DNA from: a virus
Length of the DNA: 64,000 nt
Strand: one strand, 5' to 3'
IMG/VR virus record: IMGVR_UViG_3300020439_000005
Location: 16,698 to 80,697 of that record
In this document: positions 1-64,000 of the stretch, one piece after another
Layout: each line of letters begins with the position of its first letter
Position numbering within the stretch: the stretch's first letter is position 1
Position numbers and translations under genes: made by a program
Notes under the pieces: model-generated
Seen by the model: only the letters and a program-made list of their open reading frames with translations
What the model was told of the DNA's origin: nothing
Database searches by the model: none

Positions 1-21
1 ATAACATGTATGTTTTGTGAA
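1..21 (-). promoter_or_regulatory. Class A promoter for a gene beyond the left edge
   Basis: Read on the minus strand this holds CACAAAAC, 9 nt, then the start of an ATATA box cut by the window edge. It matches the seven complete class A elements elsewhere in the window, so a leftward gene should begin about 26 nt beyond position 1. Confidence 0.7.
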
Positions 22-113
22 ATGAATTATGATTATGACCAATATCTTGTACTACATACAGAGTTCTTGTGTGTGTGTGCCTGTAAGGGGTATTGAATTG
101 GTTTTATTTCCGG

Positions 114-130
114 TAGCCCCGTAGGGGCTA
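114..130 (-). terminator. Hairpin downstream of the tail hub gene
   Basis: A perfect 7-bp inverted repeat (TAGCCCC, 3-nt loop, GGGGCTA) lies 70 nt past the stop of the leftward hub gene. There is no long T-run, so its role as a terminator is inferred from position only. Confidence 0.4.
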
Positions 131-201
131 ATGATGAGGGCTTTTCTTCGACGTATGACTTTCTAACTATATATCGGTGCAAAACCAATATGAAAAGTCA
201 A

Positions 202-2013
202 TCAATTCAGACTCGAATTAGTCGCCATTCTGATAGTCGATGCTATGTCCGGCGGTGCCCTTCCAACTGTTATCGTCATAACAGAATCCATGACTCCGAA
301 GTCCCAACCGATTGAGAATATCTCCTGTCGTCCGGCGAGACCACCATCAACAGATGCAAAGTCGATTATATCTCCGACTCTCATATCGAATCTCTCGGGC
401 AAGCCCTCAACTATCCATTGACTGTATGCGATACCCTGTCGCATCAATATCTGTCGTGCTAGAGTCTCGGCATGTGCTTGAGTTGAGACGTTCTCATCCT
501 TGAAGTATTTAGAGACCGCTCGACCTTGGTGGTTCAGAGATACTGTGGCCGTTATCGTTCCGTCTTTATTCTCGACAGTCACCGTGTTAAAGAAATCACT
601 ATCATTGGTCACACGTTCTACCATGGTTGGGTAGAAATCCTGTGGTACTGATGTTCTCGGTATTCGACCTGCAACATAAGGAGTCAAAGTCGAATCGTGG
701 AGTTCCCGCTTTTCTGCCACGTTGATGTACCCGTACGCATCTGCGTAGATTTGATATTGCCTCGGTGCTGAGTTTACGTAATTCAAAACACTTTGAATTG
801 CTTGTAGTCTAGTCTTGCCTTTGTACTTCAAACCGACAGGAATAGTGAACGGAAGTTCGGCCATCATTCTACCTATTGGTGGTTTGTAGGATGAGTCGGC
901 TACTATCTCTTTGATTAGTGAGGCTATGTTGCCTACACCTGCTGAAAGTTCCTCTGTAATGTATTCGTTCGCCAAGAATCCTAGGGCGTCCATGCAAGTC
1001 AGTTTGATTTCATCAGACGTCTCCTCGATGCCCGATACAAAGCCGGTGAATATCAATGGAGGGTTCGACCACATTCTCGGGGCCAAGTAAACTTGGATTG
1101 TTTCACCTAACGATGCTACGCCGCTCCTTCGACCTGCAACAGAAGATACAGTTATCGACAAAGTTCGAGGTGAGTTCATTTCCTCCTTTGAGGTGATTTT
1201 CCTAACTCCATGTAAGGGCCTACTTCCATTCAGCATTACAGTTGGTTGCCTTGGTGTTGCTTCATCTTCGGCTATTTGACCGTAGATTGTACGACCCATT
1301 ACCTGTCGTGAACGTACGAAGAATACCTTGTGAGGCCAATTATTCCTTAGATTGCCTAGTTGGAATTGTCTAGGTCTGTTCATCCATTGGAGACCCTCGG
1401 GGTTCCAACCACCATTCGAGTACCCTAACTTGCCTAGGTTGAAGGTCGGGTTTGGAAGGACGCTCGTAGGATAGTTCCCTTCGGTGGGTCCGGTGGTGAA
1501 TGCAAAACCCCCACGTGGACCACCACCACGACGAGAAGTCAAATCGTATTGGTCGGGGAAGATGCTAGCCGTTGTATAGAGATAGCCGAACCCATCGTCT
1601 GCTCCTGTGTACCCATCATGTAGGTGCGGGTCGAATGGCTTAGGTGATGCTAGGTTAGTGTAGCAGTACGTCTTAGGTCCGGTGGTTCTCCATATATCAG
1701 TCCCTTGGTTGGGGTGGAGAATCAACCCTAGACCGAAGTCATTTGGATAGTGTGCGGGTCGGTTGATGTCTTCCTTATCTTGAGGGGTCATAGCGTGTTC
1801 GACTTCTGCATCTTTACTGCGGAAGTTCATCCATTGTACTTCGGCCCACGTCCTAGATACAAAACGTGCTATTGCGGTCCTAGGACGACGTGGGTCCTCG
1901 GATAATTCGTCAACATAAGATGCTAAACTCTCGGGTGGCGTGATGACGTATTCATCGTCGTTAGGGTGCCTAACAATGCGAGTATATCGCTCATTCTCGT
2001 CGCTCACGTCCAA
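202..2013 (-). CDS. Tail/baseplate hub-like protein
   Basis: A protein of about 600 aa, last in the leftward tail cluster after the two giant virion proteins. The first 250 residues are rich in Gly, Pro and aromatic residues and resemble nothing I recognise. The second half reads like a phage tail hub of the gp27/XkdQ type: beta-rich segments, an IYADAYGYINV stretch near the middle and a late RVGDIIDF motif. The start is uncertain: TTG at 2013, or GTG six bases later. Hub or baseplate function is inferred from gene order and general appearance; no catalytic motif is visible. Confidence 0.6.
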   Translation of the reverse strand: MDVSDENERYTRIVRHPNDDEYVITPPESLASYVDELSEDPRRPRTAIARFVSRTWAEVQWMNFRSKDAEVEHAMTPQDKEDINRPAHYPNDFGLGLILHPNQGTDIWRTTGPKTYCYTNLASPKPFDPHLHDGYTGADDGFGYLYTTASIFPDQYDLTSRRGGGPRGGFAFTTGPTEGNYPTSVLPNPTFNLGKLGYSNGGWNPEGLQWMNRPRQFQLGNLRNNWPHKVFFVRSRQVMGRTIYGQIAEDEATPRQPTVMLNGSRPLHGVRKITSKEEMNSPRTLSITVSSVAGRRSGVASLGETIQVYLAPRMWSNPPLIFTGFVSGIEETSDEIKLTCMDALGFLANEYITEELSAGVGNIASLIKEIVADSSYKPPIGRMMAELPFTIPVGLKYKGKTRLQAIQSVLNYVNSAPRQYQIYADAYGYINVAEKRELHDSTLTPYVAGRIPRTSVPQDFYPTMVERVTNDSDFFNTVTVENKDGTITATVSLNHQGRAVSKYFKDENVSTQAHAETLARQILMRQGIAYSQWIVEGLPERFDMRVGDIIDFASVDGGLAGRQEIFSIGWDFGVMDSVMTITVGRAPPDIASTIRMATNSSLN

Positions 2014-2044
2014 TCCACGTCATTAACAGGCTATTGACCGTATG

Positions 2045-2056
2045 CTTCATAGGGCG
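2045..2056 (+). promoter_or_regulatory. Class B promoter of groES-groEL
   Basis: CTTCATAGGGCG lies about 30 nt before the GTG at 2076, the same spacing and nearly the same sequence as the leftward class B boxes. It is the main reason for choosing that GTG as the groES start. Confidence 0.55.
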
Positions 2057-2075
2057 TGTCGGTATCGAACCGTTT

Positions 2076-2348
2076 GTGAGAGTTCTCAAGCCGGAGAAGG
2101 GATATTGCTTAGTTAGACGATGGGTACCCGAACAGACTACTACATCGGGTGTGATAATACAGGATGACGCCGCCTCATACGGCTTCGGTGTTATTGATGC
2201 AATTAACCCCGATGGAGGCCGAGAATACGACGTAGGCACCATTGTTTTGATAGCAAGTGATAAAGGAACTCCCGTTCAATGGAACGGTAATGTATGTCTC
2301 ATGGTTAAGATATACGACATAATAGGAACCGTGGAGGAATCAGAATGA
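2076..2348 (+). CDS. groES: GroES co-chaperonin
   Basis: A 90-aa protein of normal GroES size. The N-terminus runs from RVLKPEKGYCLVRR, the usual first beta strand, into a TTTSGVIIQD segment that matches the mobile loop preceding GGIVLP in bacterial GroES. It should form the lid of the GroEL chamber encoded next door. The frame is open upstream to a TTG at 2034, but GTG 2076 fits the family's usual N-terminus and lies about 30 nt after a class B box. The stop overlaps the groEL start (ATGA), so the two genes are translationally coupled. Confidence 0.85.
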   Translation: MRVLKPEKGYCLVRRWVPEQTTTSGVIIQDDAASYGFGVIDAINPDGGREYDVGTIVLIASDKGTPVQWNGNVCLMVKIYDIIGTVEESE

Positions 2349-3919
2349 AGCGTTCGATATTTGGAGAAGAAGCAAGAGAAGCATTGATGCGAGGAATAGA
2401 CGAAGTCGCTAACTCAGTAAAACCAACACTAGGACCTGCGGCTCGTACTGTTATACTAGAGAGGCAGTATGGTTCTCCTATCGTCATCAACGACGGTGTG
2501 ACTATTGCCAAGGACATAGATATGAAAGAGGACCCGTATGCTAATCTCGGTGTTCGCTTGATTCAAGAAGCCGCAAGCAAGGCTCAAGATAACGCAGGTG
2601 ATGGTACTACTACTGCGTCGATACTAACTCAGTCTCTATGTACGAAGGGGTTAGCCGAGATGAAGACAGGTAGGAATCCAATCCATATCAAAAAGGGATT
2701 CGATAAGGCGGTCGAAATTGCAGTAAAGGCGATTGAAGACGCATCTCAAGATGTCGACGACGAATCTTTGGTACACGTTGCTACTATCGCCGCCAACAAT
2801 GATGAGATGATTGGTGGTTTGATTGCCGAGGCTTTCGGCAAGGTCGGTCGAGATGGAATCGTCTCGATTGAAGAATCGAACGGTCTCGATACGACGCTCG
2901 AAGTTGTAGATGGTTTGGAGTTTACTAAGGGTCTCCTTAGCCCACACTTCCTCACCGATGAGGAAAAACAAATCTCGATTTTGAAGAATCCGTTGATTTT
3001 GATTACAGATGAACACATCAAACACGCTCAAGAGATTGTTGATGTTCTGAATTATTCTGCTGAGATGAAAAGACCATTACTCATCGTAGCGGCTAAACTC
3101 GAAGGAGAAGCACTTGCTACACTCGCTTTGAATGCCACACGTGGCGTCCTTGAAGTCGCCGCAGTTGAGGCTCCTTCCTTTGGTAATTCACGTGAAGAAA
3201 TCCTCACCGATATTGCTACGGTCGTTGGTGCAGTTCCTATTTTTGCTAGCAAGGGAATGTCGACACAACGGAACGGCATAGAGTCGCTAGGTCGTGCTAG
3301 TACGGTCAAATGCTCCATGAAGCGAACTACAATAGTCGGTGGAGCAGGTGTTGATTCTGATATTAAGAAAAGACAGGAGGCTTTGATTGCTCAGTCGAAA
3401 GAGGCTGAGACTGATTGGGAAGCCGAGGCTCTGCGAGCAAGAGCGGGCAAGATTTCCGGTGGAGTAGCGGTACTACATATCGGTGGTAAAACAGAAGCCG
3501 AGATGAGGGAGCGTGTGGCACGTGTCGACGATTCTCTGAATGCTACTAGAGCGGCCCTGCAAGAGGGAATAGTGCCGGGTGGTTCTATCATGTACCTACG
3601 TGCTAGGGATGAGATTCTTGATGCCTCAGATGATGCCGAAGGGGACGTTTGGTTGGGTATGATGATGGTTCACGATGCCTTGAGCGAACCGTTCCATCAG
3701 TTATGCTACAATGCAGGTGTCGACGGCTCAGAGGCTTTGGATAAGGTCGTCGAGATGAACGACCCTACATACGGTCTGAATGCTAAGACGCTAGAGTACG
3801 GAGACCTGCTAGAACAGGGAGTCATAGACCCTGCGAAGGTCGTCAAGAACTCACTAGAGACTGCGGCGTCAATAGCGGGTCTCGTATTGACCACCGAAGT
3901 TCTAGTCGCTGAGGACTAG
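2345..3919 (+). CDS. groEL: GroEL-type (group I) chaperonin
   Basis: A 524-aa ATP-dependent protein-folding chaperonin. Family signatures appear in order: VKPTLGPAART near residue 26, NDGVTIAKDI near 50, GDGTTTASIL near 84 (ATP site), KRTTIVGGAG in the middle, VPGGSIMYLRA near 410 and a normal C-terminal equatorial domain. It lacks the GGM-rich tail of bacterial GroEL. The sequence is clearly group I, not the thermosome type typical of archaea. Together with GroES it is one of the few rightward units in the structural half, and it probably folds capsid or other viral proteins. The 3' end overlaps the convergent gene at 3902-4327 by 18 bp. Confidence 0.95.
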   Translation: MKRSIFGEEAREALMRGIDEVANSVKPTLGPAARTVILERQYGSPIVINDGVTIAKDIDMKEDPYANLGVRLIQEAASKAQDNAGDGTTTASILTQSLCTKGLAEMKTGRNPIHIKKGFDKAVEIAVKAIEDASQDVDDESLVHVATIAANNDEMIGGLIAEAFGKVGRDGIVSIEESNGLDTTLEVVDGLEFTKGLLSPHFLTDEEKQISILKNPLILITDEHIKHAQEIVDVLNYSAEMKRPLLIVAAKLEGEALATLALNATRGVLEVAAVEAPSFGNSREEILTDIATVVGAVPIFASKGMSTQRNGIESLGRASTVKCSMKRTTIVGGAGVDSDIKKRQEALIAQSKEAETDWEAEALRARAGKISGGVAVLHIGGKTEAEMRERVARVDDSLNATRAALQEGIVPGGSIMYLRARDEILDASDDAEGDVWLGMMMVHDALSEPFHQLCYNAGVDGSEALDKVVEMNDPTYGLNAKTLEYGDLLEQGVIDPAKVVKNSLETAASIAGLVLTTEVLVAED

Positions 3920-4327
3920 CCAACTGTACCAATTCTCTCGGTGCCATGAAGTCGGATTTCCGTTGAAGACCCATGCTCCTTCGTTTCGGTAGTCTCCGGT
4001 CCAAGGAACATTCTCCTTAGTGCAGAGTGTACTGACTACAAAGTTAGCCCACTTGTTTACACTACCGGACCACTTCTCGCCTTCGTGTGAGGGGTGTTGG
4101 GTGACGACAGTCTCGTTTGGGTTGTTGTGGTCGGTGCATACCCACGCCCAAGGACGCTCGTCGTCGTATGCCGGTGCAGTATAACGTCCATAGACAACCG
4201 TAAAGCCCTCAAAATATAGTGCCCCGTCTCGCATTTCCATGCGTTCGGACCGGCCTACTTCTTCAAGAAGGCCGTTTATTTCAGTCATGATTTCTTCCCG
4301 AGTTGTCGCAAATAACTGTCTGCTCAT
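3902..4327 (-). CDS. Hypothetical protein, class A promoter
   Basis: A 141-aa protein of unknown function, rich in Trp and acidic residues (NENWYSWLVL near the end), with no signal peptide or membrane segment. It is a single-gene unit: a class A box sits 26 nt before its ATG, and its 3' end converges on groEL. Placement behind the same promoter type as the accessory genes at 19.4, 23.7 and 28.0 kb suggests early host-interaction function; that is inference. Confidence 0.8.
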   Translation of the reverse strand: MSRQLFATTREEIMTEINGLLEEVGRSERMEMRDGALYFEGFTVVYGRYTAPAYDDERPWAWVCTDHNNPNETVVTQHPSHEGEKWSGSVNKWANFVVSTLCTKENVPWTGDYRNEGAWVFNGNPTSWHRENWYSWLVLSD

Positions 4328-4348
4328 GTTTAACCGTAGGGGGTTGGG

Positions 4349-4372
4349 GTATATAACATGTATGTTTTGTGA
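4349..4372 (-). promoter_or_regulatory. Class A promoter
   Basis: CACAAAAC, 9 nt, ATATAC, then 26 nt to the ATG at 4327 with no Shine-Dalgarno. The element occupies the gap immediately after the stop of the giant gene ending at 4374. Confidence 0.8.
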
Positions 4373-4373
4373 A

Positions 4374-7300
4374 TCAGAACCCGAACCTGTTGCTCGAACC
4401 TGCTAGAGCGTCTTGGTCTCCTATCCTTGTGATTAGGGCACCCGACCACGGCCAATACAATGTCGAGCCTCCGTGTGGTGTTCTATACCAACATAGAGGA
4501 TTGGCCGACCACGCTAGGTCTAGGTCCGAAGCATTACTGCCCCAAAATCTCTGATACCTTAACTGCGGTTGGTCGTGACTGAAATCCTCTGACCCCGCCA
4601 TTGTCTCGGCGGCACCCATTATGTCGAACTTACTTGTGCTAGCGTTCCATTTTATCGACGGAACAGACAACCAACGGACGTTCATAGAACGGATAACATT
4701 CTCAGATGCAGTAGCGGCGTCAAACTCGAACGAAGGAATCCACACTTCCATGAAGTGAGAGCGAGCAGTCCATATTCCGGTAGCGTCTCCGTATGAGAAC
4801 CCAACCGATGAAAGAGTCGCACTATCCGGCACACCGGGCCATGCTAGAGGGTATGGGTCATCGTCTTCGGGTGTAGGCACCGTACTAAACTCGGATGCAC
4901 TTCTCCATCTTGCTACAATATGCAATTGACCCTTTCCATTCGTAGTCATTGTTAGGGCTGAGATGTCGAATGGATTTCCTGTTATTGGATGGAATATGTG
5001 TTTGGTTGTTTTGTTGGCTTCTGCTAAGTCACGCTTCGCATCCATGGCTACTATCTTAACGTCATAGACTGTGGTTGAGTAAACGAGCATCAGTCTATCT
5101 TCCTCATTGATTAAAGCATCCCAATAGATTACATTATCAGAAGCCGTACTAATTATGATTGGTGAGTTAAACGAATGAGCGGTGCCACTTGAGAATACAC
5201 CTTGGGCTACGAAGATGTCTGAGTCTGCCTCGCTGTTATCAGACTCACGATACAAAATGTACGGCAGGTCATCTCCTCTAAGGCATATCTTAGGTAGGTC
5301 AATATCATGGTCAGATGTAGCAGTTCTGACGACTACCCAACGGCCATCATCCCAAGTTCCGGTCTGACCACTAGGCATAGCAACCCATGATTGATTTACT
5401 TCTTTCATAGTATATACTACTGAATATTCATCTGCTGAATCTACGTAGTGTATCGCCGCTAGGTGAAGCCTGTCCTTCGAGTCACAAACCAAAGACGGTT
5501 GCATTAGATTGTCTCCGGTGCTGAACGGATTGAGAGAACCCGAGATGTTGACGGGCGTCACGGCTGACCAATCCCACTTGTAAACGTGGTCGGGACTACT
5601 TGCCACCATGACTCTATGTGCGTACGTATAGAACAGGCGTCGGTTAGGAACTCCGCTAACCGAAGCGTCACCATCTCTAGCCACTTCGATGACTGCATGA
5701 ATGGTTCCGAAAGAGTCGGATGCGAATGCGGCACCGTATATTTTATCGTTAGAATCGAGGGACTGCGAGCCTATTTCACTAATTAACAATACTTCGTCGA
5801 GTCCACTACCCCCACCATTGTTCTCAGAATGTCTGTTCCAAAACAAATCACTTCCCGGTGGCTTGGTATAATGGACGTACGTAGGTTGGTTCCCACGTGA
5901 TGTTTTCGTCGAAGGTCCCAAATTGAAATGATGAAGTGTTCCATCTTCGGTTCTCAAGATTCTCTGACCTTTGCCAAGGTACCCACTATGAGCAGAAGTA
6001 GCATTTGCAGTCGAGTTAGATTCGTCAGTATTAGAAGTTGCATTACTAGCAGTTGGTTTTATGCCACGTGCGTTAACTATGCTTCCACTATCCCAATACG
6101 GACGAACATGATTGGAGACATGTACTTCAACAGAAGACTTGAGTTGCTCTCCGACTGCTACCCAATCTTTCTTGCTTAGTTCTTGTGTTCTTGCCAACGT
6201 CACATGTGGATAACCTGCCGTGTAGACCTTATCCCAATCATAGTCAGACCCCGTCATAATAGGTACTGCACCTGCATGAAAGTGGTCGGTGGGGTGGTTG
6301 ACCCAAAAGGCGGATAATGAGTTGCCGCTAACGAATGGTCCACCTATGAGTTCGTCGTCTAGTAGAATGTCGTTGTAAAGCACGTTCCCCGAGTTCGTGG
6401 CCCTTCTTGTAGAACCATCCTTCCATAAGTTAGTCCGTAGGTACGACTGTCCTATGGTGTTTCCATCACCTGCTAAATCAAATCCGCTCAACAAATCAGA
6501 TGCTCCCTCAAGATGCAAAGTATCTGTTCGTGAGAATGGAGTTTCTAATTCTAGGTCAAGTGAGCCTTTACCACCTGCTCTAGCCCTCACATGAACTTGC
6601 CCCGGTGCTAAGAGATGCAACGGAATGTCGTAGCCTAGACCACCGTGTACCATCTTCCAAGTTCTGTCTGTTCTGTATGGATGAGTGTTGGTAGACAGCC
6701 CAAAGTGCAAAGGCCCGAAGTGAGAAAACCCACCGAGAGGTCCGACCAATTGTCGACCAACATGTGCCCCACCAACTAAAGAAGCGAATGGTGCGTCAAT
6801 TGACCCTTCGCTATACGAAGTGGTGTCGTAGGAACGTGTGTTGTACAAAGATTCGGGGAAGGCCCATCCCGACCATCCATATTCACAAAACGGACTTGCC
6901 GAAGAACCGAAGTCAGCAAACCCAACCGTAGTCGGTATGAACCTAGTCTTGCGTAGGTGTTGGTATCTATCCACAGCCCATGCGTCTACACCTGCCTTCT
7001 CAGTTGTAATATCATCATAACCATGGTAGTCGACCCTGTCGCACATTTGACGGTATGGGTAGCCATAAAGAATCGTACCATCACTTAGAATATGAGGTAG
7101 GCACTTTGGTAGTACGGCATGAGAGCAACGTCCTTCGGGGTATGAGCCATAGGTTATCGGTATCGCCCTCTGAGCGGATTCGGGGTACCAATAAGCGATA
7201 CGTGAACCGCTCCACCACGTATCTTCTTCAACCCAATTCTGAGTTCCCTTGCTTGCTCCATCAATGGTTGAGTAAGTTATCTCAAACTTGGCTTTGCCCT

Positions 7301-9842
7301 CTCTAACCCTGCCGTTTCTTGCGGGTGTATCGGACCAAAGAAGGACTAGACTTCTTGCACTAGAGTTGGCTACCATCTGACTCCATGTTGGTACATCTCC
7401 AAAGTTAGAACCACCGAATGCGTTGGTAGGGTCGAAGTAATCGTCGTAATTCAGAGCCGTTGGAACTTGGAAATGCCCCGCCGTCTCTGTGCCACTAAGA
7501 GGGTCAGAAGGTGGGGTCTCTCCTTCCCCTTGGTCTATTGCTACACATACTTTCGTAGTAGCGTTGTAATAATATCCCGGAGGACATGGATTAGAGAACC
7601 CGTCGGGGTTGAACGGCCATGCGTTAATGTCGGGTGTTGGATAGTCACCCGAGTTGCTAATCATATCTCGGTGAATAGCGGCCATCATCATTTTTCCATC
7701 TTCCATGATTCGTAGAGATGAACAATGAATAGTTGGATGAAGTAAAGATTCTGCGTAGGAAGTGTGGTCGGGGTGTCTTGCTCTGTCCTTCCTCTCTTGA
7801 CCTATGTATCTCATTAGTTCGACTTGCGGGAATACCCAATCGTGGATAGTCCATTGATACGCTGAATTGGAGATTGTTATTCCTGTTCGGGAGTCAAGGC
7901 TCTCGCTTTTTCCTACTAACAGATTGTACAATGGGTTGTCTGTTGGTGTTGTACTGTCCGTCGTGTACAGAGCGTCATTGTTAGCGGTCCACTTGAAGAT
8001 GAGTAGTTCACTCCCTCTCGGATTACCTGCCGCTCCGCTTCCACCATCGGGCCACACCTGCCCTGTGCCCCAAACTTCTGAGTTGAAGTCGCTCGCATCT
8101 ATCGCATCTGCTCCAACTAATAATTCTCCACCGTACGCATCTGCGTCCCAAAGGTGACTGATTCCTCCTCTTTGGTAGAATCCTCCCGACTCTACGGTGC
8201 CGCATAGTTTGGGTATGCGAGTCCAATTTGGATTAGCAAGAGGTCTGAATGGTGTTATCTGATGTAGACCCCATGAGGTCTGACTGACTGCGAAAGTCTG
8301 AGCGGTCGTTCCCAACTTCACACCTGTTAGCGTTGGGTCTAGTCTGAATACTGCATGATAGATAGTCACGCTGTCTTGTGAGTAGTCTGCGTCGATAAAT
8401 GGTTCATCCAAAGTGGGGTCATTACGGCTTGTGTAGTCTGCGGTTCCTCCTTCCGATACCGTCTTTGGTGTTGGTACTACGGAGACTAATACGTGATAGT
8501 CTACTATCGGCTTTCTGAATGATACTCCCTCTACTGTGACGTTCTCATATCGAATCAAAGATGGGACGACTCGAACTCGGGTCGGCACCTTGTCTGCTAG
8601 GAAAGTGGAGGAGATTGCAGTCGTACCATTCCACGCTCCCGTACCCGTAGTATCTCCATAGATACGTCCACCTGCTAGTGAGTAGGTTGACTTCAAACTG
8701 TTAGTGGTGGTGGTGCCTGTATTGTATGATGCCGAAGTATCGACATTTCTTCCGGTTATGAATCTAGTTTGGTTGTCGTTCGTATCTCCTGTGTACCCCG
8801 ACCTACGAGCCGCCGTACCTAGAGAATCTTGTAGAGGATGTATTGCACTTCCGTTTGTGTAGTTGTATCGAGAACCTGTGGCTAAGGTATGGTCTGCATA
8901 CCACTTGCCATTTCTCAAAAGGCTTTGACCGGAATGAACCTGTACGTTCAGCCCCGAGTATGTTCCTTTAGTCTCGTCCGTAGGTACGTTGTGAAATGCT
9001 GATACTACGAATACGCCATCGTAGCCAATCAAACCACAGGTGTCTAGTACCATGTGGTTTCCCTGTTCAACTCTACCTAGGTCATAAGTTGAGGAACCGT
9101 CTACAACTAGAGGAACTTGTATCGTCTCATAGTTGGTTAGAATGTTAGAAGTCTCAGTAGCACTCTCTGTACTCAGAGGAGAACCTAATGTTGTACCGGA
9201 CGCCAATACAGTTTGACGTGCCCCTAGATTGATTCCCCAAAGAGATGAGCATGCTGTTCCTTGGTTAGTCCTGTTAGTAAGTCCTGTTGTTGTGATGTCG
9301 GACTTATCCGACACGAATCCTACTGTTGAATATGCGGTGTTGTGAAAAGAACCGAACGATATTCCGAGTCCGTTGGAAGCAATATCAGTAGAAGTGTAGA
9401 ATGCTATATTCAACGGAGACCCGTTGGTTGAGGTTCTGCCGAGAGTGAGTTGGTTATCTTGTGCGGGGATTTCAGTTGTGTCTCTCTTGACTGAGAATGT
9501 ATGATTCGCAGGTACGTTGCCTGTGTCTGTTCTTCTCTTGTGTGCCCCGAACCTACCCGGTTCTGTGATGGTCATTACTGTCCCCGATACTGATACCGAG
9601 GTAGCAGATGATGAATGCAGAGAACCTACGACGCTCGCACTTTCTATTTGGCTAGTCTCCAACCAACCGAGGTCGCTGTTCAGACGTGGTGGGGACACGT
9701 TGAGAAGAAGGTCGTATGCGGTGGGGTTTGTTGTTGGGTTCCAAGCATACCGATAAGTCGCTTCGTCATTTACAATAGAGGTTAGAGGAAGACCCGCTTC
9801 TGCACCCACAGGTGGCTTCATATCAACGGGTGTTCGAGGCAT
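4374..9842 (-). CDS. Giant virion protein (1822 aa), tail tip or adhesin
   Basis: The protein is rich in Ser, Thr, Gly, Asn and Tyr, with very few Cys, typical of beta-rich secreted or virion proteins. One Cys-containing patch near residue 760 (CPPGYYYNATTKVC) resembles small disulphide modules of extracellular proteins. The second half contains repeated beta-propeller-like segments with Asp- and Trp-rich turns. It lies 3 nt from the similarly sized gene 9846-15452, directly after the tape measure, where tail tips, central fibres and receptor-binding proteins normally sit. A receptor-binding role is inferred. No enzymatic motif was recognised. Confidence 0.75.
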   Translation of the reverse strand: MPRTPVDMKPPVGAEAGLPLTSIVNDEATYRYAWNPTTNPTAYDLLLNVSPPRLNSDLGWLETSQIESASVVGSLHSSSATSVSVSGTVMTITEPGRFGAHKRRTDTGNVPANHTFSVKRDTTEIPAQDNQLTLGRTSTNGSPLNIAFYTSTDIASNGLGISFGSFHNTAYSTVGFVSDKSDITTTGLTNRTNQGTACSSLWGINLGARQTVLASGTTLGSPLSTESATETSNILTNYETIQVPLVVDGSSTYDLGRVEQGNHMVLDTCGLIGYDGVFVVSAFHNVPTDETKGTYSGLNVQVHSGQSLLRNGKWYADHTLATGSRYNYTNGSAIHPLQDSLGTAARRSGYTGDTNDNQTRFITGRNVDTSASYNTGTTTTNSLKSTYSLAGGRIYGDTTGTGAWNGTTAISSTFLADKVPTRVRVVPSLIRYENVTVEGVSFRKPIVDYHVLVSVVPTPKTVSEGGTADYTSRNDPTLDEPFIDADYSQDSVTIYHAVFRLDPTLTGVKLGTTAQTFAVSQTSWGLHQITPFRPLANPNWTRIPKLCGTVESGGFYQRGGISHLWDADAYGGELLVGADAIDASDFNSEVWGTGQVWPDGGSGAAGNPRGSELLIFKWTANNDALYTTDSTTPTDNPLYNLLVGKSESLDSRTGITISNSAYQWTIHDWVFPQVELMRYIGQERKDRARHPDHTSYAESLLHPTIHCSSLRIMEDGKMMMAAIHRDMISNSGDYPTPDINAWPFNPDGFSNPCPPGYYYNATTKVCVAIDQGEGETPPSDPLSGTETAGHFQVPTALNYDDYFDPTNAFGGSNFGDVPTWSQMVANSSARSLVLLWSDTPARNGRVREGKAKFEITYSTIDGASKGTQNWVEEDTWWSGSRIAYWYPESAQRAIPITYGSYPEGRCSHAVLPKCLPHILSDGTILYGYPYRQMCDRVDYHGYDDITTEKAGVDAWAVDRYQHLRKTRFIPTTVGFADFGSSASPFCEYGWSGWAFPESLYNTRSYDTTSYSEGSIDAPFASLVGGAHVGRQLVGPLGGFSHFGPLHFGLSTNTHPYRTDRTWKMVHGGLGYDIPLHLLAPGQVHVRARAGGKGSLDLELETPFSRTDTLHLEGASDLLSGFDLAGDGNTIGQSYLRTNLWKDGSTRRATNSGNVLYNDILLDDELIGGPFVSGNSLSAFWVNHPTDHFHAGAVPIMTGSDYDWDKVYTAGYPHVTLARTQELSKKDWVAVGEQLKSSVEVHVSNHVRPYWDSGSIVNARGIKPTASNATSNTDESNSTANATSAHSGYLGKGQRILRTEDGTLHHFNLGPSTKTSRGNQPTYVHYTKPPGSDLFWNRHSENNGGGSGLDEVLLISEIGSQSLDSNDKIYGAAFASDSFGTIHAVIEVARDGDASVSGVPNRRLFYTYAHRVMVASSPDHVYKWDWSAVTPVNISGSLNPFSTGDNLMQPSLVCDSKDRLHLAAIHYVDSADEYSVVYTMKEVNQSWVAMPSGQTGTWDDGRWVVVRTATSDHDIDLPKICLRGDDLPYILYRESDNSEADSDIFVAQGVFSSGTAHSFNSPIIISTASDNVIYWDALINEEDRLMLVYSTTVYDVKIVAMDAKRDLAEANKTTKHIFHPITGNPFDISALTMTTNGKGQLHIVARWRSASEFSTVPTPEDDDPYPLAWPGVPDSATLSSVGFSYGDATGIWTARSHFMEVWIPSFEFDAATASENVIRSMNVRWLSVPSIKWNASTSKFDIMGAAETMAGSEDFSHDQPQLRYQRFWGSNASDLDLAWSANPLCWYRTPHGGSTLYWPWSGALITRIGDQDALAGSSNRFGF

Positions 9843-9845
9843 GTA

Positions 9846-12800
9846 TCAAGCCCCCAACCCCGCCTCTCGGACGAAGACTGCGGTGTATGGGGTCTGTCCG
9901 ACTTCCCCACCTTGTCTCTGATAGTTGAAAGAAATCATACGGCCTACGAAGGTCTTGTTTGTTGCAGTACCCGAGTAGTTCACGGCCTCGTACTCGAACT
10001 CAACCAATGCTCCGCTCTGCAACAACTCCTCCATGAACTCAATGTCTGTGTTCTCAGTCTCCTTTAGGAATATACCCGCCATCTCGAACTCATCAGTTCT
10101 CTGACCCTTGTCTGTGACTTCGGGATATACTGCATCGAGTACAGGAGTCTGAGTGAAGTTTGCTGACCTTCTCCTGTTGAAAGACGAAGGTCTAGTGTTC
10201 AGAGTCAGAGGTACAATAAGCGTCGCAGGTAGAACCTTGACTACAACCTTAACGGTAGGCGACGCAGTTCCGTTAGAATCGGTCACTATCAGAGTGGCTT
10301 GGTACTCTCCGGCTTCTGCATAGGTGTGGTCATTGTATGCAGTTGAACCGCTAACGTCGGAAGACCCGTCACCAAACGAGAATGCGTAGGTACTCAGAGA
10401 TGCTGAGGTATTGATGCTGTAAGATGAGGTACCATCGAATCTGATTGCTTGACCTGCTCTAACCATAGTTGGTATCGCACGTAGTACGGCGACAGGAGCG
10501 GCGTTCGTGATAGTGTATGTGATAGTGGGGTCTGATGCAACAGACTCAACGTCGTTATCATCTTTGACGTAAGCCTTGACGTTCCTAGTCCCCGACGTTG
10601 TACTATACACGTGCGAGATGTCTTGAGTTATCGAATTAGCCGGTGTCTTGACTTCGACCCAACCACTATCTGTACCGTCTCCATACTCGACCTTGATTTC
10701 CTTAATCTTCCTGTCTGCGTCGGTGCTAGAGCCTGTGACTCTGAAGGTCACTACATGCCCTACCTTGGTTGTGAATGATGTATCACTTGAGCCTACGCTT
10801 GTTGCCGTACTAGCGTCGTATGAGTTGCTAACCACGGCTACATCAGCGTCCGGCTTGACGTTGTATTCTATGTCCCATTGTGTTATGGTTGGAATAGCGG
10901 ACCAATCAATCGGATGATGCAGGGTATCAGAGACGGAGGGGATGTAGAAAAGATACCTAATGACGAATCCGTCTGTTATGGCTGTCGTGTCGAGGTCTGT
11001 TAGGTCTAGGGTACCAAACCCACCTGTGAATGTAATAGTCCTCTCCTCGTAGCCCGGAATGACCGTAGAAGCCTCTTGGTCTATGGTGGCTACCGTTGGT
11101 GGTCGTAGTAGTGTGACTCTCAAGTCCATTCCCCTAGATGTATCGACGTTTTCTGCATAGATGTTGAGCGACGTGTACTTCCCGACGTTTGTTGCGGGTT
11201 GTTGTTTGATTGTATCTACGGTGAAAGGTAGCATGTTTGCGGTAGGCAACTGACGGAGAGTCATAGAGTCGATTTGTAAGTCTTGGTTAGACTTCTGCAA
11301 AGTTGGGTTAGTCAATCGAGTTATCTCGCCCTTCGAGTCAAGGTGTTCCGTAGGTGAAGCGGGTACATGTGCAAGAGTTCTTGCCGGATAGTAAAACCAA
11401 TCTCGGTTTCCGTCGCTACCATCATACCCGCCGAGTACGCTCGTCTCTATCGCATCTCGATAGATTGGTTCACTTTCCATGGCTACTAGAACATGGAATG
11501 TGTCTCCATTATTTGATGAAGAAAGCGAAGGGGTGAAGTTTGCATCAATCCATGTGAAGTTTGAAATTATTAACTGATTACTTGTGACTGAGAATGTTCC
11601 TTTTCCAATATACACATTACTTGTCTTGAGGTTCGCTAGTGATGTTGCTACAACAAAATACTGATTGTTTGCCTCGTCCAACCCCGTTATCTTAGTCCAA
11701 TCTGCACTTGCGTCTGTTGATGAATTGAAGTTGATTATTGTTGGACTTGTAGTGTGGGTGTAAGTCATAGGACCTACGTAGTAATTGTAGCGGGCACCCT
11801 CATACGAGCCATGACTTAGTCTATCATCTCGATTGTAGTCTCTTAGCCCTGTGTTCATTACTGCGGGGTCTCCTTCCAACCAAAAGTCCGCCCATTCTTC
11901 AGTACCGGCTGATGGATATGCAATAGGGGTTCTAATTGGGAATGTTGCTATGTCGCACATCTTGATGCTCATAGCCCAAACGGGGATTCGACATGACCTG
12001 TCGGTACCGACTACTTCGCCGTTCCACATGAACGTCATTCCTTTCTCATTGAAGATTGTCCGTAGGGTGTTGGTTCCTTGAGCGAATGAAAAATAGTTGG
12101 AGGTTCCAAATCCACTTCCTAATTTTCCGAATCCTCCTGTGCCGGGTATGTCGAACTTGTCGTTGCCGTCGACGTCGACAAAGCCCGTCCATGTCCCATC
12201 AGTTGTAAGGTGTGGTGCCCCACCCGTCATCCATACTGCGGGTCTGTTGAAGGTCGAGAGTGGAGGGAATGATACTGTGCTTTTGCTGTTGGCTAGTGGG
12301 TTGTAGGCATTAGTAGTAATAACGGTGTTCTGAGCGTTAGGCGTATGATTCCAAAACAACCTACGCATGTTGTGTAAACCGGGTACCTGCCTGTAAGTAC
12401 CCGAAGTAATATCGGTATTGTCTGCGGTTGGTGTTGTACCAAAGAATCCGCCCCTCCTATAACCGAGATTGGTTCCGCTATGTTGGAAGGAACTCATAGC
12501 AAGTGAGAATACTCCGACTTCTCCATCTGTGCCTATTGTGCTAGACCCAAACTTCGAGTCTCCGAAGAACTCAAGGTCATTCGATGTACCACCCAATGAA
12601 GTTCCACTAACTGATAGTGGTGCCCTGTATTGAGTCACACCATCTATGTCTACACCATCCCATATCGGCTCTATTCCCATGCCGTAGTTCTGAGCCGGTG
12701 TGTCTACGACCATAGAGTGTCGACCGAATACAGGATGGGATTCGTTGCCGTCGAACTCGATTAATACCATGCGGTTCGCTTGGCTCGGGAAGTGTGCGGT

Positions 12801-15452
12801 CAATTCCATATCGAGATAGATTGGCGAGCAAGCCATCTCTGAAAGTCCGTACTTAGTAGTGGATTCTCTAGCCGTGACTTGGTTTCCACTTGCGGAGGAA
12901 GTCCACGTTGAGGAATGGTCGGTGCTACGGAGTAGCGTAGGAGACATGGAAAGTCTAGTTCCTAATCGCTCATGTCCGGGCCAAGGTCTGTTCCTTCCAT
13001 AGGTCCATGTTCCACTAACTCCGGTTGGTTTGATGTAGTCCCATGCTCGACGACCTGTGTTGGTGTCGGTGAAAGACCAAAACGGCGTACTAACACCACG
13101 GAATAACCACTTATCATGACCGTACTCACCATTCATTCTAGGGAAGCCACTATCGGCTCTAAGGACTATTTCACCATCTGATGTTGCTATGTATCTATCA
13201 CATAGGTCGTAGCCTAATGGCGGTGGTATTCGTAATGCACCTTCACCTTCTCCGTAGATGTTAGGAGATAAGTAGTTGTTATCTGTGCCATCAATTGATA
13301 CTATCGAGATGCCCCGAAGGACGACTTTACCATCACGATGTTTACCATCAACCGAAGGTAAGGAGCGTTCACCAATCGTAGGTCTACCGGGATAAGTTGC
13401 GTCTGCTGACGAACGAGCCGGTACGTTGCTATCCATCTGAGATACTCCGGCTTGGAAGCCTGTTCCGAGTTGGTCGTGAGATGGGTCGCCCTGTGCGTTG
13501 GCGTCCCTCTTTGATACTGAGAATATGGAGTTGCTTGCGGCGGTGCTACTAGCGTCGGCAGTATGATAGTAGCCCTGTTCAGACCCACCAATCATACCTA
13601 TTCTGAAATAAACTGTTCCACGTGAATAATGATAAAACCCTTCATCACCTGTAAGGCCATTCTCGAATATGCTACCATGACTGAGTGTTAACTTGCATAC
13701 TGTTCTATCAGAGCCACTTTGACCACTATTGCCATAGGCTGTCGTACCTGCACTTGGATTACCTAGTGCGGTGCCCCAAGCCGTAGCGTTTCCTGTGGTA
13801 GTGACTGAATCCGAAGACAATAACCACCATCCATTCCAATTTCTACCTACGACGGATGAGTCCTCTGCTTCTTCATTAGTACCGTCTGTGTTCCCTCTAA
13901 GACCCCATCTGTCCGGCCATAGCCTGTGTACGTTGGATGGGAATGTTGCGTCTTTACCTGTTCCTATAACTCCTGTAATACCTTCAAGATATATCGGCGT
14001 ACCTGCGGGCAGTTCTTGTATCTCGGTGGTAGTCATACAGTCAACGTATATTCGTAGACCACCACTACTATTCTTTTCGATAGCAAGAACGGCTCCCCTG
14101 TGAGGCGGGGGAGCAAGTGCATACTTATGCACACCACCGTTGGTCTGAGAGTCTGTGGTATGCCTATCCGTCATTTGCTCGTTGAGCCAATTGTTGCTCT
14201 GAGCCGAAGGTGCAAGTGGACCCTGTGTGAAGTCAAAGAATGGGAATACTTGAGCGGAACAGTCTTTGGTCTCGTCATAATTGGTTGAGACATAGGTACT
14301 GTCGTCTTCACTACCATATCCTTGTAGTCCATCCCATATTGAGTATAGAGTCGATGTGACCGTACCGCCGATGTGTCTTGTTTGGTCGTAGACGTATGGT
14401 ATGATTACACCGTCGTTAAGGCTGTACGTACCATCTTTCAAAAAGCAAGCAAGAGCCATCTTCATTCTATACTTGGGTCCTTGGACTGCTGTGCTGTCGA
14501 AGGACATGTGGAAGTTGCTCATTGGTAAAGCGTCAACTGTGTTAGCGTGAAGAAGGCCGGTTAGGTGGTCTCCCGATTTACCGAATATCTTGTACTTGAT
14601 AGTAGCCGAGTCTGCACCTTCGGGGTCCGGCTCGTATCTCGTTATTCCATTGGCATAGTAGGCCGATGCGGGATAGCCCTTTGCTATCTTAGTCGTGGCA
14701 CTTGTTATCTCCTTGTGAAATTGATTTACGTCAAGGAGCATAGGATGGAAGACAGTCGCTCTGTAAGGAGAATCGTTAGGTAGTGCGTCATATCCAAAGT
14801 CACTCTCGCTGTTGGTATCGACCATCCATGTTATTCTTGTATCTGCGGTGTGAGTCGGAAGTGCAGTTGACGAAGACGCTTCTCTACCTTGTACGCCGTG
14901 AGGCAACCATGCGGGTTTGTCTGCGTTGGATTCTCCGACGTGTCGATAGTCGTCGATGAACTCGGCGAGTTCCTGTATGGTCATGAAGACAGGGTATGGA
15001 CCGTTATCACGAACTGACTCGGTCACTTCTGTTTGTAAGGGGCTACTTCGCTTCGCAGGTTCGTAGGTGGCAGAATACTCAGAGAATGAATCGGCGGTCT
15101 GTGCCGTTGGAGCGATAAGGAATACCGACGTCTTAGAAGAAGCCGAATGATTCAAAGTGCAAATTGGCTTGAAGCCACCCGACCCCGAGATAGTGATGGT
15201 TCGCTCGGTTCCGGTGGGTGTAGTACCGTCGTCCATTATCGCCTCGACTCTGATACCGGGCGTACGTGCGACGTCGTCCACGCCTCCTAAATCTGCGGCG
15301 GTGTTAGGTCCGAAAGTAGAACGAAATACTTGAGGGTCGACAGTTAGACCACCCTCACCTTTGACGTAAGCGGGCCACATTGGTTGGAGTTCAGCGAGAC
15401 CATTCTTCACACGTGAGAACGGCTTGTCTATGTTCTGTGTACTCCTCGCCAT
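9846..15452 (-). CDS. Giant virion protein (1868 aa) with PKD domains
   Basis: The long N-terminal part is Ser/Thr/Gly/Asn-rich and unrecognised. From about residue 1530 there are two PKD (Ig-like) domains, marked by VEYGDGTDSG and FSFGDGSSDV with downstream HVY/HTY motifs, of the kind used for surface binding. The last 100 residues (FEMAGIFLKETENTD onward) form a compact domain resembling a distal-tail or tail-attachment domain, so the protein is probably anchored to the tail by its C-terminus. It overlaps the tape-measure stop by one base, indicating tight coupling. The likely role is a tail fibre or tip contacting the host surface. Confidence 0.75.
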   Translation of the reverse strand: MARSTQNIDKPFSRVKNGLAELQPMWPAYVKGEGGLTVDPQVFRSTFGPNTAADLGGVDDVARTPGIRVEAIMDDGTTPTGTERTITISGSGGFKPICTLNHSASSKTSVFLIAPTAQTADSFSEYSATYEPAKRSSPLQTEVTESVRDNGPYPVFMTIQELAEFIDDYRHVGESNADKPAWLPHGVQGREASSSTALPTHTADTRITWMVDTNSESDFGYDALPNDSPYRATVFHPMLLDVNQFHKEITSATTKIAKGYPASAYYANGITRYEPDPEGADSATIKYKIFGKSGDHLTGLLHANTVDALPMSNFHMSFDSTAVQGPKYRMKMALACFLKDGTYSLNDGVIIPYVYDQTRHIGGTVTSTLYSIWDGLQGYGSEDDSTYVSTNYDETKDCSAQVFPFFDFTQGPLAPSAQSNNWLNEQMTDRHTTDSQTNGGVHKYALAPPPHRGAVLAIEKNSSGGLRIYVDCMTTTEIQELPAGTPIYLEGITGVIGTGKDATFPSNVHRLWPDRWGLRGNTDGTNEEAEDSSVVGRNWNGWWLLSSDSVTTTGNATAWGTALGNPSAGTTAYGNSGQSGSDRTVCKLTLSHGSIFENGLTGDEGFYHYSRGTVYFRIGMIGGSEQGYYHTADASSTAASNSIFSVSKRDANAQGDPSHDQLGTGFQAGVSQMDSNVPARSSADATYPGRPTIGERSLPSVDGKHRDGKVVLRGISIVSIDGTDNNYLSPNIYGEGEGALRIPPPLGYDLCDRYIATSDGEIVLRADSGFPRMNGEYGHDKWLFRGVSTPFWSFTDTNTGRRAWDYIKPTGVSGTWTYGRNRPWPGHERLGTRLSMSPTLLRSTDHSSTWTSSASGNQVTARESTTKYGLSEMACSPIYLDMELTAHFPSQANRMVLIEFDGNESHPVFGRHSMVVDTPAQNYGMGIEPIWDGVDIDGVTQYRAPLSVSGTSLGGTSNDLEFFGDSKFGSSTIGTDGEVGVFSLAMSSFQHSGTNLGYRRGGFFGTTPTADNTDITSGTYRQVPGLHNMRRLFWNHTPNAQNTVITTNAYNPLANSKSTVSFPPLSTFNRPAVWMTGGAPHLTTDGTWTGFVDVDGNDKFDIPGTGGFGKLGSGFGTSNYFSFAQGTNTLRTIFNEKGMTFMWNGEVVGTDRSCRIPVWAMSIKMCDIATFPIRTPIAYPSAGTEEWADFWLEGDPAVMNTGLRDYNRDDRLSHGSYEGARYNYYVGPMTYTHTTSPTIINFNSSTDASADWTKITGLDEANNQYFVVATSLANLKTSNVYIGKGTFSVTSNQLIISNFTWIDANFTPSLSSSNNGDTFHVLVAMESEPIYRDAIETSVLGGYDGSDGNRDWFYYPARTLAHVPASPTEHLDSKGEITRLTNPTLQKSNQDLQIDSMTLRQLPTANMLPFTVDTIKQQPATNVGKYTSLNIYAENVDTSRGMDLRVTLLRPPTVATIDQEASTVIPGYEERTITFTGGFGTLDLTDLDTTAITDGFVIRYLFYIPSVSDTLHHPIDWSAIPTITQWDIEYNVKPDADVAVVSNSYDASTATSVGSSDTSFTTKVGHVVTFRVTGSSTDADRKIKEIKVEYGDGTDSGWVEVKTPANSITQDISHVYSTTSGTRNVKAYVKDDNDVESVASDPTITYTITNAAPVAVLRAIPTMVRAGQAIRFDGTSSYSINTSASLSTYAFSFGDGSSDVSGSTAYNDHTYAEAGEYQATLIVTDSNGTASPTVKVVVKVLPATLIVPLTLNTRPSSFNRRRSANFTQTPVLDAVYPEVTDKGQRTDEFEMAGIFLKETENTDIEFMEELLQSGALVEFEYEAVNYSGTATNKTFVGRMISFNYQRQGGEVGQTPYTAVFVREAGLGA

Positions 15453-18049
15453 TATATCGTCCCCGATGCTCCACTTCTAACCGACCTTGAGATTATCCTT
15501 GGTAATTCTCTCTCCATCATTCTCTTGATTGAGGCTGAATCTTGATTATCTCCTGTTATATTGATGTCTCCTAAGTTGACGTTAATTACGGTGTCTGAAC
15601 TCTTAGCCCTATTATCCGGTTGATTGATTGTTATTCCTTCTCCTATTCTATTGAGTACAGTTGAAGTCAAAGGTATGACTGCCTCTGCCCCTGCCTCACC
15701 AACCAAAGAAAAGGTTGGAGACGTCACCACACCACCCTTAGCCAATTTTGTTATTGGTCCACCTTCTATGCCTGTGATTCTTCCGAACTCATCTCTCGGT
15801 GCGTCACGCATTCTCCTTGCTCTTTCGTTTGCTAGTTTTATCTGTTGACTGCTACGTGGGTCCTTCAGTTTGTCTCTAAAGCCTCGTAGTTGTTTGATGA
15901 TTGGAAGATTCCTTAGTGCGTCCTTTACTCGGTCGGCGGTTCGTATTATGCCCTTCAATGCGTCATCGAATAACTTAGTTGCCTTTTGTACTATCTTTAG
16001 TTCGCCAACCATCCTTCTCAAACCGGGGAATCTTGTGAATGCCTTGCTTATACCTTTACCTAATCCAACGACTATCTTCGTTAGACCCTTTGCGATACCT
16101 GCGAAGTCGGCTACGGTATGGAAAAGGTTGCTGAGTTTTTCGTTTGTGCCTTCAAAGTAAACACCTAGCACACGGAATATGTACCCTACACCGGAGAATA
16201 CAACCATGGCTTCCAATACTAGATTTATGAACGTCGAGAAGATGTTTACTAGACTGCCAAAACTACCATCGAAGTCTGCAATTGCTTGAGCGAACTCAAT
16301 GAATAAACCGAACAGTCTAACAAACGGAGTCACTAATGCAACCATTACTTTTCCTACTTTAGCAAGTGCAGGGAGTATGTTTGCTATCGCCGTAAGGACT
16401 TCAATGAATAGAGGTATGGTAGTCACTAGAGTGTCTATGGCTTGTGGTAGGTTTTCTTTCAGAGTCTTAGCCAACTGAATTACTTGCGGAGTCAACTGTT
16501 CGACTAAGCCGCCGGGTTCGTTGAGAGTTTTACCAAAGTCGCTTATGACTCCGTTAGTTTTCTCTCCTTGATACTCCATATCGAATAAGGCTCGGACGAA
16601 GTGAACCCCTAGTGCTAGGGACGCTTCTTCGACCTGTGATTTGAAAACACGCATGGCCTCGAAGGACGATTTTTGCAGAGTCTCAGCGAATCGTATAGTT
16701 CGGCCCTCGGCTTGGAAATTAGCGGCGGCTAATTTATCGAAAGCGTCCACTTGCGACATTAGGCTAAGGACAGCCGTACCACCACGCACACCGAATATCT
16801 CCAACGCTTGTGCCGCCGTGATATTCGCATCTCGCATCTGATGAAGTAAGTCCGTAAGTGAAGTGAGACCGGTCGTTTGCATCTCTACTGTTTTCAATAA
16901 TTCATCTCCCGATGATTTCAGTTCTGATTGTCTAGCCTCTGCTCTTTTCATGGCAGTTGTTGTCTCCATCAATTCGATATTACGCTTCTGCGTAGTTATG
17001 TTGAGGTTCTCATTCGCAAGTTCTAGTCTTCGTATTTGGTCTAACTCCGATTCATTCAACTCTCTATTTTGTTGAGCGGCTCGGAACCTAATCTCAGAGA
17101 TTGCTAGGCTGTTTTTCCTTTCTTGTATGGCGAGGTCGTTGAGTTCACTCTGTAAGCCTTTGACTTCCATGCTAAGGCGTTCCGTAATACGAGTAGTAAT
17201 TGCCATCTGATTCATTGTTGCTTTCAATGCTTGATTCGCAGACATACCTGCGTCTGAAAGTACGAAAACGTCGAGATTTAGGTCATTGATTACTTTCCTT
17301 GCATCGAATGTCGGCTTCAACAACTTGTTGATAGCCATACGCAGACCTGTACCTGCTACGGTACCCCTTAGACCCGCATTACCTAATGCACCAATCGCCG
17401 CCGCCGTCTCCTCAATGCCAACACCTGCGGCGGCGGCAACCGGAGCAACGAACTTCATGGCTTCTCCAAGTGTGACGATGTCGACGTTAGCACTCGTAAA
17501 CGTCTGAACGAGAACGTCAGTCGCCTTGTCTAAGTCTCCTATCTCCATACGGAATGCCTTAACTGACGCTACACCAATTGTAGTAGCAGTTTGAATATCG
17601 ACACCACCTGCGATAGCGAACTTAACCAACTTGTCGATTACTTCGTCATCAACCATCTCATTGAAGGACACACCTGCGATAGCCAATACTTCGGCGGCTT
17701 GAGCGGCTTGAGTCGCAGTAAATCTTGTGTTGGCTCCAATGTCCCTAATGGTCTTCTCAAGAACCATAGCCTCACCTGCGGTAGTATTCATAACCGCTTG
17801 AGTACGCACTAGCGTATCGTTAAACTCAATGAATAGTTCAGAAGATTGTTTGAGGAACCCTGCGGTTAAACCTGCTCCTACTGCTGAAGCACCAAGGGTT
17901 ATCGCTCGGAAGTTTGCGTTCATGGCTGTACCGAACCGAGATACCTTCCCACCGGCCATCAAAAGCGACCGACCAACGTCGGACATTCCCTTCTTGAATC
18001 CCCGTGTATCGGCTGTGACTCGGGTCATTATTTCCGTAGTCTCAGCCAT
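15452..18049 (-). CDS. Tail tape measure protein
   Basis: An 865-aa TP901/PhageMin_Tail-type tape measure, which sets tail length and helps DNA entry. The N-terminus (VTADTRGFKKGMSDVGR) and the ATRFTATQAAQAAEVLAIAG block near residue 105 are typical of the family. A predicted coiled coil occupies about residues 290-380, hydrophobic helices lie in the middle, and the C-terminal FSLVGEAGAEAVIPL motif is also typical. It has a GGAG ribosome site 7 nt before ATG, unlike the leaderless genes, as expected for a gene inside an operon. Length predicts a medium non-contractile tail; no sheath gene is present. Confidence 0.95.
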   Translation of the reverse strand: MAETTEIMTRVTADTRGFKKGMSDVGRSLLMAGGKVSRFGTAMNANFRAITLGASAVGAGLTAGFLKQSSELFIEFNDTLVRTQAVMNTTAGEAMVLEKTIRDIGANTRFTATQAAQAAEVLAIAGVSFNEMVDDEVIDKLVKFAIAGGVDIQTATTIGVASVKAFRMEIGDLDKATDVLVQTFTSANVDIVTLGEAMKFVAPVAAAAGVGIEETAAAIGALGNAGLRGTVAGTGLRMAINKLLKPTFDARKVINDLNLDVFVLSDAGMSANQALKATMNQMAITTRITERLSMEVKGLQSELNDLAIQERKNSLAISEIRFRAAQQNRELNESELDQIRRLELANENLNITTQKRNIELMETTTAMKRAEARQSELKSSGDELLKTVEMQTTGLTSLTDLLHQMRDANITAAQALEIFGVRGGTAVLSLMSQVDAFDKLAAANFQAEGRTIRFAETLQKSSFEAMRVFKSQVEEASLALGVHFVRALFDMEYQGEKTNGVISDFGKTLNEPGGLVEQLTPQVIQLAKTLKENLPQAIDTLVTTIPLFIEVLTAIANILPALAKVGKVMVALVTPFVRLFGLFIEFAQAIADFDGSFGSLVNIFSTFINLVLEAMVVFSGVGYIFRVLGVYFEGTNEKLSNLFHTVADFAGIAKGLTKIVVGLGKGISKAFTRFPGLRRMVGELKIVQKATKLFDDALKGIIRTADRVKDALRNLPIIKQLRGFRDKLKDPRSSQQIKLANERARRMRDAPRDEFGRITGIEGGPITKLAKGGVVTSPTFSLVGEAGAEAVIPLTSTVLNRIGEGITINQPDNRAKSSDTVINVNLGDINITGDNQDSASIKRMMERELPRIISRSVRSGASGTI

Positions 18050-18050
18050 T

Positions 18051-18260
18051 TTATCTCCTCACCATTTGGTTCGCTCTCGCTTTCTGCTCCGCTCGCCTAT
18101 GTTGCTCTGCTTCCCTACGGTTTTTCACGGAGAAGGCTGTTGCGAGGAAATGAGCCTCTCTAGGGTCTAATTCTAACCATTGAGGGAGGCCCATGCCAAG
18201 ATAGGCGAGCAACTCGAATAAGAACTGACCTTCGTCCGAGGAGGCGTACTCGGACATCAC
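18051..18260 (-). CDS. Tail assembly chaperone, downstream partner
   Basis: A 69-aa protein whose ATG overlaps the stop of the 105-aa gene upstream (ATGA) and which lies 1 nt before the tape measure. The region before the tape measure is the standard place for G/GT-type chaperones that keep the tape measure soluble. The C-terminus is strongly basic (KNRREAEQHRRAEQKARAN). Most phages make the second product by ribosomal frameshift; here it has its own start codon. Function rests on position and size. Confidence 0.65.
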   Translation of the reverse strand: MMSEYASSDEGQFLFELLAYLGMGLPQWLELDPREAHFLATAFSVKNRREAEQHRRAEQKARANQMVRR

Positions 18261-18574
18261 TCTAAAGGGGTGTTAACTGCATCCATTATCGCTGATGTTA
18301 ACTCGGCTATCAAAGAGAGAGGTAGTTGTTGGAACTTGCCCCATGTGAGCGTTCCGTCGCATTTCTGCATCATCTCGAAGACCATGAGCATACCTAGTTT
18401 CTCAGCCTTGTCTTCTTCGCTTAGTCCCGTTAGTTCGGGGTTCGATTTGAGACCGTTGTACTCTCTCATTGAAAGAGGTAAAACTTGAATCTCATCGACA
18501 CCCATTTTCAAGGGTTTTACATCTACTGTTATGGGTTCTGAAGCCCGTTCTATTGCTGTATCAAGCCAACTCAT
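18257..18574 (-). CDS. Tail assembly chaperone, upstream partner
   Basis: A 105-aa mostly helical acidic protein between the tail tube and tape measure. A central MREYNGLKSNPELTGLSEED segment recalls the lambda gpG/TAC class of tail chaperones. It probably binds nascent tape measure protein. The stop overlaps the next start by 4 nt (ATGA). No convincing slippery sequence was seen at its end. Assignment is from order and size. Confidence 0.65.
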   Translation of the reverse strand: MSWLDTAIERASEPITVDVKPLKMGVDEIQVLPLSMREYNGLKSNPELTGLSEEDKAEKLGMLMVFEMMQKCDGTLTWGKFQQLPLSLIAELTSAIMDAVNTPLE

Positions 18575-18586
18575 TTTTTATCACCA

Positions 18587-19024
18587 TCAGGAGTCAGTAG
18601 CGGTGTAGGTCCATGTTAACGCTTCAAAAGATGCGTTTATCATTAACGGTCCCTCTCCTCCCGCTTCTAGTCCTTCGATTGCTAAATCGGTAAAGACGCA
18701 ATTACTCAATTTGAAAACTTTGGTACCTGTCGTGGTACCTACTGCCTGTGTTCCGGCGGCGGCGAATCGAATCTCAAACTCCTCATCGTTAGTGAACATG
18801 TCGTGAAGTTCCGAGGATTTGATACCCCATGAAGCGGTAAGAGAACCCGATGCGGATTTTAGTCCACGGGTGTTAGCAGTTGCATAGGACGAGCCTAGTT
18901 CGACGTATTTTCCGGTAGCGGCGGCAAGGGTAAAATCACCTTGCACATAGCCTACTAAGGCACTTGTTGAAGTACCGCTAGTGCGGATAGAACCCGTGAC
19001 TCCTGTAAACTCATGTAAAGCCAT
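18587..19024 (-). CDS. Major tail tube protein
   Basis: A 145-aa beta-rich protein with Gly/Thr/Ser-rich strands, starting MALHEFTGVTGSI and ending in an ASFEALTWTYT strand, consistent with a compact siphovirus tail-tube subunit. It lies directly upstream of the tail chaperones and tape measure, as in most siphophages. Its own late promoter (GTTAATACCC, 32 nt before ATG) fits a protein needed in high copy. Confidence 0.8.
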   Translation of the reverse strand: MALHEFTGVTGSIRTSGTSTSALVGYVQGDFTLAAATGKYVELGSSYATANTRGLKSASGSLTASWGIKSSELHDMFTNDEEFEIRFAAAGTQAVGTTTGTKVFKLSNCVFTDLAIEGLEAGGEGPLMINASFEALTWTYTATDS

Positions 19025-19046
19025 TAAGCAAAACGGAGTCAGAGGA

Positions 19047-19056
19047 GGGTATTAAC
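19047..19056 (-). promoter_or_regulatory. Late promoter of tail operon
   Basis: GTTAATACCC on the minus strand, 32 nt before the tail-tube ATG. The identical decamer recurs 30-33 nt before the starts at 22463, 24972 and 26825. Confidence 0.7.
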
Positions 19057-19064
19057 TGACTCGG

Positions 19065-19409
19065 TTAGGCTTCAACCACTTCTGCGTCCTGTTCGGGCAT
19101 AGCGGTTGCGTCTAAGGCCAACCGTACGGCCCTTTCGAGGCAGTCAGAGCAGTTGTCTCTGTCGGTCACGTATGACCAAAGGGAAGTGGATTCTTCGGTG
19201 TTAGGGGTACCCCACCAATGGTCTCTACCGATGCAGGTTAAGGCTCCCTTGAATGAGTTGTTTTGGTCCACGATTTGCTCACCGCATAGGGTCAAGCGAT
19301 AGCCGTAGGAGTCAGTACCCCTTCGGACGATATGCGTCTTGCGAGACGTCATGTCGTAGTCGGAACAATAGTGGGTCGTGTGCTGTTGTACATATTCAAT
19401 GTCTTCCAT
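19065..19409 (-). CDS. Hypothetical Cys-containing protein, class A promoter
   Basis: A 114-aa protein of unknown function. It contains scattered Cys and His (HYC near 14, LC near 42, CIGRDHWWG near 60, CSDC near 87) that could bind a metal ion. A class A box lies 26 nt before ATG, so the mRNA should be leaderless. It is placed between the late tail-tube gene and a glycosyltransferase, yet carries a different promoter class from its neighbours. Confidence 0.75.
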   Translation of the reverse strand: MEDIEYVQQHTTHYCSDYDMTSRKTHIVRRGTDSYGYRLTLCGEQIVDQNNSFKGALTCIGRDHWWGTPNTEESTSLWSYVTDRDNCSDCLERAVRLALDATAMPEQDAEVVEA

Positions 19410-19430
19410 GTTTAAGCGGAAGGGGTTGGC

Positions 19431-19454
19431 CTATATAATATGTTCGTTTTGTGA
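19431..19454 (-). promoter_or_regulatory. Class A promoter
   Basis: CACAAAAC, 9 nt, ATATAGG, 26 nt, then ATG at 19409. The spacing is identical to the other class A elements. Confidence 0.8.
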
Positions 19455-19455
19455 A

Positions 19456-19740
19456 TTAGTAGTATCTTCTATTATCCCAACGCCGAGATACTTGATTAGA
19501 CAACACCTTGCGTGGTTTTATCTTACCATCGAACGGGTCGATACAGTACCAACCCGGTTCCCTGTCCTCATCCCTTTCTTTGATGCACAGGTCGCACATG
19601 TGCTTGGAGTATTTGTTGTGCTTGTCTGCTTCCGGTACTAACTTTCTAAGCCTCTCAATCGTCTCGTCTCGGGAGTCACCAAACTTCAATTGAATGTCGC
19701 AGGTTCGCCCGTGAACTTTGCATCTATGTTTGCACTTCAC
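19456..19740 (-). CDS. Small Cys/His-rich protein, possible zinc binder
   Basis: A 94-aa basic protein. CKHRCKVHGRTC near the N-terminus and MCDLC near residue 50 form a likely four-Cys metal site, resembling small HNH or zinc-ribbon proteins but without a recognisable catalytic motif. The start overlaps the stop of the upstream glycosyltransferase (ATGA), so it is the last gene of that operon. Confidence 0.7.
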   Translation of the reverse strand: MKCKHRCKVHGRTCDIQLKFGDSRDETIERLRKLVPEADKHNKYSKHMCDLCIKERDEDREPGWYCIDPFDGKIKPRKVLSNQVSRRWDNRRYY

Positions 19741-21071
19741 AGTCCAACCCTCGAATTATTACCTAGAGGATGAGGAGACTTTGAGGCGTCCCTTAGTATT
19801 CCCTCGACTTGAGTTGTTATGTCGTTCCAATCGAAGTTTTCGAGTGCAAACTCTCTTGCGTTCTTGCTCATGGTCTGACGCAGTTCCGTATCTAGCGAGA
19901 TGTCTAACATGGCTTGTGCCTGTTTCACAACGTCGACCAAACCCATGTTTACTCCCCACTTTGGTCCTGTGATGAATGTCGAACATGGAATTAGGAATCC
20001 TCTTTCGTTATCGCCAATCAATTCCGGTCCTGTCGAGTTATCGGGTAGGATGCAAGGTAGGCCGCAAGCCATGGCTTCGGCAGTTGGAATGCCAAATCCT
20101 TCTCCACCTGTTGCTAGTATGTGTACGTCCGATAATTGGTACAATGCGGCCATTTGCTCGGTCGATAACCCATGTAAAGGATTAGCAGAGGAGTCACTAA
20201 ACATGACGTTCTCTCGTAGTCCTAGTTGCTCGACTAGGACAGGCAAGTCCCAACCACCCATGCCGTAGGAATCAGTTGGGTCTCCACAATGAATAATCAG
20301 ACCCACCGATGATGGGTCGGGATGACGGTCTAGCATAAGTCGGAACGATTCTAACAATCGAGGTTGCTGTTTCCTATTTGTGTTCTTACCTACGGATAGG
20401 AATACAAACTCCCAAGGTATGTTCATTTGCTGTCGCATCAAAAGTTTGTCTGCAACTGAAATAGGTTTGAATGTCTTGAGTTCAACACCATGATACAATA
20501 CGTCTCCATAGTTCTCATTGTATCTGTCTAACATAGGGTCTCTGAGAGATTCGGGAGCGGTTCCTTCGCTACCTAGCCAATTGATGTATGACTCGAATTG
20601 CTCACGACCATAGTTAGCCATCCATAGGGGCGTGTGTAGCAGTTTGAATATGTCCTTCCACTTGTATGATAGGGGATAGCCGTCAACGGGCATATACGCA
20701 ACGTATGGGGTGCCTCTGAGGTTAGTTGCTATTACGTTCTTACCTATGAACCAAGGGTCGATTAGGCTAATCACAACGTCCGGCTTTAGGCGGTCAATCG
20801 TGGCACCAATAACAGTCTCTCCGTCTTGATTGAGTTTCTCTCCTCCGAACTCACCTATTCCGGCGTGTACCATAGTCCAACCTTCGGGGTGTTTGAAGTC
20901 CTCTCCGTTGTAGTCCCACCCCATGACGTACACTTCATGGCCTCTCTTGACTAATCTCTTGCAGATGGCTCTAGTGACTACGGCGTACCCTGTCGGTCGT
21001 GTGGGTTGCTCACTCATCCATAGAATCTTCAATCGCTTGCCCTTGGGTTTTGACTTTCGCTTCTTCCCCAT
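19737..21071 (-). CDS. GT-B glycosyltransferase (GT4-like)
   Basis: A 444-aa retaining GT-B glycosyltransferase. The N-terminal Rossmann domain opens with LKILWMSEQPTRPTGYA. The C-terminal domain has FLSVGKNTNRKQ (nucleotide-sugar loop) and the EGFGIPTAEAMACGLP motif holding the paired Glu residues of the GT4 family. It transfers sugar from a nucleotide donor; the acceptor is unknown and could be virion proteins or a host surface component. It lies inside the late region behind a GTTCAAAACCC-type box 31 nt before ATG, which favours virion glycosylation. Confidence 0.85.
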   Translation of the reverse strand: MGKKRKSKPKGKRLKILWMSEQPTRPTGYAVVTRAICKRLVKRGHEVYVMGWDYNGEDFKHPEGWTMVHAGIGEFGGEKLNQDGETVIGATIDRLKPDVVISLIDPWFIGKNVIATNLRGTPYVAYMPVDGYPLSYKWKDIFKLLHTPLWMANYGREQFESYINWLGSEGTAPESLRDPMLDRYNENYGDVLYHGVELKTFKPISVADKLLMRQQMNIPWEFVFLSVGKNTNRKQQPRLLESFRLMLDRHPDPSSVGLIIHCGDPTDSYGMGGWDLPVLVEQLGLRENVMFSDSSANPLHGLSTEQMAALYQLSDVHILATGGEGFGIPTAEAMACGLPCILPDNSTGPELIGDNERGFLIPCSTFITGPKWGVNMGLVDVVKQAQAMLDISLDTELRQTMSKNAREFALENFDWNDITTQVEGILRDASKSPHPLGNNSRVGL

Positions 21072-21090
21072 GAGTTAATGCGGGAAGTGA

Positions 21091-21103
21091 CGGGTTTTGA
21101 ACC
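21091..21103 (-). promoter_or_regulatory. Late-type promoter of glycosyltransferase
   Basis: GGTTCAAAACCCG on the minus strand, with the box 31 nt before the ATG at 21071. It is a variant of the GTTAATACCC box with the same spacing. Confidence 0.5.
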
Positions 21104-21127
21104 AATCGCTCGAACTTAAGATTCGGC

Positions 21128-21517
21128 TTAGATAACAAAACGAGACCTAAGCGTCGCCGTAGGTCGAGAGTCTAGCCCGTGTTGCAGAGTTCCCGAGCCA
21201 CCGAATGTCTTGTACTTCTCATCATCAAGCAAAAGTCGATTTCCACTTGTAGTTAGTTTGGGTGTTATCGAGTCACTTTGGTCAGTCGACCAACCGGCTC
21301 TAATTACACCAACCAAGCCCGGTCTAGTCGATAGCACGTTTGTACCACTAATTGCATACTTAGCAGTAGGTGTGCCAACTCCTGTGCCGTCTAGGAAGTC
21401 AGAGAGGCTGTCGATTAGAGTCTCGGCAGTCGAGGTCTCTGAGGACCACGTAGCGAGACCATACCATACGGGATTACGGAATATCAGTCGAATAGTCTCG
21501 TACCGTTGACGTTCCAT
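21128..21517 (-). CDS. Hypothetical protein, possible virion component
   Basis: A 129-aa protein with alternating Ser/Thr/Gly-rich and Leu-rich strands and no motif that I recognise. The composition is similar to the tail proteins of this window. It follows a small basic gene by 3 nt and precedes the glycosyltransferase promoter. A minor structural role is possible but unsupported beyond composition. Confidence 0.65.
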   Translation of the reverse strand: MERQRYETIRLIFRNPVWYGLATWSSETSTAETLIDSLSDFLDGTGVGTPTAKYAISGTNVLSTRPGLVGVIRAGWSTDQSDSITPKLTTSGNRLLLDDEKYKTFGGSGTLQHGLDSRPTATLRSRFVI

Positions 21518-21520
21518 GTG

Positions 21521-21859
21521 CTATGAATAGCGATTCGGTTTAATTGAATAGTCCTTGAGAAAGATTGACTTAGGTTTACTCTGAGATGGTTTACGTTGTG
21601 TTTGAGAGTCAACTAGATTCGTTCTTATGAAGATGCGATACCACTTGTCGTAATTATTCCAAGCGTCTCCATACTTCTCTTTGAGATACTCGTCCCACCC
21701 TTTGAGAGTCGGGTCTAACTTCTTGCACTTAGGACAGGCTTTGATTTCATGTAAATGCCTTTCAGTAGCAACGTACTTCTCGGGCCAACCTTTCTTTTCA
21801 GTACCGCATAGGTACTTGTATTGACTACTGTCTCTATGCAACAAAGGAGCCTTCGGCAT
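21521..21859 (-). CDS. Hypothetical basic protein with a CxxC pair
   Basis: A 112-aa basic protein with one CPKC pair near residue 40 and a Cys near residue 18, plus many Tyr and Lys. It may bind zinc or nucleic acid. Its ATG overlaps the upstream stop (TAATG), showing coupling within the small-gene cluster below the HNH gene. Confidence 0.65.
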   Translation of the reverse strand: MPKAPLLHRDSSQYKYLCGTEKKGWPEKYVATERHLHEIKACPKCKKLDPTLKGWDEYLKEKYGDAWNNYDKWYRIFIRTNLVDSQTQRKPSQSKPKSIFLKDYSIKPNRYS

Positions 21860-22068
21860 TACAACGCCTCATGTCCTTCGGGAAGATGCTTGACCCTGCG
21901 GTCTTGCATGTTCTCTAGTAGTTTGCATATTTGGGCTGATGCTTTGTCGAAGCGGTCTTGACTATGCTTGTCTGTGACTAAGTCACGCTTCACGTCTGTT
22001 AGGTCTATTGAAGTGAGAATGTGTTGTAGTATTTCCCACTCGGCATGTTTGATACTTGCGGCTCTCAT
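21859..22068 (-). CDS. Hypothetical small helical protein
   Basis: The most likely product is 69 aa, from the ATG at 22068 (MRAASIKHAEWEIL onward): helical and charged. The frame is open further upstream into the HNH gene to 22203, but no better start was found after the HNH stop. It sits between the HNH gene and a CxxC protein in one transcript. Function unknown. Confidence 0.55.
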   Translation of the reverse strand: MRAASIKHAEWEILQHILTSIDLTDVKRDLVTDKHSQDRFDKASAQICKLLENMQDRRVKHLPEGHEAL

Positions 22069-22100
22069 ACACCTAAGAGGGGCTTTGTGTATTTCAACCT

Positions 22101-22463
22101 TTAGTACATTTTTCTTCTGCCTTGTTGCTTCGCAGTCTCCATTCTGTGATGATTGGCACAGAGAGGGCGGCACTTGGCTACTTCTTCCATGATGCGCTTC
22201 CAACTGTACCCATTAGCCACCATCTCAGAGATTGCGAACTCCTTTGTATTGGGGTCTAAATGATGGAAGTCGATGACGTCGGGGTCTCCCTTGAACCCAC
22301 ATACGTCACACGCTACTTGTGACTTGTACTGTGCCCATTTGTACCTAATTTGGGCCTTCCTTTCCTTCACACGTTTACGGTGATAATCTCGGTTCCTATG
22401 GTAGTATGCCTTCTGATACTCCCTATTGTATGCCCTGCGTTTAGCGGGGTCCTTGTAAGGCAT
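22101..22463 (-). CDS. HNH endonuclease
   Basis: A 120-aa HNH nuclease. A strongly basic, Tyr/Arg-rich N-terminus (about 50 residues, DNA-binding) precedes CDVCGF, then VIDFHHLDPNTK and CRPLCANHHRME, giving the His-Asn-His core and the four structural Cys. Free-standing HNH enzymes are common in tailed viruses as homing nucleases or packaging helpers. A late promoter decamer lies 31 nt before ATG. It is far from the terminase, so homing or an accessory role is as likely as packaging. Confidence 0.85.
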   Translation of the reverse strand: MPYKDPAKRRAYNREYQKAYYHRNRDYHRKRVKERKAQIRYKWAQYKSQVACDVCGFKGDPDVIDFHHLDPNTKEFAISEMVANGYSWKRIMEEVAKCRPLCANHHRMETAKQQGRRKMY

Positions 22464-22484
22464 TGAACCGTCAGTCGAATAGGA

Positions 22485-22494
22485 GGGTATTAAC
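22485..22494 (-). promoter_or_regulatory. Late promoter of HNH cluster
   Basis: GTTAATACCC followed by TCC, 31 nt before the HNH ATG. The first 13 bases are identical to the tail-tube promoter. Confidence 0.65.
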
Positions 22495-22867
22495 TGTGCT
22501 TTTCTTTGTACTCATCAGAGGCTAGTAATGTGTCTAGCATTCCTTGGCGAGTAAGACTACCTAGAGGGTTGATTGCTCGTAGGTAGTGCTTCCTACCACC
22601 TATGTCCGCCTCTCTGCCTAGGATGGCTTGATAAGCGGCTTCTACGAAGTCCTCTGCGGACATAGCCATTGGGTCTGTGTTGGGGAGATTCATGTTGCCT
22701 TTCGAGACTTTGACTTTCTCCTCAACAACTTCTTCGGTAGTCTCCTCAGAATATAGGTGGTCATTGATTCTTTCAATCAAGACGGACTTAGTACCGTTAG
22801 TCTTCAGACCATGCTCCTCGCATAGTGATATTAGTTCGGCTTTCAATAGAGACGAAAGGTCATCCAT
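22490..22867 (-). CDS. SAP-domain plus DUF4214-like protein
   Basis: A 125-aa two-domain protein. Residues 5-40 (LKAELISLCEEHGLKTNGTK onward) match the SAP helix-extended loop-helix fold that binds DNA. Residues 70-122 (FVEAAYQAILGREAD to LLASDEY) match DUF4214, a module usually found in surface or extracellular proteins. An acidic linker joins them. The last codons contain the HNH promoter. The combination could tether DNA to a structural component; this is inference. Confidence 0.75.
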   Translation of the reverse strand: MDDLSSLLKAELISLCEEHGLKTNGTKSVLIERINDHLYSEETTEEVVEEKVKVSKGNMNLPNTDPMAMSAEDFVEAAYQAILGREADIGGRKHYLRAINPLGSLTRQGMLDTLLASDEYKEKHS

Positions 22868-22886
22868 ACAAAAGCCTCGGTGATTC

Positions 22887-22898
22887 GTGGTTTATGAC
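22887..22898 (-). promoter_or_regulatory. Late-type promoter variant
   Basis: GTCATAAACCAC on the minus strand, about 29 nt before the ATG at 22867. It closely matches the boxes before 23293 and 27815. Confidence 0.5.
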
Positions 22899-22900
22899 TA

Positions 22901-23293
22901 TCACGGTTCAAGACCGCCGTAGTTCAGTAGTTTTACCGTACCGTTTGCTAAGGCGTCCCGTAGAGTTATACTATCGCAGACTTCAGACTCGTAGTAGGTC
23001 CCATTCGGAATTGTGAGATACATTAGACGGGAACCTGCGATTTCTGCTAAGTATGGTGTTTCATTATCGACCGTTCCATTGATTAGAAATAGATAATAGA
23101 AATCATCTCCTTCAATGTATATCCGTTTGTCTTCAACTGTACCACCAACCCAATAGCATTCTCCATCGAGCCATGGGAAGTGAGCGGTTGGGTATGTGGC
23201 AGGGGACGTTATCACGAATCCCATAGAAAAGGTACTAACGAATACCATTAGCACTACGGCAAGGGGCATCCCTCGACCCACCTTTTCAGACAC
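22901..23293 (-). CDS. Membrane-anchored or secreted protein
   Basis: A 130-aa protein. Residues 9-30 (MPLAVVLMVFVSTFSMGFVI) form a single hydrophobic segment, either an uncleaved signal anchor or a signal peptide. The remainder is an acidic beta-rich ectodomain with two Cys (possible disulphide) and several N-x-T sequons such as NGT and NET. It starts with GTG. It could be inserted in the host envelope or be a virion surface protein. No homolog is recognised. Confidence 0.7.
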   Translation of the reverse strand: MSEKVGRGMPLAVVLMVFVSTFSMGFVITSPATYPTAHFPWLDGECYWVGGTVEDKRIYIEGDDFYYLFLINGTVDNETPYLAEIAGSRLMYLTIPNGTYYESEVCDSITLRDALANGTVKLLNYGGLEP

Positions 23294-23310
23294 AAACCGC
23301 CGAGTGTTTG

Positions 23311-23322
23311 GTGGTTTATGCC
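23311..23322 (-). promoter_or_regulatory. Late-type promoter variant
   Basis: GGCATAAACCAC on the minus strand, about 27 nt before the GTG at 23293. Confidence 0.45.
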
Positions 23323-23339
23323 TGTGAGTTTTGAACCGC

Positions 23340-23678
23340 TCAAACTGCTTCGACTTCGGTTATACCGTGAACGGCTCTGTAAACCCACTCTGATACGCAG
23401 ATTGCGTCGCAACCACTTCCGATTCCTTGGTGAACGATTATGTTCTCCTGTCCGTATGTGTCGTGCAATTCGTCAGCAGTAAGTCCGACTCCTAGGCCAT
23501 ATACCCCATAGAAGCCTCTAGGTCCTACTCCGTTCTCGTCGTTTAGGTCGTGGCGGTTGCCATTGTATGAACCCAATAGAGGGACTGTAATGTGGTCAAA
23601 CCACCCTAGGAATACGAATGATTCCGAATAGTTGTGTCCGATTGAGCGTAGTATTTGGTCTGTCGTTAGTGTGGTCAT
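23340..23678 (-). CDS. Hypothetical protein, class A promoter
   Basis: A 112-aa acidic protein with Gly- and Tyr-rich segments (GPRGFYGVYGLGVG) and no recognised domain. Unlike other class A genes it has a short leader: the TATA-like box is about 39 nt before ATG and a GGAG lies 10 nt before ATG. It is a single-gene unit between neck genes and a membrane protein. Confidence 0.75.
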   Translation of the reverse strand: MTTLTTDQILRSIGHNYSESFVFLGWFDHITVPLLGSYNGNRHDLNDENGVGPRGFYGVYGLGVGLTADELHDTYGQENIIVHQGIGSGCDAICVSEWVYRAVHGITEVEAV

Positions 23679-23712
23679 GTTGGTTGTCTCCGCTTTATGG
23701 GAGCAAGCATGA

Positions 23713-23736
23713 CTATATGAATGTATTGTTTTGTGA
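23713..23736 (-). promoter_or_regulatory. Class A promoter
   Basis: CACAAAAC, 9 nt, ATATAGT on the minus strand, immediately after the stop of the gene at 23738. Confidence 0.75.
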
Positions 23737-23737
23737 A

Positions 23738-24247
23738 CTACTCATTCCAACGAACCATTACGGTGTGCTGAGATTGGTAGCCGATGCAATCACCCTCTGC
23801 ATCTCCACCCATTCCTTTCTTCGGCGACATCATATCGACGGCTTTCGTTTCTTCAGAACGAACCACTTTGATGAAATGGTAAGGAGTTCCGTCAACTCCC
23901 TCACCTGTTAAGTCCGGTCGGGTGAGTGACCCTTTGTTCATGAGAGCGGTAAACACACGATACAACTTCCAATGCTTCGCTCGGGTATCGGCATAAAGTG
24001 TGACTATCATGAATTGAGTTCCTCGCCTAGGCATAGTATCGCTATCACCTGCAAGATGAGTGTCTTCGGCCATACCATAACCCGGCATGATTGAGATTTG
24101 GAATGTCTTTTGTTGCTTGAAGTTGAGCCACCCTGTATTGACTACGACAGTCCATGAGCCGTCGGGTGAATCCATGTGGTCCGTGATTAGGGTCGAGAGC
24201 ATTGTATGAGGGTCCGTAGTTGGTACTCCTGTATCAGCAATCGCCAT
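23738..24247 (-). CDS. Neck or tail-completion protein candidate
   Basis: A 169-aa protein following the connector gene. The start at 24247 (MAIADTGVPTTDP) is chosen over the longer frame because GGAGG lies about 9 nt upstream. The order capsid, connector, this gene resembles siphophage head-closure or tail-terminator proteins of similar size. A central beta-rich segment (GTQFMIVTLYADTR) fits that fold class. Assignment is from position only. Confidence 0.6.
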   Translation of the reverse strand: MAIADTGVPTTDPHTMLSTLITDHMDSPDGSWTVVVNTGWLNFKQQKTFQISIMPGYGMAEDTHLAGDSDTMPRRGTQFMIVTLYADTRAKHWKLYRVFTALMNKGSLTRPDLTGEGVDGTPYHFIKVVRSEETKAVDMMSPKKGMGGDAEGDCIGYQSQHTVMVRWNE

Positions 24248-24324
24248 TGAATATGTCCTCCAAACATTTAGTGAACATTCGACACGTACTGTAAGCACGT
24301 GGAGTCTCTATGACTCGTATCGTC

Positions 24325-24972
24325 TTAATAGTAGTAGTGCGGTCTTTTGGCTTTGTATTGACCATACGACGCTACCTCCACTAATCCCATTTGTTTGACC
24401 CGCTCAAGCATCTCCATGTACTCCTTTTCAGTAGTAGCGAGAAGGGGTCTCCAAAACTCCTTCATTCGCTCGGTGCAGTTCTCGTCGTTGAGAGCCGCTC
24501 TCGCACATTGACGGACGACTAACATAATAGTTGCCATCTTAGCCTCGATAGGAGCCGAAGTCTCTCCATAGGTATATGTGACCTTTACATATTGCCTCAG
24601 AGATTCAGCCCACGGAGCGTGGAAGCGAATAATACCTGCCTCTGCATCTTCAAGCCACCAATCATGGCTAGCCCGATTACGTCCTTCATTTAATGTGGTT
24701 TCATTACCGGAACTATCGAGTGTGACTACTGATGATACAGATACGACAGGACGTTTACTGAGGCTAAGATGGTTAAGTGCGTAGTCAACGTCAAAATGTT
24801 CTGTTGCCGACGTAGTACCGGCTAACTGCCGACCTGCGTACGCATCAATCATTCTTGACGCATTGGTTATCATCGTCGCTATCTGAGCGTCGGTTGGACC
24901 GATACCGTCAGAGAAGTTTACCCCTGCGTATATCTCCACGTCTTCTAGTGTACAGTAGTCTACTGCGGCCAT
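24325..24972 (-). CDS. Head-tail connector protein (gp6-like)
   Basis: A 215-aa protein. The N-terminal CTLEDVEIYAGV followed by ITNASRMIDAYAGRQL matches the helical start of HK97 gp6/SPP1 gp15-type adaptors that sit below the portal. The middle holds a beta hairpin (SKRPVVSVSSVVTLDSSG) and the end is helical. It lies just downstream of the major capsid gene behind its own late promoter, 30 nt before ATG. Confidence 0.8.
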   Translation of the reverse strand: MAAVDYCTLEDVEIYAGVNFSDGIGPTDAQIATMITNASRMIDAYAGRQLAGTTSATEHFDVDYALNHLSLSKRPVVSVSSVVTLDSSGNETTLNEGRNRASHDWWLEDAEAGIIRFHAPWAESLRQYVKVTYTYGETSAPIEAKMATIMLVVRQCARAALNDENCTERMKEFWRPLLATTEKEYMEMLERVKQMGLVEVASYGQYKAKRPHYYY

Positions 24973-24992
24973 AGAGATACCTCACGCTAAGT

Positions 24993-25002
24993 GGGTATTA
25001 AC
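24993..25002 (-). promoter_or_regulatory. Late promoter of connector gene
   Basis: GTTAATACCC, 30 nt before the ATG at 24972. Confidence 0.7.
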
Positions 25003-25056
25003 GGAGTCGTAGGGAAGGGGCGTTAGCCCCTATCCCCTGCGTCCCACCGTTCAGTC

Positions 25057-26124
25057 TCAGACTGTGTTTATACCAACAAGTTCGCAGATTGCTTCGCCGT
25101 ATCGGACTGCAAATGCTACGTCTTGCTTTGGTATTAGTACGAATCTGTCCTTGGTAGGTTCATCGTAGAATCCGATGGAGAACCTTCTCTCAGCCACAGT
25201 TGAGTTGCCGACTAATGGGCTTCTCACGTGTGTTAGAATTGCTGATGTGTAGGTGTCGCTTGAACCTGCGTCGGATGTACCGTCTACTGCTTGATTAACA
25301 GGGATAACTCCTGTTGCGTAAACTCTGATACCGTAGATTCTACCGATTTCTCCGTTTAGGATAGTAGCGGCAGGTCCGTACTTGTCGACGGTCTGCAACT
25401 CAGTTAGACCGAGTAGTTGAACCTCAAGGTTTCGTGGAACGATGAATGCTAGGTCTTCCCTGTTGTCTGCGTAGACACCTAGGTTAGAGATAGCAGTTCG
25501 GAGATTGCTTAGAGCGAATGTTCCGCTAACAGTCACGTCAGATGCGGCGGCAGACTTTCTGATACCATCAAAGGATAGAAGGTAGTCGTTCTTTTCTGAA
25601 CCGCTAGTGGTTGAAATACCACCTGTGTTAGTTGAAGCGTTGTAAGCACCCATGATGTTGTCGGCAAGAGTTGATTCTGTGTCTGCGTTAAGGAACAAGT
25701 TTGCCTCATTGAAGGCTAGTCTGCTTGCTATGTCTTCACGTAGAACAGACAACAATCCTTCCACACCGTATGCTACTAGGTAGTTTCCGATTGGAATGTT
25801 TGCCATCATGGTCTTTAGTTCCAAACTAATTTCGTTTGTAGTCTGTCGGCTCTCGGTTGGAGAGTCGCCGGACTCTGTGTTGGTCAAAGTTTGGCGGTGG
25901 AAATCAATGCTACCTGTTAACTTTGGAACCTTTACGATTCTTCGGCTCATAGGCATGGCAGGGAGAAGACTTCGCATGAAGTTTCTCTCGTAAACCAATT
26001 CAATGATTTCTTCGGCGGTCTCGGTTGGTAGGAACGTCGCACCTGTGGAGGAAGCGGCACCTGCTAGTGCGGCTTTCACACGCTCGACGACGTCCGTAAA
26101 CTCTATTGTATCACTATCAGTCAT
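25057..26124 (-). CDS. Major capsid protein, HK97 fold
   Basis: A 355-aa capsid protein. The N-terminal 80 residues are helical (delta-like), followed by RNFMRSLLPAMPMSRRIVKVPKL, the usual approach to the E-loop. A-domain features include LAFIVPRNLEVQLLGL and a GRIYGIRVYATGVIP strand, and RFSIGFYDEPTKDRFVLIPKQDVAF leads to the C-terminus. It lies immediately after the protease/scaffold gene, as in HK97-type viruses. A GGAAGTG site precedes the ATG. It forms the icosahedral shell. Confidence 0.9.
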   Translation of the reverse strand: MTDSDTIEFTDVVERVKAALAGAASSTGATFLPTETAEEIIELVYERNFMRSLLPAMPMSRRIVKVPKLTGSIDFHRQTLTNTESGDSPTESRQTTNEISLELKTMMANIPIGNYLVAYGVEGLLSVLREDIASRLAFNEANLFLNADTESTLADNIMGAYNASTNTGGISTTSGSEKNDYLLSFDGIRKSAAASDVTVSGTFALSNLRTAISNLGVYADNREDLAFIVPRNLEVQLLGLTELQTVDKYGPAATILNGEIGRIYGIRVYATGVIPVNQAVDGTSDAGSSDTYTSAILTHVRSPLVGNSTVAERRFSIGFYDEPTKDRFVLIPKQDVAFAVRYGEAICELVGINTV

Positions 26125-26150
26125 TTTCTTTCACTTCCATTTTTTAGGTC

Positions 26151-26825
26151 TCAGACCCCTTTCCTCTCAGACAAACGGGCTTCAAGCCAACCTGCTAGGC
26201 CAGCCATCCCATCAGTCACCTGTGGTTGTGGGTCGAGTTTGGTCACTCCCGTTTTCACTTTGGGGGTGGTTGATGCGGCGGAGAGTGATTTTCTCTCTGC
26301 CTTTGGTGTAGCGATAGGTGCATCACCTACACGCTCTGCGATTCTCTTAGCGACTTCAGCCTCAATCTCCGCTTCTTGCTCTGCGGCGGCTTTCTCCTCG
26401 GTAAGAGATTGAATGGTTGCGTCTCTCTCATTGAGAGCGGCTTTGAGTTCTTCTGTCTCATCTATACGTGCGGACATAGACTGAATGGATGCGTCCATGT
26501 CTGTTAGAGACTTTACGACCTGCATTAGAACTTCAACAGTTGAAGGAAGGGCGTCTTTTTCTTCGACTTCTTCCTCAGCGTCGTCTTCGACTGCTTCGTC
26601 TTCGACTTCTTCTTCGACTTCTTCCTCGGCTTCTTCCTCAACTAATTCGTCTTCGGCTTCTTCCTCAGCGTCGTCTTCGAGTGCTTCTTCGTCTTCTGCT
26701 TCATCCTCAGACTTGACTTGCACGTCTTCCATAACAGGAGTAGTCTCAGGAACCTCATCTGCTTCCTCAAGGAGTGTCTTCTCCTCGATTTCTTCGGTGG
26801 TGTTCTCAATGTCCTCGGTGGTCAT
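26151..26825 (-). CDS. Nested scaffold protein
   Basis: The in-frame 3' part of the protease gene, starting MTTEDIENTTEE at 26825 and giving 224 aa of acidic coiled coil with no protease residues. A perfect GTTAATACCC decamer lies 33 nt upstream, the same spacing as before separate late genes, and this is the strongest evidence for independent expression. The arrangement parallels lambda C/Nu3, where extra scaffold is made from inside the protease gene. Existence of the protein is inferred. Confidence 0.65.
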   Translation of the reverse strand: MTTEDIENTTEEIEEKTLLEEADEVPETTPVMEDVQVKSEDEAEDEEALEDDAEEEAEDELVEEEAEEEVEEEVEDEAVEDDAEEEVEEKDALPSTVEVLMQVVKSLTDMDASIQSMSARIDETEELKAALNERDATIQSLTEEKAAAEQEAEIEAEVAKRIAERVGDAPIATPKAERKSLSAASTTPKVKTGVTKLDPQPQVTDGMAGLAGWLEARLSERKGV

Positions 26826-27815
26826 TGTCTTCTCCGATGACGAGAGGGGGGTATTAACGGATTCGCTTAGGTTGCCCTTTTGTTCGAGAGCCTCGAATGT
26901 TGCTTCAATCAAACTTAATCTATCCAAAATCTGCGATAGTGCGTCCCTCATCTTCTCATCTTCCTCATCATGATAACCCATGTCTTCGTGCTTTGCGAAG
27001 GTCAAGTAGTAATTCTCCTCATCTTCCTCGATTGCTGAAATGTGCTTCTCCTCAACTTCGACAGTTTTCTTATCACCGCAAGTGCAACTCGAACCACCGT
27101 CACATGACTTCTCCTCACTACGTAGCACCGTAGCATGGACCTTGGGTTCTACCTCGAAGTTTCCGTATCGGTTTGAGTCGTAAACTTCGTCGATGCTGAA
27201 ATCGACATTGGCTATGTCGGATGATAGCAAAGACTTCTCGACGGAGAATAATGCTCCGGGCGACGCAGGTACGTCAACTACCGAAGTCTCTAGCCACTCA
27301 ATCTCTGTGAACTTCATGTAGCATGAATCTTCATCCTTGCATTCTTTCACGGCGGCTTTTGCTATGAATCCAATTGAGAATGCCCTTAGCATTCCCTTCT
27401 GTATCTTGCGAGTTATGTCCTTCTCGCCACTATCAATACGTGCGACGCCTATGGGTACAGAGACAGTTGAGCCATCGGGCTTCTTGAACGAACCCATGCT
27501 AACATCTTCCATCACACCTATGACTCCGTATGTCTTAGAGTGGTTGTACAAAATTACAGGGTTCTTTCTGTACCCTTCCCATGCTTCTATGATTGCGTCG
27601 TTATCCACCAACTCATTATGTCTGTCTAGCATGTCGTCGTCTCCGACGTAGACAGGACCTTTGATTCGTACATCGGAGTCTTCGTCCTTTGTTGCTGACT
27701 TCATAGTCACGAATGGAGTCTCGACTCTGTACAGAATAACGGCTTCTGATTCGTCGCCCTCTAGTGAATCAAACAGTCGATGGTCACGGATGAGCGTTGC
27801 TGATAGCGTGTCCAT
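26151..27815 (-). CDS. Prohead protease fused to scaffold
   Basis: A 554-aa fusion. Residues 1-200 are an HK97/herpesvirus-type prohead serine protease: DRHNELV with the catalytic His near 65, AFSIGF with the nucleophile Ser near 143, then SVVDVPASPGA. A linker with CDGGSSCTCGDKK follows. Residues 330-554 form a very acidic, Glu-rich coiled coil, typical of scaffolding proteins. The protease should cut the scaffold and the capsid N-terminus during maturation. An internal late promoter and ATG near residue 331 allow separate scaffold synthesis. Confidence 0.88.
   Translation of the reverse strand: MDTLSATLIRDHRLFDSLEGDESEAVILYRVETPFVTMKSATKDEDSDVRIKGPVYVGDDDMLDRHNELVDNDAIIEAWEGYRKNPVILYNHSKTYGVIGVMEDVSMGSFKKPDGSTVSVPIGVARIDSGEKDITRKIQKGMLRAFSIGFIAKAAVKECKDEDSCYMKFTEIEWLETSVVDVPASPGALFSVEKSLLSSDIANVDFSIDEVYDSNRYGNFEVEPKVHATVLRSEEKSCDGGSSCTCGDKKTVEVEEKHISAIEEDEENYYLTFAKHEDMGYHDEEDEKMRDALSQILDRLSLIEATFEALEQKGNLSESVNTPLSSSEKTMTTEDIENTTEEIEEKTLLEEADEVPETTPVMEDVQVKSEDEAEDEEALEDDAEEEAEDELVEEEAEEEVEEEVEDEAVEDDAEEEVEEKDALPSTVEVLMQVVKSLTDMDASIQSMSARIDETEELKAALNERDATIQSLTEEKAAAEQEAEIEAEVAKRIAERVGDAPIATPKAERKSLSAASTTPKVKTGVTKLDPQPQVTDGMAGLAGWLEARLSERKGV
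26849..26858 (-). promoter_or_regulatory. Internal late promoter for nested scaffold
   Basis: GTTAATACCC inside the protease coding sequence, followed by CCCC and, 33 nt from the box start, an in-frame ATG. Confidence 0.65.
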
Positions 27816-27835
27816 ATCAGCCCACTTCGTAAGAT

Positions 27836-27847
27836 GTGGTTAATGAC
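27836..27847 (-). promoter_or_regulatory. Late-type promoter of protease gene
   Basis: GTCATTAACCAC on the minus strand, about 30 nt before the ATG at 27815. A one-base variant of the box before 22867. Confidence 0.5.
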
Positions 27848-27854
27848 TGTTAAG

Positions 27855-28013
27855 TTAGCCGATGAAACCATTAGAGAAGCAGTCTTCGCAGACTAAGACC
27901 CCAAACCAACGTCCATTAACAAGTGATTTCTTTCTGAAAATTGCTAGTCTATTGGAGCCGCATGTACATGACGCTTCTCCGTTTTCATTCCACGTGATTT
28001 CGTTTTCGCCCAT
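27855..28013 (-). CDS. Mini zinc-ribbon protein (52 aa), class A promoter
   Basis: A short gene read directly from the sequence. It encodes 52 aa with CTC at residues 16-18 and CEDC at 42-45, a spacing consistent with one zinc knuckle or ribbon. A class A box lies 25 nt before the ATG, so it should be a leaderless, independently transcribed gene. Small zinc proteins are common as regulators of transcription or inhibitors of host proteins; the function here is unknown. Confidence 0.75.
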   Translation of the reverse strand: MGENEITWNENGEASCTCGSNRLAIFRKKSLVNGRWFGVLVCEDCFSNGFIG

Positions 28014-28033
28014 GACCTTCCGAAGAAGTTGTA

Positions 28034-28058
28034 CTATATGAATTATTCGTTTTGTGAT
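28034..28058 (-). promoter_or_regulatory. Class A promoter
   Basis: CACAAAAC, 9 nt, ATATAGT, 25 nt to the ATG of the 52-aa gene. Its far end touches the stop of the gene at 28043. Confidence 0.8.
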
Positions 28059-29161
28059 TTACGAAGTCTTGCTTTCTCGTCGGAGATTACTTTTCTCATG
28101 TGCGATAGTCCACGGCTACCGACCATGAGCCACTTAACCTGTGCAACCACACCTGCTAGCCTATGGTCTCGATAGTGTCGGGCCGACCACGCTTCTCTGA
28201 GACGAACTGCCTTCTCATCTGTTGGAGTTTTGACTTCTCCCATTTGCCTATGAACTTTCGATAATCGAGTAAATTGTGTATTACCTAGAATGTTCCCACC
28301 CTTTCTCCATATCTGAGGCCATTCCTCTTTCAACTTCTCAGCCTCGGCAAGAGGGAATTGGTCATACTCAGAATTACGTAGACTGACTTTTTTATTGTCT
28401 CCTCTCTTTGGGAAGTTAGTCACATGGCTAGACTTTTCTTTGTCTGCACATGAAGTCTCACACATCGAGCGAGCGACTGCTATTGCTTGGTCTCTTTCGT
28501 ACCCATCTTCGTCAATGAGTTCACCTATCTTACGACTGACGCATTCATCATAGGTCTCTGTTGCCTGTCTACATTTTGGACCCTTCTCAACTTTCTTCGA
28601 CTTACTAGACTGAGGGTGTCCGGCAGGTAGTAGGTCGGTGTCGTGCTTACCACCACGGAACCTTCCGTTCCTTAGAGCATAGAGAAAACTGTTTACCCTA
28701 GCGTAGGCCCATTGTTCAGCCGAAGTGACGGTTGGTCGGACACTACCCGGATTCGTCTGATACGCCCCAACTCCCCGGTCGAAGACGGCACTCAACGTAC
28801 GTACGTTGGTTCTCTTGCTCGCCACGTTGCCGACATCGGCGTTATGTTTCTCCGCTTTCTCCTTGAGGACTTTCTTTACTGCGGCACTTGCTTTCTCCTC
28901 ACCTTTAGTCTCGGGCTTCTTGATTTTCCGTAGCATCTTCCTCCTCACCGCTACGTTCCTATCGCTACGGGTGTACGTACCATCTTCGTTATTGATGTAA
29001 ACACGAACGATACCAACCTGTTCTGTTTGAGAAGCCTCGATAGTTTCGGTACCACCACTAGAAGTCACGACTTGGTGTTTACCTGCATTATTCATGCTGA
29101 CTAATGAGCCAACGTAGCGTCCTTTTCTCGTCGCCCAACTTACGAAGTCACCTGCATTCAT
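28043..29161 (-). CDS. Head-associated protein of unknown role
   Basis: A 372-aa basic protein between the gp10-like gene and the protease. The central block (DRGVGAYQTNPGSVRP to NSFLYALRNGRFRGGKHDTDLLP) is a conserved segment that I associate with phage proteins encoded near the prohead protease. A four-Cys patch (KCRQ, DECVS, SMCETSCAD) follows. The N-terminal 60 residues look like a small beta barrel. The ATG overlaps the upstream stop (ATGA). Likely an internal head or head-assembly protein. Confidence 0.65.
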   Translation of the reverse strand: MNAGDFVSWATRKGRYVGSLVSMNNAGKHQVVTSSGGTETIEASQTEQVGIVRVYINNEDGTYTRSDRNVAVRRKMLRKIKKPETKGEEKASAAVKKVLKEKAEKHNADVGNVASKRTNVRTLSAVFDRGVGAYQTNPGSVRPTVTSAEQWAYARVNSFLYALRNGRFRGGKHDTDLLPAGHPQSSKSKKVEKGPKCRQATETYDECVSRKIGELIDEDGYERDQAIAVARSMCETSCADKEKSSHVTNFPKRGDNKKVSLRNSEYDQFPLAEAEKLKEEWPQIWRKGGNILGNTQFTRLSKVHRQMGEVKTPTDEKAVRLREAWSARHYRDHRLAGVVAQVKWLMVGSRGLSHMRKVISDEKARLRKSQNE

Positions 29162-29589
29162 GGTATGTACACCTTCCTTATTCTTTTTCTTAATGCTAGA
29201 GTCATCTGTCCTTTGCCCGAGAGTGCTTTTGTTTTCATTCTCAAATGAGTTTGGAATACGGCAGTACGTAGGTACGCTCTAGGAGGGAAGGGAGCGAAGT
29301 CAGTTCGACCATACTCCACGACACCTGCATACTGAACATTGAGATTACCATATCGGACTTCTTTTGCTCGACGGTATTTGCTGATTGCCCGTCTCGACAT
29401 AACGATGCGGCCCGACGCCTTTAGTGCCCCTGTCTGTACAGGCACTAGATGTTGAGAGCGTTTGAGAATCTCCTTTGCTATCTTATCGGTAAAAGGTTCG
29501 CTAAAGTCTTCATTGATAGAAGCCGAGAGCATCTCGAAGTCTTTGGCGGCCTTCCACATTCCGGTTTCGACTTTTGCATACTTTCTCAT
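29158..29589 (-). CDS. HK97 gp10-like head-tail joining protein
   Basis: A 143-aa protein with the gp10-family core: SQHLVPVQTGALKASGRI, then VQYAGVVEYGRTDFAPFPPRAYLRTA, then a basic C-terminus. Members of this family act at the head-tail joint or on tail completion. It overlaps both neighbours by 4 nt (ATGA), so it is co-translated with the portal. Confidence 0.8.
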   Translation of the reverse strand: MRKYAKVETGMWKAAKDFEMLSASINEDFSEPFTDKIAKEILKRSQHLVPVQTGALKASGRIVMSRRAISKYRRAKEVRYGNLNVQYAGVVEYGRTDFAPFPPRAYLRTAVFQTHLRMKTKALSGKGQMTLALRKRIRKVYIP

Positions 29590-31079
29590 GCTAAGTCCTC
29601 GCCATTCTCAATACCGAGAAGGCGGTAGTCGACTAATTCTTCCATGTCGAAAATAATACCTTCTTCTATCATATCTTGAGCCGCTTCTTCTGTTGACTGT
29701 TCTTCGGGTGCTTCACCGCCTCCGTCTTCAACACGTCCTTTGTTGATAGCCAACTTCGGGCTGAGATAGAATGGGTCGCTTGCATCATCATTGTCTAGTA
29801 ATGGCTCAAGACCTAACACTTCTCTAGCCTCATTGATACTGATTGCTGATTCCTGTCTTAGGTTCGATATAGCCTGTGAGCGTAGGCGGAATGTGTCTGC
29901 TCTCTCACTCTCACGTGAAGGTCGTATTGTGTTGAACTTGACTCTCCAATCTGTGATACCTAGTAGGGGGAGTAGTTTGTTATTGATTGCTGAGGATAAC
30001 CTGTGGTGATAAGATTCGACTACGTCATACCATGCGTCTAACTGTTGCTCGGGGTTAGCCAACTTGCCCGTCTGAACCCATCCTAGTTTCATTGGTGGAA
30101 TACCAAAGACTGCACAAATCTCCTCTCGGTAGTAGTATAGTAGGTCTAACTGTTGACCTTCTTTGGTCGAGTCGATAAGACGGTGCATATTGAATCCCGA
30201 GCCACCGTTGATTGCTACTAGGCCAAATGGTGATTTGCCCGAAGTCAATTGTTGCTCAAGAAGTGAAAGCATGGCTTTCATTTCGCTATTTGATATGTCG
30301 CCTACGTTAAGGATTGTCTTAGGTAGGGTGCCTGTATAGAGTTCGTTTAGGTAGTTGCTCAAGTTCATTTGACCTGCGATTGTATTCAATAACGGGATGA
30401 GTGGGGAAGTTCCGTAGCCACGACCATGTTTGAACTTCGAGATGTGCAGAATCTTATTGCTAGCGAACCTACGCTTCTCCTTTCGTATCTCTTGTATGTA
30501 GGCCATGGCCGGTGGGTCGGGTCGCTGATTGCCCGGTAGTAGTTTGATTGTCTCAGCAGGTACAGGCCATACGCTCACTAGGTCGCCGCCGAATATCCAA
30601 TCTTGACCATTCGCTCTGCTTTTGTCTTCGCTACCATCTAACTCAAGGTATGCGTCTCCGAATAATGCTAGGTCATAGACTAGAGCCTCTAGCCATTCGT
30701 CGCCCATGTCGTCGGGATTAGGTTCTCTAAAGAACTCTTGAAGTCTCCTTAGTTGACCCTCATCTCCTTGCTCGATGCCGGAGGCTAGTCCGAACTCGTA
30801 GCCATTTGCTAGAACGTCATCAACGGTCCTACGTAGGATTGCATTTACCACTTCGGACTTCATCGAAATGTCTCGAATCAAATGATATGATACATTGGTA
30901 TCTGCACCGGAAGAAGCCGCTCTCTTTGCTGAGACTGTTGCTATCCGAGATAGAGATGCGAGGGTTTTACCGTCCCACGGCATGTCTGTCTTAGATGTTG
31001 GAGTTGCTACTGCCTCGGCCTTCACATCACGGCTCCGGCGGAAGAATGGAAATCGCCTACGCTCGTCAGCCATGACCAT
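29586..31079 (-). CDS. Portal protein
   Basis: A 497-aa HK97/SPP1-type portal that forms the ring through which DNA is packaged. Seen in order: a basic N-terminus, ALFGDAYLELDGS near 170, ILHISKFKHGRGYGTSPL near 215, LYYYREEICAVFGIPPMKLG near 325 (the typical wing/stem signature) and an acidic C-terminus. Start at ATG 31079 or the next ATG two codons later. A weak GTTAAAGCG box lies about 38 nt upstream, inside the preceding small gene. Confidence 0.9.
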   Translation of the reverse strand: MVMADERRRFPFFRRSRDVKAEAVATPTSKTDMPWDGKTLASLSRIATVSAKRAASSGADTNVSYHLIRDISMKSEVVNAILRRTVDDVLANGYEFGLASGIEQGDEGQLRRLQEFFREPNPDDMGDEWLEALVYDLALFGDAYLELDGSEDKSRANGQDWIFGGDLVSVWPVPAETIKLLPGNQRPDPPAMAYIQEIRKEKRRFASNKILHISKFKHGRGYGTSPLIPLLNTIAGQMNLSNYLNELYTGTLPKTILNVGDISNSEMKAMLSLLEQQLTSGKSPFGLVAINGGSGFNMHRLIDSTKEGQQLDLLYYYREEICAVFGIPPMKLGWVQTGKLANPEQQLDAWYDVVESYHHRLSSAINNKLLPLLGITDWRVKFNTIRPSRESERADTFRLRSQAISNLRQESAISINEAREVLGLEPLLDNDDASDPFYLSPKLAINKGRVEDGGGEAPEEQSTEEAAQDMIEEGIIFDMEELVDYRLLGIENGEDLA

Positions 31080-31099
31080 TCCTCATGGGTCGTGGGTTT

Positions 31100-31234
31100 T
31101 CACTTTGTCGCTTTAACAGTAATGGCGTCTATCTTACAACAGACGCACCATTCGGGGTGGGGTTCACCCAACGAAGCGCAAGAATCCACAGGTCCATTTA
31201 AGCAATACTTGAAGTGATTACTCTTTGCCGTCAT
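31100..31234 (-). CDS. Mini Cys-rich protein (44 aa)
   Basis: A short gene read directly from the sequence that fills the space before the portal. It encodes 44 aa with Cys at 11, 19, 30, 32 and 33 and a His/Glu between them (EPHPEWCVCC), suggesting one zinc site. Its ATG overlaps the end of the 83-aa membrane protein gene by 17 nt. No separate promoter is evident. Function unknown. Confidence 0.55.
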   Translation of the reverse strand: MTAKSNHFKYCLNGPVDSCASLGEPHPEWCVCCKIDAITVKATK

Positions 31235-31469
31235 CTTTCTCAGATTCCTTTTTCGCCTTTCGCTCGTCGATGAGTTCGTCTATCTCATCCTTAGCGTCTT
31301 CGACTTTGTCGACGGCTTCTTCGACTGCATCAAGAACTTCTCCGAGTTCTAATTTGCCGTCTGCTTTGAGTTGTTGGTACTTACGGGCACCCCATATTCC
31401 AAGGGGTACGAGTACGGCCAAAATACCTAGGACTAGAATCGCATCGTCGGTTGTTAGACCCTCAAGCAT
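31218..31469 (-). CDS. Small membrane protein with acidic coiled coil
   Basis: An 83-aa protein. One transmembrane helix lies at residues 8-27 (AILVLGILAVLVPLGIWGAR). A highly charged coiled coil (LGEVLDAVEEAVDKVEDAKDEIDEL) and a Lys/Glu tail follow. It belongs to a run of small membrane proteins between terminase and portal. It could be a holin-like or envelope-acting protein, but archaeal virus lysis genes are too poorly known to call. It is preceded by a 350-nt gap with its own class A promoter. Confidence 0.75.
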   Translation of the reverse strand: MLEGLTTDDAILVLGILAVLVPLGIWGARKYQQLKADGKLELGEVLDAVEEAVDKVEDAKDEIDELIDERKAKKESEKDDGKE

Positions 31470-31822
31470 GTTAGTACCGTAGCGGTAGGTGGTATTTGAC
31501 GATGTTCCTTATGAGAAATTGAGAAGATACCGACCAATCTCACCCCGAACAGGAGTGGACTTAGGGGCCTCCGCCCCCAACGAGGCACCCGAGGTCATCG
31601 GGCGTGTAGACCCTCGCAGGTCGGGTAAGTGCCACGTGCTTATTCCAAATAGGGACGACCCTTTGTCGAATGGTACTAACTACAACATTAGTCCTTCACA
31701 CTAGGCTCAGAGAGGGATTTTCGTTATTTTGACCCCCGCATTTCAAGAGCAGGGACTCCGGCCTTCATGGTGGTGTGTGTTCAGTACACCACCGCACTTA
31801 CATTTGAGCGGACAGGGTGTAC
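31470..31822 (-). ncRNA. Long leader or non-coding RNA candidate
   Basis: A gene-free stretch transcribed leftward from the class A box at 31823. About 25 nt after the box the only ATG is followed at once by a stop, so the RNA begins non-coding. A GGTGGTGT...ACACCACC hairpin lies near its 5' end, and GGGGC...GCCCC at 31564-31578 is another. Either an RNA gene or a structured leader for the 83-aa membrane protein is possible. A rightward frame at 31489-31704 (GTG start, 71 codons) is open but has no promoter. Confidence 0.4.
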
Positions 31823-31846
31823 CTATATGAAGTTATCGTTTTGTGT
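31823..31846 (-). promoter_or_regulatory. Class A promoter without an adjacent ORF
   Basis: A perfect class A element (CACAAAAC, 9 nt, ATATAGG) whose predicted transcript starts with no usable reading frame. Confidence 0.7.
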
Positions 31847-32197
31847 TTATCTCTTTCCACCGAAGTATTCGGTAGCGTGTCCTTCGTCAATCAGAACCTT
31901 GTTGATATTACGACCGCTAGTAGTTTTGAGTTCGCCTAAGCATCTCCCGTACTTTCCTACCCCGTGTGACTTAACGATGATACGTCCGTCCTTACATAGT
32001 TCTTCCAATCTTTCCTTTGCGGCAAGACCACGGATTTTTTCTTCCTTGTCTCTAGTCCGAGATTCGGGAGCGTTGAGTCCGTACAAACGAACTCTCACGT
32101 TGAAGTGTACTTTGAATCCTAAGTCAACCCTTACGTCGACTGTGTCTCCGTCTACGACTCGCAATACGTCTGCGTAGTATTCCCACATGGAAATCAC
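31847..32197 (-). CDS. Thermonuclease-family (SNase-fold) nuclease
   Basis: About 116 aa, the size of a minimal staphylococcal-nuclease domain. The core is present: VVDGDTVDVRV near residue 14 (Ca-binding Asp), RLYGLNAPE near 37 (catalytic Arg and Glu), and GKYGRCLGEL near 80 (second catalytic Arg). No signal peptide is seen, so it should act inside the cell, perhaps on host DNA or RNA. Start is GTG 32197 overlapping the upstream stop, or ATG 9 nt later. Confidence 0.85.
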   Translation of the reverse strand: MISMWEYYADVLRVVDGDTVDVRVDLGFKVHFNVRVRLYGLNAPESRTRDKEEKIRGLAAKERLEELCKDGRIIVKSHGVGKYGRCLGELKTTSGRNINKVLIDEGHATEYFGGKR

Positions 32198-32766
32198 TTG
32201 TCGGATTTCTTCTTTGGTGGAGTTGCAGTTGGATTCGCTTTCGCTCCTGTTGCTACTGAGTTAGTTCCGGTCACACCAAACGCTTCCATGTTTAGTTCGT
32301 GAGCCTTAGCCATCTCCTCCATCTTTAGGTCATGCTCTAACTTAATCTTCTCAAGCATTCGGGAGTGTTCCTCGATTGCCTCAGCAGACTTTACATCTGA
32401 GTTTAATTGGTCGGGTAGAATGTTGATTTTAGCAGATTCTTTTCCTTTGAACAGGTCGAGTACAGAAGTTATGATTAGAAGGGCCGGACCACCTAGGAGA
32501 CCAATAACAGTCAACTGACTGTCTGTTATGTCCCTCTCTTGTACAATAGAGAAGTAGGAAGCGAGAGCCGCTATCATAACCCACATGATTACAACCATGA
32601 ATCCGAATATCAACATCAATTTCTCATTCGGGTTGGTCATTTTAACGGATGCCATGCCTTTGAACCGAAAAAGCAGGTTCTTTACGGATTGGGTGCAAAA
32701 GTATATAGTCGTCCATCCCATATAGAAGGCCGCAGTCCCCAAACCGGCGAGGAATAAAACCGTCAT
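32194..32766 (-). CDS. Three-helix membrane protein with coiled-coil tail
   Basis: A 190-aa protein starting MTVLFLAGLGTAAF. Hydrophobic helices lie at about 3-24, 45-65 and 80-100, followed by a coiled coil (EEHSRMLEKIKLEHDLKMEEM) and a Pro/Lys-rich end. An upstream in-frame extension to 32901 is rejected because it overlaps a better small ORF in another frame. Together with its neighbours it forms a membrane-protein set next to the terminase; a lysis or envelope function is plausible. Confidence 0.7.
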   Translation of the reverse strand: MTVLFLAGLGTAAFYMGWTTIYFCTQSVKNLLFRFKGMASVKMTNPNEKLMLIFGFMVVIMWVMIAALASYFSIVQERDITDSQLTVIGLLGGPALLIITSVLDLFKGKESAKINILPDQLNSDVKSAEAIEEHSRMLEKIKLEHDLKMEEMAKAHELNMEAFGVTGTNSVATGAKANPTATPPKKKSDK

Positions 32767-32774
32767 CCATGTCC

Positions 32775-32921
32775 CTACGAATCCTTCCGTTTCAACCACC
32801 TCTGAAATCTGTAATTCAATCGGTAGACCAATTCGTTCAATCCTCCGAGAATGGCAATCCCACTTAGACAAAATAAAGTGGTCATTAGACCCATACCGCA
32901 AGCATCGAAAATATCAGACAT
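32775..32921 (-). CDS. Single-pass mini membrane protein (48 aa)
   Basis: A short gene read directly from the sequence. It encodes 48 aa: a hydrophobic helix at about residues 10-28 (MGLMTTLFCLSGIAILGGL) and a basic C-terminus (YRFQRWLKRKDS), a topology with a positively charged inner end. It begins 1 nt after the upstream stop and ends 8 nt before the next gene, filling the space exactly. Likely part of the membrane module. Confidence 0.65.
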   Translation of the reverse strand: MSDIFDACGMGLMTTLFCLSGIAILGGLNELVYRLNYRFQRWLKRKDS

Positions 32922-32922
32922 A

Positions 32923-33198
32923 CTACATCATCATTGGAAGACCCATTGAAGCAACAATGAGACCCATGATGTAAAGTCCGTATTTCTTAAGGACGTCCTT
33001 AATTTCAGATACAAAGGATTCTACATTTGAAAGCCGTTGGTCAATTGATTGCATCTCTAATTTCATTGTCGACATGTCTTTTTCGACATGGAAAAGGTGG
33101 TTATCTCGGAGCGTCTTCACGTCGTCCACTAACACCTGCAACAAATCGGGGTCCTCACCCATGGAGACCACGAATGTTCTATGGTTATTGACTATCAT
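32923..33198 (-). CDS. Coiled-coil, C-terminally anchored membrane protein
   Basis: A 91-aa protein with a heptad coiled coil (residues 20-70) followed by a C-terminal hydrophobic helix (YGLYIMGLIVASMGLPMMM). This layout resembles XhlA/hemolysin-type accessory proteins of phage lysis modules. The ATG overlaps the terminase stop (ATGA). An internal ATG at 33162 is possible. Function inferred from topology. Confidence 0.7.
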   Translation of the reverse strand: MIVNNHRTFVVSMGEDPDLLQVLVDDVKTLRDNHLFHVEKDMSTMKLEMQSIDQRLSNVESFVSEIKDVLKKYGLYIMGLIVASMGLPMMM

Positions 33199-34706
33199 GC
33201 TCCGAAGACTCGAACCTCGGGCATGCCTATATCCTCGACTAACTCTGCCGCTAACCTTGCATAGAGCAAGGCGTGGAATGCGTGGTCATCTCCGTCACGT
33301 CCATACTTAGTCAACTTCTGACCCCGAATCGGTCGAGTGTCTTTCTCATCTGTTTCTGCTGACGAGTTCAAACTGCACCACTCATGTAGGACCCACTCTA
33401 GTGAAGTATCTCCGTAGGGAAGTCGTATCTCGTTATTCTTGATTGCCTCAATCGTTTCTTCGACATAGGTCGTTCTGTCGACCACTAACATGTAAATCAG
33501 ATTTCGATTATTGTCTCGTCTCTTGTACTCGAACGGAGTCATGGGCCGAGATGAATAGTAGCACGAACGGACACGCTCGCCGAACTCCTGTTGTAGTTCC
33601 TTGACCTGCCTCGCTCCATATCCTATATCTGCGACCACCTGTGTACAGTTGTAGCGTAGCATTAGGTCTTTGATGACCGCTACCTCATCTGAGTCGTGGT
33701 CGGCCCTAGAATCGAGTTTCAGAGCGTTTAGAATAGTACCATCTTTCTTCATGATAACTACTGTCGTCTCGTTCCCCCAATCAATACCCATCACTGATTC
33801 ATCCGGCGGGGTCAAACCTTTCTCGTTCTTCACCAACGTACCATCTGCGGCTTGTAATGCCACGTCGAATGTAAGGGGCTTCGTAGCACCTGCGAAGAAC
33901 TCACCCAAAACTTCGTTTGCGAATCTTCGTGGAGTGTATGTGTTCCTCTTGTATTCAATTTCCTCATCGTCAATATCGGGGTGCATGGCTTGGCTGATGT
34001 GATAGCCGATTATGTCCGACTCTCCGTGAACCCACTTCTCACCATCCCACTCTCCCTTAGTTGACTTCTCCCATAGTTTCCAAAACTCTGAACCCTGCTC
34101 ACGTGCAGTACCCGATACAACCACCCACTTATACTCGGACTGAGCAAGCATCTCAATCAACATCGGCAAAACATCAGCGTCGGAGTCTTGGTATTCGTCA
34201 ATGCAACATAGGTCCGCTTCGACACCAAGCAACGCATGTGCGTCACCCCAATTGGAATAGGCATAGAAGTGATTGAGATTTCTTGCTCCAATATCGAATG
34301 TTTGGTGACTGACCGAAGTCTTGATTCTCGGCTTCATCAGACACCCATTATTGATTGACGACATTAAGGCTCCATTGAATCTCTCATCAACAAACCTAGT
34401 CACCTGTGGTTGTCTAGGAGCGGTGTAAACTGCGTTGAAGTATGGTATGTTCATAAGGCCGTACATCAATAGATTACAGATAGTCTCAGTCTTCTCGACT
34501 TTACGACTACACTTGAGAACGACCATCTTCGTTTTCTTAGATTTCTGAGTCGCTCCGAAATGTCGGTATATCTCAATCAGATAAGGACGCTCATGCAGTA
34601 GGAATGGACCGCCGTTAATGGTACGGAAGTATTGCGACCACCTGTCGGGATAGAGAGCAATTTCTCTAGCCTGTTCCGGTGTGAGACGGGCGTCACCCTC
34701 GGCCAT
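33195..34706 (-). CDS. terL: Terminase large subunit
   Basis: A 503-aa packaging motor with ATPase and nuclease domains. The N-terminal ATPase has a Walker A-like CSRKVEKTET near residue 65, where the usual Gly before Lys-Thr is Glu, and Walker B LCCIDEYQD near 170. The C-terminal RNase H-like nuclease shows VMGIDWGNETT near 307, VVADIGYG near 355 and DGDDHAFHAL near 472, supplying the acidic metal ligands. It translocates and cuts DNA at the portal. A GTGAAATACC box about 32 nt upstream suggests late expression. Confidence 0.92.
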   Translation of the reverse strand: MAEGDARLTPEQAREIALYPDRWSQYFRTINGGPFLLHERPYLIEIYRHFGATQKSKKTKMVVLKCSRKVEKTETICNLLMYGLMNIPYFNAVYTAPRQPQVTRFVDERFNGALMSSINNGCLMKPRIKTSVSHQTFDIGARNLNHFYAYSNWGDAHALLGVEADLCCIDEYQDSDADVLPMLIEMLAQSEYKWVVVSGTAREQGSEFWKLWEKSTKGEWDGEKWVHGESDIIGYHISQAMHPDIDDEEIEYKRNTYTPRRFANEVLGEFFAGATKPLTFDVALQAADGTLVKNEKGLTPPDESVMGIDWGNETTVVIMKKDGTILNALKLDSRADHDSDEVAVIKDLMLRYNCTQVVADIGYGARQVKELQQEFGERVRSCYYSSRPMTPFEYKRRDNNRNLIYMLVVDRTTYVEETIEAIKNNEIRLPYGDTSLEWVLHEWCSLNSSAETDEKDTRPIRGQKLTKYGRDGDDHAFHALLYARLAAELVEDIGMPEVRVFGA

Positions 34707-34728
34707 GAGGGGGACTACGCCCCGTCAT

Positions 34729-34738
34729 GGTATTTCAC
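34729..34738 (-). promoter_or_regulatory. Late-type promoter of terminase gene
   Basis: GTGAAATACC on the minus strand, 32 nt before the terminase ATG; related to GTTAATACCC. Confidence 0.45.
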
Positions 34739-34741
34739 GGT

Positions 34742-35509
34742 TCAAGCCCTTTCAATGGTGCTGTATTGGTCAACCCACTCCTCGGCAGTCCTTCGGTCAG
34801 AGACGGTCATGATGATGCCTCCTGTGTCCCTGTCGACGATGTTCCACCTGCCGCCGACCGCTTCATGAATGTCGACTCGTACGTTTTCGTACTGCTCCTC
34901 TTGAACCGCCCGTCCGGTCTTTGTCGACCATGGTAGTCCCCAATTCTTAGCACAGGTTGGACCGTAGCCATGTGCGGTGCTACGCTCGTCCTTCAATGGT
35001 AGGTGGCAGAAGCAACAGCGACCTGTCTTCGCTCCATAGTTAATGGCGGCATTTACAGGGTCGGCGTTTAGGTCGTCGATTAGTTGGGTGTACTGTGCAT
35101 TCGTCGCTTCGTCCAATGAGCGAAGAAGTTGTAGCGAACCTCGGGATGATACTTTACCTACGTAGTCCCCTAGGTTGGCCTTGAGATAGATTGCTCCGGG
35201 ATTGCGTCCTGTTGCAGGTGCTAGAGAGATTTGAAGTTCGGAAAAGTCGTTCATGAAAGTGACCTTTGGCTTCTTGAGATTTTCACCGGCTCGGGTCAAC
35301 AGAGATACTAGAGGCATGTATGGGCCTTCGTCTAGGTTGGACTTATTGGTCGCCCCGTACTGAACGATTCGGTCAAGGATTGCTATTTGCCTGTCCGATA
35401 GGTGTTTGCCATTGGCTAACTGCTTCTCGATTGACTCGACGAAGCCCTTTTCCCACTCGTTCTTAGCGTTCTGCTTTGCGGTCTCTATGGTTGTTGCACT
35501 GTTGTTCAT
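34742..35509 (-). CDS. DUF6011-type zinc protein
   Basis: A 255-aa protein. The mid region has KHLSDRQIAILDRI, a segment often seen in phage proteins of this type. Residues 160-195 (GRCCFCHLPLKDERSTAHGYG, then PTC) form the DUF6011 zinc-binding motif. The last 50 residues are beta-rich. Members are common in phage replication regions but have no assigned activity; nucleic-acid binding is a guess. Transcribed from its own class A promoter. Confidence 0.75.
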   Translation of the reverse strand: MNNSATTIETAKQNAKNEWEKGFVESIEKQLANGKHLSDRQIAILDRIVQYGATNKSNLDEGPYMPLVSLLTRAGENLKKPKVTFMNDFSELQISLAPATGRNPGAIYLKANLGDYVGKVSSRGSLQLLRSLDEATNAQYTQLIDDLNADPVNAAINYGAKTGRCCFCHLPLKDERSTAHGYGPTCAKNWGLPWSTKTGRAVQEEQYENVRVDIHEAVGGRWNIVDRDTGGIIMTVSDRRTAEEWVDQYSTIERA

Positions 35510-35530
35510 GTACCGTGGGACAGGCTACGC

Positions 35531-35554
35531 CTATATAACAACTTAGTTTTGTGA
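35531..35554 (-). promoter_or_regulatory. Class A promoter
   Basis: CACAAAAC, 9 nt, ATATAGG, 26 nt to the ATG at 35509. It overlaps the 3' end of the upstream gene. Confidence 0.8.
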
Positions 35555-35998
35555 GTCTGTTTCTTGCTTGATTAGTCGTCTGAATACTGCACCCGGAGAT
35601 TCCCCGTAGTCTTCTCTCATTTTTTGGAGATAGTTGAGTTCAGATTCTCCAACGATAACTGATAGCGTCTTACGGACGGGCTTAGGTTCGATAATGTCGG
35701 GGTCTTCGATTGCCTCGTTCATGGAAATTGAATAGCCGAGTTTTACTCTCGGGTTGCCGTGATGATTTACTCCGTTCTTCGATACAACTACGGTCTCGAT
35801 TCCCGAGTTTTCGTCACGTGCTAGTTTCTTCAAGTCGAATGTTAACTGTCGTGCTGTCCTCTGCATGTTGTGAGGCAGGTCGGGGTCTGCGTTGAACCTC
35901 TCTGCTATTTCTGCCGACGTCAGTACGTCGTGACCCTGTCTCTTTGCAGTCAGTAGTGCTTTGCGTATTATTTTCTTCTGTGTCTTTTTCAAACTCAT
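35543..35998 (-). CDS. DNA-binding protein, winged-helix and ribbon-helix-like
   Basis: A 151-aa protein. The basic N-terminus (KKTQKKIIRKALLTAKRQG) and TSAEIAERFNADPD helix resemble a winged helix-turn-helix. The C-terminal 45 residues (KTLSVIVGESELNYLQKM to FRRLIKQE) read like a ribbon-helix-helix. This suggests a transcriptional regulator. It is last in the operon after the VWA gene, and its ATG overlaps the upstream stop (ATGA). It is the best visible candidate for a viral gene switch, though no target is known. Confidence 0.65.
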   Translation of the reverse strand: MSLKKTQKKIIRKALLTAKRQGHDVLTSAEIAERFNADPDLPHNMQRTARQLTFDLKKLARDENSGIETVVVSKNGVNHHGNPRVKLGYSISMNEAIEDPDIIEPKPVRKTLSVIVGESELNYLQKMREDYGESPGAVFRRLIKQETDSQN

Positions 35999-37773
35999 GA
36001 TTTAACCTCCTTAATTTGGATTTCTCCTTCGGCACAGTGAGGACACGGGCATACCTCTTGAGACCAACCTCTAGGCATGGTCAAGATAACTCGACCGTTG
36101 CATGTCGTACACCGAGATTCACGGTGGTTGAAGCCTAGGGGAGGGGCACCGCCTAGGTTGACGGTGATAGGTGGCCTAGCGTCCTTCCATGAAGCGACGA
36201 ATGTTGATTTGTGGGTCGGTCGTGGAACCGCCGACCCGTCTGTACCTGCTCGGGCCATTTCACTCCACATAGGAGCGGACGTTTTGGCTTGATAAAGCAC
36301 TCGGAGCGGAGCGTGGTATTTCACTTCGGAAGGAAGCGAGTTCGTAGTCGAGTCCCATAAAGCCAACAACCCGTCTGTTTTGTATTTTCTACCCACTCGG
36401 TCCATGCTACGGGTTGGAATAACTGCGTCTGCTACGGTTAGTTTACTTAGGACGGTGTGTTGTTTTAACTCAACAACCAAACCAACACAAATGCCGTATT
36501 TGAGTCTCGTAGCGAGAGTAAAGTCTTGAGCATTTTTACTACTGATTGGCACCGGCAAACGCCCGCTTCTAATTTCATGCTCTAAGGTGTTCATAGAACC
36601 TTTGTCGTCCGATTGCCACTTCACAATTTTAGGTTGGACTGCTCGCTCCCCATAATGCGGTCCTCTTTTGATTGTCTTCGGCAATTGTTCTATTGGAGAT
36701 TCGATAAGTTCGATTCTCTCGAATGGTAGTTGCTTTCGGAACATTTCTTTGAAATTATGCGTCCCCTTACCTAATGGCATTTCCACGTCAGCCTCCTTCC
36801 ATATTCGATTGAGACTCCTCATTTGGAAGAAGCCCAATTTCCGATGTATGAATAGCACCATTTCCCTACTGACTATTAGTGGGATTATGTCTGCATTACC
36901 GAATACAGTACGACAGTCGTGGTACAACGGAATGTTGTCGTCGTCGTTCACATAGTAGTCTATGGTGGTGAAATATGGAGTGTATAGGTCATTGGATAAT
37001 TTCTCCTTGACTGCGTCAGTAGCGAAGTATGTCGTCATAAGGTCGTAGGGTCTACCCTCGCCTGTGACTAATGGGACGACACTCCAAGGTCTGATTTCAT
37101 GTCTGTTGATTACTCCGCATTTTTCGTGCTTGTATGGTCTGACGGGGTGTTGTGCGAAGTACCCGCTTAGGTACCCATTGGGTGTTCTGTCGGCTCCCGC
37201 TTGATTCGACGCCATGGATTGAAAGAAATTGAAAACGTCGTTTGCCGGTACGAGTTGTCTCATTGTCTTAGCCATGACGTTCCCTAATTTGTCTCCCCAC
37301 CACCTGTGGCCCTTTCTAGCCGACTCATAGAGGCTGTATAGAGCCGTCTGAGCCTTCGCTAGGTCTTCGACCCTCGCTATTGGTTCTTCGTCGCTTGAGA
37401 CGGCTCTAATGGCCCTTCTTGAGTCTGATAGGTTTCCGGTCGGATGGTACCGCCCGATTGGTTCGTTTGATACTTCTTTCATGTACAACCTACCGATTTC
37501 GGCTACGCCCTCTGCAAACTTCTGTTCGTTGGGGTCTAGTTCACTAGAAGATGAGTGAGGATGGCATAATTGATAGAAAGCGGCGGCGGCATTCGCCGAT
37601 GACTCGAATGCGTGAGCGGGCTTGAAGTCGCCGACCTTGAAGTCGCCGAGGATTTGGTCGAAGTATGGCATTTCCATGAGTTCGTGGACCTCTGCCATTT
37701 CGACGAATAAGTTGTTCAACATTGATGCCGCCGTGTTTTCGCCCATTGTGCTTCTCTTTGGTGCCGCCTTCAT
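35995..37773 (-). CDS. Unknown 592-aa protein with C-terminal zinc ribbon
   Basis: A large protein without a recognised main domain. The C-terminus (CTTCNGRVIL then CPCPHC) is a four-Cys zinc ribbon. The rest is mixed alpha/beta with Trp and His scattered and no obvious catalytic motif. It is translationally coupled (ATGA) to the VWA protein upstream and to the DNA-binding protein downstream, so it probably works with the MoxR/VWA module as substrate, adaptor or effector. This is inference from operon structure. Confidence 0.7.
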   Translation of the reverse strand: MKAAPKRSTMGENTAASMLNNLFVEMAEVHELMEMPYFDQILGDFKVGDFKPAHAFESSANAAAAFYQLCHPHSSSSELDPNEQKFAEGVAEIGRLYMKEVSNEPIGRYHPTGNLSDSRRAIRAVSSDEEPIARVEDLAKAQTALYSLYESARKGHRWWGDKLGNVMAKTMRQLVPANDVFNFFQSMASNQAGADRTPNGYLSGYFAQHPVRPYKHEKCGVINRHEIRPWSVVPLVTGEGRPYDLMTTYFATDAVKEKLSNDLYTPYFTTIDYYVNDDDNIPLYHDCRTVFGNADIIPLIVSREMVLFIHRKLGFFQMRSLNRIWKEADVEMPLGKGTHNFKEMFRKQLPFERIELIESPIEQLPKTIKRGPHYGERAVQPKIVKWQSDDKGSMNTLEHEIRSGRLPVPISSKNAQDFTLATRLKYGICVGLVVELKQHTVLSKLTVADAVIPTRSMDRVGRKYKTDGLLALWDSTTNSLPSEVKYHAPLRVLYQAKTSAPMWSEMARAGTDGSAVPRPTHKSTFVASWKDARPPITVNLGGAPPLGFNHRESRCTTCNGRVILTMPRGWSQEVCPCPHCAEGEIQIKEVKS

Positions 37774-40067
37774 TGTACCACCCTGTTAGTTCTAACTCGG
37801 TCTAGCATGTCCTCGATGAGGAACAGACCTTTGTCGACGATTTGGTCGATGCCCGAGATTGATAGAGAATGTTCGTAGTACCTGTCGACCGGAGAACCGC
37901 AAACGCCGAGAGCGAATACTTCGACTCCCCTTGGTGGGTTGGCGGCTACGTTCTTCAAGTCTTGACTGACTGATACGTTGGTTGGTGCAGGTCCGGCAGG
38001 TGCCCCGTCTGAGATAGTGAAGACCATGTTAGCCGCTACTTCTTTCGGCATTTCGGCTAGCCTGTTGTAGCACCAATTCAACGCACGTCCGTCAGAGTTC
38101 TCTGAGCCTGTGGAAGGCAGAGCGATTGCCGCTTTGGTTCGGTCGCATAGTGGGTTCGAGTAAAGTTTGTTGACTGCAATTTGAGTACCGCCGACGGTGC
38201 CTATGTCGTAGTGGGATGAGAAGTCAACCACTTCGACGTTGAAGCCGAGCCTGTGGAAAACTTCGTGGAATACGATTGAAGCGTTAGCGGCGTGGTGTGC
38301 CCTAGAGCCACCTGTGACTCCCTCAGAATGACCACCCATGGAACCGGATGCGTCGACTAGAAGAATGACGTTAGCCGATGGGTCGTCCTGTATGTTCCTC
38401 TTTCTGAATAGGTTGCGAGAAGTGCCGTAGCGGGATAGTCTGCGTGTGTCTAGTCTGCCTCTGCGTAGGTGGGTGTTCCAACGGGTGTCTAGCCCTAGAA
38501 GTCGGCGTGTGTAAAGGTCGACTAGAGTCTGTATTGTGTCCTCGTATTTCTCGACGGTTGCTTCGTAGTGTTCGGCGGCGGCTTCGATGTTGTCGACCCT
38601 GCCGTCTAGCCTGTACCCGCTTCGGGTTTGGCGTGTGTCGAAGAAGTCAACCACTTTCATGTAGTGGCCTGTGTCGTCCGGTCCGTTGGTGACTAGGTCG
38701 ATACCTGCGTATGCCTCGGTTGCTTCGTACTCGTAGTCGGCTTCGTCGTTAAGAGCCTCGTAGTCCTCAACCTCCATGCACTCGATTGCTTCTCTCATGA
38801 TGGTCTCCATGTCGAACATTTCTCCATTGGAAGTTATGATTGTGTTTTGACCGATTCCACCGTACCCTGCTAGGCCGTCGTCGTCAGCCTCAGTATTACC
38901 TGCGTCACCGGAGATTTCTGTCTCGTCGTATTCGCCGATGGTGCCGTCTAGTTCTCCACCTGCTACACCTTCGCCGACTTCTCCGTCTGCGTCTGCGTCG
39001 CCTGTGGTACTACCCATACCGTCTTCACCCTCTCCTGTACCCTCTGCGTCGCTCTCAGAGCCGTCTTCGGCGTCACCTAGGCCCAAACTACCTGTTGACT
39101 CTCCTTCGCCCTCAGATTCGCTCTCTGAGAGTTTGGATGCTTCTTCGGCGTCTTCTTTGGTTGGTGTGGTTCTCTCGTCGAAGCGAGTTGGACTAACGTC
39201 CTCGGCTTCTTCGCCGGTTTCGGCTTGATTCTTTGCTGACTCTGTGATTTCTCCTTTTGTGTGTGAGTCCATGGAGTCCATTGAGAAGCCCTCCATGCCC
39301 TCCATAGGCAAACCTGCCTCGGACATGTCTCGGTCCATTTCACCCAATGGGAAATGTCGGCGGATTACTTCGATAACTCGGCGAGCCTGTCTAATGACCT
39401 CCATAGTGTTAGGTTGATTGATTGCGTTTTGGTAAAGTGGGCGAGCCTCGTCGATACATGCTACTACTCCTTCGTCGTCGAAGAAGTGAGGGGTGTTGTT
39501 GATGGTCTCGCACATGATAGCGGTCATGACTGCGGATAGTCTGTTTGACTCGTCAATGTCCTGTGTAGCCCAACGTGCCCTGTGCATGTTGGTGTAGTGG
39601 TTGTTGGTGAATGAGACCCTTTTACCGGAACCGGGGAAGTCCTGTCCGAGAAGATGGTTAATTCGAGTGTCCTCTAGTATGTTGACCATGTGGTGAATTA
39701 GTGGGTCGTCTTTGCCGTTCGCAACAGTCCTTCGTAGTGAGTCCCATGAACCAAAGTCTGTGTAGCGAAGGTGCCCTGCCGCTTCGTGGGCTAGGATTGC
39801 TTCTTGAGCCAAAAGGTTCGCCGCTTCGTCTCCCTCGATTGCAGTCTGAGGAACCCACACGGTTTTGCCGTCTGTGCATGCTCGACCGGATGGGTCGAGT
39901 ACAACCTTAGTTGCTGATGCTCCACCCTGTCCGTACTCGCCGGATAGAACCCTAGCGACCTGTGCTAGTCTGCGTTGTCTCGCTCTAAAGCGGAAGGCGT
40001 CGTCTTTTGGCTTGTTGATTATTCCCGCCATGGGGTTGTCGAAGTTGGCGTCGGCTAGCATGTCCAT
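37770..40067 (-). CDS. CobT-like VWA-domain protein
   Basis: A 765-aa protein. The N-terminal third is helical with AHEAAGHLRYTDF near residue 93, which resembles the zincin-like motif of CobT-type proteins but has one extra residue between Glu and the second His. Residues 280-440 are an extremely acidic, Glu/Asp/Gly/Ser-rich linker. The C-terminal VWA domain has a MIDAS site: DASGS near 572, a downstream Thr, and SDG near 700. Such proteins pair with MoxR/CobS AAA+ ATPases (encoded at 41102-42307) to remodel or metallate a target. Driven by a class A promoter. Confidence 0.85.
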   Translation of the reverse strand: MDMLADANFDNPMAGIINKPKDDAFRFRARQRRLAQVARVLSGEYGQGGASATKVVLDPSGRACTDGKTVWVPQTAIEGDEAANLLAQEAILAHEAAGHLRYTDFGSWDSLRRTVANGKDDPLIHHMVNILEDTRINHLLGQDFPGSGKRVSFTNNHYTNMHRARWATQDIDESNRLSAVMTAIMCETINNTPHFFDDEGVVACIDEARPLYQNAINQPNTMEVIRQARRVIEVIRRHFPLGEMDRDMSEAGLPMEGMEGFSMDSMDSHTKGEITESAKNQAETGEEAEDVSPTRFDERTTPTKEDAEEASKLSESESEGEGESTGSLGLGDAEDGSESDAEGTGEGEDGMGSTTGDADADGEVGEGVAGGELDGTIGEYDETEISGDAGNTEADDDGLAGYGGIGQNTIITSNGEMFDMETIMREAIECMEVEDYEALNDEADYEYEATEAYAGIDLVTNGPDDTGHYMKVVDFFDTRQTRSGYRLDGRVDNIEAAAEHYEATVEKYEDTIQTLVDLYTRRLLGLDTRWNTHLRRGRLDTRRLSRYGTSRNLFRKRNIQDDPSANVILLVDASGSMGGHSEGVTGGSRAHHAANASIVFHEVFHRLGFNVEVVDFSSHYDIGTVGGTQIAVNKLYSNPLCDRTKAAIALPSTGSENSDGRALNWCYNRLAEMPKEVAANMVFTISDGAPAGPAPTNVSVSQDLKNVAANPPRGVEVFALGVCGSPVDRYYEHSLSISGIDQIVDKGLFLIEDMLDRVRTNRVVQ

Positions 40068-40076
40068 CAGTCCCGC

Positions 40077-40823
40077 TCACCTAGTATGCCTATATGAACC
40101 TAGCGTTTTGTGGTACTGTGGTTTTCGGTATTGCTGAGTTCTGCTTCGTAGCAGTTTCACATTGTCCCATGATACCATGCTAAGGTCCTCCGTAGTCCAT
40201 GCTCGACTGTGTAGTTCGTGAGCCTCCTGTACTCGGATTGGATTTTCGTTATTGTAAAGTGCAGATTTCAAAACTGCGATTGGATGGGTTGTTTGAGATG
40301 GATGAGCAACTCCTGTGAGGATTGCCTTAGTCACGTCGGGTTCTGTGATTCCGTCTATTGTGTAGCCGTCTCCAAAAGTAATGAGTGAATTGTATGCCGT
40401 ATTCCACGATTTGCATTGAGCCGCAACCTCTCTGATAATGTCCTCGTCCTCGTTGATGCCGAGATGGTGTGATAGGCTTAACAGATATTCAGTCAACTCC
40501 GCTTTAGATGGTGCGGGGTTGTATGTCGATTTTGCTACTCTGCGTATTGCGTATGGGACCGTTTCTAGGTGTTGGACCTCGATTACCATTTGAGGCGGCG
40601 AAGCCGTCAGAGCGGCTCTAACGGCATTCCATTCAGACTTCGTGAAATGCTCTGCCTCAAGCAGAGCGATTCGACCTTGACCAAAGAAGGACGGATGCCT
40701 AGAGTCCTGTATGATTTTCTTCGGGTTGTCTCCACGTACCACTTCAAGACCTAGGACCTCGGCCCTGTCTAGGATGGCAGTCGTTTTACCCGAGCCTGTT
40801 GGACCGTGTATGATTTCAAGCAT
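40077..40823 (-). CDS. AAA+ ATPase, clamp-loader-like
   Basis: 248 aa from the ATG at 40823, which overlaps the preceding stop (ATGCTTGA). Walker A is IIHGPTGSGKTT at residues 4-15. A weak Walker B (IALLEAEH) lies near 63, and PYAIRRVA follows near 97. The C-terminal half is an all-helical bundle like the lid and collar of RFC or delta-type clamp-loader subunits. It could be the second clamp-loader subunit partnering the RFC small subunit, or an independent DNA-dependent ATPase. The last codons carry the class A promoter of the VWA gene. Confidence 0.7.
   Translation of the reverse strand: MLEIIHGPTGSGKTTAILDRAEVLGLEVVRGDNPKKIIQDSRHPSFFGQGRIALLEAEHFTKSEWNAVRAALTASPPQMVIEVQHLETVPYAIRRVAKSTYNPAPSKAELTEYLLSLSHHLGINEDEDIIREVAAQCKSWNTAYNSLITFGDGYTIDGITEPDVTKAILTGVAHPSQTTHPIAVLKSALYNNENPIRVQEAHELHSRAWTTEDLSMVSWDNVKLLRSRTQQYRKPQYHKTLGSYRHTR
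40089..40112 (-). promoter_or_regulatory. Class A promoter of VWA gene
   Basis: CACAAAAC, 9 nt, ATATAGG, 27 nt to the ATG at 40067. It lies wholly within the last codons of the AAA+ gene. Confidence 0.8.
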
Positions 40824-40986
40824 GCTCAGAAGGGACGAAGGAGTCGATTGTCGTTTGACCCTCAGAGGGAGTCCATGCGGGTCTCCCTGCTTGAAGGATT
40901 GTGTCGACGATTCGCTCAAGATTCATCACCCTCTCATTCAACTCAATAATTCTCGCTTCTAGTTGTTCTCTAGTCTGTTCAACCAT
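40816..40986 (-). CDS. Small coiled-coil protein (56 aa)
   Basis: A 56-aa protein, MVEQTREQLEARII onward. It is a leucine heptad coiled coil of about 30 residues followed by a tail with QTTIDSFVPS. QxxIxxF resembles a PCNA-interacting (PIP) motif, so the tail may bind the sliding clamp. The class B promoter is about 30 nt upstream. It is coupled to the clamp-loader-like ATPase by an 8-nt overlap. No clamp gene was found in this window. Confidence 0.65.
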   Translation of the reverse strand: MVEQTREQLEARIIELNERVMNLERIVDTILQAGRPAWTPSEGQTTIDSFVPSEHA

Positions 40987-41002
40987 GCTCCTATTCGACA
41001 GT

Positions 41003-41020
41003 CCCACCTTTATGAAAGGT
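41003..41020 (-). promoter_or_regulatory. Class B promoter
   Basis: CTTTCATAAAGGTGGGAC on the minus strand, about 30 nt before the ATG at 40986; no CACAAAAC upstream. Confidence 0.65.
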
Positions 41021-41031
41021 CGACTCTGAGG

Positions 41032-41101
41032 GGTGGTGGAGAAGGGGATGATTACAACAACCAATTGAGGGGGTTGCCGCCCCTTCTCCGTGGCTCCCCC
41101 C
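41032..41101 (-). terminator. Inverted repeat after the MoxR gene
   Basis: GGAGAAGGGG and its complement CCCCTTCTCC form a 10-bp stem across the gap after the MoxR stop, with a smaller hairpin inside the loop. No T-run follows; it may mark the end of the transcript before the next class B promoter. Confidence 0.4.
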
Positions 41102-42307
41102 TCAGTAGTCAGACAACCTCGCTCGGGCAGTCATTTTGACTGTCTCGATTTCTCTAGGGGTAAATTTCCCTAGGAATGATTCGTCGATTGCTTCTTGAAT
41201 TGAGAAGCCGTCTCTTAGGTCCATGAGTATGTGGATGATAGAACGTGTTGAGACGTCCGATGTGATACCCTTTCGGTTGGCCTTGAGAGTACGAAGGTCG
41301 TTCGCTAGATTGACCAACTCTTGAGCAACTCTGTTATTCATGAAGCCGGATTGTTGTTGTACAACCTGCAACTCCTTCTCAGCAGGGAGATAGTCGACCG
41401 CAAAGGAGCGGCTGAACCTGTTGCGGAACGCTTCGTTCTGTTCGTTGGTTCCGGCATAACCCGGATTGTATGTACCAATGACCATGAAGCCCTCCTTTGC
41501 TCTAACTACTCTGTTAGCGTCGTCCGGCAATACTACGAAGCCGGAGTCCATAGCCGAGAACATAGCAATTTGAGTGTTGTCTCGCATGGCGTTGATTTCG
41601 TCGCAGATTAGAGGGATTCCGTTCTCCATAGCGTTTACTAGGATTCCGTCGATGTAGCGAGTCTCGCCGTCCGCTAGGTCTAGTCGACCGAGCAGAGTTT
41701 CTTCACTAACACCGTCGCTCATGTTGATTCTGAGTACGGGTGTGTTTAGGTGTGCGAAAAACTCTCTAGCCATTAGCGATTTACCGGAGCCTGTTGGTCC
41801 GAATGCCGCTACGTGGCAGTTGACCGTGTCTCCGCCTAGAGAACGCCTTAGCATGGCACCTAAGTGCCTAAACTCATTTCTTGAAGATTCCATGTAGCCA
41901 ACTACGGATGGGATTTGTTGTTGAAGGTCCTCGGACCAACTCTCAGCGTCGCTTCTAGCGATACCATAGAATGTACCGTGGGGAGCGTCTTCGTCTGATA
42001 CTGTGTTAGCGACCTTTACTTCGTACGAACCGATGCCGCCTAGTTCTCCGTTAGCCAATGACTCTGCCATTTCTGCTAGCCATATTTGCTTGTCTGTTCC
42101 GATAGTGACTCTTTCGACACCTGCACCCGCTAGTCTTGAGCGAGTAAAGGCATTCTTCTTCAAGGAGTCTATGGATGCGGCGTTTTCTTCTCCCACGTTA
42201 GAGACAATAATTTCTCTAACGGCTTCAATAAAGGTAGCCTCGTCTACCTTCCCGCCGTGTCGTTCGCATGCTTCTCTCATAGCCAATTGTGTGCTGTTTC
42301 GTGCCAT
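41102..42307 (-). CDS. MoxR/CobS-type AAA+ ATPase
   Basis: A 401-aa protein. The AAA+ core has Walker A AAFGPTGSGKS near residue 173, Walker B PLICDEINAMR near 233, sensor-type GTYNPGYAGTNEQN near 285 and the Arg-finger region NRFSRSF. The N-terminal 110 residues are an unrecognised helical domain. It is closest in appearance to CobS/GvpN/MoxR proteins, which act on a target together with a VWA partner, here the 765-aa CobT-like protein. True cobalt chelation is unlikely without the large CobN subunit, which is absent. Confidence 0.88.
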   Translation of the reverse strand: MARNSTQLAMREACERHGGKVDEATFIEAVREIIVSNVGEENAASIDSLKKNAFTRSRLAGAGVERVTIGTDKQIWLAEMAESLANGELGGIGSYEVKVANTVSDEDAPHGTFYGIARSDAESWSEDLQQQIPSVVGYMESSRNEFRHLGAMLRRSLGGDTVNCHVAAFGPTGSGKSLMAREFFAHLNTPVLRINMSDGVSEETLLGRLDLADGETRYIDGILVNAMENGIPLICDEINAMRDNTQIAMFSAMDSGFVVLPDDANRVVRAKEGFMVIGTYNPGYAGTNEQNEAFRNRFSRSFAVDYLPAEKELQVVQQQSGFMNNRVAQELVNLANDLRTLKANRKGITSDVSTRSIIHILMDLRDGFSIQEAIDESFLGKFTPREIETVKMTARARLSDY

Positions 42308-42377
42308 TTTTTATTCCTCATTGGTTGTTCATTTGTTGGGTCCCGCTATCATGTCGGGCAGGTCGTCGTAGAAGATT

Positions 42378-42530
42378 CTACTTATCAATGTTTGCACGTA
42401 TAGTGGTTCTCGGGTATATCCTACAACACTTTGCACAAGCCTTGATGTCTTTTCCATTCGTTCTCGGTATGACCTTCTTACACATAACACACACATACGT
42501 GGGTTTAGTGTGGTCCTTCCGCTTCGCCAT
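42378..42530 (-). CDS. Mini zinc-ribbon protein (50 aa), class B promoter
   Basis: A short gene read directly from the sequence. It encodes 50 aa with CVMC at residues 14-17 and CAKCC at 32-36, a treble-clef or zinc-ribbon spacing, and is very basic. A class B box sits about 30 nt before the ATG, so it is the first gene of the MoxR transcript. Possibly a nucleic-acid-binding regulator. Confidence 0.75.
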   Translation of the reverse strand: MAKRKDHTKPTYVCVMCKKVIPRTNGKDIKACAKCCRIYPRTTIRANIDK

Positions 42531-42548
42531 ACAACGAAAGAGCAGAGT

Positions 42549-42564
42549 CCCACCCTTATGAAGA
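42549..42564 (-). promoter_or_regulatory. Class B promoter
   Basis: CTTCATAAGGGTGGGA on the minus strand, nearly identical to the RFC promoter, about 30 nt before the ATG at 42530. Confidence 0.7.
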
Positions 42565-42569
42565 ACGAC

Positions 42570-43025
42570 CTATGATACCATAGTTAGGTACGTTGCTATG
42601 TGACGTTCTTTGTATTCCCGTTTGGCTCTTGAGTTTTCAAATCTGAGAATCTTCTTCGGCTTGTACCAAAGTTTCTGCTTGTCTTTTGACTCAACGATAC
42701 GGAGTGCCTTAGCAACCTTTCTTGTTGCATGGCTCGCTACGATGTACGGCAGTATCGGTCCTATGTCTCGGTCGGGATAATCCGGCCAACATGCGTTGAA
42801 GATTCGGAGACTTGCTTCTTCGGGTGTTGGTGCCGAGACTGCTAGTGCTACTATTGCATCTATCTCCTCGGCGAAAGCCTCAGCCTCCTTTACTCCCTCA
42901 TCATGTAGAACGTCCTTGAAGTGATTGAACGAACCATAGTGGTCCAACATGATACGCCTAGCCTCATGGTGGGTGAACCCACACTTGAGTCTCAGAGTAT
43001 TGTATAGTTGATTTTTCCACGTCAT
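42570..43025 (-). CDS. Hypothetical protein coupled to PolB
   Basis: 151 aa, from the ATG at 43025 that overlaps the PolB stop (ATGA). It is helical, with HHEARRIMLDHYG near the N-terminus and a basic C-terminus (KPKKILRFENSRAKREYK). No domain recognised. Translation coupling to PolB suggests a replication or repair role. Confidence 0.7.
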   Translation of the reverse strand: MTWKNQLYNTLRLKCGFTHHEARRIMLDHYGSFNHFKDVLHDEGVKEAEAFAEEIDAIVALAVSAPTPEEASLRIFNACWPDYPDRDIGPILPYIVASHATRKVAKALRIVESKDKQKLWYKPKKILRFENSRAKREYKERHIATYLTMVS

Positions 43026-45643
43026 GTAAACCACGTATCAAACGATTCGGTTCCTGTCCTGTTGATTGCTCTATCCCATGATGTACCCATGGCTCCTAGG
43101 ATTTGCTCAAAGGAGTTTGACTCTCCTATGTATTTGGCTAGGCTCGCCTCCCTATCGACTACAATATCGAAGTCGTCGGGGTTCTCTCCCCATTCAACCG
43201 CAACCCACCTGTTCTCCGGTAGTGGGTGCTTCGACTTTCTAGCAAGGTACAGACATGGCTTGTCTCCAATATCAAACTCGGTTCCCAAATATCGGTTCGA
43301 CCACATCGAAGCCTTGTGTGCCTGTGTTCCTTCTTTCTTCATACCCGACGGCTTTCCGTAGTGTGAGGAGGGAGTCTTGCTTTCATCGAGCAAGTTCTCG
43401 TTCCATGTTCTCAACAAATCATTCAACTTACTAGCGTCGCCTCCTTCTAAGATGCAAGCAAAGATAGCCTTCTGAATATCCTTGACTACCTGTGGAGTTG
43501 ATGACCTTCTAATCTCAACTCCTCTGAATCCGAAGTTATCATCGAAGTCAACGTATGCGTATCGCTTCTTTACTCCCCATTGGAAATATCGAGCGTAGTA
43601 CGCATCGGGCTTGATTCTGAAAAACTCATTCTTGTCGACATTCAGAGTTTCTTTCACGAAATCGTCGAAGGAATCATTCAACTCGTCGCAGAGTTGTAGA
43701 GCGAACGATTCGACGTCGCTCCGTAGGACGGGTGCTACTTTCCGTAAATCGGCAAGATTCGTGATACCAACTTTGCATGAATCAGTATCTTGATACAGAG
43801 TCTTGAATTGAACCTCCATTCCATTCCATTCTAGTGTTCGATTGTTAATGTAATTCTTATTCCAATCATTGTGTAGCCGAGCAACCTCTGTAATGTCTGA
43901 GCCTATTTCGGGGTCAGCCAAACGGAACGGGCGTCTCTTTGTCTTCTCAGTCATACCCGAGCCTAGTACGCCGTACCAACTATTCATGTTCTCTTTCATT
44001 ACACGCTGACGTCTATCCAAAGATAGGTATTCATCTGAACCATACTCAACGTCCTTCATGGCCCCACGTGTCGCCTCTCTCCCCTCTGCGAGGGTTCTGA
44101 GAACCCGAGGCATGATACCCTCCACGTCACGTCGATAGTATCGACCACTCGGAGTTATGGTCACGGGGAACGGGAATCCGTCGGGATAGTCCTTCGGGTC
44201 AATCTTAGTGTCCGGTGAGAAGTTGCCTGTTATCATAGCCGATGGGTATTCCATTGAGTTATCCACTTCAAAGGCACACTCGAATACACCTGTTGGTGCA
44301 TCCATCACGAAGCCTCCCGCTTCTATCGACCCTTCTATCTTAGAAGCAGTCAGAGATGCTGACGGCATGACCATGTTATCAGCCATGAGAAGGTGCCCCA
44401 TCATGTCCTCCACTAGCAACATATTGCTATGGCTATGGTGGAGAGTTGAGTTGTGATAAGCGGTCTTAGTGATATAGAACCGAAGGAGATTGAGTTTACT
44501 CATACAACGAGCGGCGCACACATTATCCCATGCGTTGTAAACTGCTAGCATTACGGGGTCACGTACCATTAGGTCTGTTATGCGTGTACGTGGGACTTTA
44601 CCATAGCCCAATGTCTGACCCGCCATCCATGCTAGGCTAGCGGCACCTGTTGTAGCGGCGGCACCTTGTACCTGTTCTGCGTATGCTATCTTCGTGTCGA
44701 AGTATGGCATGTACTTGAGATACCGCATATTCGGCCAAGCGGTGTCGGTTCGTGAAAGAGAAGAAGTGTGATTTTTCACGTTCATTCGTTTGCATCTGTT
44801 GATTACGTACGGGTGGTCGTAGCCTATTATGTTCTGACCGGCGATTACATCGGGGTCGTAATGCTTGATTCTATCATTGAACCACCACATCAACTGACGT
44901 TCTCTTTCTTCCTCGTCCTCGTCATCGAATACCTTGACTACAACCTTTGCAGGGTCGAGCGGGGGTATCGGCTCTGTGTGTTCAACAACTGACTCAAGGG
45001 CCTCCTGTGAGCCAAGGAATCGCTTTACTAGATTAGTAGCGGTAGGTACAGTCGTACCTATCTCATGTGTGTCTGTCTTCTCATCATAGATTGCGATAGA
45101 GACAATTGGTTCCGGTGCGTTCTCCATATCCAAAGAGTCGGCGGTCTCAATATCATAGTACAACAAATCAAGGTCGAAGTCATCGACAGTCGTGACCGAT
45201 GAATGAATGTCTTTGTACGATACTACGTAGGAACCGTCTTCTGCCTTACGCAGATTTCCCAACGGCACTCTGATGACTGCGGTCCACGAATACCACCAAC
45301 GAACCAAAGAACCCCATTTTGCATCTGCACAATAGTGAGGGAAGAAATGGTCTCTCACTTCTCGAATGTGGCTCGGTCGTTCGCATCTTACCTCGTACAA
45401 CTTCTTCCCTTCGATACTACGTATCTCCGTTGGTCGGATAGAAATGTGCTGAGAGATAAGTTCCTTGTCGAAGGTCGAATGTTCAGTCCAAAACTTAGGT
45501 ACGCAGTCGGTGACTTTCAGAATTACAGTTTCACCATCGGTTGTTTTGCCTCTGATTTCAGTCCACCATCTCTTAGGCTCCTCGACGGCTCTAACGCTCA
45601 CAACTAGAAGGTCATGCCATACTCTCACGGACGTACCCTCCAT
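43022..45643 (-). CDS. polB: Family B DNA polymerase
   Basis: An 873-aa replicative polymerase with all exonuclease and polymerase motifs. ExoI YYDIET lies near residue 164, ExoII QNIIGYDHPYV follows, and ExoIII YNAWDNV is present, so proofreading should be active. Polymerase motif A is EVDNSMEYPS near 463 (the usual SLYPS core altered but metal Asp and steric-gate Tyr kept), motif B is KENMNSWYG near 555 and motif C is YQDTDS near 618. The KKRYAY motif is also present. It belongs to the archaeal/viral nucleic-acid-primed group; no terminal-protein insertion is evident. Confidence 0.95.
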   Translation of the reverse strand: MEGTSVRVWHDLLVVSVRAVEEPKRWWTEIRGKTTDGETVILKVTDCVPKFWTEHSTFDKELISQHISIRPTEIRSIEGKKLYEVRCERPSHIREVRDHFFPHYCADAKWGSLVRWWYSWTAVIRVPLGNLRKAEDGSYVVSYKDIHSSVTTVDDFDLDLLYYDIETADSLDMENAPEPIVSIAIYDEKTDTHEIGTTVPTATNLVKRFLGSQEALESVVEHTEPIPPLDPAKVVVKVFDDEDEEERERQLMWWFNDRIKHYDPDVIAGQNIIGYDHPYVINRCKRMNVKNHTSSLSRTDTAWPNMRYLKYMPYFDTKIAYAEQVQGAAATTGAASLAWMAGQTLGYGKVPRTRITDLMVRDPVMLAVYNAWDNVCAARCMSKLNLLRFYITKTAYHNSTLHHSHSNMLLVEDMMGHLLMADNMVMPSASLTASKIEGSIEAGGFVMDAPTGVFECAFEVDNSMEYPSAMITGNFSPDTKIDPKDYPDGFPFPVTITPSGRYYRRDVEGIMPRVLRTLAEGREATRGAMKDVEYGSDEYLSLDRRQRVMKENMNSWYGVLGSGMTEKTKRRPFRLADPEIGSDITEVARLHNDWNKNYINNRTLEWNGMEVQFKTLYQDTDSCKVGITNLADLRKVAPVLRSDVESFALQLCDELNDSFDDFVKETLNVDKNEFFRIKPDAYYARYFQWGVKKRYAYVDFDDNFGFRGVEIRRSSTPQVVKDIQKAIFACILEGGDASKLNDLLRTWNENLLDESKTPSSHYGKPSGMKKEGTQAHKASMWSNRYLGTEFDIGDKPCLYLARKSKHPLPENRWVAVEWGENPDDFDIVVDREASLAKYIGESNSFEQILGAMGTSWDRAINRTGTESFDTWFT

Positions 45644-45942
45644 ATTGCTCCCCTGCTATTATCCTCCTTATCGAAGTGTCGCCGATGAGACTTTAGTATC
45701 TGAGATAGGGCCAATGGAGACCTAACGTGTAGGTTCTGAGTCACACCCAATCTCGGGCTTTTCCATTCATAGATAGGAGTCCCTTCAATTACCATGTTTT
45801 CCCACATGTTCCTCACCGTTGAGGGTCCGTGTTCTTTCAGCCATTCATAGATTAAGGGGACTAAATACTCGTTGCGTATCGCAGACTTCTGCATCCGAGA
45901 AAGGCCACTAAGCCAACTCTTTCTATTCCTTCGCCTCGTCAT
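45625..45942 (-). CDS. Small basic winged-helix-like protein
   Basis: A 105-aa basic protein. RNEYLVPLIYEWLKEHGPSTV followed by LSQILKSHRRHF reads like a winged helix. It is similar in layout to the 95-aa product at 48547-48834. It overlaps PolB by 19 nt and the MazG-like gene by 20 nt. Probable DNA-binding protein of the replication operon. Confidence 0.65.
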   Translation of the reverse strand: MTRRRNRKSWLSGLSRMQKSAIRNEYLVPLIYEWLKEHGPSTVRNMWENMVIEGTPIYEWKSPRLGVTQNLHVRSPLALSQILKSHRRHFDKEDNSRGAIWRVRP

Positions 45943-46156
45943 CTAATCGCCTTATGATTTGAGCGGACAGATAAATTACTAGGTCTAGGATTTCTTCTAG
46001 TCCCATCTCCGTCCATGAATCCGTTTTGGTTCCGTACTGTGTAGTATCGTCCTGTATTCTCATTCCGTGTCCGTATCTTTCTTGACCCACTATCATTCTC
46101 TCTTTGATAGTATCAAGTATTCTCTGATTGTCGTCTGTAAACTCTATGTCCGTCAT
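45923..46156 (-). CDS. MazG-like nucleotide pyrophosphohydrolase
   Basis: A 77-aa all-helical protein. ERMIVGQERYG, then EMGLEEILDLVIYLSAQII, gives the E-x2-E and downstream E/D arrangement of minimal MazG or dUTPase-like pyrophosphohydrolases. It would clean or adjust the nucleotide pool during replication. Small size fits the phage DUF550/MazG-like class. It overlaps the gene downstream. Confidence 0.65.
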   Translation of the reverse strand: MTDIEFTDDNQRILDTIKERMIVGQERYGHGMRIQDDTTQYGTKTDSWTEMGLEEILDLVIYLSAQIIRRLDDEAKE

Positions 46157-46157
46157 T

Positions 46158-47075
46158 TCATATCTCTCCGTGTAAATGTGCTAAGTAGCCCTGTTCGTCA
46201 AAGCCTTTCTTATCTAACTCAACTAACGTCATTCCGTAGTTGTCGATTTCTTCTCCTTCCCATTCGGATTTTTTTCCCAATGGAATATCTTTGAATGGTT
46301 TGTAATTAACATGGTGATGATGTCGATTGAATCTCCAAACGACTTTCGCTACATCGGGGTGCATGTCTTCTAACATCTTAGATTTCAGATAGGTTCCATC
46401 CTCAGAATAAAACTGTTCATGATTACCACCACCCATTCTTTGTGTAGTCACTTTGCCCTGTAAGAAGGCGTTGAATTGTAATGTAGCCCAACCGTCTTTC
46501 AAGACTCTCAAGCATAAGTCCGTATCTTCATTGTATCTCCCTCTCCACCGATAAGGAATATCGTTCCGAATGAAAAGGCATGAGTAAATCCGTGTGTTCT
46601 TGACGTACGGAGGCACACCGTCATTCGACTTAACAAATGAATAGTAGTTAGGTCCCGAGATTGCTATGTTGTCGTATCGAAGAACGAAATCCTCCATGGC
46701 TCTAAAGATTGTACCACTTGTGACTTCGGCTTTGATATTCTTATTGACTCTGTGAAAGGCATCCAAATTATCATCCATCACCCAATGATGAGAATATCCT
46801 CTTTCGATAGAATGGTCCCATGCAAAATTGCGAGCCGCTCCCGGTCCTATCCTTGGGTCGTCATCGTCCCAAAATACATCATATTCTTCATTGTATTTTT
46901 TGGGGGTGACTAGAATCTTATCGGGGTCGACCACCTTTGCATATTTTTCATACTCATGTTCTTCGACGATAAGGTGAAATGGAATCCTGTTCAGTTCCAA
47001 AGCCTTCACGGTGAGGCGACGTCGTTCATCCCAACGACCTTTTGAGACGACGTAAATTGGGAAGTTAGGATTCAT
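46158..47075 (-). CDS. TAGT-type glycosyltransferase
   Basis: A 305-aa GT-A fold enzyme. YVVSKGRWDERRRLTVKALE at the N-terminus, GPGAARNFAWDHS near 78, HWVMDDN at 97-103 (metal-binding DxD-like) and RYNEDTDLCLRVLKDGW near 180 match TET/JBP-associated glycosyltransferases and related phage proteins, known or suspected to glycosylate modified DNA bases. No TET/JBP oxygenase or hydroxymethyltransferase is present in this window. It lies in the replication operon between MazG-like and RFC genes, which supports a DNA target. Confidence 0.75.
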   Translation of the reverse strand: MNPNFPIYVVSKGRWDERRRLTVKALELNRIPFHLIVEEHEYEKYAKVVDPDKILVTPKKYNEEYDVFWDDDDPRIGPGAARNFAWDHSIERGYSHHWVMDDNLDAFHRVNKNIKAEVTSGTIFRAMEDFVLRYDNIAISGPNYYSFVKSNDGVPPYVKNTRIYSCLFIRNDIPYRWRGRYNEDTDLCLRVLKDGWATLQFNAFLQGKVTTQRMGGGNHEQFYSEDGTYLKSKMLEDMHPDVAKVVWRFNRHHHHVNYKPFKDIPLGKKSEWEGEEIDNYGMTLVELDKKGFDEQGYLAHLHGEI

Positions 47076-47304
47076 CTATCCATCTCCTTACATACGGTTT
47101 GATATGTGGCTTGTATGGGAACCACATACTCTTTGTTTTAGGAGTCAATTTTTGTCCTACTAATTCAGCAAACAACATCAAGTCCTCCTCTGTCTCGAAT
47201 CGAATGTTAATCATAGAGAAAGGCTCTTTTTTGGGTTGGTCAAACTCCGGCATACCTTTCCATTCTTCGCTAGGTGTTCCCTCTGTTATTTCTTCGTCCG
47301 TCAT
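47065..47304 (-). CDS. Small conserved phage protein next to TAGT
   Basis: A 79-aa protein. The segment SMINIRFETEEDLMLFAELV followed by KTKSMWFPYKP is a motif I recognise from many phage proteins encoded beside ParB-like or DNA-modification genes. It overlaps the glycosyltransferase gene by 11 nt. No activity is known; a helper role in base modification is a guess. Confidence 0.65.
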   Translation of the reverse strand: MTDEEITEGTPSEEWKGMPEFDQPKKEPFSMINIRFETEEDLMLFAELVGQKLTPKTKSMWFPYKPHIKPYVRRWIDES

Positions 47305-47507
47305 TCTAAACTCTCCTTTTGTATTGTTGACCTGTCGGCCCGACAGATGATGTGTTCATCAGAGTCAGTCTTGACTACTGTGATGCCTCCGTATGTCTTG
47401 TCGTCAACGGCGGCGATAAGGACACCCTCAAAGTGTTGGTCCTCGGGCCAATTACTAAGGGTCACTTTCACTCTTTCACCTATCCATTTTCTCATCCAAA
47501 CTGCCAT
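47301..47507 (-). CDS. Small beta-barrel-like hypothetical protein
   Basis: A 68-aa protein. GERVKVTLSNWPEDQHFEGVL and the strands that follow suggest an SH3/Sm-like barrel, a common RNA- or protein-binding fold. It is coupled by overlap to the gene downstream and lies 4 nt after RFC. Fold call is by eye only. Confidence 0.6.
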   Translation of the reverse strand: MAVWMRKWIGERVKVTLSNWPEDQHFEGVLIAAVDDKTYGGITVVKTDSDEHIICRADRSTIQKESLE

Positions 47508-47511
47508 AATC

Positions 47512-48522
47512 TCACAACGTCAATTCCCTCACAAAGCACTTCAACGCAAGTGTGGGGTCTTGACTGACGGAGACATGGTGTAAAGCGTTGCCTATCCCAA
47601 CCAACAGTCGATGTCGCAATTGCTCGGGCATGCCCGTCTCGGCAGTAGTGAGTCTGTAAAATGAAATCAGAATATCAGAGGCCATCATACCTCTCGCTAT
47701 CTGTTTGTCTATCAAGGCGTCTATCTCTCTATACGCACGTAGCGGGTCAGAAGACTTGCGAGCCTTCGCAACCATGGCTAGGATTTTTCTTGATTCTTTA
47801 GGGGACGTCTGTTGTGATACTTCTTCGACGTCATTTTTGACGACTTTACCCGGCACAAGACAGACGACTTGAAGGAGATTCGTAGCCTTACGTAGTGAAC
47901 CGTTGCTAATCTCGACCAATTTTTCGATTGCATCGTCATCAAACTTCACATCTCTAGCAGTTGCGTAGGTCTTGATTACACCCGAGATTATGTCGGAACT
48001 GATTGGTTGGAATCGAGCCATGCTGAAAGCACATCGGTCTTGAATAGGCTCTATGATTTTGTGAGGATAATTACATGATAGAATGAAGACGGTCGATGTG
48101 TACCTCTCCATGGTTCTCCGAAGTGCCGCCTGTGCATCCGGTGTGAGATTGTCTGCCTCGTCAAGGAAAACAACATTGAATGGTATGGGCCGCTCGGTTC
48201 CATCGTCGGTACTAAAGGAGCCGATGACGCCACGGGATGCAAACTCCTTCACCTTACTACGTATCACCGAGATGCTTCGTTCATCAGAAGCATTGAGTTC
48301 CAACCAATTCTCTTTCCACGATTCACCGAAGGCTGACCGCATTAGTGCTAACGCAGTTGACGTCTTGCCTACTCCCGGTGGACCTGCGAACATCATGTGA
48401 GGCCAATTGTAGTCAGTCCCACTATGAAGTCGAGAGACCATTATTTTCAGACGGTTGACGATGTGGTCTTGACCAACTACTTCGTCTAAGGTCAATGGTC
48501 GTATGTCTTCGCTCCAACCCAT
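47512..48522 (-). CDS. rfcS: Replication factor C small subunit
   Basis: A 336-aa clamp-loader ATPase of archaeal type. Motifs: [10 protein letters not shown] near residue 12, Walker [13 protein letters not shown] near 48, LNASDERS near 78, Walker [12 protein letters not shown] near 120, [16 protein letters not shown] near 152 (SRC motif as DRC, with the Arg finger kept) and a helical collar. It loads the sliding clamp for PolB. The gene opens the long replication operon behind a class B promoter. Confidence 0.93.
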
Positions 48523-48539
48523 GTAGAATAGTTCGGTAG

Positions 48540-48556
48540 CCCACCCTTATGAAGGG
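48540..48556 (-). promoter_or_regulatory. Class B promoter of replication operon
   Basis: CTTCATAAGGGTGGGC on the minus strand, 30 nt before the RFC ATG. It overlaps the 3' end of the gene upstream. Confidence 0.7.
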
Positions 48557-48834
48557 ACTACGTCATAGCATGGTTTGTTGATTAGAGAGTCATGCACTCC
48601 AACTACTCCCCATACACTAGAATTACGCCTCGACAAAACCTGCCTCTGATTGATTACTAGGAAGCGTCCGTCCTTTACTAGAAGATTCGATAACTCGTTT
48701 CTAGTTGGGAAGTTGCGGTACCTTTCTCCTTTGTGATTACGAACCTCAGAGACTAGAGTTGCAGAAGCCTTCGGTCCATGTTGCATGAGATATTTGAAAA
48801 CCGCATTGATTTCATGGCGGTGCTTCTTTCTCAT
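48547..48834 (-). CDS. Small winged-helix-like protein
   Basis: 95 aa from the ATG at 48834 that overlaps the stop of the mini zinc protein (ATGA). HEINAVFKYLMQHGPKASATLV then NELSNLLVKDGRF and a beta wing (VINQRQVLSRRNSSVWGVV) suggest a winged helix. Comparable to the 105-aa protein at 45625. Likely DNA-binding. Confidence 0.65.
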   Translation of the reverse strand: MRKKHRHEINAVFKYLMQHGPKASATLVSEVRNHKGERYRNFPTRNELSNLLVKDGRFLVINQRQVLSRRNSSVWGVVGVHDSLINKPCYDVVPS

Positions 48835-48989
48835 AGCCGTCCCTTCTTCGCTCGTTGTACTCTTTTCCATTTCAGATAGCATTTACCACAACGAGGGTTT
48901 GTAGTGTACCCACTCGTACTATGCGAGTTGCGGGTATTGATAACTTCGTTGCAGTCAAGACACAGTAAACCGTCAGCCCTACTCGGCAT
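48831..48989 (-). CDS. Mini zinc-ribbon protein (52 aa)
   Basis: A short gene read directly from the sequence. It encodes 52 aa with CLDC at residues 10-13 and CGKC at 34-37 and a basic C-terminus (YLKWKRVQRAKKGRL). It overlaps the gene upstream by 11 nt and the one downstream by 4 nt, so it is embedded in a tightly packed operon. Probably binds nucleic acid. Confidence 0.7.
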   Translation of the reverse strand: MPSRADGLLCLDCNEVINTRNSHSTSGYTTNPRCGKCYLKWKRVQRAKKGRL

Positions 48990-49233
48990 GGGTCTTCGGG
49001 TCTCCTTCGTCCACTTGAATGTGTTGATGAAGAATGTTCATGAACTCGTCCTGTTCGACTGCACCAATGGTAAAGTCGAATACAACGGGGTTAGGATTTT
49101 CTTCTCCGTCGGTCCCTTCTTTCACGACTATAATGTCGCTTTCGTTCGTGTTAGCCATTAACCATTCTATTACGGACTTTGAAGTCCAAAAGGTCATGGC
49201 ATTTGCGTCTTTCAATGTACTGTCGTCAGTCAT
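48979..49233 (-). CDS. Hypothetical acidic protein
   Basis: 84 aa from the ATG at 49233, chosen because GGAG lies about 10 nt upstream; a TTG at 49251 would overlap the previous stop. It is acidic, with FWTSKSVIEWLMANTNESDII near the N-terminus. No recognised domain. Part of the SprT-like operon. Confidence 0.6.
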   Translation of the reverse strand: MTDDSTLKDANAMTFWTSKSVIEWLMANTNESDIIVVKEGTDGEENPNPVVFDFTIGAVEQDEFMNILHQHIQVDEGDPKTHAE

Positions 49234-49247
49234 AGTATCGACTCCGC

Positions 49248-49715
49248 TCAAGCGAACGGGTCTCTCTTGATTGCGTCCATGCGAGCGGCTCTTTCTTCTC
49301 TGCGAGCGTCTCTAGCCTTCTTCGCTTCGTTGCGTACTAGATATGCCTCCCATTTGCCGGTGCCCCATGCAACAGATTCAGCCACGATGGTTTCTATTAG
49401 AGAGTCGTCGGGTCCGTTGATGAAGATTCTCCACTCAAAGCCCCTGTGCGTATATGCGACGTCGTCCACGTCATTACCTGCGCTCTTGACTTTGTCTTTG
49501 ATATTGTCCCAAACCTCGCCCTTGACCCAAATGGTCGCAGGTGTGCCTAGTCCACCATAGATAGCGGCTATGTTCTGATGAGAGTCCTCATTCATGCGTA
49601 CGGCCATATAGTTGACTGCACCTGCGCTCCTCTCATGGACGGTACAACCGTACTCCTCAAACTTCTCGGCAATTTCGTTCTGTGTCTCGGCTTTCATAGC
49701 GTTCATGTCGCTCAT
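49248..49715 (-). CDS. Hypothetical protein
   Basis: 155 aa from the ATG at 49715, which overlaps the SprT-like stop (ATGA). A mixed alpha/beta body (NIAAIYGGLGTPATIWVKGE) is followed by a highly basic helix (KKARDARREERAARMD). A class B box lies about 31 nt upstream, inside the preceding gene, so it can be transcribed separately. Function unknown. Confidence 0.7.
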   Translation of the reverse strand: MSDMNAMKAETQNEIAEKFEEYGCTVHERSAGAVNYMAVRMNEDSHQNIAAIYGGLGTPATIWVKGEVWDNIKDKVKSAGNDVDDVAYTHRGFEWRIFINGPDDSLIETIVAESVAWGTGKWEAYLVRNEAKKARDARREERAARMDAIKRDPFA

Positions 49716-50374
49716 GAGCCTATGACGGAATCCCCACCTATATGAAAGGTGTAGTCTTGTGACCAATTACCGTTATTAAACTCAATACAACATTTACGAC
49801 ATGCTGAGTTGGGCGACGGTCGTCGATTTCGTCGTACAGTACGATTACAATTCTTGCATGTAAGGAGATACTCACCTTCACTTGAGTTGAGATGAGCCGA
49901 GAACAGTTTGGTCTGCTCTTTGTACGACTCGAAGGACGTCCATCCCTGCTCCTCAGCGTCGAAGATTTGGTTATGTGCGTTATGTGGTCCAACCACCCAA
50001 TGAACCAACTCATGATGTATTAGTCCCTTGAGCAACATTGGGTCCTCCCAACCAAAGGCGTACGGGTGTAAATGTATAGTGGAGCGACCACCGTATGCGG
50101 GTGTCTCAATCCTCGCTTGAATAACTTGATTGTCGGCGTCGAGATAGACCCAATCAAACTCGGTTGGGTGTACGGGTGTTTTCCATTCCCGCTCGTTGAT
50201 TACTTCATAGAACAGTTTGTGAACTGAATCCATGTCCTCGCTATTCAATCTGCCGTGATACAAATTGTGTCTCCCCTGCGGTGGATGCGGAATGTTAGAT
50301 TCGGGTTCATTATACAGAGGGTCTGTACAAGACTGCCTATTTCGCTCGGGTTCCCTGTGAGGCTCAGTTCCCAT
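49712..50374 (-). CDS. SprT-like metalloprotease
   Basis: A 220-aa protein. LIHHELVHWVVG near residue 120 holds the HExxH zinc site, followed by a downstream His (GPHNAHNQIFD) as third ligand. The C-terminal CKNCNRTVRRN and CRKCC form a zinc ribbon. This matches SprT/Spartan proteases, which degrade proteins crosslinked to DNA. The N-terminal 35 residues are disordered. A class B box lies upstream (50421). Confidence 0.8.
   Translation of the reverse strand: MGTEPHREPERNRQSCTDPLYNEPESNIPHPPQGRHNLYHGRLNSEDMDSVHKLFYEVINEREWKTPVHPTEFDWVYLDADNQVIQARIETPAYGGRSTIHLHPYAFGWEDPMLLKGLIHHELVHWVVGPHNAHNQIFDAEEQGWTSFESYKEQTKLFSAHLNSSEGEYLLTCKNCNRTVRRNRRPSPNSACRKCCIEFNNGNWSQDYTFHIGGDSVIGS
49731..49750 (-). 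promoter_or_regulatory. Class B promoter
   Basis: CTTTCATATAGGTGGGGA on the minus strand, about 31 nt before the ATG at 49715, within the 3' end of the SprT-like gene. Confidence 0.65.
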
Positions 50375-50420
50375 ATCCTGTTGTCCTCCATGAAGCGTGT
50401 TGTACGCTAGATGGTTCTTT

Positions 50421-50438
50421 ACCCCACCTATCTAAAGG
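50421..50438 (-). promoter_or_regulatory. Class B-like promoter
   Basis: CTTTAGATAGGTGGGGT on the minus strand before the SprT-like gene. The start codon is about 60 nt away, farther than usual. Confidence 0.45.
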
Positions 50439-50449
50439 ACGGTATGTGA

Positions 50450-51511
50450 CTAATGAGTGTGGAACCTTCTCAGTTGGTCGAAGCCCTTTCGATAATACTT
50501 AGAATACTGAGACCTTCCCGATTTGTGATAGCCCTTCTTAACCCTCGTAGTTGGTCGAGGAAAACTAATACCTTGACTCTCCATGTAGTCTAGCAAGTTG
50601 TTAAACTCATGTCGAGCCTCATTAGCGTCTAGCGTCCATGAGAACTTCGGGTTCGGTGGGTCTCCACGTACCTTCTCCCATTGTCTGAATGCCCTTCGGA
50701 TTGGTGATGAATTAGTCTTGTACTGCAACGGTCGTGTGTTGGCGTGTCGCCTACTTGTCGGTTCGTTAGAGGTTTTCATGTCCTCCGGTACTATTTCGCA
50801 GAATATGTGTAGGTTCTCCCACGCCCACTCAAGCCATAGTTCGACTTGAGCGTCTCGCTCTCTAGCCCATACTGAACTACTCGACGCCGACCAAAACTCA
50901 GCGTCCGTCTCATAGTCCTCTCGGTTGATTACAGTCTCGGGGTCGACTCTGACGTCGGTGGGCTCCGCCAACCAACGGGGACGATGTCGCTTAGTCCATG
51001 TCTTACTAGGCGTGTGTGTAGTATTGTCGACTTTGTGAATGTAGTAGTTGCGATAGGCAGTCAAGGAGTCGGGGTGTTTGCACTCGTCCGGCATGGCTTG
51101 AGCGAAGGGCGTCCGTCCAATGTCGGGGAAGAACTTTGAGAAGCCGCCCTTGAAGATGCGGACCAACTCGTCATGGCATGCGTGTGTTTTGCCGAACCTG
51201 TATTCGTACTCTCTGCATAGTGCTATGCCTAGGTCCACGGTGTACTCGAAGTTCTGCCTTGACTCTCTCGCCCACACGGTACACGGATGGTTGAGATGAG
51301 TCGACTTGTACGGCTTGCCTTCTTTGGTCCATGGTAGCATGGGCTTCAATGCCTCGTCGTCCCATTCTATGCTAGGCCAACGTATAGGGATTTGATGTCT
51401 GAGATTAGTAGCAACGATTTGCGTCAGTTCCAATGGCATTTTGATTACGTGGGCGTCCGAGTGATACTTGGCAGATTTTTCTATGTTGTCGTCTAGCACA
51501 AAGATGTTCAT
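50450..51511 (-). CDS. Phage-type conserved protein of unknown function
   Basis: 353 aa from the ATG at 51511 (MNIFVLDDNIEKSA). The N-terminal 190 residues are a family I recognise from tailed phages: SAKYHSDAHVIKMPLELTQI, HPCTVWARESRQNFEYT, FGKTHACHDELVR, TPFAQAMPDECK and YRNYYIHK. Conserved His, Glu and Arg suggest an enzyme, but its activity is unknown to me. The remainder is basic and variable. The start is set by a TATA box with GGTGGGG about 26 nt upstream. Confidence 0.75.
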   Translation of the reverse strand: MNIFVLDDNIEKSAKYHSDAHVIKMPLELTQIVATNLRHQIPIRWPSIEWDDEALKPMLPWTKEGKPYKSTHLNHPCTVWARESRQNFEYTVDLGIALCREYEYRFGKTHACHDELVRIFKGGFSKFFPDIGRTPFAQAMPDECKHPDSLTAYRNYYIHKVDNTTHTPSKTWTKRHRPRWLAEPTDVRVDPETVINREDYETDAEFWSASSSSVWARERDAQVELWLEWAWENLHIFCEIVPEDMKTSNEPTSRRHANTRPLQYKTNSSPIRRAFRQWEKVRGDPPNPKFSWTLDANEARHEFNNLLDYMESQGISFPRPTTRVKKGYHKSGRSQYSKYYRKGFDQLRRFHTH

Positions 51512-51524
51512 GACCTTCGGACGA

Positions 51525-51544
51525 ACCCCACCGATATATAACTT
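51525..51544 (-). promoter_or_regulatory. Class B-like promoter with strong TATA box
   Basis: GTTATATATCGGTGGGG on the minus strand, about 26-30 nt before the ATG at 51511. Confidence 0.65.
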
Positions 51545-51565
51545 TCTTATCATATACCACCCCAA

Positions 51566-52050
51566 TTTAATTCCGCATTAATTCAAAGGAAAAAAATCGA
51601 CTTTTTTTCGGTTCAAAACCCAATCTCACAAAACATGGGGGAGGGGTGTTCCGAGATGGTGAAAGAAATGGTGTGAATTAACGCCGAATTAAATCCGAGT
51701 AAAAACGTGGTACTACGCACTTCCGTATTTAACTGTTGAAATTAATTCCGTTTGCTGAGAGAGCATTACCACACACACACACCTTTTCCCCCTTGTGTGT
51801 GTGTCCCCCCATAACCTTCCAAAATCATTTAATTAATTTCTAAAATAGTAATAATAGTATAGTATATAGTAGTAATATCACAATGGAGATAAGGCAAACT
51901 CGCACGTAGCGTCCGAAAACAGTATGCGGTGAAAATAGGGTCTCAATATGGTGCTGACCAACCATAGGGGAGGGGTTGAGGGGGGTTTTCTTGTGTGGCA
52001 TGGTCAGAATATCGGCTAAACTATCAGAAATAAGGCCTATATGACCGACA
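51566..52050. other. AT-rich intergenic region, origin candidate
   Basis: A gap of about 0.5 kb where leftward and rightward transcription diverge, with no gene. It contains several AATTAA/TTAATTCCG repeats (about 51567-51585, 51675-51700, 51740-51750, 51825-51840), an A/T-only tract around 51840-51880, and an inverted repeat of (AC)n and (GT)n at 51769-51804 around a pyrimidine loop. This composition fits a replication origin or a control region; neither is proven. Confidence 0.5.
51769..51804. repeat. (AC)n/(GT)n inverted repeat
   Basis: An ACACACACAC run and a GTGTGTGTGT run flank CCTTTTCCCCCTT, able to form a hairpin or cruciform of about 10 bp. A GT run also occurs at 68-79 near the left edge. 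Confidence 0.8.
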
Positions 52051-52066
52051 TGTTATATACTAAAGG
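52051..52066 (+). promoter_or_regulatory. Promoter of the rightward operon
   Basis: TGTTATATACTAAAGG, with the TATA about 31 nt before the ATG at 52085. A weaker CCTATATGAC box lies 15 nt further upstream. Confidence 0.6.
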
Positions 52067-52071
52067 CCCCG

Positions 52072-52094
52072 CGTAGGTCATTACATGACCTACG
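52072..52094 (+). promoter_or_regulatory. 9-bp inverted repeat over the start codon
   Basis: CGTAGGTCA and its exact complement TGACCTACG, separated by 5 nt that include the A of the ATG at 52085. It also covers the predicted transcription start, so it could be an operator or an RNA hairpin that limits translation. Confidence 0.6.
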
Positions 52095-52531
52095 GGACAT
52101 CAAACAACACGCGACAACCACGACTGACCGGCCACGCCATCGAGCGAGCCGGAATCCGGCTTAAGCCGGATGAATTGAAGCGGGCTTTAGCCGTCGCCTC
52201 AATCGAATGGGCTAAACTAGAAGCCCGAGGACATCGAGCCGGAGCAATCGTCTCACTTGACTTGAAGGGCATCCGTAGAACCGACAACTCCGGGTATGAG
52301 TCTAATGGCGACATGGTCGTCCTCATCATCGTTAACGGTTCAATCGTGACCGCATACCTTCGCCGCTCATCACAACCACTTGACGCTAATTGGCGAGCCG
52401 GTATCAACCGCCGACATAATGCAACCATCTCAAAGAAAGGCGTCGTATGGGGTCGAGGTACTGAGACCATCAAGACCCTCAATCAAAAGGCATGTGCTAA
52501 GGCTTCAAAGTACAACAAGAGGAGGTATTGA
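52085..52531 (+). CDS. Hypothetical protein, RelE/DUF4258-like
   Basis: A 148-aa protein. The N-terminal RLTGHAIERAGIRLKPDELK and central strand VVLIIVNGSIVTAYLRR resemble the BECR/DUF4258 toxin-like fold; the C-terminus is basic. The match is by eye and weak. It is the first gene of a three-gene rightward operon, with an inverted repeat over its start codon, an arrangement often seen in autoregulated genes. Confidence 0.65.
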   Translation: MTYGTSNNTRQPRLTGHAIERAGIRLKPDELKRALAVASIEWAKLEARGHRAGAIVSLDLKGIRRTDNSGYESNGDMVVLIIVNGSIVTAYLRRSSQPLDANWRAGINRRHNATISKKGVVWGRGTETIKTLNQKACAKASKYNKRRY

Positions 52532-52532
52532 A

Positions 52533-53060
52533 TTGAAAGGCACTTTCACTTTCACCATGGGCCTCCCTGCCGCCGGTAAATCGTCGGTTATCAAGGACGG
52601 ACGGGCAAAGGTAGACGGAGCGGTTCTCTTAGACTGTGACTCATTCAAAGAGGCTCATCCCGACTATGACCCTCATAATCCTCAAGCCCTTCATTCATGG
52701 TCGAAGGCTAAGGTCAAGGAGGCATTCAATGAGGCACTAGAGACCGGCGGTCAATTCGTTTACGACACAACCGGAACCAATGCGCCGAGAATGCTTAACG
52801 AAATGAACCGAGCAAAGGAGGCAGGGTTCAACGTCCGTCTAGTATTCGTCAAGGTCGACCTAGTGACTTCTATCGGACGCAATCACGACGCCTCAAGGGG
52901 TCGGGTTGTGCCTTTGCCGGTCATCATTGAGAAGGCCGACAAAGTGAACCGAGTATTCGACGAAATCCACCACGTCGCCCACGAAGTAGTAATTATCGAC
53001 AACTCAAGAGACAACACCTTGAACACACCATCGGCATACATGGAGGCTTTCACCCTATGA
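52533..53060 (+). CDS. P-loop kinase (zeta toxin/polynucleotide kinase-like)
   Basis: 175 aa. Walker A is TMGLPAAGKSS at residues 9-19, followed by LLDCDSFKEAHPDYDPH (substrate Asp), FVYDTTGTN near 78, then RNHDASRGRVVPLPVI (lid Arg). The order matches zeta-toxin-like or polynucleotide kinases. Start is TTG 52533, chosen for the AGGAGGT site 6 nt before it and because it follows the previous stop at once. The substrate is unknown. Confidence 0.8.
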   Translation: MKGTFTFTMGLPAAGKSSVIKDGRAKVDGAVLLDCDSFKEAHPDYDPHNPQALHSWSKAKVKEAFNEALETGGQFVYDTTGTNAPRMLNEMNRAKEAGFNVRLVFVKVDLVTSIGRNHDASRGRVVPLPVIIEKADKVNRVFDEIHHVAHEVVIIDNSRDNTLNTPSAYMEAFTL

Positions 53061-53239
53061 GTACCAATAGAAGCGTTCTGAGGGCTTCTAATAGGTTCAG
53101 AGGCTCAAAGGTACCTCCGACCTATACGGTGGCCTGTATGGTATCTCTAAACGCCCAAAAACGGCATAGGCTCGCAGTACCACGGTTTTACGGAATCCGA
53201 GCCGAGGCACCCGAGACAGCCCGAAGGGGCACCCCTTGA
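53057..53239 (+). CDS. Small basic hypothetical protein
   Basis: A 60-aa basic protein whose ATG overlaps the kinase stop (ATGA). No domain is visible. Coding status rests on the overlap and the open frame; it could be spurious. Confidence 0.45.
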   Translation: MSTNRSVLRASNRFRGSKVPPTYTVACMVSLNAQKRHRLAVPRFYGIRAEAPETARRGTP

Positions 53240-53270
53240 CCCCGTGAAGATTTGCACAGGATTTGCAGGG

Positions 53271-53350
53271 TATCGAGCAACTATCGAGTAAATGTGTGCC
53301 CCGCTCGAATACTATCGAGTAAATGTGCAGTCGGCTCGAACACTAATGGC
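53271..53350. repeat. TATCGAG direct repeats, left of the island
   Basis: Two 31-bp direct repeats begin at 53282 and 53313 (TATCGAGTAAATGTG, 6 variable bases, GCTCGAA, 1 variable base, AC), preceded by a partial unit TATCGAGCAA at 53271. The unit core recurs at 57.65-57.74 kb. Confidence 0.85.
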
Positions 53351-53441
53351 TAAGTGCATACGTGTTCGATAAGTGCCTCCTTAGTTGGGTGCTTGGTGTC
53401 GCAACAGTAGCAGACGAAAGGTCGACTCCTCATTACTAGCC

Positions 53442-53573
53442 CTAGCAATTCGCAACCCTCCATGCTACGGGGTACCCGTCGTCACCGTCGGCGGTAAACA
53501 TGAACCCCGACCATGTGTCGAAGTCCACGATGTCGACTCGTACAGTCCTACACCACTTCGGTTCGTATTCCAT
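53442..53573 (-). CDS. Mini hypothetical protein (43 aa)
   Basis: Read directly: 43 aa, MEYEPKWCRTVRV onward, with acidic and aromatic residues and two Cys far apart. It begins 2 nt after the stop of the mini zinc protein, so it is the third gene of a small operon. A longer frame to 53636 is open but would overlap that gene. Confidence 0.5.
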   Translation of the reverse strand: MEYEPKWCRTVRVDIVDFDTWSGFMFTADGDDGYPVAWRVANC

Positions 53574-53575
53574 TC

Positions 53576-53740
53576 TCAGACCAACCCCTGTCCCGTAGCC
53601 ATAGCAAAGCGAGCGGCTAAGACTTGCACGTGGCAACCCTCACAGGCTCGCCCCTCGGCTAAAGGTTGGGCGTTGTGACCGTAAGGCCACCCGTGTTCGT
53701 TCGATGTTATTTCACCATTACAAAGTACACATGTTAACAT
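53576..53740 (-). CDS. Mini zinc-ribbon protein (54 aa)
   Basis: Read directly: 54 aa with CVLC at residues 4-7 and CEGC at 33-36 plus His at 16, 22 and 37. A strong AGGAGGT lies about 7 nt before ATG. It is second in the small operon. Treble-clef or zinc-ribbon fold expected; target unknown. Confidence 0.7.
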   Translation of the reverse strand: MLTCVLCNGEITSNEHGWPYGHNAQPLAEGRACEGCHVQVLAARFAMATGQGLV

Positions 53741-53767
53741 GATATTACCTCCTATCAGACCTAGGGG

Positions 53768-53899
53768 TCATTTCACCCCGAAAGGTGGTCCACCTGTTAG
53801 ATGAACATACATATTGATGATTTGAACCTTAGCGTGATGTAATTCGGTCACAGGTCCATAAGGTGCGCTCGGTAGTCGGTTGTAGCGTTGTGGTAGCAT
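53768..53899 (-). CDS. Mini hypothetical protein (43 aa)
   Basis: Read directly: 43 aa, MLPQRYNRLPSAPYG onward. GGAGGAG lies 6 nt before ATG and a TATATAA box about 42 nt before it, so this is a leadered transcript, like the island genes that follow. Function unknown. Confidence 0.6.
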   Translation of the reverse strand: MLPQRYNRLPSAPYGPVTELHHAKVQIINMYVHLTGGPPFGVK

Positions 53900-53962
53900 A
53901 GTGTCTCCTCCAATCTGTCCTAGGTGGGTTCCTGTTATATACCTTCCGAGTTATAGGTCTCC

Positions 53963-54385
53963 TCAGTATGTACTAGGATGCCTCCATTGTGCCCTGCGCT
54001 CGTCCTCTAAGCGGTCAGCCTCGCCGAAGGCTCTAACCTTCGCAAGCATTTCCGTACGTGCCTCATTAGAGACGCAGTTAACCCCGAAAACCGGAGTGTC
54101 CCTGTCGTCAGCGTGAGCGTCAGCAAGTCGGCAAGGCTCGCAGATTCTAACTGTAATATTCTTGAAGACGTTGTGCTGAGGCATTACTTCTCGGATGAGG
54201 GCTTCAACTTCTTCGGAAGTCGATGGCTTGTTTGATGTTGCGCCATAGCGAGCCATTTCATACGAAGTGCGGGCGGTGGTCTCAATTGAGAATTGATGTA
54301 GCATTAAGTCGATGTTGAGCATATTTGCAGGTGCGTCCGGTGCGTCGCAGTAGTCGCAGGGGTAGGTGGTCGGGAGTTGCGTCAT
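53963..54385 (-). CDS. Island protein with paired CxxC
   Basis: A 140-aa protein. CDYC near residue 10 and CEPC near 85 form a possible zinc site, and the C-terminus is charged helix (RLEDERRAQWRH). It is a single-gene unit with a TTTAATAGG box about 29 nt upstream and a divergent rightward promoter element beyond. Function unknown; proximity to ArdC suggests a counter-defence role. Confidence 0.7.
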   Translation of the reverse strand: MTQLPTTYPCDYCDAPDAPANMLNIDLMLHQFSIETTARTSYEMARYGATSNKPSTSEEVEALIREVMPQHNVFKNITVRICEPCRLADAHADDRDTPVFGVNCVSNEARTEMLAKVRAFGEADRLEDERRAQWRHPSTY

Positions 54386-54455
54386 GGTTGGTCGTAGGCG
54401 TTCCCCCTATTAAAGATTCTGATAGGTTCGGTTTCACAAAACGGAAACACCCTAA
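54386..54455. promoter_or_regulatory. Divergent promoter region, cassette 1
   Basis: On the minus strand it holds the sequence CTATCAGAATCTTTAATAGG for the gene at 54385. A nearly identical stretch (CTATCAGAATGTTTATATCC) occurs near 57.5 kb. A CACAAAAC also occurs here on the plus strand, but not at class A spacing. Confidence 0.5.
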
Positions 54456-54497
54456 AAGCGAAAGATTATATACCCCCATCCCTTAGCATCACGTGTC
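54456..54497 (+). promoter_or_regulatory. Rightward BRE/TATA element, copy 1
   Basis: AGCGAAAGATTATATACCCC, then CATCCCTTAG and CACGTGTCGCT. GCGAAAG fits an archaeal BRE and ATTATATA a TATA box. Four related copies follow at 55.1, 56.3, 57.4 and 57.6 kb. Confidence 0.6.
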
Positions 54498-54524
54498 GCT
54501 GGCCTCGGCGAGCCGACCTCGGAC

Positions 54525-54570
54525 AAAAAAATGGTCGGACGCCCGTTGACTCGTCAGCCAACGGACGCCC
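54525..54570 (-). terminator. Leftward terminator, hairpin with T7
   Basis: On the minus strand GGGCGTCCGTTG pairs fully (with G-U pairs) with CAACGGGCGTCC, followed by GACCA and TTTTTTT. Confidence 0.65.
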
Positions 54571-54656
54571 ATTTTATCCCCTACTATTTTCACTCCCATG
54601 GGGAGCGGACGCTCTTAACGTCGGGTTTTCAAGGATAGTTGGAAAGTCAAATGGTC

Positions 54657-54690
54657 GGACGCCCGTCAGCCCGAAGGCCAACGGACGCCC
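54657..54690 (-). terminator. Leftward hairpin with UUCG loop
   Basis: On the minus strand a 15-bp stem, including G-U pairs, is closed by C(UUCG)G. It repeats the hairpin at 54537-54570 and starts 14 nt after the stop at 54705. The G-U pairs are possible only in leftward RNA. Confidence 0.6.
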
Positions 54691-54704
54691 TTACGTCCAC
54701 CTAC

Positions 54705-55064
54705 TCAGTAGGTGTCGCGGCTTTGGGTCACACCGGTTGTTCCGGTGAAGTCGACCTCAAGTTCGCCGTAGCATGATTGTGCCCTAAAGCGACTGAACAA
54801 CGAGTCAAAGACTACACCGCTCAAGTCGTCTGCCCTAGTCCAAAAACCAACAGGGGTATTGTTTTGGGTGGACGAACCACGTACGGTTGATACGCCATAG
54901 TCAGCAGGGTCAACGTCGACCCTCACTGCCATGCACCCGCAACCCTGCCCGGTGCGGGAGAATGCGTCGGTGAGGGCTTGGTGCCCCACCGCCATAAGTG
55001 CGTTCACGTACGCACTCTCGTTGTCGGTCGTTGCTCTTAGTCTCGGGTTTCCATAGTCGGTCAT
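54705..55064 (-). CDS. Island hypothetical protein
   Basis: 119 aa from the ATG at 55064, chosen for GGAGG about 9 nt upstream and a CTTTATACC box about 43 nt upstream. No domain recognised; GCGCMAVRVDVDPADYG lies mid-protein. Single-gene unit with its own terminator. A candidate counter-defence gene by location. Confidence 0.7.
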   Translation of the reverse strand: MTDYGNPRLRATTDNESAYVNALMAVGHQALTDAFSRTGQGCGCMAVRVDVDPADYGVSTVRGSSTQNNTPVGFWTRADDLSGVVFDSLFSRFRAQSCYGELEVDFTGTTGVTQSRDTY

Positions 55065-55133
55065 ATTGGTTGCCTCCAAACTGTCCGAGGGGGGTTGTAG
55101 GTATAAAGGTATGGTTCACAAAGGTTGAGAGTA

Positions 55134-55182
55134 ATATAACCAAAAGATTATATACCTACATCCCTTCGTAGACACGTGCCGC
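55134..55182 (+). promoter_or_regulatory. Rightward BRE/TATA element, copy 2
   Basis: ATATAACCAAAAGATTATATACC, read in two parts, then CATCCCTTCGTAGA and CACGTGCCGCT. It faces the 3' end of the ArdC-like gene. Confidence 0.6.
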
Positions 55183-55208
55183 TACCGCCCCCGCCGAGGG
55201 TCGGCGAT

Positions 55209-55244
55209 AAAAAAGGGGGACTGAGAGCCTAAGCCCTCAGCCCC
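55209..55244 (-). terminator. Leftward terminator of ardC-like gene
   Basis: On the minus strand GGGGCTGAG pairs with CTCAG and CCCC (one bulged base), followed by TTTTTT. It starts 8 nt after the gene's stop. Confidence 0.7.
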
Positions 55245-55251
55245 GTTGCGT

Positions 55252-56244
55252 TCAATGCTCCGTGGTGATACCCTCAAGGGCTTCCATGGTGGCACCGTCC
55301 GTAGTGGTCGCTCCGTCGTGGCTCTCAGGGCGTCCCCCTATAACCCATGAGGCCGCCGCACTAGAGCGAGTCAAGGCTCTGAGAATGGCCTTTCTAGCCT
55401 CCTTCTGAGGCGTCCTAGAAGCCCACCCTGCTAAGTAAGCCGCCGAGCGGTTCATGTTGCTCTCGTAGCCTAGAACCCCACATGCGGCCACGCTAGACAA
55501 TTCAGCGATTAACTCCTCAACTGCATAGTCACCGTCTCGGGCTGAGTAGCCTCCTAGAGGTCTCGCTAGCCTTAGAGGGTGGCCGGTTGCATGACTCGCT
55601 TCGTGAAGTAGTACGCATGCGTAGTCGTCGATTGATTCCCATGCGGTCATGGGTGGCATGGTGATTGTGTCGGTTGAAGGCGTGTAGTACGCCGCCATGC
55701 CGTCAACGATTCGGACGCCGTCAAGGTTGGACTGTACGACGCTCCATAGGTCGGATGCGTCGACCGGGTCTCTCTCCTCAACTCCGAGTCTGTCTAAAGC
55801 CCACTTTGCCGGAATGTTTGTGTTCTCGATATTCCAAACCGGATAACTTCGGAACCCTTGAGCGAAGCGGTCGGGTGCTTCGTCGTCGTCCTTCTCAGTT
55901 TTCTTGATTTTGTACATGATAGGACGGAAATGATAGGTGTCCGCTTTGCCGCCCTTCTTGAAGGCGAATAGGTCTTCGCCGTCGTTCTCGTTATTGTACT
56001 GCTCCATGAGTTTCTTAGCCTGTCCGCTAGCGACAAACAGAGGACTTGAGTATTCTCCTCTCTGCATGGCTAGGATTGACGCCCAAACATTGAGTCCGCT
56101 AAATGCGTTCCCGGTGTGGGCGTTGGTGGGTGTAAACAAGCCGTTCCATGGCTTGACCCATTCCGGCATATTTCCGCTTTGGATAATGCTCAGAACCTCG
56201 TCTGCAATTTCGTTCATTTGGTCAGTTGTTTTTGTGTGCTTCAC
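55252..56244 (-). CDS. ArdC-like antirestriction protein
   Basis: A 330-aa protein. The N-terminal ArdC/DUF1738 domain shows EWVKPWNGLFTPTN near residue 28, SGLNVWASIL near 50 and FVASGQAKKL near 72. The C-terminal zincin-like domain has CVLLHEASHATGH near 213 and YAVEELIAEL near 240. ArdC proteins bind single-stranded DNA and block restriction of incoming DNA. Start is GTG with GGAGGAG before it and a CCTTTAAGTACC box about 50 nt upstream. Single gene with its own terminator. Confidence 0.85.
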   Translation of the reverse strand: MKHTKTTDQMNEIADEVLSIIQSGNMPEWVKPWNGLFTPTNAHTGNAFSGLNVWASILAMQRGEYSSPLFVASGQAKKLMEQYNNENDGEDLFAFKKGGKADTYHFRPIMYKIKKTEKDDDEAPDRFAQGFRSYPVWNIENTNIPAKWALDRLGVEERDPVDASDLWSVVQSNLDGVRIVDGMAAYYTPSTDTITMPPMTAWESIDDYACVLLHEASHATGHPLRLARPLGGYSARDGDYAVEELIAELSSVAACGVLGYESNMNRSAAYLAGWASRTPQKEARKAILRALTRSSAAASWVIGGRPESHDGATTTDGATMEALEGITTEH

Positions 56245-56320
56245 GTTGTCTCCTCCTTGAATACATACTGAGCGAAGGGGCTTAGGTACTTAAAGGGTCG
56301 CATGCTCAAAGTCTCAAAGT

Positions 56321-56350
56321 CATATAAGCGAAAGACTATATACCTCCTGT
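56321..56350 (+). promoter_or_regulatory. Rightward BRE/TATA element, copy 3
   Basis: CATATAAGCGAAAGACTATATACC, read in two parts; it lacks the CACGTG box of the other copies. It faces the 3' end of the gene at 56513-57034. Confidence 0.55.
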
Positions 56351-56395
56351 GGTACGTTGAGTATGATTAGGCGTCGCCGATGTGGGGTCGGGATG

Positions 56396-56488
56396 AAAAA
56401 AATCGGCTGAATGTGTGGAGGGTCGGAGACCAACCCGACCCCCCGATGGAGGCCACACCGGAAGTCACCCGAAGGCGTCCCGGTGTGG
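56396..56488 (-). terminator. Double hairpin terminator with T7
   Basis: On the minus strand CCACACCG pairs with CGGTGTGG (56453-56488, inner UUCG loop), then GGGTCGG with CCGACCC (56420-56441), then TTTTTTT at 56396-56402. It begins 24 nt after the stop at 56513. Confidence 0.65.
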
Positions 56489-56512
56489 TTTACGATAGTC
56501 TGAATGCCCGAC

Positions 56513-57034
56513 TCAGTCGAAGCGGACGGGCGCGGAGACCGTCCTCTCTGATACTCGGCGCATGTCTGCGAGAACCTGTTGACCGTTGGCTAGTGCCTCG
56601 GGGCTTAGGTTGATTGCGTCCATGATTGCCTGTCCGACTTCGTCGGATGAAGCACCGTCAACGCCGGATTGAATGGCGTCAAGGACTGCGTCTCGTACTG
56701 TGCCTCTGAACATACCTAGAAGGGATGCTGATAGAAGCATGGCGACCGATGTCGGGAACGCCATAGTTTGACTGCGGGTGTAGGATGCTCCAACGATTAG
56801 GTCGCCCTCAAAGGTCGCCGTGTCGCCGGTAGCGTTGTTAGTGACGGTGAAAGAAGTCTCGGTCACAGAGTCCTCCCCGAATGCCTCTCTAGCCTCTGCG
56901 ATTGTGTCGCCTAGGTTAGAGCGGATTACCGCTCCTAGCCCCGCAAAGGGGAACGCGGTCTCAACAGAGCCGGTCGCTCTGTCGATGACTACGTCAGTCG
57001 TCGTTATGCTTTCTGATTCAATGCTTGAAGTCAT
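56513..57034 (-). CDS. Island hypothetical protein
   Basis: A 173-aa protein with a Ser/Thr-rich N-terminus, beta-rich middle (TSFTVTNNATGDTATFEGDL), one moderately hydrophobic helix (PTSVAMLLSASLLGMF) and an amphipathic helical end. It has GGAGG about 11 nt before ATG and a CCTTTAAGTGTGG box about 44 nt upstream. Function unknown; single-gene unit beside the ArdC-like gene. Confidence 0.7.
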   Translation of the reverse strand: MTSSIESESITTTDVVIDRATGSVETAFPFAGLGAVIRSNLGDTIAEAREAFGEDSVTETSFTVTNNATGDTATFEGDLIVGASYTRSQTMAFPTSVAMLLSASLLGMFRGTVRDAVLDAIQSGVDGASSDEVGQAIMDAINLSPEALANGQQVLADMRRVSERTVSAPVRFD

Positions 57035-57122
57035 TTCTTACTGCCTCCGAACCTACCGAACAAGACTCCACACTTAAAGGTTTGCTTTCACCAAACTCGC
57101 TAGGCATATATCTAGTAGGGGC

Positions 57123-57314
57123 CTAAGCCCCCACATTTTCGTCCTCAACGAGTACGAAGCCCCCCATGTCGATGACGTTTTGACTAACCATTCGTAGGTC
57201 CGGCGTCAGATGGGACACACTCCAATGGTCGGTGTTCATTCTGTAAAGGAGGCCGTCTATTCTAACATAGATAGCCTCTAGGTTTATGTTTAGGTCATGG
57301 TAGTTTGTGGTCAT
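57123..57314 (-). CDS. Small island protein (63 aa)
   Basis: 63 aa from the ATG at 57314 (MTTNYHDLNINLEAI). An acidic, compact alpha/beta protein without Cys. GGAGGG lies 10 nt before ATG and a TTTAAGTG box about 45 nt upstream. The same frame is open to 57581, but that part covers the promoter region. Its end overlaps a small GC hairpin (GGGGC, 4-nt loop, GCCCC). Small acidic proteins are typical of DNA-mimic inhibitors, so it is worth testing. Confidence 0.65.
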   Translation of the reverse strand: MTTNYHDLNINLEAIYVRIDGLLYRMNTDHWSVSHLTPDLRMVSQNVIDMGGFVLVEDENVGA

Positions 57315-57391
57315 TTTTCTATACCCTCCGGTGCAGTCGAACGAAGGCGTACACTTAAACCTTTGCATTCTCAAAGGTTTAGATAGATATA

Positions 57392-57436
57392 GTGTAAAGA
57401 CTATAAACCCCCATCTCATCGTAGACACGTGCCGCT
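57392..57436 (+). promoter_or_regulatory. Rightward BRE/TATA element, copy 4
   Basis: GTAAAGACTATAAACCCC, then CATCTCATCGTAGA and CACGTGCCGCT; closely matches copy 2 downstream of the TATA box. Confidence 0.6.
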
Positions 57437-57540
57437 TACGATGCGAGCCGCCGAGCGGGTCGAGATTTTGACGGCCACCTCCCGCCCCTCCTCCACGGTT
57501 AGCCATTGGATATAAACATTCTGATAGTTTGTGCATCTGA
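57437..57540 (-). other. Empty cassette: promoter without a gene
   Basis: Leftward from copy 5 there is a TATA box (GTTTATATCC) and GGAGG-rich sequence as in other cassettes, but the next conserved element (copy 4) follows within about 100 nt, leaving no room for a gene. Confidence 0.4.
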
Positions 57541-57552
57541 TAGTTTACAATC

Positions 57553-57600
57553 AATATAACCAAAAGACTATAAACCCGCATCTCCTCATAGACACGACTA
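57553..57600 (+). promoter_or_regulatory. Rightward BRE/TATA element, copy 5
   Basis: ATATAACCAAAAGACTATAA, then CCCGCATCTCCTCATAGACACG. Upstream bases are identical to copy 2. A TGCGGGC...GCCCGCA hairpin (57607-57634) followed by AAAAA lies just downstream. Confidence 0.6.
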
Positions 57601-57634
57601 CTACTACTGCGGGCGGGGGTGGGTAGGTGCCCGC

Positions 57635-57755
57635 AAAAATGTGGAAAAAATGTGGAAAGTATCGGCTAAGTATCGAGCAAATGTGGAGAAAATGTACAAA
57701 GTATCGGCTAAGTATCGAGCAAATGAGCAGTTTTAATCGGAAGTATCGACTAAAT
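57635..57755. repeat. TATCGAG direct repeats, right of the island
   Basis: Two 42-bp-spaced copies of GTATCGGCTAAGTATCGAGC followed by AAATG begin at 57659 and 57701, with AAATGTGG units between and a partial TATCGACTAAAT at 57744. The core TATCGAGYAAATG is shared with the repeats at 53.28 kb. Confidence 0.85.
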
Positions 57756-58299
57756 CTTCATCGTCTTCGACTATTGCTTCGATTTCGATTATCTCTTTCT
57801 GCAAGACTTCCCTCATCTGCTCCAACGGGTCGTAGCCTATGTTGACTACTACCTGCGGCTTGGCGTCCTGTGCCCCGCTCATCTTGTCTAGTCCGTCCTG
57901 TTGTTTGATTAGACCACCGACCATGAACGACACTTGACCCAACTTGCTGACTGTGTCTGCCTGTTCCTCTGCTTTGATGATGAGACGCTCCATTCTCTCT
58001 AAACTACGGCGACGCCTAGCATAGGAATCCAACCTAAGCCAATCCGTATCATCGAGTTCTGCTTTCATCACAACCATTTCTCTCATGTTTTCCGCTAAAG
58101 CCGAAGCATCGGACATAAGGGAAGCCCACTCATCGGGGTCGAGTCTCCTCTCCAAACTCGCATCTGAGACTTTTCTTCGTATCTCGGATGGTCGCAAACC
58201 ACGGACTAGCAATTGTGCCGTCCAACGGACTAGCGGGTCATGTTCTCTTTCAGCCGGTAGGGTCTCTCCATCCCACTCGTCCAAATTGTCTTCTTCCAT
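57733..58299 (-). CDS. Possible terminase small subunit
   Basis: 188 aa from the ATG at 58299. The N-terminal LLVRGLRPSEIRRKVSD looks like a helix-turn-helix, the middle is a long coiled coil (RRRSLERMERLIIKAEEQAD), and the end is acidic. HTH plus oligomerising coil plus acidic tail is the plan of small terminase subunits, and none is present next to terL. A GTGAAAAATC late-type box lies about 31 nt upstream. The call is tentative; a helical regulator is the alternative. Confidence 0.5.
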   Translation of the reverse strand: MEEDNLDEWDGETLPAEREHDPLVRWTAQLLVRGLRPSEIRRKVSDASLERRLDPDEWASLMSDASALAENMREMVVMKAELDDTDWLRLDSYARRRRSLERMERLIIKAEEQADTVSKLGQVSFMVGGLIKQQDGLDKMSGAQDAKPQVVVNIGYDPLEQMREVLQKEIIEIEAIVEDDEDLVDTSD

Positions 58300-58326
58300 A
58301 CCCAAAGAATAGTTCGGTGAGATTTT

Positions 58327-58956
58327 TCACGTTTTCGGTCGCACGAACAGGGCATCTCCGAACCAACTATTCACAGGAACCATCTCCTTAACGACGAATC
58401 CATACGGCTCTAGGAAGTCCTTGATGTCGGAGAATAACGGCGTGTCGTGGTACAAACGCTTCGTCTGTACTTCCGAGATGATGTAGTCGATTGAATGAAG
58501 TAAATCCCCCGCTCCTTGGAGTGCTTTGAGTTCAGAACCTTGTAAGTCCATACATAGCAAATCAATGTCGACGGTCTCATTTTCCTTCCACCAATCTTCC
58601 AACCTGACCACTTCTACTTCGACTTCCTCCTGTTTGTACGGAGTCTCGTAGGGATAGTCATGGTTCGCTGTGAATGCTGAAGACGCTCCTGTGTTCCCAT
58701 TGACTACGGGATAGAATGGAATCGTTGTGTTCTCATCCCAAACACCGAGCGGTACGAATCTGATATTCTGTTGAGGCCCGAGTTTACTTTCACATCTCAA
58801 TACTGCTTCGGGGTTGCACTCGAATGATACGACCCGAGCATCGAGCCTATCTCGTAAACGGATTGCATCGTCACCGTCACGACTACCTAACTCAACGATA
58901 GTGCTAATGCTATCGCCATCTAAGTTCTTCTCAAACAACAGATATGCTCCGACCAT
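58327..58956 (-). CDS. FkbM-family methyltransferase
   Basis: 209 aa from the ATG at 58956, which overlaps the previous stop (TAATG). TIVELGSRDGDDA (SAM-binding loop) lies near residue 20, VVSFECNPEA near 42 and LLCMDLQGSELKALQGAG near 130, with IDYIISEVQT next. These match FkbM-type O-methyltransferases, which usually act on sugars or peptides. It may modify glycans of the virion or host surface, together with the two glycosyltransferases in the window. Confidence 0.85.
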   Translation of the reverse strand: MVGAYLLFEKNLDGDSISTIVELGSRDGDDAIRLRDRLDARVVSFECNPEAVLRCESKLGPQQNIRFVPLGVWDENTTIPFYPVVNGNTGASSAFTANHDYPYETPYKQEEVEVEVVRLEDWWKENETVDIDLLCMDLQGSELKALQGAGDLLHSIDYIISEVQTKRLYHDTPLFSDIKDFLEPYGFVVKEMVPVNSWFGDALFVRPKT

Positions 58957-59126
58957 TATGTTCTCATTATGGCGAGGCATCGACTACACTTGTAAATTAC
59001 TCTCCCGAAGAATCTTCGTGTTCGAGTTTTGACTAACTCAACTTCTTCTTCGCACCATTCACAATGAGCCATCTTCGGCCAAGGACTTTTCGTGTTGTCT
59101 ACATCGTCCGCTTTGTATCGCTTCAT
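58956..59126 (-). CDS. Mini zinc-ribbon protein (56 aa)
   Basis: Read directly: 56 aa, basic, with CEWC at residues 22-25 and CSRC at 47-50. The stop overlaps the FkbM start (TAATG), showing co-translation. Probably nucleic-acid or protein binding. Confidence 0.7.
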   Translation of the reverse strand: MKRYKADDVDNTKSPWPKMAHCEWCEEEVELVKTRTRRFFGRVIYKCSRCLAIMRT

Positions 59127-59155
59127 GATAGTCACAACTCATCTCGGTTGGTTAT

Positions 59156-59338
59156 TCAGTTTTGGGACTTGACCCGACTCTGAGTAAATATGGTACCACT
59201 ATTCATGTGTATATCTGAACCACCGTTGTGTACGACAACTGCTGATATATCCGCCGTTCTAATGGTCGCTTGACCACTACGTACTTTGATTGTGATAAAC
59301 TCCTCTGTTGGTATTTGTGTTAGTTGGCGTACAATCAT
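59156..59338 (-). CDS. Small beta-rich hypothetical protein
   Basis: 60 aa from the ATG at 59338 that overlaps the upstream stop (ATGA). Alternating strands (EFITIKVRSGQATIRTADIS, then AVVVHNGG) suggest a small barrel or hairpin. No function recognised. Confidence 0.65.
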   Translation of the reverse strand: MIVRQLTQIPTEEFITIKVRSGQATIRTADISAVVVHNGGSDIHMNSGTIFTQSRVKSQN

Positions 59339-59832
59339 TCTTCTTCGCCTCCTGTTGTGATACCTGCGTCCCAATCCTCGACTGCCTGTTGTGCGGCACG
59401 TGCGTTGCGCTCCGCAAACAACGAACCAAGGAAGACGTCATCGAAGTGGTCAATGCCGTTAATTAATTCTTGAGGACGGTCAGTAGCGATAGTGTTCAAG
59501 CAGTTGTTGATAGTCTCCTCGTCCATTGGACCCATTATTCTCATCAAGCGTTGGAACTGTCGAGTCGTGTTGCCTATGACCTGTATCATGGCTCCGTATG
59601 CGAACGGGTACTCTGCATAGCCACCCATCAAGTGCTTCTCGTATTGGTCGAGCGTACCTAGTAATACGTGCAAGGCGTCAATGTGCGCCTCCATGTACTG
59701 CTTCGCCTTTATCGGGTCGTCTCGCTCCATGGCCTTCAGTCGTGTCTCAAACGAAATCCGAGATGCGAAGTCTTGTTGGGCCTGTTCCCAATTCATCAAT
59801 AGTACCTGTTGGTCTAGCATGGCTTCTTCCAT
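59335..59832 (-). CDS. Hypothetical helical protein
   Basis: 165 aa from the ATG at 59832, set by a class B-like box about 30 nt upstream. It is nearly all helical, with an acidic C-terminus (AVEDWDAGITTGGEEE). No recognised domain. First gene of a leftward unit with the 60-aa protein. Confidence 0.7.
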   Translation of the reverse strand: MEEAMLDQQVLLMNWEQAQQDFASRISFETRLKAMERDDPIKAKQYMEAHIDALHVLLGTLDQYEKHLMGGYAEYPFAYGAMIQVIGNTTRQFQRLMRIMGPMDEETINNCLNTIATDRPQELINGIDHFDDVFLGSLFAERNARAAQQAVEDWDAGITTGGEEE

Positions 59833-59847
59833 GATACTACCCGATAT

Positions 59848-59866
59848 TCCCACCTACATAAGTACG
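59848..59866 (-). promoter_or_regulatory. Class B promoter
   Basis: GTACTTATGTAGGTGGGAA on the minus strand, about 30 nt before the ATG at 59832. Confidence 0.6.
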
Positions 59867-59971
59867 GCTCTCATGGTCTGCGATAAATACCGCTTCTTGC
59901 CCGATACTACTTTTTCTGTCGGGACTTGAAACTATGGAAATGCTTAGTAGCGAGGAAGTATCGAACAAACC

Positions 59972-60196
59972 ATGGCAAAACGCCGAGATGTACTTCGTAG
60001 TCGCATCTTGAAAGCCATGCACATCGGCGTGTGGATGAGTCACCATGAAGTTCAGATGGCTCTAAAACACGGTGGGTACAAACATGTTCCAAGTCCAAAA
60101 GTTATCGCTCAGAATCTAGGTCGTATTGATGATGTGGAAGTAAGGACTGCCTTAGACCAAGGTCGAATTGTAAGATACTACAAACGAAAACGATGA
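59972..60196 (+). CDS. Small basic winged-helix-like protein
   Basis: A 74-aa basic protein on the plus strand. RSRILKAMHIGVWMSHHEVQ, then VPSPKVIAQNLGRI and a basic end (RIVRYYKRKR), looks like a winged helix. Its stop abuts the convergent gene at 60197. A TATCGAACAAA sequence similar to the TATCGAG repeats precedes the ATG. No clear TATA at normal distance. Possible regulator. Confidence 0.55.
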   Translation: MAKRRDVLRSRILKAMHIGVWMSHHEVQMALKHGGYKHVPSPKVIAQNLGRIDDVEVRTALDQGRIVRYYKRKR

Positions 60197-60733
60197 CTAC
60201 CAAAACCAACCATTCATCTTATCAATATACATCGAATACTTGTCTATCATGGATTCCTTGTATTGAGATAACTCTCCATCTCCTATCCATGTGTCGAACC
60301 AACCAACATTCCAATGACTACCGTCGGGAATATCCCATGTGTAAATGTCTGCCTTGACTATTGAAAAACGGTCATCCTTGACGCAGTTATCCCACACTAA
60401 ATCTATCACATCTTGATACTTTTCAATGATAGTGACCGATGTAATCTTTGGGTTGTCTATCAGAACATGATGAGTCATACCGATTCCCAACCCACCAATT
60501 AGAACATCACCTTCGGCATTTTCCCAAAGCCAACTGTGTTCGTTGTATTCTGCTTCTGAGTCTTGCATGATAGGCATACTAAGGCCGTCCTTCAATAGGA
60601 CAGTATGGGTGAGATGTCTTTCCTTTTTGTTGCCGAGATAACTAAGCCAATTGTTATCGGTCGTTTCGTTGGAATAATGGGCTATCTCAAAATCACCCGA
60701 TTTACCAACAGGAATGTTAACATTTATTTTCAC
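60197..60733 (-). CDS. Spermidine-synthase-like methyltransferase fold protein
   Basis: 178 aa from the GTG at 60733, just after the upstream stop. GDVLIGGLGIGM near residue 76, TSVTIIEKYQDVIDLV near 98 and FSIVKADIYTWDIPDG near 122 give a Rossmann SAM-type fold like spermidine synthases. The catalytic Asp region is not clear (WFDTWIGDGEL). It sits between fibre genes and a regulator, so its substrate could be a virion component. Confidence 0.65.
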   Translation of the reverse strand: MKINVNIPVGKSGDFEIAHYSNETTDNNWLSYLGNKKERHLTHTVLLKDGLSMPIMQDSEAEYNEHSWLWENAEGDVLIGGLGIGMTHHVLIDNPKITSVTIIEKYQDVIDLVWDNCVKDDRFSIVKADIYTWDIPDGSHWNVGWFDTWIGDGELSQYKESMIDKYSMYIDKMNGWFW

Positions 60734-60737
60734 ATTA

Positions 60738-61301
60738 TCAACCTGTGAAATTGTATTGTATGTATAGGCTGAAAGAAGTAGTGCCGTCGCCGTTAGTTGC
60801 ATTTGCTGTTAATTTGTAAGTCACGGTATCTCCGTTCGCCGCATAAAGAGTGCCGCCCCTGCCCGCCACTCCTTCAAAGACGAACCTTATTCCGCAACCC
60901 CCCGAAGTTGCATCTTGACCGCCGCCACCTGCTCCACTCACAGCCGCATTTGCATAAGTCAAAGATGAAGAATGAACAGAACCGGACCATGAGTAAGAGG
61001 TTGCACCTGTCGCTCTAATGTAGCCGAATGTATTTAACAATGCTGTTCCTTCGTAAGCGTCAAACTCACCCATGTCTCCAATCGAGACAGTTTTACTTAG
61101 CGTGTTAGTGCTTGAATTATAGGAAGACCAATCTGAGTATTCAATATCCATTATATCAATACCATTAGAGTCTGTTGCCTTAAACGCAGGGCTTTGACCT
61201 CCGCTTGTGCCTTCGTCCATAGACACACCCGTTGGTGGACTTCCGGCGTTAGCCGCCTTGAGTTGTTGAGCCGTTCCCGCCGCACCAAAATGAAATACCA
61301 T
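60738..61301 (-). CDS. Virion-type glycine-rich protein
   Basis: A 187-aa Gly/Ser/Thr-rich protein with a GAGGGGQDATSGGCG loop and a beta-rich C-terminus (SFSLYIQYNF). Composition and position directly after the collagen-like fibre gene suggest a fibre-tip or fibre-associated protein. No motif recognised. Confidence 0.65.
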   Translation of the reverse strand: MVFHFGAAGTAQQLKAANAGSPPTGVSMDEGTSGGQSPAFKATDSNGIDIMDIEYSDWSSYNSSTNTLSKTVSIGDMGEFDAYEGTALLNTFGYIRATGATSYSWSGSVHSSSLTYANAAVSGAGGGGQDATSGGCGIRFVFEGVAGRGGTLYAANGDTVTYKLTANATNGDGTTSFSLYIQYNFTG

Positions 61302-61305
61302 TTAA

Positions 61306-64000
<2,695 letters not shown>

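Follow-up and report, generated by a model that had tools for sequence, protein, structure and literature searches.

Boundaries between the leftward accessory genes of a magrovirus-like genome carry members of a repeat family in which a BRE and a TATA box, ordered for rightward transcription, are followed at a fixed spacing by a start-site box. Three of the five copies face the intrinsic terminator of the next leftward gene in a nearly invariant register, and the gene cassettes that they separate are reordered among related viruses. Together these features suggest a part that can be reused at gene boundaries and not a small-RNA family. We propose, with middling confidence, that each such boundary is a composite module whose opposing virus-specific promoter would insulate neighboring cassettes, possibly by acting as a roadblock; the promoter, its start, the roadblock, and the recombination are our reading of the sequence arrangement.

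Five promoter-like elements between leftward genes

The window analyzed here is a 64-kb stretch, bases 16,698–80,697 of an 80,697-bp IMG/VR virus record. The record encodes an RFC small subunit (1.8e-83) and a GroEL-type chaperonin (above cut-off), and primase-like and MCM-like ORFs were recognized by eye only. The nearest phage-record matches spanning most of the length of its family B polymerase (PolB) are haloviruses, e.g., HCTV-5. RFC, PolB, primase, MCM, and a GroEL-type chaperonin form the Magrovirales gene set (PMC10768690); because the gene set of the record matches this description, we regard the record as belonging to a magrovirus-like tailed virus, presumably of marine archaea.

The window holds five exact matches to the motif AAAGAYTATAWACC, at 54461, 55143, 56331, 57396, and 57563. 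All lie on the plus strand, against a chance expectation of 0.01 (maximum 1) in dinucleotide shuffles. The rest of the 80,697-bp record contains no further match, and a control with the pattern reversed gave 0. The copies can be aligned over 60 nt at 60–70% identity to the reference copy. The first-pass annotation had described five repeated plus-strand elements among leftward genes, with the BRE preceding the TATA box as rightward transcription demands and no rightward gene following. Our analysis bears out this description: no downstream plus-strand ORF has a recognized homolog, and the promoter-like element, with its host-type BRE and TATA box, is aimed from the start of the adjacent gene toward the 3′ end of the next leftward gene.

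Element 1 (54461–54499) consists of the BRE/TATA sequence AAAGATTATATACC (54461–54474) and the start box CCCATCCCTTAGCATCACGTGTCGC and scores 32.5 bits in nhmmer; element 2 (55143–55183; 40.2 bits) has the same BRE/TATA sequence (55143–55156) with the start box TACATCCCTTCGTAGACACGTGCCGCT. Element 3 (56331–56371) joins AAAGACTATATACC (56331–56344) to a different start box, TGTGGTACGTTGAGTATGATTAGG. The BRE/TATA sequence AAAGACTATAAACC is common to element 4 (57396–57436; start box CCCATCTCATCGTAGACACGTGCCGCT; 38.2 bits) and element 5 (57563–57602; start box CGCATCTCCTCATAGACACGACTACTACTACT). GACACGTACTACTACTACTGCG, which resembles the start box of element 5, stands downstream of elements in G010 and G023. 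The shared downstream motifs proposed initially hold for part of the set: CATCYC follows the element in four copies but not at 56331, which carries the start box CTGTGGTACGTTGAGTATGATTAGG, and GTAGACACGTGCCGCT is complete in two copies (55168 and 57421), whereas copy 54461 has TTAGCATCACGTGTCGCT and copy 57563 has CATAGACACGACTACTAC.

Each of elements 1–3 precedes the start codon of a leftward gene by 70–90 nt and adjoins the weaker promoter of that gene, which we predict from TATA-like sequences read on the minus strand. Next to element 1 is a 140-aa accessory gene (53963–54385) that has no assigned function and no Pfam or PHROG match; its putative promoter (CTTTAATAG) lies at 54406–54419. 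Element 2 adjoins a 124-aa gene of family f16 (54705–55079; putative promoter CCTTTATACC, 55100–55109), again with no assigned function, with homologs in G005 and G026. Element 3 adjoins a 330-aa ArdC-like gene of family f23 (55252–56244; putative promoter CCCTTTAAGT, 56288–56297) that combines an ArdcN and a zincin metallopeptidase part (PF18818, 4.8e-26; PF08401, 9e-11; phrog_7245, 1.5e-36) and is likely to serve antirestriction. The fourth leftward gene, of family f14 (56513–57034; 173 aa), has no assigned function and has 73% identical homologs in G005 and G035.

Register between elements and facing terminators

GC hairpins downstream of the elements had been thought to lie in the path of rightward transcripts. 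The hairpins exist but, because their T-run is on the minus strand at 54461, 55143, and 56331, they end the leftward genes. Facing element 1, the intrinsic terminator of gene 54705–55079 (54525–54571, minus strand) comprises a 16-bp stem (54536–54571) and U7 (54525–54531); its minus-strand fold has an energy of −28.3 kcal/mol (z −5.6), and the A-run begins 64 nt from the element. The terminator of the ArdC-like gene (55209–55244, minus strand) faces element 2 at 66 nt with a 12-bp stem (55217–55244) and U6 (55209–55214; −22.8 kcal/mol, z −3.7). Element 3 is faced at 65 nt by the terminator of gene 56513–57034 (56396–56442, minus strand; stem 56419–56442, U7 56396–56402), which is weaker, with a 16-nt gap between stem and U-tract. 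Elements 4 and 5 (57396 and 57563) are without a facing terminator, which leaves three window copies out of five in the composite arrangement.

This association extends to the wider set of elements. A-runs, which read as U-runs on the opposite strand, are far more frequent downstream of elements than in the background (46/85 versus 17%), and A6+ runs start within 63–68 nt of the element in 13 of 35 cases, with 2.1 expected. On the opposite strand, stable stems that immediately precede the U-tract or lie close to it have a mean z of −3.5 (16 modules). Stem and U-tract make up the intrinsic terminator of a leftward gene. Conversely, 11 of the 13 strong stem+T6 sites in G000, G005, G035, G026, and G022 face an opposing element at 64–67 nt.

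The spacing between terminator and element is conserved; the intervening sequence is not. Over 12 modules the distance from element to U-tract is 63–67 nt with a standard deviation of 1.3 nt, compared with about 58 nt for the distance from U-tract to stop codon. The distance from element to divergent start codon has a standard deviation of about 18 nt, an approximate value as the start codons were hand-picked. Spacers of different modules have a median identity of 0.29, which is at chance level.

The element family across viruses

Scanning IMG/VR with AAAGAYTATAWACCNNCATC yielded 52 loci, with no matches to the reversed-pattern control in whole records, and an nhmmer profile search found ~150 copies, near-duplicate records included, in magrovirus-like IMG/VR records. 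GTDB genomes gave only two isolated matches to a slightly longer exact pattern, both in non-archaeal MAGs, and on these grounds we rejected a host-derived repeat. Apart from those two matches the family is virus-only.

Searches for the start boxes without the TATA box recovered the same architecture. A TATA box, in several variants, stands at a fixed distance upstream in 12 of 13 occurrences of ACGGGGTGGA, and the box of the element 3 type, CGTTGAGKATGATT, has one at a fixed upstream spacing in 12 of 12. The boxes are common to virus groups whose chaperonins match that of the window at 88% down to about 33% identity. The element is composed of a BRE/TATA and one of a few interchangeable start-site boxes at fixed spacing. 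Such an arrangement, with the box where transcription is expected to begin, is what a promoter with a start-site motif should look like; by the measurement made in halovirus HF2, the start should fall in the box, 26 nt after the TATA start.

The placement of the elements varies. In a sister clade, a copy resides within the polB frame, as part of 48 nt of in-frame sequence that precede the YQDTDS motif, and synonymous conservation is higher there than anywhere else in the gene (0.98 versus a mean of 0.49, sd 0.10). Because the polB records had first been chosen by motif, which entails ascertainment bias, we ran a motif-free PolB protein search. It upheld the silent-site signal, adding one lineage (L134/L135) with a single change, and the 48-nt stretch was absent from the other clades that it covered. 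A subset of records has a copy in reverse orientation behind the stop codon of the terminase gene, where it overlaps a small transmembrane ORF. This overlap is the only place where a minus-strand reading of the element as a peptide (ATGGGGGTATATAATCTTTCG reads MGVYNLS) is real; as a general leader peptide it was rejected, since in several copies the ATG is missing or then followed by a stop and TATA variants change residues. In other groups (G010, G023, G012, and G017), elements stand in tandem, converge, or precede a gene in the same orientation. Because of these arrangements, and because two window copies are without a terminator, the composite form is not universal but one of several uses of the element.

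Function of the boundary module and known relatives

A normal leftward promoter is also present at these boundaries, so that the element may be no more than an additional promoter. In the composite module that we propose, each copy would act as a virus-specific promoter read by the host transcription machinery, reversed within a boundary of leftward genes. No TFB or TBP that might pair with the special BRE is encoded by the virus in the 18 records tested; TFB (PMC10768690) and a PolB-NTD/CTD split are annotated in Aobingvirus. Read leftward, the module would present the terminator of the upstream gene (GC stem and U6–8), an unrelated spacer, the opposing start box, the TATA/BRE, and then the weaker own promoter and the start codon of the leftward gene that follows. 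An initiation complex on the opposing promoter, about 32–35 nt ahead of the U-tract, would stall a polymerase that fails to terminate, and this stalling would insulate each gene cassette. The opposing promoter may also emit a short or antisense rightward RNA, and the repeats may supply homology for swapping cassettes between viruses. At 32–35 nt, the initiation complex would nearly touch an opposing polymerase that is elongating at the U-tract, a geometry that takes textbook polymerase footprints in place of values for this system. The most specific version of the proposal, in which the promoter-bound host initiation complex is a roadblock set a constant distance before the terminator and a portable insulator for each cassette, the same promoter being installed in sister-clade polB, we put forward only tentatively.

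The order of the accessory genes bears on a further role. From f10 onward it reads f14, f23, f16 in G000; f16, a small ORF, f23, f14 in G005; f44, f23, f14 in G035; and f44, f16 in G026. Families f16, f23, f14, and f44 and the small ORF are thus permuted or replaced among these genomes, and almost all junctions carry one opposing element; a search for further ArdC cassettes returned only two relatives, both already in the comparison set. The differing orders support modular exchange at element-bearing boundaries. They would also agree with a shuffling cassette like the PeSL motifs of T4-like phages, in which the repeat persists chiefly as a patch of homology through which co-infecting viruses exchange accessory genes, and the concentration of elements in accessory regions fits this picture. 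However, the excess of alignment ends within 60 nt of elements is weak (20.5% versus 14.3%) and confounded by gene boundaries, copies in one genome are only 60–78% alike, and neither the TATA-to-box spacing nor the polB copy would be explained. We consider a role mainly as homology patch possible but short of probable.

Alternatively, the promoter could serve its RNA and not a roadblock: a rightward transcript would pair with the 3′ end of the neighboring leftward mRNA and control its stability or expression. All window copies, and 48 of 80 context-scored copies overall, point at an opposite-strand 3′ end, and counter-transcripts are documented in haloviruses HF2 and phiH1 (PMC8707807). Yet about 40% of the scored copies face no 3′ end, and antisense pairing does not require a U-tract at a fixed 63–67 nt. 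Folding of the plus-strand spacer is no more stable than that of shuffles (mean z +0.11), the wider downstream stretch is background-like, there is no Rfam match, and modules share no conservation past the start box (0.29). We therefore rejected, as a main reading, the small-RNA family suggested in the first-pass annotation, and the fixed register suggests a primary role other than antisense RNA. Antisense regulation is on balance an unlikely main function, although antisense RNA is a possible co-function of the module. Both it and pure recombination patches are live rivals that are compatible with the composite module.

The element might instead be a DNA site at which a viral protein acts in replication, packaging, or recombination, its TATA-like core being coincidental. 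The copies within polB and at the terminase 3′ end and the tandem and convergent arrays in some viruses are consistent with such a site. However, the variation in the core is of the kind seen in TATA boxes (TTATATA, TATATATA, TTTATATA, TTATAAA, CTATATAA), the BRE purines and the start-box spacing are kept while the core varies, and the layout is shared with the HF2 repeats, whose promoter activity is proven; we judge a protein site distinctly improbable. Ordinary promoters of unrecognized short or leaderless genes are very doubtful: although window boxes put a GTG at or near the predicted start (e.g., GTGCCGCTACCG) and some elements in other clades lie 100–120 nt upstream of a co-oriented gene, the frames opened by GTG or ATG in the boxes have 10–30 codons, are unrelated between copies, and sometimes stop at once, the downstream sequence is not conserved, and inspection suggests that the co-oriented genes have a TATA box of their own.

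Magroviruses are abundant viruses of marine archaea. The magrovirus papers that we consulted contain nothing on transcription signals, and the words "promoter" and "TATA" are absent from one magrovirus survey (PMC10160649). A family-wide promoter with swappable boxes would let early and accessory genes be annotated, and their starts predicted, in uncultured viruses. The roadblock insulator, if true, would be a new way to isolate genes in compact viral genomes and makes a direct geometric prediction. The polB copy shows a signal strong enough to constrain silent sites in the gene of a replicative polymerase.

Several described systems share parts of the composite module; one element searched against phage records gave no good match. 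The PeSL (promoter early stem-loop) motifs of T4-like phages, proposed for accessory-gene shuffling, are, in the account of them cited in PMC4503421, composite promoter–terminator motifs between small accessory genes where gene order shuffles. The boundaries described here likewise unite a putative promoter and a stem-loop terminator in one intergenic unit, with the stem and U6–8 at 63–67 nt, but PeSL promoters are bacterial and the putative ones of the window archaeal-type (BRE/TATA). In PeSL motifs the promoter serves the gene that follows; the window element opposes the leftward genes in all five copies. SIRV2 and other archaeal viruses have a shared early-gene regulatory sequence upstream of and co-oriented with anti-defense genes (PMC11065993); it resembles our element in its near-identical BRE/TATA core, its conserved flanks, and its repetition by accessory genes, here also beside an ArdC-like gene, but the window element is mostly divergent from the gene. 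The GTC motif of SIRV1/2 is also a virus-specific cis element downstream of a TATA box, yet has three nucleotides, compared with about 20–25 nt and several classes for the start boxes (PMC5569661).

The closest described system is the intergenic repeat (IR) of halovirus HF2, an experimentally shown promoter (PMC8707807). HF2 IRs are strong promoters that start 26 nt after the TATA start, and mutation of the start-site motif abolishes their activity (PMC8707807). The IRs of HF2 and other haloferacalesviruses are, like our elements, virus-specific intergenic repeats (about 58 bp in HF2) with a BRE, a TATA box, and a conserved start-site motif, present in several copies per genome and in more than one class in an archaeal tailed virus (PMC8707807). 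Compared as motif texts, the HF2 alpha, beta, and gamma motifs, with the TATA box CTTTAAGT, differ from the window element. Modular start boxes, a family that spans distant viruses, and one copy inside a reading frame further set our elements apart. HF2 IRs drive sense modules, as tested experimentally, whereas most window-type copies, predicted to be promoters, oppose an intrinsic terminator in a fixed register.

Copies of the element within and beside viral genes

The polB reading frame itself contains a copy of the repeated BRE/TATA element in the related virus records G002, G007, G009, G011, G015, G016, G022, G028, G029 and G041 (for example, at 8616-8656 of locus L094), and the silent sites of this internal copy are nearly frozen. 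A second gene-associated copy, in reverse orientation, lies immediately past the terminase stop codon in three related loci (L094:19154-19196, L108:5167-5208 and L121:3037-3086), where it overlaps the 5' end of a small transmembrane ORF. The N-terminus of this ORF differs in relatives that lack the terminase-end element.

Convergent pairs and terminators

Elements also occur as convergent pairs in G012 (42344/42449), G017 (21770/21877) and G010 (8765/8876), separated by ~105–115 nt; the start boxes that face each other are different or partial. Terminators of bacterial type, comprising a GC-stem followed by a U-tract, occur in G000 (the window's own record), G005, G035, G026, G022 and G033, in what is presumed to be an archaeal virus. 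Composite modules, in which the intrinsic terminator of a leftward gene is joined to an opposing element, account for almost all strong terminators of this kind in these records.

Island edges and other window genes

The accessory island is bracketed on both sides by iteron-like direct repeats, TATCGRSYAARTG, on the plus strand (two copies at 53282-53324, five at 57660-57755). Clusters whose 11/31/42-nt spacing is similar are located at one island end in G005, G035 and G033, and the repeats may represent a replication or boundary signal. A plus-strand gene for a Zeta-toxin/AAA_33-like kinase (52380-53060; Pfam, 1.6e-15) adjoins the leftward accessory cassettes on the opposite strand. Probably a tail fibre, the collagen-like product of the minus-strand ORF at 61306-63942 is 878 aa in length and contains a recurring 14-residue motif as well as long GPTG repeats. 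A GroEL-type chaperonin (2345-3919, plus strand) exceeds the NCBIfam cut-off; an archaeal replisome and a bacterial type I chaperonin coexist in this virus.
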